This document shows, one piece after another, positions 1-36,561 of a stretch of 36,561 bases of DNA; position 1 is the first letter of the stretch; each line of letters opens with the position of its first letter. Below the pieces are notes generated by a model. The model was not told where the DNA came from. It saw nothing but the letters and a program-made list of their open reading frames with translations, and searched no databases. The stretch covers positions 1-36,561 of the forward strand of contig CAIZQU010000112.1 in the NCBI GenBank assembly GCA_903935205.1, given 5' to 3'. This DNA comes from an uncultured cyanobacterium. GTDB lineage: Bacteria; Cyanobacteriota; Cyanobacteriia; PCC-6307; Cyanobiaceae. The translations under genes were made by a program, and so were the position numbers.

Positions 1-270
1 CTCACCACGGCCAGCTTCTTTCCCCAGGCGTTCAAAACCCTGCAAGGAGCTGATGTCAGCGGCATTTCACTGCGGACCTATGGCCTGCTCACCGTCGGCA
101 TCGCCACCTGGGCGGTGTATGGGCTGCTGCTGCGGGATGGTCCCCTGATCGCAGCCAATCTGTTGACCCTCATTCCTGCCTCTGTCGTGCTGCAGCGGCG
201 TCTGGCCCTGGAGTTGCAGCGCCGCCGCCGGCCCCCTGAAGCGGCCGGGCGAAGCGCCATCAGGCACTGA
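1..270 (+). CDS. SemiSWEET-family sugar transporter, 5'-truncated by the window
   Basis: The reading frame is open from base 1 to a TGA at 268-270 and gives 89 residues. It shows the SWEET/MtN3 half-transporter pattern: LTTASFFPQ at the start (the conserved Thr-Ser-Phe-x-Pro-Gln of helix 1), then [21 protein letters not shown] for helix 2, and a third hydrophobic helix containing the conserved Asn of 'LIAANLLTL'. SemiSWEETs are three-helix proteins of about 85-100 residues that dimerise to form a facilitative sugar pore in the inner membrane, so probably only a few N-terminal residues are missing. The tail is Arg-rich and cytoplasmic-looking. Its last 11 bases overlap the 3' end of the convergent HD phosphohydrolase. 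Family assignment is from motif recall; substrate cannot be read from sequence. Confidence 0.8.
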
Positions 271-2425
271 AGGTCTGACGCGGGGAAATCGGGTAGGGGA
301 TGCGGCGGTGGCGCATCCGGCGCCAGACCCGCACGAAGGCTTGAATCACCAGTTCGAGCTCAGCCCGCCCGATGCCACTGTCCGCCAGCTGGCCATCGCT
401 GCGGCGGGCCTCCACGATCCGCCTCACGGTGGATCGGGCCTCGTCCTCGCTGGTACCCGGAGGCAGGGAGCGCAAGGCGGCTTCACAACCATCGGCCAGC
501 ATCAGAATCGCCGTCTCGCGGCTGCGCGGTACCGGTCCGAGGTAGCGGAACCGCTGCTCCGGGATCGAGGGATCGCGCAGGCGGGCCTGGTGCAGGAAGT
601 ACCCCATCTTCAGCGTTCCCTGGTGCTCGGGGATGAAATCGGCGAGGGGGCGCGGCAGGCGGTACCGGCGCGCCAGCTTGAGTCCATGGTCCACGTGCTC
701 CTGAAGGATCGCAGCACTCCGCAGGGGATCGTCGAGTTGCTCGTGGGGATTGGCTCCCCCCTCCTGGTTTTCGATGAACCACCGGGGGCCATGGAGCTTG
801 CCGACGTCGTGGTAGAGAGCGCCCGTGCGAATCAGATCCACATCGGCCTGAATCGCCCGCGCTCCCTCCTCGGCCAGTCCACAGATCATCAGGGTGTGCT
901 CAAAGGTGCCTGGGGCTTCCGTGGAGAGACGGCGCAGCAGGGGGCGTTCCAGATCGGCCAGCTCCATCAGACGGGCGCGGGTGAGCAGCCCGAAGGAGAT
1001 CTCCACCAGCGGCGCCAGCAGCAGCCCGGCCAGGAGCAGCCCGGCCACCAGCAGCGCCTCCCCGACCAGATCAACCCCAGCGGCGGCGGAGCCGCCTGGT
1101 GGTGTCGACGGCCAAACGGGCAGGACTCTCACGATCGCCTGCAACAGAACAGCCCCGAGCGGAAGCAGCAGGGCCAGCTGAAGCAGCTGGGCCCGGTTGC
1201 GTTGGCGTGCCGCCAGCACCGCGGCGAAGCCCGCCACCAGCGCGGCCACCAGCAGACGGACCTCCAACCCCGCCCCGAGCGGATAGGGCCAGAGCAGGCT
1301 GGCCACCGCCAACCAGGCCAGGGCAGCCGGGGTGCCAAGACCCTGCGCCAGCAGGAGCGTCGGCGGCAGCAACAGGGCCATGGGGCTGGCGTGGTCCCCC
1401 AGCCAGAGCTTGCAGGCCTGGACCACCAGCAGCATCGCCAGGGCCAGCAGGGCCTGGCGCGGTTCGAGGCTGGCCCGCCAACGCCGCATCACCAGCACCA
1501 TCACCCCACAGGCGGCGAGGGCTTCGAGCAGCTGGGCCAGCCAGGGACGCAGCAGGGGCCGACGGTTGATCAGGGAAAAGTGGTCGAGCACATCAAAGGC
1601 CTGGGAGCTGATCGGTTCCCCCTGGCGGATGATCAGTTCCCCCTGGCTCACCCGCAGGCTGGGCAGCCCCTGCATGGTGAGCAGTTCCTCGATCCTTCGC
1701 TGGCTGAGGGAGGGATCGTTGCGCAGATTGCTGCGACCCTGCAGGCCCTCGGTGATCAGGCGGCTGCCCAGGCTCCTGGCCTGGGGCGGTTGATCGGCCA
1801 GCTGGAGGGTGGCGGCGTTGAGGAGCTGCTCCTCCGCCACCGTGGCCACCACGCCCTGGCTCAACATCCGCAGCTGGGCCTGGCGCACCGCCTGCTCCCA
1901 GCCCAGCAGCTGGACCGGTGTCAAGGATCCGAGCCAGCGCCGCTCCTCGGCCGTCAGGTTGAGCGAATCGACCCGTTCCAGGTCGATGCGTTGGCGATCG
2001 CGAACCTCCGCGAGGCGCCGCTCCAGATCGGCTTGAAAGGCCTGGCTGGCCCGCTCATCCACCACCTGCACCTGGGCGCGGGGAACGATCCGGCTGCGCC
2101 GTCGCTCCAGGGCTGCGCTGTCGATCACCAGCGCATCGGCCGGAGCCCGCACCGTGAAAGGGGCGGGAATGCCGGGCCGAAGGCTGGGCTCCACCAGCAG
2201 GGGCCAACTGGAGAGGATCGCCACCAGCAGGCAGAGCAGCAGCACCGAGAGGTTGCCCAGGCCCCGCCAGGGCACCAGGGCCTGGCGGGGCCTCTCCAGA
2301 CGCAGCAGCGCCCTGGCCACTTGCCGGAAGGCCAGCGGCAGCTGGCGAACCCAAGTCGACATCCTGAAGGGGGTCGGCCGAACCAGCCGCTCGTGCTGCC
2401 CGAGCTCGCCGCTCCATTGCGCCAT
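260..2425 (-). CDS. 7TM-HD family phosphohydrolase (PgpH-like)
   Basis: 721 residues with the layout of the PgpH/7TMR-HDED family: an N-terminal membrane segment near residues 55-73, a long extracytoplasmic helical domain to about 285, several membrane segments from about 295 to 480, and a cytoplasmic HD domain. The metal-binding HD pair is His539-Asp540 in [10 protein letters not shown], with an upstream conserved His near 510 (TFEHTLMI), [10 protein letters not shown], and [14 protein letters not shown] downstream. In characterised members (Listeria PgpH) the HD domain hydrolyses the second messenger c-di-AMP; this is inferred here, since cyanobacteria do carry c-di-AMP cyclases. The ATG at 2425 is used, divergent from folD across a 90-bp gap. 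The 3' end overlaps the SemiSWEET gene by 11 bp. Length is usual for the family. Confidence 0.88.
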
Positions 2426-2515
2426 TGGTTCAGGCTAGCTCCGCCGCGCAGCGAAGCCTCAGGGGCTGGCGACTTTCGCCCCCTTCGCCATGCTGGAGCG
2501 AGTTGCTGCGCTGGC

Positions 2516-3427
2516 ATGGCCACGCTGCTGGATGGCCGCACCCTGGCCGCCACCATCGAAGGACATCTGGCCGAGGTGATCCGGGCGGGGCTCGCCAGGG
2601 CCGGGCGCCCTCCGGGCCTGGCGGTGCTGCGGGTCGGTGACGATCCGGCCAGCGGTGTGTATGTGGCCAACAAGGAGAAAGCCTGCCTGCGGGTCGGCCT
2701 CCGCAGCCTGGGCTGCCAACTGCCCGCCACCACCTCGGCGGCGGAGATACAGGCCACCATTGAGCGCCTCAACACCGATGCAGAGGTCGATGGGATTCTT
2801 TTGCAGCTGCCTCTGCCGGCGGGTCTGGAGGAAGGTCCCCTGCTGGCTGCCATCGACCCCGATAAGGATGCCGATGGCCTCCATACCCTCAATCTGGGTC
2901 GGTTGCTCAAGGGGGAGGAGGGGCCCCGCAGCTGCACGCCTGCCGGGGTGATGGCCCTGCTGTCCGCCGCCGGGGTCGAGCTGGCTGGCAAGCGGGCGGT
3001 GGTGGTGGGCCGCAGCATCCTGGTGGGCCAGCCCATGGCCCTGATGCTGCAGGCCGCCGATGCCACCGTGAGCGTGGCCCATTCCCGCACCCGCAACCTG
3101 GCGGACCTGACCCGTCAGGCCGATGTGCTGGTGGTGGCGGCTGGCCGACCGCGGCTGATCGGAGCCGAGCACATCCGACCCGGAGCGGTGGTGGTCGACG
3201 TGGGCATCCATCGATTGGAACCGGATCCCGCCGATGGTCCCGGCGCCCGCGGCAGGCTCTGCGGCGACGTGCGGTTCGAAGAGGTGGAACCGATCGCAGC
3301 GGCCCTCTCGCCCGTTCCTGGCGGGGTTGGCCCGATGACGGTGACCATGCTGCTGGTCAATGCGGTGACGGCCTGGTGTCATCGCCATGGCCTGCCCGCT
3401 CCGAATCCTGCGGATCTGCGGGGGTAG
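2516..3427 (+). CDS. folD: Bifunctional methylenetetrahydrofolate dehydrogenase / methenyltetrahydrofolate cyclohydrolase
   Basis: 303 residues, full length for FolD. It interconverts 5,10-methylene-THF, 5,10-methenyl-THF and 10-formyl-THF in the cytoplasm, feeding purine synthesis and initiator formyl-Met. Visible motifs: catalytic Tyr49 and Lys53 in YVANKEKA, the substrate loop [19 protein letters not shown], the NADP-binding [19 protein letters not shown], and the C-terminal signature [16 protein letters not shown]. The frame is open far upstream, antisense to the HD gene, but homology begins at [11 protein letters not shown], so the ATG at 2516 is chosen. It heads a rightward run with the eRF1-like gene and crtE. 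The link to isoprenoid genes is positional only. Confidence 0.96.
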
Positions 3428-3509
3428 GGGCCCGCATCTGCCGCGCCAGGCCATCGCAGACGCCCCGGCGGTCGAGGCTGGATTCAGGGAACGGCCTGGA
3501 GGAAAGGCA

Positions 3510-4106
3510 GTGATCAGCGAGGAAACCAACCGCCTGCGCCACCCCGGAGTGCTGCTTGGGCACCAGGAGGTCGGCCTGGGGAAAGGAGCACCGATGGGGG
3601 CGGCGATCCTCTGGGTCGACAACGCCGCCACACGCATCTACTGGATCAACGATCAGGGCCTCAACGGTGAAGGGGCCCAGTCGATCAGCCACTGGCTCAA
3701 CGGGGAGATCACGCTGCACAGGGAGAGCAACACCACCCCCTATCTGGCCAGGATCGTGGCGATGTTGGAGCGCATCGAGCGGGCTCTGCTGATCGGACGC
3801 CGCTCGGAGGGAGAACGGGCGGGGCCCCCGCCGTCAGCCGATGGCAACGGCGACGCTGGGCCGATCCGTGAATGGGAGCTGAGGCGGGTGCCCGATCAGA
3901 ACGAGGGGGGGGTGCGGTCGCTGCTGGTGCCGGCAGGCTCGGGGGGGCTCGAACGCCTCACCCGGCTGCTTGAGCGGGACCGCCCCGACCTGCACCGCCG
4001 GGTGGTGGCAATCCTGGCCCTGGAGACGGAGCATCTGGACGACGCCCTGCTCTTCGCCCTGGCCCGTCGCTATCTCCATCCCCAGCTGGGCACGGTCCAC
4101 CGCTGA
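3510..4106 (+). CDS. Small protein resembling the bacterial eRF1-domain ('translational machinery' / baeRF) family
   Basis: 198 residues. The GTG at 3510 is chosen because GGAGG at 3498-3502 sits 7 nt before it; the frame is open further upstream but without a ribosome site. The N-terminal part reads AILWVDNAATRIYWIND, which resembles the 'vIWIDhreARvf' opening of bacterial proteins related to eRF1 domain 3. The C-terminal part, RSLLVPAGSGGLERLTRLL followed by RRVVAILALETEHLDDALL and ALARRYL, follows their 'ilivGPG.ak..l.khl...vvgvet.DHptd.qLla.ARkyf' layout. The family's usual Gly-Pro-Gly and His-Pro-Thr positions are changed, so this is a distant or degenerate relative. A central Pro/Gly-rich insert (about 97-120) separates the halves. 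Codons end mostly in G or C as in neighbours, supporting real coding. Function unknown; the similarity is from memory and needs a profile search. Confidence 0.6.
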   Translation: MISEETNRLRHPGVLLGHQEVGLGKGAPMGAAILWVDNAATRIYWINDQGLNGEGAQSISHWLNGEITLHRESNTTPYLARIVAMLERIERALLIGRRSEGERAGPPPSADGNGDAGPIREWELRRVPDQNEGGVRSLLVPAGSGGLERLTRLLERDRPDLHRRVVAILALETEHLDDALLFALARRYLHPQLGTVHR

Positions 4107-4155
4107 GCCGCCGCGGCCCATGGCCTGAGAGAATCCGGCCAGCGCGTAGGCATCC

Positions 4156-5079
4156 ATGACCGCGGCGGTAACGACAGCCCTGCACCCGGCTCCCGGCTCG
4201 TTCGACTTCGCCGCCTATCTGGAGGGGGCCAGGGTGCGGGTGGAGGCGGCCCTCGATGCCTCCCTCGGACCGGAACGGCCGGAATCCCTGCGGGAGGCGA
4301 TGCGCTATTCGCTGTTGGCTGGAGGCAAGCGGCTGAGGCCGATCCTCTGCCTGGCGGCCTGCGAGCTGGCCGGGGGCGACGCCGATCAGGCGATGGCCAC
4401 AGCGGTGGCTCTGGAGATGATCCACACCATGTCGTTGATCCATGACGATCTCCCCGCCATGGACAACGACGACCTGCGCCGCGGTCGACCGACCAGCCAC
4501 AAGGTGTTCGGCGAGGCGAACGCGATCCTGGCCGGTGATGCCCTGCTCACCCGCGCCTTCGAGATGGTGGCGCTGCGCAGCCCTGGCGTCCCCCCTGAGC
4601 GGCTGTTGCAGGTGGTGGGAGAGCTGGCCCTGGCCTCCGGTGCCCCCGGATTGGTGGGCGGCCAGGTGGTGGATCTGGAGTGCGAGGGCCAATCCGTTGA
4701 TCTCGACACCCTCGAATACATCCACCTCCATAAGACCGGGGCCCTGCTGCGGGCCTGCGTGATCAGCGGCGCCCTGATCGCCGGAGCCCCTGACCCCCTT
4801 CTCCAGGCCCTTGGCGTCTATGCGCGGGGGATCGGTCTGGCTTTCCAGATCATCGATGACATCCTTGATGTCACCGCCAGCAGTGAGGTGCTCGGCAAGA
4901 CAGCCGGTAAGGATCTGACCGCTGACAAGACCACCTATCCCAAACTGCTCGGTCTGGAGGAATCGCGCCGTCGCGCTGATGGCCTGGTTCTTGAGGCCAA
5001 AACCAGCCTGGAGCCGTGGCGGGATCGGGCAGCCCCCCTGCTCGCCCTCGCCGATTTCATCACCAGCCGCGACCGATGA
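4156..5079 (+). CDS. crtE: Geranylgeranyl diphosphate synthase
   Basis: 307 residues. Condenses isopentenyl diphosphate with allylic diphosphates to make the C20 precursor of carotenoids, phytyl tails of chlorophyll, tocopherol and phylloquinone. The first aspartate-rich motif is Asp97-Asp98-LPAM-Asp103 ([14 protein letters not shown]) with the chain-length region just before it; the second is DDILD at 234-238. GGKRLRP at 56-62 binds the homoallylic diphosphate, and FQIIDDILD and GKTAGKD are typical of short-chain trans-prenyltransferases. ATG at 4156 gives the usual family length. The stop TGA (5077-5079) overlaps the ATG of the DUF212 gene as ATGA, so the two are probably translationally coupled. 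Confidence 0.96.
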
Positions 5080-5630
5080 CCCCTTCCGTCTCCTCCGATT
5101 CCGGGCACCTCCTGCTGATGCTGCGGGATCTGTTCGACAATGCCGTGCTCTGGTGGGGGTTGGCGGCCTGTGGCATCGCCCAGCTTTCCAAGCTGGGTGT
5201 GGAGCTGGTGGCCCATCGCCGCTGGAATCCGGCCGTGCTGTTCGAAACCGGCGGCATGCCCTCCAGCCATTCGGCCCTGATGACCGGCACCGCCGCCGGG
5301 GTCGGTTGGTATCAGGGGTTCCAGGATCCCCTCTTTGCCCTGGCGGCCGCGGTGGCTTTCGTGGTGCTCTACGACGCCAGCGGCGTGCGCCGCGCCAGTG
5401 GTGAAACCGCAGCTCGGCTGAATGCCCTGGTGCAGAGCCAGCCCGCCGCCGCCGTCACAGCGTTCGGATGGAGCCAACCTCTCAAGGAAAACATCGGCCA
5501 CACCCGCCTGGAGGTTCTGGTGGGGGCCCTGCTCGGCCCATTGGTTGCTCTTCCCGGACTGGCCCTGGTCGGTTCGCCCCTGCACCTGGTCCAACGTCTC
5601 AGCCATACCCTGCCGGCAGCCCTGGGGTGA
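5076..5630 (+). CDS. Divergent PAP2 family (DUF212) membrane protein
   Basis: 184 residues. The ATG at 5076 overlaps the crtE stop by 4 nt. It has the DUF212 signature: [13 protein letters not shown] (a relic of the PAP2 phosphatase Ser-His motif), then [14 protein letters not shown] near the middle, and [15 protein letters not shown]-like spacing (here [15 protein letters not shown]) near the C terminus. Hydrophobic stretches around residues 20-40, 65-85, 90-105 and 145-170 suggest an integral membrane protein. The family is called 'acid phosphatase/vanadium haloperoxidase-related', but no substrate is established. Being coupled to crtE suggests, as inference only, dephosphorylation or handling of prenyl diphosphates. 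Confidence 0.88.
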
Positions 5631-7141
5631 GCCCCGCTCCCCCGCCCCTGATCCCAGGCGGAAGCGGCCCCGAAGCTCCTGCCCTGACCGTTGACCAGCG
5701 AAACGCCGCCGAGGCCTTCGCCGACTGGCTGGCCGAGAGCGCCGATGGTGCCCCGTTTGTGCTGAGCGGCTACGCCGGTACCGGCAAAACCTTCCTCTCC
5801 ATGCATCTGCTGGCCCAGGTGGAGGCCGCCGGCCTGTGCTGGACGGTGGTCGCCCCCACCCACAAGGCGGTGGGGGTGCTGCGGGCCCACCTCTGGCGGG
5901 CGGGATTGCGTCCCAGCTGGTTTCCTTCCACCATCCACCGCCTGCTGCGGCTGAAGTTGAAGCGGGACCGGGATCGGGAGCGTTGCGAGGAGACCGAGCA
6001 GACCGCCCTGGCCCTCGAACATCTGGCCCTGGTGCTGATCGACGAGAGCTCCATGGTCGACAGCGCCCTGCTGGAGATCACCCTGCGTTGCGCCCACCCG
6101 TTCCGCACCAGATTGGTGTTCGTGGGGGATCCCGCCCAGTTGCCGCCGGTCGGGGAGGAGTGTTCGCCGGTGTTTGAGCTGGCCCGGGCCCGGCGGGTCG
6201 CCCTGCAGCAGGTTGTGCGACACCAGGGACCGGTCCTGCGGCTGGCCAGCGGGCTGAGGGATGGAACCCTTCCCCTCCGGCCACCGCCGGGCCTGGGACC
6301 CGTGCGGACCGTGCAGGGTATGGTCTGCGCCCTCGATCGCTCCCGCTGGCTTGAAGCCGCCCAGGAGGCCCTGCGTCGCAGTGCCAGCAGCGACAATCCC
6401 GACCTGGCGCGCATCCTCTGCTACACCAACCGCTCCCTGGAGCAGCTGGTGCCGATTGCCCGTCGCGCCCTCCATGGGGCGATGGCGGATCAGATGCCGG
6501 TGCTGCCAGGGGAGGTGCTGATCAGCCGCAGTGCCGTGATGGCCCCGGCCTGCCGCGGTGGGGAGGAAGGGGGGGAGGAGCCGGACATGGTGCTGGGCTC
6601 CAATCGGGAACTGGTGGTGCGCGATGTGAAGATCGAGCGCTGCGATCTGGGCGACTTCGGACTCAGCCCAGCCGATCTGCGCGGTCGCGATGTACCCCGG
6701 ATCGATACGCTGTCGGCTGTTGTTGATGGTGGCGAGAGTGCGCTCACACTGCGCCTGCTGCCACCCCTCGGCAGCGAGGCCAGGACCACCCTGGATTCGG
6801 TGCTGGCTCAGCTGCGCCAGGGGGCCCGGGAGGCGCCGAAACAGGAGGCAAGGGCTCTGTGGCGCCGTTTCTTTCTGGTCCGTGATGCCTTCGCCTGGCT
6901 GGGCCCGGCCGCCGTGCTGACGGTGCATCGCAGCCAGGGCAGCACCTTCGCAGAGGTGTTCGTGGATGGGGATGTCTTCTGGGCCAGGGATCCGCTGCTG
7001 CGTCGCCAGCTGGTCTATGTGGCGGTCAGCCGGGCCAGCCAGGCGGTGAGCCTGGTGGCCGGGGGGGGAGGAGAGCAGGAGCGAGCCCTCTGGGAGGAGG
7101 TCCTCCGTGATCGTCAGCTGGAGGAAGGAGCAGAGGCATGA
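5627..7141 (+). CDS. RecD-like ATP-dependent DNA helicase (UvrD/RecD superfamily 1B)
   Basis: 504 residues from a GTG at 5627 that overlaps the DUF212 stop as GTGA. Motif order fits a RecD2/Dda-type SF1 helicase: Q-motif-like LTVDQRNAAEAF near the N terminus, Walker A GYAGTGKT at 48-55, motif Ia VVAPTHKAVGVL, Walker B ALVLIDESSMVD, motif III FVGDPAQLPPVGE, motif IV-like ILCYTNRSLEQL, and the C-terminal UvrD_C_2 pair VHRSQGSTFAEVFVD and LVYVAVSRASQAV. These proteins move 5'-3' on single-stranded DNA. It is shorter than RecD2 and lacks its N-terminal helix-hairpin region, so it resembles the stand-alone 'ATP-binding / RecD-like' proteins of picocyanobacteria. No RecB or RecC is present here. 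Confidence 0.88.
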   Translation: MSPAPPPLIPGGSGPEAPALTVDQRNAAEAFADWLAESADGAPFVLSGYAGTGKTFLSMHLLAQVEAAGLCWTVVAPTHKAVGVLRAHLWRAGLRPSWFPSTIHRLLRLKLKRDRDRERCEETEQTALALEHLALVLIDESSMVDSALLEITLRCAHPFRTRLVFVGDPAQLPPVGEECSPVFELARARRVALQQVVRHQGPVLRLASGLRDGTLPLRPPPGLGPVRTVQGMVCALDRSRWLEAAQEALRRSASSDNPDLARILCYTNRSLEQLVPIARRALHGAMADQMPVLPGEVLISRSAVMAPACRGGEEGGEEPDMVLGSNRELVVRDVKIERCDLGDFGLSPADLRGRDVPRIDTLSAVVDGGESALTLRLLPPLGSEARTTLDSVLAQLRQGAREAPKQEARALWRRFFLVRDAFAWLGPAAVLTVHRSQGSTFAEVFVDGDVFWARDPLLRRQLVYVAVSRASQAVSLVAGGGGEQERALWEEVLRDRQLEEGAEA

Positions 7142-7242
7142 ACACTCCGGCCGGCGATCGTGGGCCACGATCAGTGGAAGCTCGCGGCTGCGCCAGCGAT
7201 GGGGCCAGGGATGGAGTCAGGGATGGGGAGGGTCGGAAACGG

Positions 7243-7668
7243 TCAGGGTCGGATTTCGAACCAGTCGTCGCCGCGCCCTGGGATCTGGGTGAATTCCACC
7301 GCCGTCACCTGGGCCTTCAGGGGGCCGCTCTCGCACCAGAGCCGGAACTCCGCCAGCTGCTGCTGGGAGCCCTCCGCCTCGACCTCGACACAGCCGTCGG
7401 GACGGTTGCGCACCCAGCCGCCAACCCCCAGCTCCTTGGCGCGATGGCAACAGCTGGCGCGATAGCCCACCCCCTGCACCCGGCCACGGACCAGCAGACG
7501 CCAGCGCTCCTGGGGGGGGCCGTGGCGGCTGTCAGAGGGCTGCAGGAAGCGGCGCTCGTCGGCGGCGAGCCGCCTTGCCCGAAGACGCCGGGTTGGGCCG
7601 AGCCCATCGCCGGGCATGCCACCCAGGGGACTGTCGGCCAGGCGACGGGAGCGCTCGCTGCTGTCCAT
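7243..7668 (-). CDS. acyP: Acylphosphatase with an Arg-rich N-terminal extension
   Basis: The last 87 residues are a complete acylphosphatase domain, which hydrolyses carboxyl-phosphate bonds such as that of acetyl- or 1,3-bisphosphoglyceryl phosphate. The phosphate cradle is GRVQGVGYR ending in catalytic Arg70, and the catalytic Asn is Asn88 in GWVRNRPDGCVEVEAEG (numbering from the ATG at 7668). The domain ends in the usual strand with FEIRP. The start is uncertain: ATG at 7668 gives 141 residues, an ATG at 7617 gives 124, and the frame stays open to about 7785. There is no ATG close to the domain. The 54-residue extension is basic and looks unstructured. It converges on the RecD-like gene, about 100 bp apart. 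Confidence 0.82.
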   Translation of the reverse strand: MDSSERSRRLADSPLGGMPGDGLGPTRRLRARRLAADERRFLQPSDSRHGPPQERWRLLVRGRVQGVGYRASCCHRAKELGVGGWVRNRPDGCVEVEAEGSQQQLAEFRLWCESGPLKAQVTAVEFTQIPGRGDDWFEIRP

Positions 7669-7834
7669 GGGTCTGTGGTGCAGGTCCTTGCAAACTGGCA
7701 CAGGAGCGTTGCTACCGCCACGGCCAGCTGCGGCTGCGAACAGCGAGCCAGCAGGCCGGAGCTGATGCGTGCGGGCCACGATCAAAGCCGCGTCGGCGAG
7801 ATATGGTGGCTAATATGAGCCTGATTAGTAGGGA

Positions 7835-8107
7835 GTGAGTGCAAATGGCTACGCTCCGAAATGCTGCATACCGCCTCAGGGAGACCTCCGGCAGGACCCC
7901 TTGCCACAAAATATTTGCAAATCGTGCCTGCGCTGCTCTTTTGACCTGGGTCCATTCAATGCTTGGCCTTTCGAAGCTTCGCCTTTCGAACCCTGGTCGC
8001 AGGGGGCCTGGTCGATTGCGGCACCAGGAGTCAAATTTTTCGTTTCACGAGCTGCCAGGGCAAGAATCCAGGAGATTGCCATCCCTTCCTTCGATTGTTC
8101 GTGGTGA
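7835..8107 (+). CDS. Possible small Cys-rich ORF, doubtful
   Basis: 90 codons from a GTG at 7835 to TGA at 8105-8107. The product has clustered cysteines (KCCIPP, then CKSCLRC) and two near-copies of a Phe-Glu-Pro/Ala motif (PFEASPFEPW), which partly reflects the 15-bp-spaced direct repeat in the DNA. A GGGAG run at 7831-7835 touches the GTG and is therefore too close to be a normal ribosome site. Codon use does not show the strong G/C third-position preference of neighbouring genes. I list it because a CxxCxxC cluster is unusual, but I think chance is as likely as coding. Confidence 0.2.
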   Translation: MSANGYAPKCCIPPQGDLRQDPLPQNICKSCLRCSFDLGPFNAWPFEASPFEPWSQGAWSIAAPGVKFFVSRAARARIQEIAIPSFDCSW

Positions 8108-8130
8108 ATCAGTTGTTCGTGGTCCATCGG
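8095..8130. repeat. Two tandem copies of an 18-bp unit
   Basis: TTGTTCGTGGTGAATCAG at 8095-8112 is followed directly by TTGTTCGTGGTCCATCGG at 8113-8130; 15 of 18 positions match, and the first 11 are identical. It lies about 70 bp upstream of the ATG at 8202. Direct repeats of about two helical turns in a leader can be regulator-binding sites, but no regulator can be named. Confidence 0.6.
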
Positions 8131-8201
8131 CTCACCGCATCCGCACCCTATGGCGCCAGTTCCGCCTTGGCGGTTTCCCATGGCCTCGGTGCTCCCCAAC
8201 C

Positions 8202-8639
8202 ATGATCTGCGCACGGAAGAGTGTCAGGAGTCGCAGCTTGAAGGCGGTGTCCATTCTGGTGGCCGCCCTGCTTGTCAGCTTTCTTTACGGGACTTCTGCC
8301 TGGGCTTCCTCCGCTGCGCAGTCCACCCCGACCTGGCTGCCACGGACAGCGCAGGCGGCCCCGATCGTTGCCACCGCACTCCTGCTGCTGTGGTGGAAAC
8401 GTGCCTGGTTGCAAGCCTGGATCATCTGGCTGCAAGGCCTGCTCGGAGAACTGTTAACCGCCTTCGGACCAAGGCACCGTGTGATCCACGACCGCCGCTA
8501 CCTCGAAGACATCATTCAGGCCGATCTTGAACACCGCACCCCTGAAGAGACCCTGGAGCAACAGCGCACGGGCAGCGACCGCCCCCGTTCCTCCGGTCAT
8601 TCCGTCCTTCCTCAGAAGTCAGGGCGGCGCCAGGGTTGA
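8202..8639 (+). CDS. Small membrane protein of unknown function
   Basis: 145 residues from the ATG at 8202; the same frame is open upstream but the product becomes implausible there. A basic start (MICARKSVRSRSLK) precedes a hydrophobic segment at about 14-34 that ends in AWA-SSA, which could be a signal peptide or a first membrane helix. A second segment lies at about 53-68 (IVATALLLLWW), followed by a Trp-rich amphipathic stretch (KRAWLQAWIIWLQGLL) and a polar tail with ten or more charged residues. No family recognised. No clear ribosome site precedes the ATG. The 3' end overlaps the convergent cobyrinate synthase gene by 21 bp. Codon use in the C-terminal half resembles that of its neighbours. 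Confidence 0.55.
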   Translation: MICARKSVRSRSLKAVSILVAALLVSFLYGTSAWASSAAQSTPTWLPRTAQAAPIVATALLLLWWKRAWLQAWIIWLQGLLGELLTAFGPRHRVIHDRRYLEDIIQADLEHRTPEETLEQQRTGSDRPRSSGHSVLPQKSGRRQG

Positions 8640-10067
8640 TCCCACCGGCTGTCCGGCCTGGCCCAGCGACCAGCAACGGGCGGCCCTGGCCAAACGCACA
8701 ACCAGCTCCGGCACACCAGCCCAGTGAAGATGGAGCCAGCTGGCATGCAGCGATCGGCTTCCCCAGCCCTCATCACGGCTCGGACTCCCCCAGCCCTCCA
8801 GCCCCCAGAGCGGCGCCTGCCACGTCCCCTTCAGCGATCCGGCACCGCCTCCCCTATGGGATCGGTCGTCACTCAGCTGCCAACGGTGAAACTCATGGCC
8901 TGGATAGGTTTCACCGGCCCGCACCAGCAGGCCATCCCTGGCGCCGCTGGCCAGGCGGTAGCCGAGGCTCAGCTCACCGCGGGCCCCATGGAAGGGCAGA
9001 ACCCCAGCCATCGGATGACATTGGCCCTCTCCGTCCGCCAGGCTTGTCCCCAGCAGCAGCAGGCCTCCGCACTCCGCCACCAGCGGCATCCCCCGGGCCG
9101 CCGCAGCCGCCAGGCTCCCGAGGCTGCGACGACACTGTCCCAGCCGTGGGGCGTGGAGCTCCGGGTAGCCACCCGGCAGAACCACGGCCGCGCAGCCGGC
9201 CGGCAGGGGACGGTCGGCCAGGGGGCTCCAGGGGATGGGGTCGAGTCCTGCCGCAGCGAGCAGTTCGGCGGTTTCGGGGTAGCGGAAATGGAGAGCGGCA
9301 TCGCCGGCCAGAGCCACCGGAACCCGTGGAGCGGAATCGCCCTCAGCGAGCAGGCTACGGATGGGGTCGGGCGTTGCGAATGTCGAGGCTGGTGGGGCCA
9401 GAAGCGGCCAGAGGGTTTCAAGGTCGAGGTGGCTCTCAGCCAGGTCGGCCCAGATCCTCTGCCGCTCCCCCAGGTCCGCCAGTTCGGCAGCTGGTAGCAA
9501 GCCCAGATGGCGGGAGGGCAGAGCCAGGGCCGGATGGTGCGGCAGCACACCGAGCAAGGGCACGGCGATGGAGGCCAGGGCTTCCGCCAGCAACTGCCGA
9601 TGGCGCCCGCTGCCGACCCGGTTCAGCACCACCCCCGCCAGCCTCACCCGGGGGGGGCCATGGTCGCGGAAGCCCCGCACCAGCGCCGCCAGCGAGCCCG
9701 CCTGGCGGGACGCCTCCACCACCAGAACCACAGGGAGATCAAGCTGACAGGCCACGGCGGCTGAGCTGCCCTCGCTGCCAGACCCGCGGCCATCGAACAG
9801 GCCCATCACACCCTCCACCAGCACCCGATCGGCCCGGGCCCCGTGCCAGAGGAAGCTGCGCTCCAGCCAGCTCTCGCCGCAGAGGATCGGATCGAGGTTG
9901 CGGCAGGGACGGCCCGCCACCGCCGCCAGCAGCTGGGGATCGAGATAGTCGGGACCGACCTTGAAGGGCTGAAGCGTCTCGCCACGACGCCGGGCCAGGG
10001 CGGCGAGGCACAGGCTGAGCAGGGTCTTGCCGCTGCCGCTGCAGGGCGCGGCGATCAGACAGGCCAT
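8619..10067 (-). CDS. cbiA: Cobyrinate a,c-diamide synthase
   Basis: 482 residues. An ATP- and glutamine-dependent amidotransferase that amidates the a and c side chains of cobyrinate in (pseudo)cobalamin synthesis. The N-terminal P-loop domain begins at once with AAPCSGSGKT (7-15), followed by FKVGPDYLDP and the VLVEGVMGLFDGRG loop. The C-terminal class-I-like glutaminase domain has PLVAECGGLLLLG with the Cys nucleophile, preceded by VVLPGGYPELHAP, and ends with the YPGHEFHRW segment carrying the conserved His. ATG at 10067 starts right at the family's N terminus. Called cobB in some picocyanobacterial annotations. It lies 124 bp behind opcA on the same strand, an order I recall as conserved in picocyanobacteria. 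Confidence 0.95.
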   Translation of the reverse strand: MACLIAAPCSGSGKTLLSLCLAALARRRGETLQPFKVGPDYLDPQLLAAVAGRPCRNLDPILCGESWLERSFLWHGARADRVLVEGVMGLFDGRGSGSEGSSAAVACQLDLPVVLVVEASRQAGSLAALVRGFRDHGPPRVRLAGVVLNRVGSGRHRQLLAEALASIAVPLLGVLPHHPALALPSRHLGLLPAAELADLGERQRIWADLAESHLDLETLWPLLAPPASTFATPDPIRSLLAEGDSAPRVPVALAGDAALHFRYPETAELLAAAGLDPIPWSPLADRPLPAGCAAVVLPGGYPELHAPRLGQCRRSLGSLAAAAARGMPLVAECGGLLLLGTSLADGEGQCHPMAGVLPFHGARGELSLGYRLASGARDGLLVRAGETYPGHEFHRWQLSDDRSHRGGGAGSLKGTWQAPLWGLEGWGSPSRDEGWGSRSLHASWLHLHWAGVPELVVRLARAARCWSLGQAGQPVGSTLAPP

Positions 10068-10191
10068 CGGATCAGCGCCGCGCCAGGCATGGACCTGCAG
10101 CTTGGCAGCCGGACCACCCCGAACGGGATGGGGCTGGGCGGAAGCTTCCGCCTGTCAGCCTTATGTTGAGATTCAACTGGGATACAGAGAT

Positions 10192-11496
10192 TCAATCGGG
10201 CAGCAGCTCCGCCGCCAGGGGGGCAGCAGCGGCCAGGAGCGGATTGGTGGAATCGTGTCCACCTGCAAGCAACCGGGCCATCTCCATCTCTTCGTTCTCC
10301 TCCGGCAGCGGCACAAGCTCCTCGGCCAGCTCCATGGAGGCCATACCCCCGGATTCCAGCCGCATGCACCCCCCCGATTCCGAGCAGAGGATCACGCAGA
10401 GGGCGGGTCGACTGAGAGGTTCGCAGATCAACCGCAGGCCGACGATGGCGCCGGGATGCTGTTTGGGAACCCCCACCGGCACCGTCATCAACCGGAAGCG
10501 CACGCAGGCTCCATCGCCACGCTCGAATTCAGCGGCGATGCCCCCGTAGCCACCCCCTGGCTCAGGGGGAATGGCCGAGCTGGCCACCAGATGCCAACCG
10601 AGACGATCGGCGATCCAGGCGGCCAGCAGCAGGCCTTTGACCGGGTGATCACCCTCGACATCGATGTCGAGCTGCACCACATGGGCCAGGGCATCGCGAC
10701 GGGAGGGAGGATCGAAGACCATGGCGAGGGATTCCCGCCAACTGCGCAGCCGCAACCAGTTCAGATCGTTGACGGCCTGGCCGGCCCTGATCCGTTCGAC
10801 CATCACCTCAAGACAGCGTCGCGGCTCCCCGAGGGAGGTGTCGATCACCAGACGCCTGGGAATCGGAGCGAGGGCCTCCAGCATGTCGTGGGGTTCATCC
10901 AGGCTGCTGTTCCACCACACCCAGCAAGGGAGTTCGGTCCCCACGAGCGGTTGGATCAGGTGGAGGTTCTGCTGCAGGGCTCCGATCCCACCGCGGAGGA
11001 CCACGGCATCACCACAGGCATCGCCAGCTCCGCCCTCCTCCGGCAGGGGGCAATAGGCCGCCACCATCGTTTCGAGGGGCCTGCCGGCGTCGATCGTGGG
11101 CGCCAGGGTGATCAGACGCCTGGGCCGGTGGACGCTGATCGCGCTTTCGACGAACTGACCGCGCAGATCGACGGCATGACGATCACCGGGGCGCTGGCCC
11201 AGGGCCCAGGCCAGACGGGGATCGCAGGGAGCGGTGCTGAAGGGAAGACCGCAGTCGCTCACCGCCTGGCGGGCGGCGGCCATCACGTCGTCACGGTCGA
11301 GTCCACGGATCGGGCCCTCCACCAGTCCGGTGCGCACCATCTGTTGCTCCAGCCAGGAGGGCTCCCAGACCAGAAGGGTGAAGGTGGCCGCTCCGGTGGA
11401 GCCCTCCAGGGCCCCCTGCCAGAGGCGATCGAGATAGGGCGAGACTTCACTGGGCGGCACCTCTTGGGGGGCCTGGAGGGTGAGCTGGGCGGCCAT
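10192..11496 (-). CDS. opcA: Glucose-6-phosphate dehydrogenase assembly/activator protein OpcA
   Basis: 434 residues, the usual size for cyanobacterial OpcA. OpcA binds G6PDH and promotes its active oligomer; in cyanobacteria this links the oxidative pentose phosphate pathway to thioredoxin and to darkness. The sequence shows the family's Trp-rich blocks (LVWEPSWLEQQM, ELPCWVWWNSSLDEPHDML, WLRLRSWRESLAMVFDPP) and the central IAAL-type segment GIGALQQNLHLIQPL. Several cysteines are present (for example in VSDCGLPF and APCDPR) that could be redox sites, which is inference. The gene starts 54 bp after the zwf stop on the same strand, the classic zwf-opcA arrangement, so co-transcription is likely. 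Confidence 0.93.
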   Translation of the reverse strand: MAAQLTLQAPQEVPPSEVSPYLDRLWQGALEGSTGAATFTLLVWEPSWLEQQMVRTGLVEGPIRGLDRDDVMAAARQAVSDCGLPFSTAPCDPRLAWALGQRPGDRHAVDLRGQFVESAISVHRPRRLITLAPTIDAGRPLETMVAAYCPLPEEGGAGDACGDAVVLRGGIGALQQNLHLIQPLVGTELPCWVWWNSSLDEPHDMLEALAPIPRRLVIDTSLGEPRRCLEVMVERIRAGQAVNDLNWLRLRSWRESLAMVFDPPSRRDALAHVVQLDIDVEGDHPVKGLLLAAWIADRLGWHLVASSAIPPEPGGGYGGIAAEFERGDGACVRFRLMTVPVGVPKQHPGAIVGLRLICEPLSRPALCVILCSESGGCMRLESGGMASMELAEELVPLPEENEEMEMARLLAGGHDSTNPLLAAAAPLAAELLPD

Positions 11497-11550
11497 GGGC
11501 AGTGGGGCGAAGGGTCGGGAAGCGAAGGCGGGGCAAGCTCAGGATCGATG

Positions 11551-13074
11551 TCAGGGGCGCCGCCAGATCAGACCGTCCTCGGCCAACAGGTTGTCGGCGG
11601 CGGCGGGGCCCCAGGTGCGGGCTTCATAGGGCTGCACCGGCAGTTGCCAGGGGGCCTCCTCGATCAACTCCAGCAGGGGTGTGTAGAGCCTCCAGGCAGC
11701 TTCCACTTCATCGCTGCGGGTGTAGAGGGTGGGATCGCCGAGCATGGCGTCAGCGAGAAGGCGAACGTAGCCCTCATCGGACGGTTCACCGAAGGAGTCG
11801 TCGTAGGAGAAGGCCATGTCGACGGGCCGGCTGCGCATGCCGGAACCGGGAGCTTTGACTTCAAACTTGATCTCCGCGCCCTCATCAGGTTGGATGCGCA
11901 GGATCAGCTGGTTGGGTGTTGGCGCTCCACCGGCGGCATCAAAGAGGTGGACAGGAGCCTCGCGAAAGGTGAGGACGACCTCGGAAATTCGCTTGGGTAG
12001 CCGCTTGCCACTGCGGAGGTAGAAGGGCACCCCCTGCCAGCGCCAATTGTCGATGAAAAGTTTCATCGCCACATAGGTTTCCGTGGTGCTGGTGGGATTG
12101 ACCCCTGGCTCCTCGCGGTAGCCGGGCAGGGGCCGGCTGGCACTGCCACCGGGCCCATACTGCCCGCGAACGCAGCAGCGCCATGGTTCCTGCTCGTCGG
12201 CAAGACGGGCAGCCTGAAGCACCTTGGCTTTTTCGTTGCGGATCGCCTCGGCATCGAAACGCCCCGGAGGCTCCATCGCCGTAAGGGCGAGAATCTGGGT
12301 CAGATGGTTCTGCACCATGTCGCGCAGGGCGCCGGAACTTTCGTAATAGCCGGCCCGATCCTCAACGCCGACCGTCTCGGCGGCTGTGATCTGAACATTA
12401 GAAATATAATTGCGGTTCCAGATCGGTTCAAAGATCGTGTTGGCAAACCGCATCACCAAGATATTTTGAACCGTCTCCTTGCCCAGGTAGTGGTCAATCC
12501 GGTACACCTGGCTCTCCTTGGCGCAGGCCTGGACCACCTTGTTGAGGGTCTGGGCGCTGCCGTAGTCACGCCCGAAGGGCTTTTCGATCACCACTCGGCT
12601 GCGCTCCGGGTCGGATAGCAGCCCGGCAGCCGCCAGGGCCCGGCAGCCGCTGCCATAGAACTCAGGCGCCACCGACAGATAAAAGGTGCGGTTGCCACGG
12701 GTGGCGCGGTGGCGATCGATCACCTCCAGTCGTCCGGCCAGACGGACCAGATGGTCGCTTTGCTGGAGATCGACCGGTTCGTAGTACAGCCCCTGGCTGA
12801 ACTGCTCCCAGGCGCCCGGGTGATCGGCGATCTCAGCGGCCAGGGAGGCGGCCATCCGGCTGCGGAACTCCTCATCGCTCCAGGGGCGCCTGGCGCAGCC
12901 CAACACCGCAAATTCGCTGGGCAGTCGCCTCTGCCGGAACAACTCGAACAGGGCGGGAACCAGCTTGCGGTGGGTCAGATCGCCGCTGGCACCGAAAATG
13001 ACGATGCATTGGGGCGTGATCACCCTTTCCTGCCGCAGACCCACCCTGAGGGGATTGGTGAGCAGGCTCGTCAT
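11551..13074 (-). CDS. zwf: Glucose-6-phosphate 1-dehydrogenase
   Basis: 507 residues. Oxidises glucose-6-phosphate with NADP+, the entry to the oxidative pentose phosphate pathway and the main night-time NADPH source. Visible: NADP-binding GASGDLTHRKL (28-38), the substrate signature RIDHYLGKE starting at 192 with catalytic His next to it, and the C-terminal YVRLLADAMLGDPTLYTRSDEVEAAW. ATG at 13074 is chosen because the family opens with MTSLLTNPLRVGLRQER; a TTG at 13098 would add eight residues. A lower-GC patch is visible around 12380-12500. Downstream of petH and upstream of opcA, all leftward. Confidence 0.97.
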   Translation of the reverse strand: MTSLLTNPLRVGLRQERVITPQCIVIFGASGDLTHRKLVPALFELFRQRRLPSEFAVLGCARRPWSDEEFRSRMAASLAAEIADHPGAWEQFSQGLYYEPVDLQQSDHLVRLAGRLEVIDRHRATRGNRTFYLSVAPEFYGSGCRALAAAGLLSDPERSRVVIEKPFGRDYGSAQTLNKVVQACAKESQVYRIDHYLGKETVQNILVMRFANTIFEPIWNRNYISNVQITAAETVGVEDRAGYYESSGALRDMVQNHLTQILALTAMEPPGRFDAEAIRNEKAKVLQAARLADEQEPWRCCVRGQYGPGGSASRPLPGYREEPGVNPTSTTETYVAMKLFIDNWRWQGVPFYLRSGKRLPKRISEVVLTFREAPVHLFDAAGGAPTPNQLILRIQPDEGAEIKFEVKAPGSGMRSRPVDMAFSYDDSFGEPSDEGYVRLLADAMLGDPTLYTRSDEVEAAWRLYTPLLELIEEAPWQLPVQPYEARTWGPAAADNLLAEDGLIWRRP

Positions 13075-13132
13075 GGGGAGGCTCGGTAACCGTGTCAACC
13101 CGGTTTAACGACGCCTGGGATTCTTGGCTGCA

Positions 13133-13182
13133 GGTTGGGGCGATGGGATCAGCCTCTGTGAGGGATCGCCCATCGCCCAACC
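13133..13182. terminator. Long stem-loop between petH and zwf
   Basis: GGTTGGGGCGATGGG (13133-13147) pairs with CCCATCGCCCAACC (13169-13182) with one bulged G, leaving a loop of about 21 nt. It begins about 14 bp after the petH stop on the leftward strand and ends about 60 bp before the zwf ATG. There is no clear U-tract, so it may be a terminator/attenuator or an mRNA 3'-end stabiliser for petH. Confidence 0.6.
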
Positions 13183-13195
13183 CGGAGGATCGGGG

Positions 13196-14476
<1,281 letters not shown>

Positions 14477-14488
14477 CTAGGTTGTGAC

Positions 14489-15100
14489 GTGGTTAACTGC
14501 CCCGCCGCTCCGGCTCTGTCCTCCCCCTTGGCGCAGCTTCTGAGCTCCTTTCCCACCACCCTTCCCGACCGTTCCCCGGAGCGCCCGGGCAGTTCCAGTT
14601 GCGGCCTGGACACCATCCAGCAGGAGATGGAGCGGCTACCCCAGGGCGTTCGCCGCCTGGCCGTCCAGCTGCGCCTTGATCTCGATCCCACCTGGTTGTG
14701 GACCGTGCTCACCGATTACGAGCACCTTCAGGATTTCATCCCCAATCTCGCCAGTTCCCGCCTGCTCTGGCGACATCAGCGCCAGGTTGCCCTTGAGCAG
14801 ATCGGCAGCCAACAGTTCTGCGGCCTGCGCTTTTCAGCCCGTGTGCAACTCGAGATCACCGAGCAACCGGAGCAGGGTCGCTTGCTGTTCCGGATGCTTG
14901 AGGGCGATTTCCGCTGCTTCGAAGGATCCTGGTGGGTGGGAGCGGATGCCATCAGTTCCTGGCTGCTTTACGAGTTGACGGTGCAAGGCAAGCCGGGCAT
15001 GCCGCTCGGGTTGATCGAGCAGCGCCTCCAGCAGGATCTCGCCTCCAACCTGCGGGGTGTGCAACAGGAGGCCCTGCGGCGCTCCGGCCGCCAGCGCTGA
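14489..15100 (+). CDS. SRPBCC / COQ10-START-type lipid- or ligand-binding protein
   Basis: Up to 203 residues. The core from LPQGVRRLAVQLRLDLDPTWLW through VLTDYEHLQDFIPNLASS, and on to FRCFEGSWWVG, has the pattern of the polyketide cyclase/dehydrase (SRPBCC) fold: an opening strand, the 'W..LtDY..l..fiPnl' helix, and a sheet closed by a long C-terminal helix (LIEQRLQQDLASNLRGVQQEAL). Members bind hydrophobic ligands; some cyanobacterial ones are linked to quinone or pigment handling, but none can be assigned here. The start is uncertain: GTG at 14489 or ATG at 14627 (in frame, just before the core, with GGAG too close to it). Divergent from petH with an 84-bp shared control region. Confidence 0.72.
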   Translation: MVNCPAAPALSSPLAQLLSSFPTTLPDRSPERPGSSSCGLDTIQQEMERLPQGVRRLAVQLRLDLDPTWLWTVLTDYEHLQDFIPNLASSRLLWRHQRQVALEQIGSQQFCGLRFSARVQLEITEQPEQGRLLFRMLEGDFRCFEGSWWVGADAISSWLLYELTVQGKPGMPLGLIEQRLQQDLASNLRGVQQEALRRSGRQR

Positions 15101-15374
15101 TCCCGATCGCTTTGCGTTCGGGTCGATGGGCAGGTTGCGATCAGCCCTGAGCTGCGCTCGCCCGTGGCAACCGCTCCGCTCCGCTCCTGTGCCTGTGCCT
15201 GAGCCTGGGTCGGCATCAAGCTCCCATTTCCAGGGGTCGGCCGTGATGAGCCGGCGGACAAAGGATCGATCGCCCATGGAACAACGGCCCGAGCATCGAC
15301 GATGCTGCTGCCCACAGCCAAACCAGGCCGTCCGATCAAGACCAACAGATGAAGCGATTGCTTCTGATGATGGA

Positions 15375-15447
15375 TACCCCCAAGGGGATTCGAACCCCTG
15401 TCGCCTCCGTGAAAGGGAGGTGTCCTAGGCCTCTAGACGATGGGGGC
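15375..15447 (-). tRNA. trnE: tRNA-Glu (anticodon UUC)
   Basis: 73 nt on the leftward strand. The acceptor stem is GCCCCCA (15447-15441) paired with TGGGGGT near 15382-15376, with discriminator A at 15375. The anticodon arm is CCTCC-CTTTCAC-GGAGG with anticodon TTC, and the T arm is AGGGG-TTCGAAT-CCCCT. The D-arm GTCTAGAGGCCTAGGAC matches bacterial tRNA-Glu. CCA is not encoded. In cyanobacteria this tRNA also supplies glutamyl-tRNA for tetrapyrrole synthesis through HemA. It lies 43 bp after the sasA stop on the same strand. Confidence 0.97.
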
Positions 15448-15490
15448 GAGGCCGCCGGTGCTCCAGCTCCGACATCAAGGAAGCTACGGG

Positions 15491-16789
15491 TCAGCCCTGC
15501 CCTTCGTCAAGGACACCGGAACCATGGGAGCGACTCAGCGGCGCTCCGGGCAAATCGGTGGAGGGGCTGCTCTGGCCGCTCCAGACAGGCACCGTGAAAT
15601 GGAAGCAGGCCCCCTCACCAGGTTCGGAGGCCACCCAGATGCGGCCACCATGAACCTCCGTGATCCGGCGGCAGACCGACAGCCCCACCCCGAATCCAGA
15701 GGTGCTGCCGGAGGTCTGGGGCAGACGCACCCGGTCCTGGAAGATCCGCTGGTGCTCCTCGCGCGGGATGCCGGGACCGCTGTCGCAGACGCTCACCTGC
15801 ACCCACTGGCTGGTGCGGTGCAGGAGCGTGAGGCTGACGCGACCTCCATCGGTCGTGAATTTCAGTGCGTTCTCGATCAGGTTCAGCAGCACCTGGCGCA
15901 TCCGGCGCTGATCGGCGTAGACATCGGGCAGATCGGCAGGGATGTCGGTGACGAGTTCCAGCTGGCGACCCACCCAGAGCTTTTCCAGCTCCAGGATCGC
16001 TTCGGCGGCCACCCGTCCCATGGCGAGGCGCTGGGGGTTGAACAGGGCTTCCCAGCGGGTGGTGCCCACCTCAAGCAGATCGAGGGAGAGGGCCTCGATG
16101 TCGTCGAGCCGACGGCTGAGCACATCGCGGAAGCGGGTCTCATCGATCTGGCCGAGGCCATGGCTCTGGAGCGCCAGCTTGGCGGCGGTGAGGGGGGTGC
16201 GCAGCTCATGGGCCACCATCCGCAGCAGACGCTCCTGCACCCCCAGGCGCTCGATCAGGGTCTCGTTCTCCTGACGCAGAACCAACAGTTGATCCTCGAG
16301 CTGCAGCTCTCGCTGGTTGCGGCCGCCATCGATCTGGACCGGCCGCAGCCGCAGCCCCAGGCTGCTCACCACCTCCATCTGCTTCCAGCGGGGCAACCAA
16401 CTGCGCAGCTGCTGGGTGAGGGTGGTGCCGGCAAAGACCTGGCGAGGGGCTGGTTCCAGCTTCACCAACGAGGGAGTGGCCACCAGGCGATGCAGTTCGA
16501 GCAGCTCGGGACGTCGCGCCGGATCGGCAATCTCAAGCATCACCTGAAAGCCGCAATCCTCACCGTTGAGGAAGGCCAGCAACTGGCGTAGATCCGGATT
16601 GGCAAGGTGATGGGTGGCCGCGATCAGCAGCAGCTTCAAGGCCGGTCGCGCTGTCGAAGGCTCGGGCGCGTCGGGGCCGGCCCCGGTACGGCTGGGGTTG
16701 GGGGGGGGATTGGGGTTGGGCCCTGGGGCGGGCACGGCAGCGGTCGCACGTGTCGCCACCTTATGGGCAGTTTGAGCAAGCTGCCGCAC
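15491..16789 (-). CDS. sasA: Circadian clock output histidine kinase SasA
   Basis: 432 residues. Domain order: Pro/Asn-rich lead (1-48), KaiB-like thioredoxin-fold domain (about 50-140: [47 protein letters not shown]), HisKA dimerisation domain with phospho-acceptor His194 in [14 protein letters not shown], and HATPase with N-box [11 protein letters not shown] (Asn307), G1 DSGPGIP, and G2 [10 protein letters not shown]. SasA reads KaiC state through the KaiB-like domain and phosphorylates RpaA. Start uncertain: GTG at 16789 or GTG at 16759; the family usually begins near residue 45. The C terminus has about 28 extra residues after FHFTVPVW. kaiABC and rpaA are not in the window. Confidence 0.93.
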
Positions 16790-16836
16790 AGATGGCTATG
16801 ACAGGGGCGTTGCCTCCACCGTGTCCGGCCTGCGCC

Positions 16837-17451
16837 ATGACTCTCCCGATGCCGCAGGACAGGCCGATACCGACCTCTCCACCGCTGCCGGTCCACCCCC
16901 CCCCAGCGGCCACCCGAGCCGGGGCGGTGCCAGGCAGTCGCATCCAGCTGGATAGCAGCCTGCGTCGCTGGTTTTCGCGCAATCTGGGGCTGTGGCGTTC
17001 GCGGCGTCTTTATTTTTTCCCGGAGGAGGAACCGATCCGGGTCGACATGCTGCTGCGGGTCGAAAGCTTCAGTGAGCCCATCGAAGGTGAAGCGGCCTAC
17101 CGCTTCACCTGGTGGCCTGAAAAGGAATACGACTTCTTCGACCGCAAGCCCCGCTACGTGCGCGAAGGCGTGATGGAGGCCTTTCTGTGCGGCCACCAGC
17201 TGCGCCGCAGTCGCGGCTACCTCTGCGGCTCCCCAACCAAGAGCCAGATCCGCCAGGTGGATGAGCACGAGATGATCTTCGAGTCCCATTATCTCGAGTG
17301 GGACATTCTTGAGCAGATCCGCCTGGTCGACCAGGATCGCTTCCGTTCGCGCTCCATCTATTCCTGGCGCAACGGAGAACTCGACCTGGCCGAGGTGCAC
17401 CACGAGATCAGGCTCGAGGGCCCTGCCGGCCACGGCGACGCGGTGGCCTGA
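16837..17451 (+). CDS. CpcS/CpeS-like protein (possible phycobiliprotein lyase relative)
   Basis: 204 residues from the ATG at 16837; in-frame ATGs at 16792 and 16798 are possible but would nearly touch sasA. After a Pro-rich lead, the core RRWFSRNLGLWRSRRLYFF resembles the 'G.WrS.R..' opening of the CpcS/CpeS lipocalin-like bilin lyases. The block EMIFESHYLEWDILEQIRL followed by DQDRFRSRSIYSW then resembles their 'iteYe...eErirfvdpnlRlRtS' sheet, closing with EVHHEIRL. These lyases attach phycobilins to cysteines of phycobiliproteins. The match is partial, and this may be a related but distinct conserved cyanobacterial family. It is divergent from sasA and shares its promoter region. Confidence 0.6.
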   Translation: MTLPMPQDRPIPTSPPLPVHPPPAATRAGAVPGSRIQLDSSLRRWFSRNLGLWRSRRLYFFPEEEPIRVDMLLRVESFSEPIEGEAAYRFTWWPEKEYDFFDRKPRYVREGVMEAFLCGHQLRRSRGYLCGSPTKSQIRQVDEHEMIFESHYLEWDILEQIRLVDQDRFRSRSIYSWRNGELDLAEVHHEIRLEGPAGHGDAVA

Positions 17452-17520
17452 ATCGCGACTGGCACCGCTAGCGGCCACGCTCCGATGCAGCAGCATGGTC
17501 GGGTCTGATCCACCCACCCC

Positions 17521-17934
17521 TTGGCCCTCACCCCTCAAGGACTGCTGCGCCGGCTGGCGACACCCCTTCTCACCCTGCCGTTTGTCTTCGCCGGAACCGC
17601 GGTCCAGGCCGCCCCGGCCACCCAGGCCGAGATGGGGTTGTACACCAGAATTGCCGCCGTCAACGTCTGCATCGCCCGCTCCGCAGGCATTGACTTCGAC
17701 AAGGCGGTGGGCGTGGCCGGTGAAACCATCGCCCAACTGATCCAGGGACAGCATCAGGGCATGATCCAGCAGGTGGGCAGCAAGCCCCTCACCATCGAGC
17801 AGCTGCGCCGCGGAGCCGCCAATTCCGCGGTCATGGGAGCGGCTGAGATCTGTCCCAAGTCGGTGCCAGCCGATGTGATGAAGAAGGTGGAGGCGGCGCT
17901 CAAGCAGGCTGGCAGCAAACCAGCCGCCAAATAG
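17521..17934 (+). CDS. Small exported cyanobacterial protein of unknown function
   Basis: 137 residues from a TTG at 17521; no ATG or ribosome site is visible, and the next methionine is past the signal peptide. Residues about 8-30 form a signal peptide (LLRRLATPLLTLPFVFAGT, cleavage after AVQA). The mature part has two cysteines, in VNVCIARS and AEICPKSV, that could form a disulfide, and a conserved-looking stretch VGVAGETIAQLIQGQHQGMI. I recall similar picocyanobacterial proteins being labelled 'cAMP phosphodiesterase', but no such motif is visible and I would not use that name. Seven bases separate its stop from the pepN ATG, so they may be co-transcribed. Confidence 0.72.
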   Translation: MALTPQGLLRRLATPLLTLPFVFAGTAVQAAPATQAEMGLYTRIAAVNVCIARSAGIDFDKAVGVAGETIAQLIQGQHQGMIQQVGSKPLTIEQLRRGAANSAVMGAAEICPKSVPADVMKKVEAALKQAGSKPAAK

Positions 17935-17941
17935 AGCGCCG

Positions 17942-20659
17942 ATGGCCGCCGTTCACCTCGCCGATTACCGACCAGCTCCCTTCCTGATCGATCGCACCGA
18001 TCTGACGGTGCGCCTCCATCCCGATCACACCGTGGTCGAGGCGACCCTGGCTTTCCGACCCAACCCTGCGGCGTCCCAGGCGCCGCCGCAGACCCTGGAG
18101 CTGATGGGGGTGGACCTGGAGCTTGAGAGCCTGACCCTCGATGGCCGGTCTCTTGAGCCCCAGGCCTTCCGGCTGGATCGGGACCGGCTGGTGCTGCTCG
18201 AACCGCCCCAGCGGCCCTTTCAACTGCGGAGCCGGGTGCGCATTCACCCGGAAGCCAACACCACCCTGGAGGGTCTCTACGTCAGTGGAGGCCTGTACAC
18301 CACCCAGTGCGAGGCGGAAGGTTTCCGGCGGATCACCTTTCATCCGGACCGTCCGGATCTGCTCAGCCGCTTCCAGGTTCGGATCGAGGCCGATCGGGAC
18401 CTCTGTCCGCTCCTGCTCTCCAATGGCAACTGCATCGAAACCGGCGCCCTCCCTGCCGAGCCTGGAGCCGGCGAGCGTCATTACGCCATCTGGGAAGATC
18501 CCTATCCCAAACCCTCCTACCTGTTCGCTCTGGTGGCCGGCGATCTCGAGGAGGTGCGCGGCAGCTTCACCACCGCCTCGGGCCGGACGGTGGCGCTTCG
18601 CCTGCACGTCGAACATGGCGATGGGGCCAGCGCCGCCCATGCCCTGGCCAGCCTGAAGCGCTGCATGGTCTGGGATGAGCAGGTATACGGCCTGGAGTAC
18701 GACCTGGAGGAATACAACATCGTTGCCGTGCGCCACTTCAATATGGGCGCCATGGAGAACAAAAGTCTCAACATTTTCAACTCCAAATTGGTGCTGGCCG
18801 ATGCTGAAACGGCCACCGATGCCGAGCTGGAGCGGGTGGAGAGCGTGATTGCCCATGAATATTTCCACAATTGGACCGGCAACCGCATCACCTGCCGCGA
18901 TTGGTTCCAACTCTCCCTTAAGGAGGGTTTGACCGTCTTCCGCGACCAGTGCTTCAGTGCTGATCTGCACGGCCAGGCACTGAATCGTATTGAGAATGTA
19001 GCCCTACTACGCAACACCCAATTTCGCGAGGATGCCGGTCCTACAGCCCACCCTGTACAGCCTTCAAGCTATGCAGCGATTGACAATTTCTACACCACAA
19101 CCATCTACGAGAAAGGCGCCGAACTGATTCGCATTCTCCACACACTGCTTGGTGAACGCACCTTCCAACGTGGCATGGCCCTTTACATTGGCCGCCACGA
19201 TGGCAGCGCCGCCACCTGCGAGCAGTTCGTGCAGGCGATGCAGGATGCGGCGGCGGAAACCAGCGCTGACGGGGGCGTCCATCCCTTTGATTTTCAACGC
19301 TTCCGGCGCTGGTACCACCAGGCGGGCACTCCCCAGCTGCGCATCCAGCGCCACTGGGAGGCGGAGAAGGGACAGCTGGAGCTGCGAATCGAGCAATCCA
19401 CCCCGCCAACCCCAGGCCAGAGCACGAAGCAACCGCTGGTGATCCCCCTCGCCGTAGGGCTGTTGGACCGCTCCGGGGCCGCCTTGCTGCCACGGTTGGC
19501 GGGCGAAACGGTCGAGCAGGCTGAGGCCGCCACCCTCGAACCCCTGCGTTGGGGTCAGCAGACCCGTCTGCTGGTTCTGCAGGAGGACCAGGAGCGGATC
19601 GTTTTTGAGGGGCTCCCTCCTCAGGCCCACCCGCCGGCCTTGTCCCTGCTGCGTCACTTTTCGGCCCCGGTGCGGCTGGAGATGGGGCGGCCGTTGGCTG
19701 AACTGGTGCATCTGGTCGCCCATGACAGCGACGCCGTGGCCCGCTGGGATGCCGGTCAGATCCTCCTGCGCGAAGCGGTCCTGGCCAGGGCCAGCGGAGC
19801 CCCCCGCTCCCAGCTGGAGGACGAACTGATCGATGCCTTCCATCGCATCCTGGCCGATCCCTCCCTGGCAGAAGCCAGCCGGGCCGCCCTGCTCAGCCTT
19901 CCCGGCCTGGCGGAGCTTGAGGAAGCGATGGCGGCCAGCGGCCCGCCCGATCCGCCGGCCCTGTTTCAGGCCCTGCAGTCCCTGCGGCGTCGCTTTGGTG
20001 AAGCCCTCGCCGCACCGCTGGCGAAGGCCCTGGAGCGGATCACGCCCCAGTGGCCGCTGGCCTGGCCCGATGGCAGCGGCGACCGCAGCCTCACCGGCAC
20101 AATCTGGCGCTGGCGGGTCGCCGCCGGTGATCGCGGTGCCATTGCCGCCGCCAGGGCCGCCGTGGATGGCAGCTCGATGACCCTGGCACGGGCCGGATTG
20201 AGGGCCCTGCAGAACGAAGCCCTGCCGGAACGGCAGGAGGCGATGGATGCGTTCTACGAGCGCTGGCAGGAGCGTCCTGTGATCCTTGACGCCTGGTTCG
20301 CCCTGGAGGCCTCAGCCCCCTTCGCCGATGGACTGGAGCGGATCGAGCGGCTGTTGCGACACCCGCGCTTCGATCCGATGGCCCCCAATGCGGTGCGGGC
20401 CGTGCTGGGGGGTCTGGCCGGCAACCCGCCGGTCTTCCACGCCGCCGATGGCAGCGGCTATCGGTTCATGGCCGCACGCATCGCCGAGCTCGATGGCCGC
20501 AATCCGATCACCGCCTCGCGGCTCGCCAAGGTGTTCAGCCGCTGGCGCAGCTATGGCCCGGAGCGCTCAGCCCAGATGGGCGAGGCGCTCCAACAGCTTG
20601 CCGCCGCACCCCTGTCGGCCAACAGCCGTGAGGTCGTGGGCCAGTGCCTGGGGATGTGA
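17942..20659 (+). CDS. pepN: Aminopeptidase N (M1 family)
   Basis: 905 residues, the size of the E. coli-type PepN. A cytoplasmic zinc exopeptidase that removes N-terminal residues from peptides during protein turnover. The substrate-binding GAMEN motif is at 269-273 (FNMGAMENKSLN), and the zinc site is His305-Glu306-x-x-His309 (HEYFHNWTGNR) with Glu328 in SLKEGLTVFRD as third ligand. The C-terminal part carries the DUF3458 Ig-like and superhelical domains (FRRWYHQAGTPQL to SRLAKVFSRW). ATG at 17942 gives the family N terminus (HLADYRPAPFLID). Bases about 18740-19190, which encode the catalytic core, are visibly richer in A/T third positions than the rest. Confidence 0.97.
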   Translation: MAAVHLADYRPAPFLIDRTDLTVRLHPDHTVVEATLAFRPNPAASQAPPQTLELMGVDLELESLTLDGRSLEPQAFRLDRDRLVLLEPPQRPFQLRSRVRIHPEANTTLEGLYVSGGLYTTQCEAEGFRRITFHPDRPDLLSRFQVRIEADRDLCPLLLSNGNCIETGALPAEPGAGERHYAIWEDPYPKPSYLFALVAGDLEEVRGSFTTASGRTVALRLHVEHGDGASAAHALASLKRCMVWDEQVYGLEYDLEEYNIVAVRHFNMGAMENKSLNIFNSKLVLADAETATDAELERVESVIAHEYFHNWTGNRITCRDWFQLSLKEGLTVFRDQCFSADLHGQALNRIENVALLRNTQFREDAGPTAHPVQPSSYAAIDNFYTTTIYEKGAELIRILHTLLGERTFQRGMALYIGRHDGSAATCEQFVQAMQDAAAETSADGGVHPFDFQRFRRWYHQAGTPQLRIQRHWEAEKGQLELRIEQSTPPTPGQSTKQPLVIPLAVGLLDRSGAALLPRLAGETVEQAEAATLEPLRWGQQTRLLVLQEDQERIVFEGLPPQAHPPALSLLRHFSAPVRLEMGRPLAELVHLVAHDSDAVARWDAGQILLREAVLARASGAPRSQLEDELIDAFHRILADPSLAEASRAALLSLPGLAELEEAMAASGPPDPPALFQALQSLRRRFGEALAAPLAKALERITPQWPLAWPDGSGDRSLTGTIWRWRVAAGDRGAIAAARAAVDGSSMTLARAGLRALQNEALPERQEAMDAFYERWQERPVILDAWFALEASAPFADGLERIERLLRHPRFDPMAPNAVRAVLGGLAGNPPVFHAADGSGYRFMAARIAELDGRNPITASRLAKVFSRWRSYGPERSAQMGEALQQLAAAPLSANSREVVGQCLGM

Positions 20660-20692
20660 TGGGGGGTGTCAACGGGCAGCCAATCGGCAGGA

Positions 20693-20712
20693 CGCCGCGC
20701 AGAGCCGCGGCG
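20693..20712 (+). terminator. Possible terminator hairpin after pepN
   Basis: CGCCGCG (20693-20699) and CGCGGCG (20706-20712) form a perfect 7-bp GC stem with a 6-nt loop, 34 bp after the pepN stop. No U-tract follows. It may end pepN transcription before the HpsJ-like gene. Confidence 0.35.
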
Positions 20713-20807
20713 CGACAGCGTCAGAGCGCCTGATCGAAAGCGACTCTGAATCAAGGCGTATCGCCGGCAAAGACGAAGTCTAAGTTCGGCAAAAAAGCCA
20801 GGATTTC

Positions 20808-21575
20808 ATGTCGACATCCGTGACCGAATGGATCTTCAGCCCATTCCACAAGTCGTTGTTCAGAGCCTGCGGTCTTGGGTTGTTGACAATTTTTCTGATC
20901 ACCATATTCAGTGCCTTTTATCCCCGCCCGAGCCTCGAACAACCAACCGCCGTGCTGCGGCTGACCAATCAGATCCTCGATCAAAGTCCCCTGCTCTGCC
21001 TTGCCCTGTTGCTGCTGTTGCTCTCTCTCACCGACCAGGTGCTGGGGCTATGGGGCTCTGAGGAGCGACCTCGGCAGGGTTTGCGCGATCGCTTGCTGGT
21101 GCGGAGCAGATGGTTGGTGGGGCTGGTGGCCCTGATCTACCTGGCGCTGATTCCGATCACACTGGTTCAAACCCAGGCTCTGAAGAACGTCAGTGATCGT
21201 GTTCTGAATCAGCGAATGCGCATGGTGGAAAGCCAGATTCTTCCGATCAGCGATCAACTCAGTAGTGGCTCTAAGGACGCCGCATCGCTGGGAGCCCTGA
21301 AGGCTAGCTATCCATGGATCAGCAAAGCCAACATCAACAGCATTGACGACCTGAAGAAAGCGATCAGCAAAGTTGGCAAGAATGCCAGTATGTATCACGA
21401 TGCCATGCGCTCCCTGGGCCATCGCAAGCTGCAGATGCAGAGCCTGAAGCTGTGCTCGCTGGCAACAATTTATGCCGGACTGAGCGGCTATCTGTGGTTT
21501 CACTGGCCCAAACCGCACCTGGCCAGAGAGATCGGCAGGAAGCCCAAACAGCCCGGCCTGGGCTTCGAATTCTGA
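20808..21575 (+). CDS. HpsJ-like integral membrane protein
   Basis: 255 residues with four hydrophobic segments: about 16-38 (FRACGLGLLTIFLITIF), 58-80 (PLLCLALLLLLLSLTDQVLGL region), 102-121 (LVGLVALIYLALIPITLV) and 213-231 (LCSLATIYAGLSGYLWF). Between segments 3 and 4 is a soluble, partly coiled-coil region with QALKNVSDRVLNQRM. The layout and the IPITLVQ...L block resemble the cyanobacterial HpsJ family, which is named from hormogonium polysaccharide loci in filamentous species. Its role in a unicellular picocyanobacterium is not known. The nucleotide composition is lower in GC than that of pepN. The ATG at 20808 is the first start with a plausible N terminus. Confidence 0.6.
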   Translation: MSTSVTEWIFSPFHKSLFRACGLGLLTIFLITIFSAFYPRPSLEQPTAVLRLTNQILDQSPLLCLALLLLLLSLTDQVLGLWGSEERPRQGLRDRLLVRSRWLVGLVALIYLALIPITLVQTQALKNVSDRVLNQRMRMVESQILPISDQLSSGSKDAASLGALKASYPWISKANINSIDDLKKAISKVGKNASMYHDAMRSLGHRKLQMQSLKLCSLATIYAGLSGYLWFHWPKPHLAREIGRKPKQPGLGFEF

Positions 21576-21940
21576 GCAGACTCGGCCACAGCCTTGCAAA
21601 AGGTCTTGCCAACAGCACTGGGATCAGCTCTCTGGTCAGCTCTCTGGCGGCTCGCTGGTCAGGCTTCGGATCCAACGGCTGATCGAGCTTCAAAGCATCA
21701 TCTGCTGGCTAACCACATCCCAGTCCCGACCGCGTTCAGCCTGGCTGAGCCTCGGCCCGGGCTGGGATGATTGCGGCGGAAAGCAATCGTTTGTCGCCAA
21801 AGAAATGGGCCACGGAACATTTGCAAACCCAGACATGCTCACTCAGCAGACTGATGCAGGAGAGGCTCATTCATGCCTGCTCAAACTAACGATGACAGAC
21901 GTTCTCTTTAGGTTGAAGGAGTCCTCAGACGCCCTGTTTC
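21576..21940. other. Non-coding stretch between HpsJ-like gene and PEP-CTERM-type gene
   Basis: 365 bp without a convincing gene. A tandem repeat of TCAGCTCTCTGG lies near 21624-21648. An AAGGAG at about 21916-21921 is roughly 20 bp before the downstream ATG, rather far for a ribosome site. One open frame (21805-22080) mostly overlaps the next gene and looks like a shadow. Promoter elements for the downstream gene should lie here but I cannot pinpoint them. Confidence 0.5.
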
Positions 21941-22909
21941 ATGGTGCTTCCATCAAGCCTTTCCCTGGGCAACAAACACTTCGCAAAGCCCCGTTGGCGC
22001 AGACGATTACTGGCGGCCATCACGGTTTCAAGCGCTGTATTGAGCGGACCGGCAGCGTTGGCAGCAGAGGATTACGATGAAGTCACGCTGATCTATCAAT
22101 GGCTGATCGGTGATTCCGGTTCAGTGCCGCTTCCCTATGACTCCGAACCGCTGGGTATCGGCGATCTTCAGGATGTGATGAGTGCCAATCTTAAAAATGT
22201 CCCTGGCGACGATGGCGTCAGCGTCACCCTGAAGCCCCTGTGGTCAGCGCCCAGCGATCAGAACGTCACCCAGGTTGCCTTTCAGCTCTACGACCACGAC
22301 GAGGACGACAATGTCCAGAAATGGGTCGCTGGTGACGTGAGCTATACAGCATCGACAGACTGCAGCCCGGCGCCGACCGCTGAGGCAGTGGATTGTTCGC
22401 TGACCAGCATCGAGTTCGACAAGAAGATCAATGGTGCGGGCACGAATGATGTCGACAATCTCAACTTCCTCGTCGATCTGCCCCCCGGTGGCAAAGGCGG
22501 CAGCGGCGGTGGTATCGCACCACGCTTGACCGCAGGCGAGAGCCTGACCCTGCACTTCTATGGGACGGGAGACAAGAAGCTCCGGGTCCACAACTTCATG
22601 ACGCCGGCGATCAGCAATCCCTCGGCACCGCCGCCGTTCTACAGCTGCGCCCATATTCAGAGCATCAGCTCTGGAGGTGGCGAGCTGCTGCGCAAGGGTG
22701 GAGAGGGTGGCGGTGACGAGGGTGGTGGAGCTGAAGGCAGCCGCACCGTTTGTGCCACCGATTTTGAGGAGCCAGTACCGCCCGACCCCGACACCGTGCC
22801 ATCGCCCCTCGGCGTCATGGGCGTTGCCGCCGCCCTGCGGGCCAGTCGCCAGTTGCGTGGACGGCTGCGCAGCCGCGCCCCGAAGCCCAGACCAACGCCT
22901 CCAGGCTGA
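21941..22909 (+). CDS. Exported protein with PEP-CTERM-like C-terminal sorting signal
   Basis: 322 residues. The N terminus has a basic run (RWRRRLLAA) and hydrophobic core ending at about residue 42 (AALAAED), a signal peptide. The mature region is acidic and rich in Asp, Gly and Ser with two to four cysteines (SYTASTDCSPAP, YSCAHIQS, TVCATDFEEP) and a Gly/Glu-rich linker (KGGEGGGDEGGGAEG). The C terminus reads TVPSPLGVMGVAAALRASR followed by QLRGRLR: a Val-Pro-x-Pro, a short hydrophobic segment and a basic end. This is the plan of cyanobacterial PEP-CTERM tails ('VPgPLpllGagaaf..sRkLR'), sorted by exosortase. No other domain recognised. No exosortase gene is in the window. Confidence 0.72.
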   Translation: MVLPSSLSLGNKHFAKPRWRRRLLAAITVSSAVLSGPAALAAEDYDEVTLIYQWLIGDSGSVPLPYDSEPLGIGDLQDVMSANLKNVPGDDGVSVTLKPLWSAPSDQNVTQVAFQLYDHDEDDNVQKWVAGDVSYTASTDCSPAPTAEAVDCSLTSIEFDKKINGAGTNDVDNLNFLVDLPPGGKGGSGGGIAPRLTAGESLTLHFYGTGDKKLRVHNFMTPAISNPSAPPPFYSCAHIQSISSGGGELLRKGGEGGGDEGGGAEGSRTVCATDFEEPVPPDPDTVPSPLGVMGVAAALRASRQLRGRLRSRAPKPRPTPPG

Positions 22910-22977
22910 CGGCGGCGGATTCGGTTCGATCACAACCGACCCAGGCTCTGGTCCAGGCCTGGCTGCAACAGGACCTG

Positions 22978-23002
22978 GGTCCCGCCTACGGGCGGGACCT
23001 TT
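22978..23002 (+). terminator. Terminator with UACG tetraloop, overlapping the end of the AraC gene
   Basis: GGTCCCGCC (22978-22986) and GGCGGGACC (22991-22999) form a perfect 9-bp stem closed by a C(UACG)G loop, an extra-stable UNCG-type tetraloop, followed by TTT. It lies 69 bp after the stop of the PEP-CTERM-type gene and should end its transcript. The stop codon of the convergent regulator (22986-22988 on the other strand) is inside the hairpin, which may also serve that gene. Confidence 0.75.
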
Positions 23003-24218
23003 GGCTGGCGCGACGCAACAGTTGCGACGGGGCCAGGTCAAATTCCCTGCGGAAGTCTGCGCTGAACCTCGCCGCATTGGTATAGCCGCTGGCCGAAGCG
23101 ATTGTGGCCACCGTGTCCGCCGGCTGGGGATGTTCCAATCGGCGCCGAGCCAGCTGCAGCCGCTCCCGGCGCAACCACTGCATCGGCGTGCAGCCCAGCC
23201 GATCGCGAAAGACCACCTGGAGCTCCCGACGCGACCGTTGCGCCCAGCTCTCGAGGCGGTTCAGATCGATCGGTTCAGCCAGGTTGGAGCGGATGCGAGC
23301 CAGCAGGGCTTCAAACAGCTGATCGTGTGGAGCCATCGCACCACCTGCCTCGGCCAGTTGAAGACCCTCCAGGCCAGCGGAGGCCGCCACCAACAGCGTG
23401 GCCAGCAACCGTTCGAGCAGAAGATCCAATTGGAGAGCCAGAACGAGCCTGGGGTCGACACCATGAACCCGCTCGAACAGATTGAGCCAACTGGCCATGG
23501 CCGCCGCCAGGGCCCCCGCCGGGGGTGTGCCGGCCGGTCCGCAGAGCAGGGGCCAGCGCACCAGCTGGCTCCAATCCTCCACGGGGTCCGCAAGGGCGGC
23601 CAGGTTCAGCACCTGAACCTCCAGCCGCAGCGAGGCCAGGGCAATCGCCACCAGGGAGCCGTTACCGCAACGGAGTCTGTAACCACCCCTGTTGAGCATC
23701 AGCAGCCAGCCTGGCGGCAGGGGCGTGAAGCAGCCGTCGCGCTCCCACTCCACCCTGCCGCCCTGGGGAAGCAGCAGGGTGGGAGGCGCCTGGGCGGCCG
23801 CCCAGATGTCGACCGGCGTCCCGACCCAGGCGGCGATGCAATGGGGACCGAGCCAGTCCAGGCTCAGCTGGTGGGCAGCGGCATGGGCCGGTAGCCGGGC
23901 GCTGATCGAGGCGATCCCGAAGGGCTGGGCGAGTTGCCGTTCCAGGGCTGGGGTGTCCAGCACGGCAGCCCGGGCACCCCAGCTGAAGGGATGGACCAAT
24001 CCGGCAAGGCGCAGCTGGCCCCGTCGGGTGCGGGGCTTGGCGGGGTTCGGGTAGGCCCTGGAAGCCTCGGGCCCCGGGGACCCTGGCCCCCTGGGAGCCT
24101 CAGCCTGGGGAGCTGGCCCCTCGGATTCGGCTGCCTGGATCTCGGGCCCATCTGGCTGCGCCGCGCTGGGCAGGGCCCCGTTGCGGCCGGCCCTGGCGGG
24201 AGCATGGCGTGAACACAC
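22986..24218 (-). CDS. AraC-family transcriptional regulator
   Basis: Up to 410 residues. The C-terminal ~100 residues form the double helix-turn-helix of AraC proteins: first helix pair in LNRLESWAQRSRRELQVVFRDR, then LGCTPMQWLRRERLQLARRRL, and the second in TVATIASASGYTNAARFSADFRREFDLAPSQLL, matching the 'vteIAlacGF.s.s.FsraFkr.fG.tPs.yR' signature. The middle part (about 75-300) is an effector or dimerisation domain of no recognised type. The first ~70 residues are Pro/Gly-rich and come from simple GC-rich DNA, so the GTG at 24218 is probably too far upstream; the true start may be closer to RLAGLVHPFSWGAR. It converges on the PEP-CTERM-type gene. Target genes unknown. Confidence 0.85.
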   Translation of the reverse strand: MCSRHAPARAGRNGALPSAAQPDGPEIQAAESEGPAPQAEAPRGPGSPGPEASRAYPNPAKPRTRRGQLRLAGLVHPFSWGARAAVLDTPALERQLAQPFGIASISARLPAHAAAHQLSLDWLGPHCIAAWVGTPVDIWAAAQAPPTLLLPQGGRVEWERDGCFTPLPPGWLLMLNRGGYRLRCGNGSLVAIALASLRLEVQVLNLAALADPVEDWSQLVRWPLLCGPAGTPPAGALAAAMASWLNLFERVHGVDPRLVLALQLDLLLERLLATLLVAASAGLEGLQLAEAGGAMAPHDQLFEALLARIRSNLAEPIDLNRLESWAQRSRRELQVVFRDRLGCTPMQWLRRERLQLARRRLEHPQPADTVATIASASGYTNAARFSADFRREFDLAPSQLLRRASQRSRP

Positions 24219-24326
24219 GGGTGACTGGCATCTGAACAGGCTCTATCCAGGCCGGCAGGTCGTGGTGCGGGAGTCGGTGGAACGGGCCATGATCTGCCCC
24301 GCCGACGGGTCAGCGGCGCAGGTCGC

Positions 24327-26618
24327 TCAGGCGGCCTGCCACCAGGGCTGTCCAACCATCCCTGGGGCGCTGGTGTCGGTGGCTGCGGCGGCGCTCCAGG
24401 GACGATCGCCCCCCGATCCGTTGCTGGGCTGTCCTGGCCATGGGCCGGGCGGCGAGAGAATGGGAGCGGCGGTGCTGACAACCTGCAGGGGGGCGAGGAT
24501 TGCCGGAGAGCTGAGCGGTGGGTTGGTGGCAACCGGCAGCTGTGATCCGAAGCTCGTCAGCGCCTGATGGGGGGCCAGCAGGGGATCCACCTGGCTGGCG
24601 AGGCTGAGGGCAGTGGGGCCGGCGGGACCGGTGAGCGGATCGGGGGAGTCGGCGGCGGCCTGAGCGGAAAGGCTCAGCGTTCGAGGGGTCGCCATGGAGG
24701 CGGCCGTCAGGGTCCCTGCGGTGGAGCTGGGCCTGGAGGCGGAGATGGTGCTGGTGCTGGTTGTGGTGCTGGTTGTGGTCAGCGGCGCAAGCGCCGGTGA
24801 GGAGAGGCCGCCACTGGGCTGGGTGGTGCTGCCGCTGATCGTGCCAGGGATTGAACCACTGATCGTGCCACTGAGCGCACCGCTGATTGTGCCGCTGATG
24901 AAATAATTGCCGATGCTGCCGTAGTCGCTGTAGCCCGATGGCGAGCTGCTGGTCGGGTTGCCGCTGCCGACGCCATCGAGCCGCAGCAGATAGGTTCCGG
25001 CCGTCAGATTGGACCAGGCCAACGTTGTGGCAAGGCCGGCGCCATCGACCGTGCCAAGCAGGGCACCGATGGAGCTGTAGAGGGAGACGGAGATGTCGAG
25101 ATTACTGCCGCTATCGGCATAGGACGTGCTGCCATTGCCATCGCTGACCGGGGCGATGTATTCGCGGCTGGCGCCACCCCAGAGGCCGTCCCGATCGACA
25201 AAGGCACGGTACCAGTAGGGATCGAACTTAAGATTGATCGAACCGCTGGCCTGGAGAGCGAAAGAATAGTAGTCGCTATCCAACGCCGATTCAATCCGGC
25301 CGAATTGGGCGACCTGGCCCTCGCTGATCAGGAGGGGAGTGGCGGTGGCGAAACCGTTGCCGACCAGATCAGGCTGATAGCCAAAACCATTGTAAGTGGT
25401 GATAATGGCAATATCATCAGGCCCGCGTCCATAGTTAGCCGTTGACGACTTGTTGGTGCTGTTGTAATAGCCGCCGTTGCTCCACTGGGTGACATTCTTA
25501 TTATAGCCAACCCCCATGATTGGCGCCCAGCTTGTTTCGCCGCTGCCATGCCCATAGTAATAGGAGCCACTGCTGCTCCCATCATGGGAGAGGCCCAGAG
25601 TATGGCCTACCTCATGGCTGATGGCCTCAGCCACGCCGGTGAGAGACTTATTGTAGACAAAACAGGGGGTATCCGTCGAGGCATTGAAGCTATTGACCCT
25701 GGCGATGCCACCCGCTGTCGTCGAGGATGGCCCAAAGTTGGTGATCACCACCCGCATGCCGTAGTCGGGATCCGTCGATCCACTTTTGATCAACCAGTCC
25801 GTTGGGGGAGCCTGGGTGGTGACATTGACATCAAACGGTGCAAAATCGGCAGCAACCCGTTGCCAGATCTGCTGAATACGGCTCAGTTCCTCACTGGAGA
25901 AACTGCCAGGGTTGCCATTAAGATCATAGGCGGGTGAATAAAATGATGCCCCCATACTGGCATTCCAGCTGGTGCCTGTTGTGGTGTGTCCATCGAAATC
26001 CAGATAGATCACCTTGCTGGATGACGGTGAGGAATGGAGCTGGAAGGTCCAGCCCAGGTCCATCAGCGCCACGCTGCTGATCTGGTTGGAGCCATCGACA
26101 AGGATCGCCTCCTGAAGCTGGCAATCATCGTGATGGTCGTGGTCGTCCGCCTCAGGGTCAGGCGGGTTCAGCCCCCCATCGTCGCTGCTGCGTCCACTTG
26201 GTTCGGCACCCCTGACCTGAACCAAATCGGAGCGGCCTGCGACCTGAACGGCGGCGGGATCGGGCAGGCGCTGCTGCTGGCCAGCGGCTGCCGCACCCTC
26301 GGGCCGATCCTCCGGAGTGTCGCGGTGAACCTCTGGCCGGGTCACGAGACCCTTGGAGCCAACGCTGGACACCCCGCCGATTACCCCCGACGACGCGGCC
26401 CGCCTGACGGCTGAATCCGCTGGCGATGTCTGGCGATCGGCAACGGCGACCTGGTCCTGGTGCAGGCCAACGCGGCCCGGGGAGGAGCCGGTGCGGGATG
26501 CGGCGGCGGGGAGGGTGCTTAAGGAATCGCTCGACCAGCGGCGCCGGCTGAGATAGGGCAATCCGGCCGCCCCAGCCAACAGCTGATCTACAAGCAATGG
26601 ACGATTGATGGTGCTCAA
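24327..26618 (-). CDS. Secreted metzincin-type zinc metalloprotease with pre-peptidase C-terminal domain
   Basis: Up to 763 residues. The catalytic domain starts near 185 (SKVIYLDFDGHTTTGTSWN). Its zinc site is His335-Glu336-VG-His339-TLGLS-His345-Asp346, the HExxHxxGxxH of metzincins, with a Met-turn in SWAPIMGVGY further on. A pre-peptidase C-terminal domain follows (FATATPLLISEGQ, ESALDSDYYSFAL, LTAGTYLLRLDGVG). Next come short repeats (SGTISGALSGTISGSIPG) and a Ser/Thr/Pro-rich tail of about 150 residues. No N-terminal signal peptide is visible, which would fit a C-terminal (type I) export route, but this is inference. The TTG at 26618 is uncertain: the first 165 residues are low-complexity, including DPEADDHDHHDD. 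The catalytic core is AT-richer than both ends. Confidence 0.85.
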   Translation of the reverse strand: MSTINRPLLVDQLLAGAAGLPYLSRRRWSSDSLSTLPAAASRTGSSPGRVGLHQDQVAVADRQTSPADSAVRRAASSGVIGGVSSVGSKGLVTRPEVHRDTPEDRPEGAAAAGQQQRLPDPAAVQVAGRSDLVQVRGAEPSGRSSDDGGLNPPDPEADDHDHHDDCQLQEAILVDGSNQISSVALMDLGWTFQLHSSPSSSKVIYLDFDGHTTTGTSWNASMGASFYSPAYDLNGNPGSFSSEELSRIQQIWQRVAADFAPFDVNVTTQAPPTDWLIKSGSTDPDYGMRVVITNFGPSSTTAGGIARVNSFNASTDTPCFVYNKSLTGVAEAISHEVGHTLGLSHDGSSSGSYYYGHGSGETSWAPIMGVGYNKNVTQWSNGGYYNSTNKSSTANYGRGPDDIAIITTYNGFGYQPDLVGNGFATATPLLISEGQVAQFGRIESALDSDYYSFALQASGSINLKFDPYWYRAFVDRDGLWGGASREYIAPVSDGNGSTSYADSGSNLDISVSLYSSIGALLGTVDGAGLATTLAWSNLTAGTYLLRLDGVGSGNPTSSSPSGYSDYGSIGNYFISGTISGALSGTISGSIPGTISGSTTQPSGGLSSPALAPLTTTSTTTSTSTISASRPSSTAGTLTAASMATPRTLSLSAQAAADSPDPLTGPAGPTALSLASQVDPLLAPHQALTSFGSQLPVATNPPLSSPAILAPLQVVSTAAPILSPPGPWPGQPSNGSGGDRPWSAAAATDTSAPGMVGQPWWQAA

Positions 26619-27055
26619 GGTCGGTGATGGGAACCTGGCTCACTTTTGAGCCCGCTCTGCAGCGGATTCGATGGTGCTAAGCGCTTTCCCTGCTGGACCC
26701 GGATGGCCTACGTCGCAGTCTTTGCTGATCAAGTCGGGAGCTGATCGTGGTATCCAGGCGACGACGTCGCTGAAACACGTCCCGCCATCGGAGCGGCCCT
26801 CGGGGCCAGCAGCGGCGGTGTCGGCGACGGTGTGCCGAATCGCGGCGTTTATTGATCGGTCGCGACAACGCTCCAGCGCCGCCAGCCTGCATCGATCAGT
26901 TCTGGGCCAGGCGACCGGAACCCGCCCAAGGGCCGGGTGCCAAAGCAGCACAACGTCTGGGAGAAGCAGCTGGCCCGGCACGGCAGCCGTGTCGGGCTGG
27001 CTTAAGAATCCGCCGCGCTGGCGATGGCTGGGGGCCGGGCGCCCCGATGCTCTCC
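26619..27055. other. Intergenic region upstream of the metalloprotease gene
   Basis: 437 bp between two leftward genes with no supported coding region; small frames here are Arg- or Pro-rich shadows. It contains a near-perfect inverted repeat at 26974-26996 and a small palindrome CGACGACGTCG near 26759-26769. The protease promoter should lie in its lower part, where GC falls somewhat, but I see no clear -10/-35 pair. Confidence 0.5.
26974..26996 (-). terminator. Possible terminator hairpin after the prs-GHL10 unit
   Basis: CCCGGCACGG and CCGTGTCGGG (given on the + strand) form a 10-bp stem with a 3-nt loop about 60 bp after the GHL10 stop. One pair is G-U on the + strand and a mismatch on the leftward RNA. 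No U-tract follows, so support is moderate. Confidence 0.35.
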
Positions 27056-28687
27056 TCAGGGCAGCGGAGGCAGCTCAGGGGGCGGCAGGGGGGGACGCGG
27101 CAGCAGGGGAAACACCTGCTCGCGGCCGGGGCTGTCCTCGGTCCGCTCGCTCCCGCTATCCAGGGCCGGCAGGGGGGGAGGTGGAGCCGGTTGGGCCAGC
27201 AGCGGCGGGGGCGATGGCGGCGCCATCGCGGGCTGGGGCACCGCCAGCCCGGGGACAGGAGGCTGCCCTGGCGCCACCAGCGGCTCTGCCACCGCAGGCC
27301 GGTCGGGGCGCGCCACCGGCGTCGGTGCCCGTGGGGGGACTGCGGTCGCCGGGTCCCCGGCCGGAGCCGATCCAGCGGCCGGCCGCAGGGATGGCAGCCG
27401 ACCGCTGCCGCCCTCAGCGAACAGGGCGGCATGGAGATCGGCGAAGGCAGCGCGGCGGTAAGGCCCCCCCTCGCGTCCGGAGTGGCTGCCCCAGAGCCCT
27501 TCCCAATAGAAGTAGATCACCCCATGGCCGCGCTGGGCGGAAAGCTGGACCTTGCGGCTGAGGATGTCCATCGTCGGGGTGCGGGCACCGAAGCCGGCCA
27601 GTACACCGATCTCGACCGGAATCCCCCAGGTGCGCGCCTTGATCAGAGCCGGCTGATCCAGATCGCGGGCGAAGCCCTGCAGCGAGTAGGCATAGTTCTG
27701 CACCACCAGGTCATCGATCAGGCCGCCCAGGGCCCAGAGCTCCCAGTCCTGAAGCCACTGGTTGTAAGCAAAGCGGAATGGCCCGGGCGAGAGACTGATC
27801 ACCAGGCGGCGCTGGCCGGAGATTCGGTTGAGCTGGGCCCTCAGTTCCCGCAATAGGTTGGTGAGCTGCTGGCGGCGCCAACGCATCCAGAACCGGTCAT
27901 TCACATCCGCCGGCGGATCCTGGCCGGTGTCGCGCCGGTAGAGATCGCGGGTGGTGTCGTCATAGCCGAGGTCAACGGGCCAGGCGAAGTGATCGTCGAG
28001 CTGGATGCCATCGACACCACAGCGCTGGACGATCTCGCTGATCAATCCGATGAAGCGCGCCCTGACGCCGGGGTGGGCGGGATTGAGCCAGACCCGCAGA
28101 TCCCGCAGCGGCGAGGTGCTGAGGCTGGCGCCATGCATGGCGTAGAGGGCGCTGCCATCAGCCCGCCGCAACACCCAATCCGGATGTTGGCGCACCACCT
28201 CGGCGTCACCGGGCTCCATCAAGCCGTACTCAAACCAGGGGAGCACCTGCATGCCGTGGCGACGGGCCTCCCGGCTGAAGGTGCAGATCGGATCCAGGTC
28301 GGGGTTGCGCTCCGCTAAGGCGGGTTCAATCGGCGCCCAGCGGCTGCGATGGAAGGTGGCGCCACGGCTCCAGACGTTGGGATAGAGGGTGTTGAAGCCA
28401 CTGGCCGCCAGGGCATCGACCGCCGCCCGGATCCGGCCGGCGTCGTAGTACAGGGGGCTGGGACTGTTGGTCAGCCAGACGCCCACCCGCCGCTGCGGCG
28501 CCTGGGGAGCACCCGGCACGGTGGATCGCACCCGCTCGCGGGCGCCGCCAAGGCTTCCAGCCAGCTGCAGCAGGGTGGTCAACGCCAGGGTCAGGCTGAC
28601 GGGAAGCAGACGCTTGAGCTGGGCCCGGCGAGGAAGGGGTGCCAGGGACCTCGATGGGGATGGGGTGGCGACCTGGGGCAGGGTCAC
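27056..28687 (-). CDS. GHL10-family glycoside-hydrolase-like protein (DUF187)
   Basis: 543 residues from a GTG at 28687, 7 bp after the prs stop. A single hydrophobic segment (about 28-48, LLPVSLTLALTTLLQLAG) serves as signal anchor; there is no lipobox Cys. The (beta/alpha)8-type domain runs from about 67 to 415 with the GHL10 hallmarks: RVGVWLTNSPSPLYYD, GFNTLYPNVWSRG, GMQVLPWFEYGLM, DGIQLDDHFAWP, LVISLSPGPFRFAYNQW, DDLVVQNYAYSL. The family is thought to act on envelope glycans such as denuded peptidoglycan; the substrate here is unknown. A C-terminal tail of roughly 125 residues is strongly Pro/Ala-rich (PPLPPPELPPLP at the end) and may span the cell wall. Confidence 0.9.
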   Translation of the reverse strand: MTLPQVATPSPSRSLAPLPRRAQLKRLLPVSLTLALTTLLQLAGSLGGARERVRSTVPGAPQAPQRRVGVWLTNSPSPLYYDAGRIRAAVDALAASGFNTLYPNVWSRGATFHRSRWAPIEPALAERNPDLDPICTFSREARRHGMQVLPWFEYGLMEPGDAEVVRQHPDWVLRRADGSALYAMHGASLSTSPLRDLRVWLNPAHPGVRARFIGLISEIVQRCGVDGIQLDDHFAWPVDLGYDDTTRDLYRRDTGQDPPADVNDRFWMRWRRQQLTNLLRELRAQLNRISGQRRLVISLSPGPFRFAYNQWLQDWELWALGGLIDDLVVQNYAYSLQGFARDLDQPALIKARTWGIPVEIGVLAGFGARTPTMDILSRKVQLSAQRGHGVIYFYWEGLWGSHSGREGGPYRRAAFADLHAALFAEGGSGRLPSLRPAAGSAPAGDPATAVPPRAPTPVARPDRPAVAEPLVAPGQPPVPGLAVPQPAMAPPSPPPLLAQPAPPPPLPALDSGSERTEDSPGREQVFPLLPRPPLPPPELPPLP

Positions 28688-28694
28688 GCGACCC

Positions 28695-29750
28695 TCAGCG
28701 GAACATCGAGCTCACGGAGCTCTCCTGATGGATCCGCCAGATCGCCTCGCCGAGCATGTTGGCCACCGACAGCACCCGCAGCTGGGGGAAACGACGCTCT
28801 GGTGGCATCGGGATGCTGTTGGTGACGACCACTTCCTCGAACAGACCGGGCTCTGCGAGGCGCTCCACGGCCGGCGGTGAGAACACCGCATGGGTGGCGC
28901 AGGCCAGAACCCTGGCGGCGCCGCGGGCTCGCAGCAACTTGGCTCCCTGGCAGATGGTGCCTCCGGTGTCGATCATGTCGTCGATCAGTATCGCGGTGCG
29001 GCCGCTGACATCACCGATGACGGTGAGACTCTCGGCCACGTTGTGGCCGGAGCGGCGTTTGTCGATGATCGCCAGTGGTGCATCGTTCATCTGCTTGGCG
29101 AAGGCCCGCGCCCTGGCCACGCCACCGACGTCGGGGGAGACCACGACAACATCGCCGAGGTTACGGGCACCGAGGTAATCGACCAGCACCGGTGAGCCAT
29201 AGATGTGGTCGCAGGGAATGTCGAAATAACCTTGAATCTGTGAGGAGTGCAAATCCATTGCCAGCACCCGATCAACGCCTGACTTGACCAGCAGGTTGGC
29301 GACCAGCTTGGCGGTGATCGATTCTCGCCCAGCCGTCTTGCGATCGGCGCGGGCGTAGCCGTAGTAGGGAATCACCGCGGTGACCAGTCGGGCAGAAGCG
29401 CGACGGCAGGCATCGACCATGATCAGCAGCTCCATCAGGTGGTCGTTGACCGGAGCACAGGTGGGCTGGATGAGAAAGACATCACAGCCGCGGATCGATT
29501 CCTGAATCTGGATGTAGAGCTCGCCATCGGCAAAGCGCTTGATCACCCTTGGGCCATCGGGGATGCCGAGGTAGGTGCCGATCTCCCGGGCCAGCTCCTG
29601 GTTGGAAGTCCCGCTGAACAGACGCAGCCGGCGGGTGTCGTTGACCTGGGCACCATGGCCCGGACTCGACGGGAGGCGGGTCGGCTGGCTGGGTGCATCG
29701 GCCGGCAAGGACCTGGCTGGGGCGGTGGACCGGTCGGCAGTCGAGGACAT
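28695..29750 (-). CDS. prs: Ribose-phosphate pyrophosphokinase (PRPP synthase)
   Basis: 351 residues. Makes 5-phosphoribosyl-1-diphosphate from ribose-5-phosphate and ATP for purine, pyrimidine, His, Trp and NAD synthesis. The class-I core begins at about 41 (RLRLFSGTSNQELA). It includes DLHSSQIQGYFDIPCDH (metal and ATP loop), VVVSPDVGGVARAR, AIIDKRRSGHN, and the PRPP loop ILIDDMIDTGGTI. ATG at 29750 leaves a 40-residue Ser/Pro/Ala-rich lead before the core; the frame is open further up but the family does not extend there. Divergent from the unrecognised gene at 29798, and closely followed by the GHL10 gene. Confidence 0.96.
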   Translation of the reverse strand: MSSTADRSTAPARSLPADAPSQPTRLPSSPGHGAQVNDTRRLRLFSGTSNQELAREIGTYLGIPDGPRVIKRFADGELYIQIQESIRGCDVFLIQPTCAPVNDHLMELLIMVDACRRASARLVTAVIPYYGYARADRKTAGRESITAKLVANLLVKSGVDRVLAMDLHSSQIQGYFDIPCDHIYGSPVLVDYLGARNLGDVVVVSPDVGGVARARAFAKQMNDAPLAIIDKRRSGHNVAESLTVIGDVSGRTAILIDDMIDTGGTICQGAKLLRARGAARVLACATHAVFSPPAVERLAEPGLFEEVVVTNSIPMPPERRFPQLRVLSVANMLGEAIWRIHQESSVSSMFR

Positions 29751-29797
29751 GGTCACGGCGGTCGCAGGCGCAGTGGCGCTTGCACGATGGTAGAAGC

Positions 29798-30544
29798 GTG
29801 CCGCACCACCGGCCGTTGCGGCCCCAGCCCTTGACCCTTTCCCCGCTGCCAACCCTGGTGCTGCTGAGCCTGGGCGCCTCCGATGACCCGAACGGTCCAG
29901 CCCGACTGCTGCCGCTGGTGGCCAGCCGGCTGGCGGGCCTCACCGGCCTGCCCCTGGCCGCGATCCCGGATCCCGGCGACGCCTCCGCCGCCCTGGCCCA
30001 GCTCTGCGGCCAACCAGGACCCTGGCTGGCCCCCCTGCCCCTCGATCCGGGCCTCTGGCTACCCGGCGGCAGCTGGGCCGAGACCCTGGGGGCCTGGCGC
30101 CAGCCGAGCCTGCTCGCCGTTCCAGCCAGCCAGCTGGCCACGGGACTGCCCGCTGCGGCCACCGCCCTGCTGCAGCGCTGGAATGTGCCCCTGGCGGGGT
30201 TGATCCAGTGGGAAGGCCTCTGGGATGGGGCCAGCCGCCGGGCCGATGGCCTGCCCTGGCTGGGCCGCCTGGGAACGGCGGGTCAGGGCAGGCTCGCCGC
30301 CGCCGCGACTTCAGCCGCTGCAGGGGCGGGGGCGGCAGGGGCGGTCGCCACGGGAGCGACGGCCGCCATCCCGGCCATGACCACGGCGAACACGGCCGAC
30401 GCCGGCGCGACGGCTGTGGCGCCGGCAGGGGACCGGGAAGGTGAGGGGCCGCATCCCGAGGAGGAGGCCCTGGCCCTGAAGGCGGCCCTGCTGCGACGCT
30501 GCATCAGGCTGACCGCCGATCTGGCGGCAGCACCGCTGGCCTGA
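29798..30544 (+). CDS. Unrecognised protein with Ala-rich insert
   Basis: 248 residues from a GTG at 29798; a TTG at about 29831 is an alternative start. I do not recognise the family. The N terminus reads TLVLLSLGASDDPNGPARLL, a hydrophobic strand followed by an Asp-Asp-Pro-Asn-Gly turn. A Trp- and Leu-rich middle follows (GLWLPGGSWAETLGAWRQ, VPLAGLIQWEGLWDGASRR). About residues 168-220 are a low-complexity Ala/Gly/Thr insert, and the last 25 residues form a charged helix (EEEALALKAALLRRCIRL). Codon use is strongly G/C at third positions as in neighbours, which supports coding. It is divergent from prs, 47 bp apart, and convergent with the LCP gene. Confidence 0.6.
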   Translation: MPHHRPLRPQPLTLSPLPTLVLLSLGASDDPNGPARLLPLVASRLAGLTGLPLAAIPDPGDASAALAQLCGQPGPWLAPLPLDPGLWLPGGSWAETLGAWRQPSLLAVPASQLATGLPAAATALLQRWNVPLAGLIQWEGLWDGASRRADGLPWLGRLGTAGQGRLAAAATSAAAGAGAAGAVATGATAAIPAMTTANTADAGATAVAPAGDREGEGPHPEEEALALKAALLRRCIRLTADLAAAPLA

Positions 30545-30587
30545 GCGGAGGGGTGTCCGAGGGCGCAGGGGGCAGCCCTGGAGGGGA

Positions 30588-31685
30588 TCAGTTGGCGGCC
30601 CAGATCGCCTTTCCGGGCGGCAGGGGTTCCAGCTGCCAGAGACCCGCGGTCGGCGAGCGCTTGGCCGGGAGGTCAGCGGCATCGAGGTCCTGGCCATCCA
30701 GGGGGGGCTCAGGCTTCGGTGGCGGTCGCAGCGGCAGGGTGGCGAACTGAATCGGACGGGGATCATCGAGGCCCGCGGCCAGCAGACTCAGGCTCTCGGC
30801 TGCGGTCAGGTTGGTCTCCACCTGCCCCTTGAGGCTGCGCAACAGGTCGGGAAGCAGCAGGAGCTGATCGGGCCGGCCGAAACGCTCCCGCAGGCCGGTC
30901 TGCACCAGCTGATGATCGCGCCGACGGGACGATTCGCCGAGGCCTGGATCCCGGAAGCGCAGCAGCTGCTCGACCTGGCGACCATCGAGGCGTTGCAGAC
31001 CGCTTTGCAGGTCGATGCTGAATTTCTGGGCCTTGTCGCGATAGCGCATCACCCGCGGCGGGCTGATCTCCAGTCCACCGACGGCATCGACGATCCGGCG
31101 CATCGCGGAGCGGGAGAGCACCAGGTAGCGGTCGGGTCGGGGCGGCTCAAGCCCCGTCAGCTCCCGTGCCACCTCCGCCGTCAGGGCCGCGCCGCCCCGT
31201 TGATAGACGCCGCCCAGGCCGATCGGGTGGGATTCACCGGGCAGGGTGACCGCAGCCTCGATCGGCAGATTGAGCACCTGCAGCGGCCCCTTGGGATTGA
31301 CCCGCACCAGCATCAGGGCATCGGCGTTGGCCCGGCCGGCGGGAGCGGCCTGGTTGGCGCCTTCGCCGAGCTTTTCAGCATCGAGGCCGATCACCAGGAC
31401 CGTGATCGGACGGGATGGTTTCAGCGCCAGGGTGGCGGGGCTGGTGACGGTGGTGGCCAGCGAGCCGGGGTCGGGATTGCGCCAGACCAGACCCAGCAGG
31501 CTGCCGCCGATCAGGCTGCCCAGCAGCACCAATCCGGCCCGACCCAGGTCCTGAACAGACGGACGGGGCAGGGACGGTAGAGAGGGCAGCGTCCAGCCCT
31601 GGCGACGGCTGCGGCGAGGCCGGCGGGGGCGGTCGGGATTGGCGGACGTGGAAGGGTTTGGGGATTGGTCCCGGCGAGGGGGCAT
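30588..31685 (-). CDS. LCP (LytR-CpsA-Psr) family protein
   Basis: 365 residues. A basic, Pro-rich cytoplasmic start (RPRRPRRSRRQGW) precedes one membrane segment (about 50-70, AGLVLLGSLIGGSLLGLVW). The extracytoplasmic LCP domain follows: ITVLVIGLDAE, ADALMLVRVNP (conserved Asp-x-x-Met/Leu), GLGGVYQRGGAAL, DAVGGLEISPP, GLQRLDGRQVEQLLRFRDPG, SSRRRDHQLVQTGL. LCP enzymes transfer polyprenyl-phosphate-linked glycans to peptidoglycan or other surface acceptors. The conserved Arg residues that hold the pyrophosphate are visible in FRDPG...RRRD. ATG at 31685 lies 81 bp from the divergent bciB start. Confidence 0.9.
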   Translation of the reverse strand: MPPRRDQSPNPSTSANPDRPRRPRRSRRQGWTLPSLPSLPRPSVQDLGRAGLVLLGSLIGGSLLGLVWRNPDPGSLATTVTSPATLALKPSRPITVLVIGLDAEKLGEGANQAAPAGRANADALMLVRVNPKGPLQVLNLPIEAAVTLPGESHPIGLGGVYQRGGAALTAEVARELTGLEPPRPDRYLVLSRSAMRRIVDAVGGLEISPPRVMRYRDKAQKFSIDLQSGLQRLDGRQVEQLLRFRDPGLGESSRRRDHQLVQTGLRERFGRPDQLLLLPDLLRSLKGQVETNLTAAESLSLLAAGLDDPRPIQFATLPLRPPPKPEPPLDGQDLDAADLPAKRSPTAGLWQLEPLPPGKAIWAAN

Positions 31686-31766
31686 GGATGCCGCTGACTC
31701 CTAGGGGGCCACTCTGAACCAGAAACGGCTGCCCCAGGCCGATAGCTTGAGCAGCACGGCGTGCCG

Positions 31767-32984
31767 ATGCCCCCTTTGACCACCGCCCAGCCCACACCGC
31801 TGCCCCACGAACGGGCCCGCCCCCTGCGGCCCGGCAGCACCTACCCCGCCCGGGATCTCTGCAGTCAGTGCGGGCTCTGCGACAGCCGCTGGGTCGCCTA
31901 CGTGCGTCGCTCCTGCGCCTTCCTCGAGCAACGCTTCGAGGCGATGGAAGCCGAGGCCCATGGCCGCAGCCGCGACCTCGACGATGAGAACGAGCTCTAT
32001 TTCGGGGTTCATCAGCGCATGCTCACCGCCCGGCTGCAGCAGCCGATCACGGGGGCCCAGTGGACCGGCATCGTCAGCCGCATCGGGGTGCGGGCCCTGG
32101 AGTCAGGGATGGTGGATGCGGTGCTCTGCGTGCAGCAGGATCCGGAGGATCGCTTCACGCCGGTCCCGGTGTTGGCTCGCACCCCTGAGGAGGTTCTGGC
32201 GGCACGGGTGAACAAGCCCACCCTCTCGCCCAACCTGCGGGTGCTGGAACAGCTGGAGGGCAGCGGCATCCGCCGGCTGCTGGCGATCGCCGTCGGCTGC
32301 CAGGTCCAGGCCCTGAGGGCAGTGCAGCAGACCCTTCCCCTCGACAACCTTTACGTGCTCGGGCTGCCCTGTGTCGATAACGTCAGCCGTGAGGGACTGC
32401 GCACCTTCCTGAACAGTGCCAGCCGCAGCCCCGATACGGTGGTGCACTACGAGTTCATGCAGGATTTCCGCATCCACTTCCGCCACAGCGACGGCAGCGA
32501 AGAGACGCTGCCCTTTTTTGGACTGGACACGCCAGCGCTCAAAGACGTGTTTGCCCCCAGCTGCCTGAGCTGCTTTGATTACACCAATGCTGGCGCTGAC
32601 CTGGTGGTGGGTTACATGGGAGCCGAGTTTGGCCGCCAGTGGATCACTGTTCGCAATCCCCGCGGCCAGCGTTTGCTCGATCTGGTCGAAACCGAACTGG
32701 ATACGGCACCGGTGAGCAGCCGCGGTGACCGCCGCGCTGCGGTGCAGCAGGGGATCGAGGCCTACGACAAGGCGGTGCGGCTACCGCGCTGGCTGGCCGA
32801 GCTGGTGGGACTGGTGGTGCAGCGCATCGGTCCGAAGGGCCTGGAATACGGCCGTTTCTCGATCGACTCCCACTTCACCCGCAACGCGCTCTGGTTGCGT
32901 CGCCATTATCCAGAGATGGCCCAGCGTCACATCCCCGCCTTCGCGCGAAGGATCGTGGAGCGCTACAAGCTCCCCACCCCGTGA
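31767..32984 (+). CDS. bciB: Ferredoxin-dependent 8-vinyl reductase (BciB, Slr1923 type)
   Basis: 405 residues. A member of the FrhB/coenzyme F420 hydrogenase beta-subunit family; the cyanobacterial type reduces the 8-vinyl group of divinyl (proto)chlorophyllide with ferredoxin, giving monovinyl chlorophyll. Iron-sulfur ligands are visible as DLCSQCGLCDS near the N terminus, with YVRRSC, and later SCLSCFDYTNAGADLVVGYMG. The middle has the family stretch FGVHQRMLTAR, GIVSRIGVRALESG and LGLPCVDNVSREGL. A GTG at 31761 two codons upstream is an alternative start. Its stop overlaps the malQ GTG by 4 nt. The related 7-hydroxymethyl-chlorophyll reductase is a possible alternative identity, but less likely here. 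Confidence 0.9.
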   Translation: MPPLTTAQPTPLPHERARPLRPGSTYPARDLCSQCGLCDSRWVAYVRRSCAFLEQRFEAMEAEAHGRSRDLDDENELYFGVHQRMLTARLQQPITGAQWTGIVSRIGVRALESGMVDAVLCVQQDPEDRFTPVPVLARTPEEVLAARVNKPTLSPNLRVLEQLEGSGIRRLLAIAVGCQVQALRAVQQTLPLDNLYVLGLPCVDNVSREGLRTFLNSASRSPDTVVHYEFMQDFRIHFRHSDGSEETLPFFGLDTPALKDVFAPSCLSCFDYTNAGADLVVGYMGAEFGRQWITVRNPRGQRLLDLVETELDTAPVSSRGDRRAAVQQGIEAYDKAVRLPRWLAELVGLVVQRIGPKGLEYGRFSIDSHFTRNALWLRRHYPEMAQRHIPAFARRIVERYKLPTP

Positions 32985-34561
32985 ATCACCCCACCCGCGA
33001 CAGCGGCGTCCTGCTCCATCCCACCTGCTTCCCGTCCCATCCGGGCAGCGGCACCCTGGGCGCCGACGCCAGGGAGTGGATCGCCCTGCTGGGACGCGAG
33101 GCGGTAGGCGTCTGGCAGCTGCTGCCCCTGGCCCCGACCGATGGCACCGGCTCCCCTTACAGCTCCCCCAGTGGTTCAGCCCTCAACCCCTGGCTGATCG
33201 ACCCCGATGACCTGGTGACGGCCGGCCTGATCGACCCGGTCGACCGGGACCAGCTGCCCGGCGGACCCTGCGACCGGTTGGATCCGGATCTGGCCAGCCG
33301 GAGGGCGGAGGCGATCGCCAGGGCCCTCGGCCGCCGCTGGGCGGAGCAACCGGCGGCGCGGCAGCAGGCCTTCCAGCGCTGGAGCCGCAGCCAGTCCCAC
33401 TGGCTGCGCGCCCATGCTCAGTTCATGGTGCTGCGCCGCCTGGAGCAGGGCCGACCCTGGTGGCATTGGCCCGCTCCCCTGGCCCGCCGCCAGAGGGACG
33501 CCCTGGCCCTGTTTGAACAGGAACACCGCCAGTCCCTGTTGGAGGAAGCCCTGCTCCAGTGGCAGCTGCAGGAGCAATGGCAGGCCCTGCGACGGGAGGC
33601 CCAGGCCCGTGGTGTCCTGCTGCTCGGCGATCTGCCGTTCTATGTGGCCCACGACAGCGCCGATGTCTGGTGCCGTCCCCATCTCTTCTCCCTTGGTCTG
33701 AACGGCAGCCTGATCAACCAGAGCGGTGTGCCGCCGGACTACTTCTCGGCCACCGGCCAGCTCTGGGGAACACCCGTTTACACCTGGCGCCGCCACTGGC
33801 TCACGGGGTTCCGCTGGTGGTTGGCGCGACTGCAGCGCCAGCTGGAGTTGTTCGACCGTTTGCGGCTCGACCATTTCCGCGCCCTCGAGGCCTACTGGTG
33901 CGTGCCCGGCGCCGACAGCACCGCCGAGAACGGCCATTGGCGCCCCTCACCCGGCCGGGTGCTGCTGACCCTGTTGCGCTGGCGCTGCCGGGGCCGCCGG
34001 CTGCTCCTTGACGACGGGCGGCTGCCCCTGATCGCCGAGGATCTCGGTGTGATCACCCCACCGGTGGAGGCCCTGCGGGATCGCTTCGGCCTGCCTGGCA
34101 TGAAGGTGCTGCAGTTCGCCTTCGATGGCGCCGAGGACAACCCCTATCTGCCCGCCAACTTCCGCGGCAGCCGCTGGGTGGTGTACACCGGCACCCACGA
34201 CAACGCCACCAGCCGCGGCTGGTGGGAGAGCCTGGATCAGGCCGGCCGGGACAGGCTGGAGCGCGTGGTGGGGGCGGCGATCACCGCCCCGAGCTGGCAG
34301 CTGCTGGAGCTGGCCCTGGCCTCCGAGGCGGAGCTGGCGGTGGTGCCCCTCCAGGATCTGCTGGAACTCGGCGATGAGGCCCGCTTCAACACCCCTGGCA
34401 CGGTCGGCGCCAACTGGAGCTGGCGGTTGCAGCGTCCGCTGGCCTCCCTGGCCGGCCCGGTCCATGGGTTCGGGGCGATGGCGGCCCGCTACGGCCGCGG
34501 CACCGCTGCCGCACCCACCGGCGCAGCGGTGCCGGCAGGGGGGGCGGCCGGTGGCGGGTAG
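32981..34561 (+). CDS. malQ: 4-alpha-glucanotransferase (amylomaltase, GH77)
   Basis: 526 residues from a GTG at 32981 overlapping the bciB stop (GTGA). It moves alpha-1,4-glucan segments between chains in glycogen/maltodextrin turnover. GH77 motifs: GVLLHPTCFPSHPGSGTLG at the start, WQLLPLAPTDGTGSPYSS, GDLPFYVAHDSADVW, RLDHFRALEAYW with the Asp nucleophile, IAEDLGVITPPVEALRDRF with the catalytic Glu, and YTGTHDNATSRGWW. The normal end of the family is near MAARYGR; the remaining Ala/Gly/Pro tail of about 20 residues is encoded by a GC-rich inverted repeat and overlaps the convergent RodZ-like gene by 73 bp. Confidence 0.95.
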   Translation: MNHPTRDSGVLLHPTCFPSHPGSGTLGADAREWIALLGREAVGVWQLLPLAPTDGTGSPYSSPSGSALNPWLIDPDDLVTAGLIDPVDRDQLPGGPCDRLDPDLASRRAEAIARALGRRWAEQPAARQQAFQRWSRSQSHWLRAHAQFMVLRRLEQGRPWWHWPAPLARRQRDALALFEQEHRQSLLEEALLQWQLQEQWQALRREAQARGVLLLGDLPFYVAHDSADVWCRPHLFSLGLNGSLINQSGVPPDYFSATGQLWGTPVYTWRRHWLTGFRWWLARLQRQLELFDRLRLDHFRALEAYWCVPGADSTAENGHWRPSPGRVLLTLLRWRCRGRRLLLDDGRLPLIAEDLGVITPPVEALRDRFGLPGMKVLQFAFDGAEDNPYLPANFRGSRWVVYTGTHDNATSRGWWESLDQAGRDRLERVVGAAITAPSWQLLELALASEAELAVVPLQDLLELGDEARFNTPGTVGANWSWRLQRPLASLAGPVHGFGAMAARYGRGTAAAPTGAAVPAGGAAGGG

Positions 34562-35460
34562 GCGTAGGCGCCGGGGGTGGCGGGCGCCTGGCTGAGGGGG
34601 GCGCCGCGCCAGCGAACCGCCTCGGCCGCGGGCGGTGGATCCAGGCGCAGTTGGAAGGGAGGCAGCAGCGGCAGGCTGAGCTGGCCCTGCACCGCTTCCA
34701 GGTTGATGGAGCTGGCCCTGGGGCTTCTGACCTCCACCCGGGTGGGTTCCGCCAGGCGGAGCTGCAGCTCCCCGAGGCTGAGATCGGGACCGGGCCCCAT
34801 CGCGCTCTTGCGCAGCTGGATCAGCCCCTGGCCGGAGGCGGCCTTGCTGAGGGGCCGCAGGTCGGGATAGGCCTCAAGCACCGCCCCCTTGCTGGCGGTG
34901 GCTGGGCTGGCGGTCCGATCCAGGGCAGGGATCGGCCTTGAACTGAGCAGGCCGCGGCTGGCGATCCGGAACAGCTGCAGGTTGAGCAGCTGGATCAGGC
35001 CAAGGGTCACCAGGGCATAAAGGACGGTGCCCTGCCAGCTGGTGAACACATCGATCGAACCCGGTGTGAACCGGCGCAGCAGGGGCTCGCGACCACTGCC
35101 CAGCGGCTGCTGGCTGCGGCGGGGTGGCAGGGCGGCATCGAGGCTGCCGGAGGCCAGCCCGAGATGGCGTTCGAGCAGGGGCAACATCGCCCGCAAATAG
35201 GCGGGTTCAGGCAGACGATCCCGCCAGCCGCGCTCCAGGGCCTCAATCACGGCCGTGCTGATCCTGGTGTCCTGGGCGAGCTGGCGCAGGCCCAGACCCC
35301 GCTCCTCACGGGCGCGACGCAGCAGCCGACCCGCCTCCTGCAGGGGATCGGCGGCCTGTTCAGGCCCCTTCCCCTGGGAAGACGGAGCCCGATGGGGGCG
35401 GGGCCAGCGCTGCCCGAGCCAGCGGGAGGCCTTGGCGGGAAGGGAGAAAACCTGGCGGAT
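34489..35460 (-). CDS. RodZ-like helix-turn-helix membrane protein (start codon unclear)
   Basis: The frame is open from the stop of the upstream pseudouridine synthase gene (TGA 35473-35475) to 34489. It encodes an HTH_25/RodZ-type domain: EAGRLLRRAREERGLGLRQL, then AQDTRISTAVIEALERGW, then LPEPAYLRAMLPLLERHLGL. A membrane segment follows (VLYALVTLGLIQLLNLQLF) and then an extracytoplasmic part with a beta-rich block (LSLGELQLRLAEPTRVEVRSP) and a Pro-rich tail. The first ATG/GTG/TTG in frame is GTG 35250, inside the HTH domain, so the true start must be upstream. I mark ATC at 35460 (GAGG 10 nt before it) as the best guess; a CTG just before EAGRLL is the alternative. RodZ anchors MreB in rod-shaped cells; whether this protein does so is inference. 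Confidence 0.72.
   Translation of the reverse strand: MRQVFSLPAKASRWLGQRWPRPHRAPSSQGKGPEQAADPLQEAGRLLRRAREERGLGLRQLAQDTRISTAVIEALERGWRDRLPEPAYLRAMLPLLERHLGLASGSLDAALPPRRSQQPLGSGREPLLRRFTPGSIDVFTSWQGTVLYALVTLGLIQLLNLQLFRIASRGLLSSRPIPALDRTASPATASKGAVLEAYPDLRPLSKAASGQGLIQLRKSAMGPGPDLSLGELQLRLAEPTRVEVRSPRASSINLEAVQGQLSLPLLPPFQLRLDPPPAAEAVRWRGAPLSQAPATPGAYAYPPPAAPPAGTAAPVGAAAVPRP
34498..34534. terminator. Perfect 12-bp inverted repeat in the malQ / RodZ-like overlap
   Basis: CGGCACCGCTGC (34498-34509) and GCAGCGGTGCCG (34523-34534) form a perfect 12-bp stem with a 13-nt loop. It lies inside the overlapping 3' ends of two convergent genes and, being symmetric, could stop transcription from both sides. 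No U-tract is present on either strand, though a run of Gs follows on the + side. Confidence 0.55.
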
Positions 35461-35472
35461 GGCGGGGAAGCC

Positions 35473-36267
35473 TCAACCGGCGGGCGATGGGCCGGCCCAT
35501 TCTCCGCCAAGGACCTCGCCGGCGGTGACCTGGCGCCAGCGTCCCTCCGGCAGATCGTTGAGGCGCAGGGGGCCGATCGCCACCCGCAGCAGATCCTGAA
35601 CGGGATGGCCGAGCAGGGCGGCGGTGCGGCGGATCTGCCGGTTGCGCCCCTCGCGCATCACCAGTTCGAGGCGCGTGGCGGCTGGGCGGCGGGCGATCAC
35701 CCGCAGCTCCACCGGCTGGCTGGGGAGACCCTCAAGGGGAAGACCGGCGGCCCAGCGCTCCAGGCTGTCGCCGTTGGGATGGCCCTCCACCCAGACCCGG
35801 TAGGTGCGGCGATGGCCATAACGGGGATGGGTGAGCTTCAGGGTCAGGGCGCCATCGTTGGAGAGGAGCAGGGCCCCGCGGCTGTCGGCATCGAGGCGGC
35901 CGACCGGATGGAGACCGGAACCCCGCCGCAGGGGCGGGGGCAGGAGATCGAGAACCGTCGGCCTGCCCTGGGGATCGCGGCAGGTGCAGAGCACCCCGAC
36001 CGGCTTGTGCAGCAGCAGGGTGAGCGGGGCGGGTGCGGCGGCGAGGGGGCGGCCATCGACCTGGATGCTGTCGCGGCGGGGGTCAACCCTCTGACCCAGC
36101 AGGGCCGGACGACCATTGACCCGCACCCGGCCCCGGCGGACCAGCTCCTCGGCCCCGCGGCGGGAGGCCAGTCCGGCGGCGGCGATCAGCTTCTGCAGCC
36201 GCTCGCCCCGGCCCTCAGCGGGGCCAGGGGAGGGATCCAGCGGAACGGGGGAGGGGAAGGAGGACAC
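35473..36267 (-). CDS. Pseudouridine synthase, RsuA/RluB family
   Basis: 264 residues from a GTG at 36267. An N-terminal S4 RNA-binding domain (RLQKLIAAAGLASRRGAEELV, GRVRVNG, GQRVDP) is followed by the RsuA-type catalytic domain: LTLLLHKPVGVLCT, the catalytic motif HPVGRLDADSRGALLLSNDG with the Asp nucleophile, HRRTYRVWVEG, and VMREGRNRQIRRTAALLGHPV. These enzymes make single pseudouridines in 16S or 23S rRNA; RluB/E/F-like or RsuA-like target cannot be decided. The RodZ-like gene follows 12 bp later in the same frame and probably the same transcript. Divergent from the sigma-factor gene. Confidence 0.92.
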   Translation of the reverse strand: MSSFPSPVPLDPSPGPAEGRGERLQKLIAAAGLASRRGAEELVRRGRVRVNGRPALLGQRVDPRRDSIQVDGRPLAAAPAPLTLLLHKPVGVLCTCRDPQGRPTVLDLLPPPLRRGSGLHPVGRLDADSRGALLLSNDGALTLKLTHPRYGHRRTYRVWVEGHPNGDSLERWAAGLPLEGLPSQPVELRVIARRPAATRLELVMREGRNRQIRRTAALLGHPVQDLLRVAIGPLRLNDLPEGRWRQVTAGEVLGGEWAGPSPAG

Positions 36268-36351
36268 GGTCTGGGGAGGTCAGCATCAGTCTCCTGCGCC
36301 ACGGGGCGGCTGCGGGGGCAATGCGGAACGAGTCCGGGAAAGGATGGTACT

Positions 36352-36377
36352 GTTACGAAACAACTTGGTTTCGTAAC
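36352..36377. promoter_or_regulatory. Perfect 9-bp inverted repeat upstream of the sigma-factor gene
   Basis: GTTACGAAA (36352-36360) and TTTCGTAAC (36369-36377) are separated by 8 bp; the second arm ends 16 bp before the ATG at 36394. The centre-to-centre distance of 17 bp fits a dimeric repressor operator, and it could equally form a hairpin over the start region of the mRNA. TGGTACTGT just before it (36346-36354) resembles an extended -10 box, in which case the operator would cover the transcription start. Confidence 0.65.
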
Positions 36378-36393
36378 CCACCCTTTCGCGACC

Positions 36394-36561
36394 ATGCCCT
36401 CCCTCACCCTGTCCGGATCCGCCGATCACACCCCTGCCGGCGACCTGGTGCGCTCCTACCTGCGCGACATCGGTCGGGTGCCGCTGCTCAGCCATGAGCA
36501 GGAGATCACCCTGGGCCGCCAGGTCCAGGAGCTGATGGCGATCGAGGAGCTGCGCGAGGAG
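36394..36561 (+). CDS. Sigma-70 family RNA polymerase sigma factor (group 2-like), 3'-truncated by the window
   Basis: The first 56 codons of a sigma factor from the ATG at 36394 to the window end. After a short lead the region 1.2 signature is clear: DLVRSYLRDIGRVPLLSHEQE, then ITLGRQVQELMAIEELREE. The lead is short and lacks the long acidic region 1.1 of the primary RpoD, so this is most likely one of the non-essential group 2 factors (SigB/C/D/E-type) that cyanobacteria use for light, stress and night responses. Which one cannot be said without the rest. No good ribosome site is visible. The palindrome at 36352-36377 lies directly upstream. Confidence 0.88.
   Translation, partial: MPSLTLSGSADHTPAGDLVRSYLRDIGRVPLLSHEQEITLGRQVQELMAIEELREE

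Follow-up and report, generated by a model that had tools for sequence, protein, structure and literature searches.

A conserved palindrome ahead of a picocyanobacterial group 2 sigma factor gene as a predicted variant of the SufR operator

What a perfect palindrome does a few bases ahead of a sigma factor gene is the question raised by the end of this contig. The window (the whole stretch of DNA that was analysed, 36,561 nucleotides) comes from an uncultured cyanobacterium, and the palindrome lies at positions 36352–36377, with no strand assigned. It reads GTTACGAAAC-AACTTG-GTTTCGTAAC in the window sequence (26 bp), and its 3' end is 16 bp from the sigma ATG (36394), which bears out the place given in the original prediction. 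The inverted repeat is perfect, as had been claimed, although the arms are 10 bp long and the spacer 6 bp, and not 9 and 8 bp, respectively. When the 9-bp pattern was searched with up to 3 mismatches, the window gave one match, compared with a mean of 0.00 in 100 shuffles, in agreement with the earlier view that a chance origin is unlikely; the same pattern was found in a single place in the organism's own 3.82-Mb genome. Taken together, the inverted repeat, its chance level, its conservation and a shared core in the suf region lead us to annotate the site as a predicted SufR operator.

The feature following the palindrome (36394–36561, forward strand) belongs to a group 2 sigma-70 gene, whose first 56 codons lie in the window before the contig ends. 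Sigma-70 region 1.2 was detected in this fragment (PF00140, 2.3e-13), and the truncated copy scores 44.9 bits against TIGR02997 across its 56 residues. A complete relative (L014) reaches 425.8 bits (cut-off 384.5), which places it in the cyanobacterial RpoD/SigA-like family, and the three sigma copies scored all belong to TIGR02997. A SigD-type assignment was rejected, as L014 (409.3 bits), L197 (418.6 bits) and L199 (410.0 bits) are all below the NCBIfam SigD cut-off of 524 bits. Assemblies break soon after the start of this sigma copy (copy A) at a number of loci, the window, L002, L012, L017, L023, L024 and L025 among them, perhaps because of its near-identity with a second copy (copy B). 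On the other side of the palindrome lies a divergent pseudouridine synthase gene (35473–36267, reverse strand; TIGR00093, 170.7 bits, cut-off 109.3). The two genes do have the intergenic region in common, as originally proposed, but the sharing of the site is probably not functional, since in 10 of 18 other-genus copy-A loci the site is retained with no synthase match within about 1.2 kb upstream. The synthase gene is probably not a target.

The palindrome was looked for in related genomes, as had been suggested. With up to 3 mismatches, the 10-bp pattern is present somewhere in each of 37 same-genus genomes (ahead of the sigma gene, the suf region or both) and in none of 23 genomes from other families of the class, while a reversed control pattern gave one match each in 9 of these 60 genomes. 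By reading, the loci of 30 relatives (L002–L031) contain the sigma gene in 25 cases and the suf region in 5. A table of the site at the sigma gene covers 64 relatives (those of 68 rows with no more than 5 mismatches, the other four being read as copy B) and shows an invariant T at positions 2 and 3 and an invariant G-A-A at positions 6–8 of the left arm; in the right arm, G at 17, T at 19–20 and C at 21 are invariant. Of the two inner bases of the arms, one is C in 62 relatives and the other G in all 64, and all six spacer positions are variable. As many of the sigma loci were picked through a match to the motif, sets chosen by protein similarity are fairer. Such a set of 30 sigma loci, picked by protein similarity alone, has the site in 26 and lacks it in 4: it is present at all 25 loci adjoining the synthase gene, and among the 5 without this neighbour it is found in one (L183, 5 mismatches) and missing from four. 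Conservation ahead of orthologous sigma genes is thereby confirmed, which supports the proposed operator for a dimeric repressor. Out of 20 loci chosen by map position, 18 were taken as copy A, all of which have the site (1–4 mismatches), and two are copy B, neither of which does. A further protein search with 24 matches gave the site in two, which adjoin the synthase gene in two distant genera and have 5 mismatches in one case and 4 in the other; 14 of the 22 matches without it are paralogues at 43–47%, for which the stretch read may be intragenic. Finally, 8 same-genus genomes were re-searched by the neighbour gene, which was found in 5 and gave no match in 3; four of the five have the site with 3–4 mismatches, and in the remaining one the contig ends ahead of it.

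The family has two close sigma copies, A and B, of which only one appears to carry the site. In copies read as B the best matches have 9–11 mismatches, which is the chance level. Both copies were read in six genomes (G000, G008, G063, G133, G168 and G172), in each of which the site stands on one copy only; where a genome has a single copy, its labelling as B depends in part on the absence of the site itself. The link between site and sigma gene is not universal: in seven genomes that carry sufR and only one sigma copy of this type, the site is missing ahead of that copy. A quick tree of 89 proteins groups the copies of the family in one clade, within which A and B intermingle by lineage; copy A needs four label changes, and many inner branches are weak. 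This intermingling suggests gene conversion or repeated duplication. Copy B (L197, L218, L337) has a similar upstream block of its own, CGTTTACGTTTCTTAG...CTTTACA, unlike that of copy A. Control of copy B by an RpaB-type HLR1 element was also considered and set aside, a simple pattern having matched none of 8 upstream regions.

In relatives, a second site is located between the divergent ftrC-sufB genes (ftrC corresponding to PF02943) and a winged-helix gene, which was identified as SufR (TIGR02702, 210.1 bits, cut-off 178.8). The organism's own sufR (C143:3612–4211) scores 200.8 bits, also above the cut-off; of 14 control genomes, 12 also give a weak hit to this model, and the cut-off is exceeded in one. 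The core motif is found at C143:4698–4717, between sufR and ftrC, and the own suf site in this sufR-ftrC/sufB intergenic region (L063) reads CTAACGAAAC-N6-GTTTCGCAAT. According to the available sections of a review, SufR is a homodimer with [4Fe-4S] clusters that binds CAAC-N6-GTTG and represses sufBCDS as well as sufR itself (PMC13421787). The C-terminal part of the own SufR contains cysteines (CSVMRIAEAFPIVCDQEL...HSCGF) which, by analogy, may be the cluster ligands. A sequence search for a SufR structure returned none; the matches, to winged-helix proteins and to unrelated ones, were all weak.

The distribution of the core was compared with that of sufR across the order, in a sample of 150 genomes. 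RCGAAAC-N6-GTTTCGY was found in 73 of these, which span 16 of 25 genera; summed over the 150 genomes, there are 112 forward matches and 8 of the reversed control. SufR was detected in 96 genomes, of which 95 were counted as sufR-bearing after one partial hit (20.7 bits) was set aside; 83 of these 95 calls reach the curated cut-off, and the other 12 fall just below it (171–175 bits). The exact core was found in 73 of the 95 sufR-bearing genomes and in none of the 55 others, although the latter are close kin with small genomes from few genera, so that the co-occurrence rests on few independent losses and not on 55 cases. Among 65 distinct exact sites that were read (loci L032–L102, mostly from the 150-genome sample with a few from the same-genus set, and not all of the 112), 37 stand before suf, 25 before the sigma gene, one before chlL and two elsewhere. 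The sites of G127 and G114 (L075 and L102), which lie inside open frames, are probably due to chance. As for the 22 sufR-bearing genomes without an exact core match, the suf region was read in 14, and a diverged site with 2–5 mismatches is present there. Five genomes (G102, G135, G136, G147 and G193) have the exact core before the sigma gene only, their suf site differing at 3–4 positions, and three loci with 3 mismatches (L093, L094 and L096) contain no suf or sigma gene. A named scan with a stricter pattern gave 66 records, of which 45 are cyanobacterial (Cyanobium, Synechococcus, Vulcanococcus, Aphanothece and others); 41 of these sites precede a sigma gene, identified by alignment in 36 and by reading to the contig edge in 5, and 4 precede suf. 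None of the 21 non-cyanobacterial records matches any of the five query proteins. In related records among these 21, the same palindrome recurs with an identical or almost identical spacer, namely in Stenotrophomonas (L104, L113, L114, L158), Hyphomonas (L129, L138), Henriciella (L119) and at L156, where it is possibly the operator of an unrelated regulator. A phage origin was rejected: the pattern occurs in three viral contigs, where the sites look by eye like coding DNA, and none of these contigs matches the five query proteins.

The window site does not conform to the published CAAC-N6-GTTG consensus, as it has AAAC-N6-GTTT instead, and it is for this reason classed as a variant. Outside the family, 29 of 30 loci have CAAC-N6-GTTG within 350 bp before sufR, and 20 of them have it at least twice (0.005 expected per locus by shuffling), while the GAAAC-N6-GTTTCG form is absent from all 30. 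Within the family, none of 20 suf loci (L219–L238, chosen mostly for a missing exact core at suf) contains CAAC-N6-GTTG, while 15 have the relaxed form GAAAC-N6-GTTTC; two more have this form further off, before ftrC, and L221, L237 and L238 have more diverged forms. The window site is itself an inverted repeat of GAAAC-N6-GTTTC. As it retains the AAC-N6-GTT core and its spacing, with a changed outer base in the half site, the motif is best read, from its sequence, as the form that the SufR site takes in this family.

A putative extended -10-like element, TGGTACTGT, is present at 36345–36353 on the forward strand. It had been described as lying directly before the palindrome; the element is indeed there, but it overlaps the site, sharing two bases with its left edge. 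TGGTA, TGATA or TGTTA ends 1–2 bases 5' of the operator in 60 of the 64 relatives and stands 15 bases 5' of it in three, while one has no such element. A scan found neither a consensus sigma-70 promoter nor a terminator. Given the overlap, and judging from the position of the -10-like element only, transcription would start at 36358–36362 on the forward strand, within the operator. Further upstream, 5' of the -10 element, a CGGA-N5-TCCG inverted repeat (36324–36336, no strand assigned) was noticed; visual inspection, without counting, also shows it in many loci of the genus and in one from another genus (L176). It is missing from other loci and might not belong with the palindrome, and could be a candidate upstream activator site.

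Altogether, the palindrome is a real and conserved site, and we consider it very probable that it is a variant SufR operator placed on the promoter of the sigma gene. This reading draws on the recurrence of the core in the sufR–ftrC interval of the organism's own genome, on the exact sites being chiefly before suf (37) and sigma (25) among the 65, on all 73 core-bearing genomes having sufR against 0 of 55 genomes without it, on CAAC-N6-GTTG occupying the same place outside the family (29 of 30), and on the site being found in 26 of 30 similarity-picked sigma loci, before one of two paralogues. That the palindrome could be a chance match or a functionless repeat is scarcely worth entertaining, with an expectation of 0.00 in the window and, across the 64 tabulated relatives, arms that are retained around a variable spacer; such conservation, in our judgement, has already refuted it. 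More substance can be given to a hairpin formed by the sigma mRNA within its 5' leader, which would control how translation starts or how stable the message is; a 5' hairpin affecting initiation was raised originally. The RNA at 36350–36420 is predicted to fold into a stable 10-bp stem (-15.5 kcal/mol, z -2.85), and a comparison of 50 distinct sigma sites reveals some double changes at pairs 1 and 4 which preserve pairing, although a symmetric DNA site would give these too. Against this, pair 5 is broken in 20 of the 50 sites with zero compensating changes, which makes a hairpin unlikely, and the outermost pair (pair 1) is broken in 23. The motif also stands ahead of ftrC and sufR at differing distances, positions 34000–36561 have no match in Rfam, and a start inside the palindrome would leave most messages without part of the left arm. 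On balance, the substitution pattern at the stem pairs fits the half sites of a protein, and the hairpin option is disfavoured as very improbable.

The protein could also be another dimeric regulator, which would control both the suf region and the sigma gene in place of SufR. The assignment to SufR is a prediction from sequence, the half site is one base off the published motif, and some sufR-bearing genomes have diverged sites only, all of which would be compatible with such a regulator. Beside sufR, however, the site replaces CAAC-N6-GTTG with the same AAC-N6-GTT core and spacing, and the exact core is absent from all 55 genomes without sufR. We regard another regulator as improbable, though less so than the hairpin, and have good confidence in predicting that the repressor is SufR.

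As an operator for SufR, the palindrome would work as follows. A SufR dimer carrying [4Fe-4S] clusters would bind the half sites ACGAAAC/GTTTCGT and cover, at the group 2 sigma gene, both the expected start and the margin of the -10 element, thereby blocking RNA polymerase. Loss or reduction of the clusters, under iron shortage or oxidative/high-light stress, would lead to the release of SufR, and the sigma gene would be induced along with sufR and ftrC-sufBCD. The supply of Fe–S clusters would in this way be coupled to a transcription-wide regulator. We infer repression from the position of the site and from the suf case, and the signal for release from reviewed work on Synechocystis; binding by SufR and the genes that the sigma factor would then transcribe are likewise predictions.

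A third target is possible. When CGAAAC-N6-GTTTCG was searched in the own genome with up to one mismatch, it was found in three places, all of them exact, ahead of sigma copy A, suf and chlL, while the reversed control gave two matches. The chlL gene, coding for a subunit of dark protochlorophyllide reductase, was identified by TIGR01281 (444.9 bits), and the opposite neighbour of its site looks, by reading, like chlB. The site itself is at L064:2016–2041 (C86:95715–95740). Of the 34 chlL genes above the cut-off in the genus, 30 were read, and 8 of these, our own included, have a related palindrome with 5–6 mismatches at a similar distance (L064, L300, L301, L302, L304, L305, L312 and L328); the other 22 loci show 8–11 mismatches. 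The evidence for chlL is weaker than that for the sigma gene.

Extending the SufR reading to the picocyanobacterial family members with the site, we find it rather probable, with less assurance than for the operator itself, that a duplicated group 2 sigma gene is under direct SufR control and conveys the Fe–S status to a transcription-wide programme. The two copies would make nearly the same protein, perhaps through gene conversion, under different switches, and some members would have added chlL, which codes for an Fe–S enzyme of chlorophyll synthesis, to the regulon. If this is true, SufR would stand at the top of a larger regulon, global transcription in Cyanobium, Synechococcus and their relatives would be tied to iron and redox status, and there would be a reason for keeping two nearly identical sigma copies. 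The reading also supplies an operator sequence specific to the family and a regulon open to direct testing, made up of suf, one sigma gene and, in part, chlL.

Regulation by cluster status has a parallel in IscR of Escherichia coli, an Fe–S protein which regulates isc, suf and further targets; we know of no sigma gene among these, and SufR comes from an unrelated protein family. In the available sections of the literature on the SufR regulon and on Fe–S and sigma factors, SufR is described as a repressor of Fe–S assembly genes (and ftrC), and none reports a sigma gene controlled by it (PMC13421787, PMC7058544, PMC6034842, PMC7393227, PMC12274634, PMC2662882, PMC11979508, PMC4755962, PMC2758279, PMC3516471); RegPrecise was outside this scope, and an earlier computational prediction is possible. 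The regulator is known, whereas the target and the variant of the motif appear to be new. A repressor site at the start of a group 2 sigma gene, as predicted here, resembles the HLR1 site bound by RpaB at rpoD3 of Synechococcus elongatus PCC 7942, which, in the available text, is located just downstream of the start and released under stress (PMC2758279), but the regulator, the motif and the signal differ, and the sigma copies tested here are below the SigD cut-off. A close comparison is with the SufR operator of Synechocystis PCC 6803 (sufR-sufBCDS, CAAC-N6-GTTG), with which the family's sites have in common the AAC-N6-GTT core, the dimeric symmetry and the placement between sufR and ftrC/sufB. 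They differ from it in the half site, which is ACGAAAC and not CAAC, in the suf region, where mostly one site was found and not two, and in the additional predicted target, the sigma gene.
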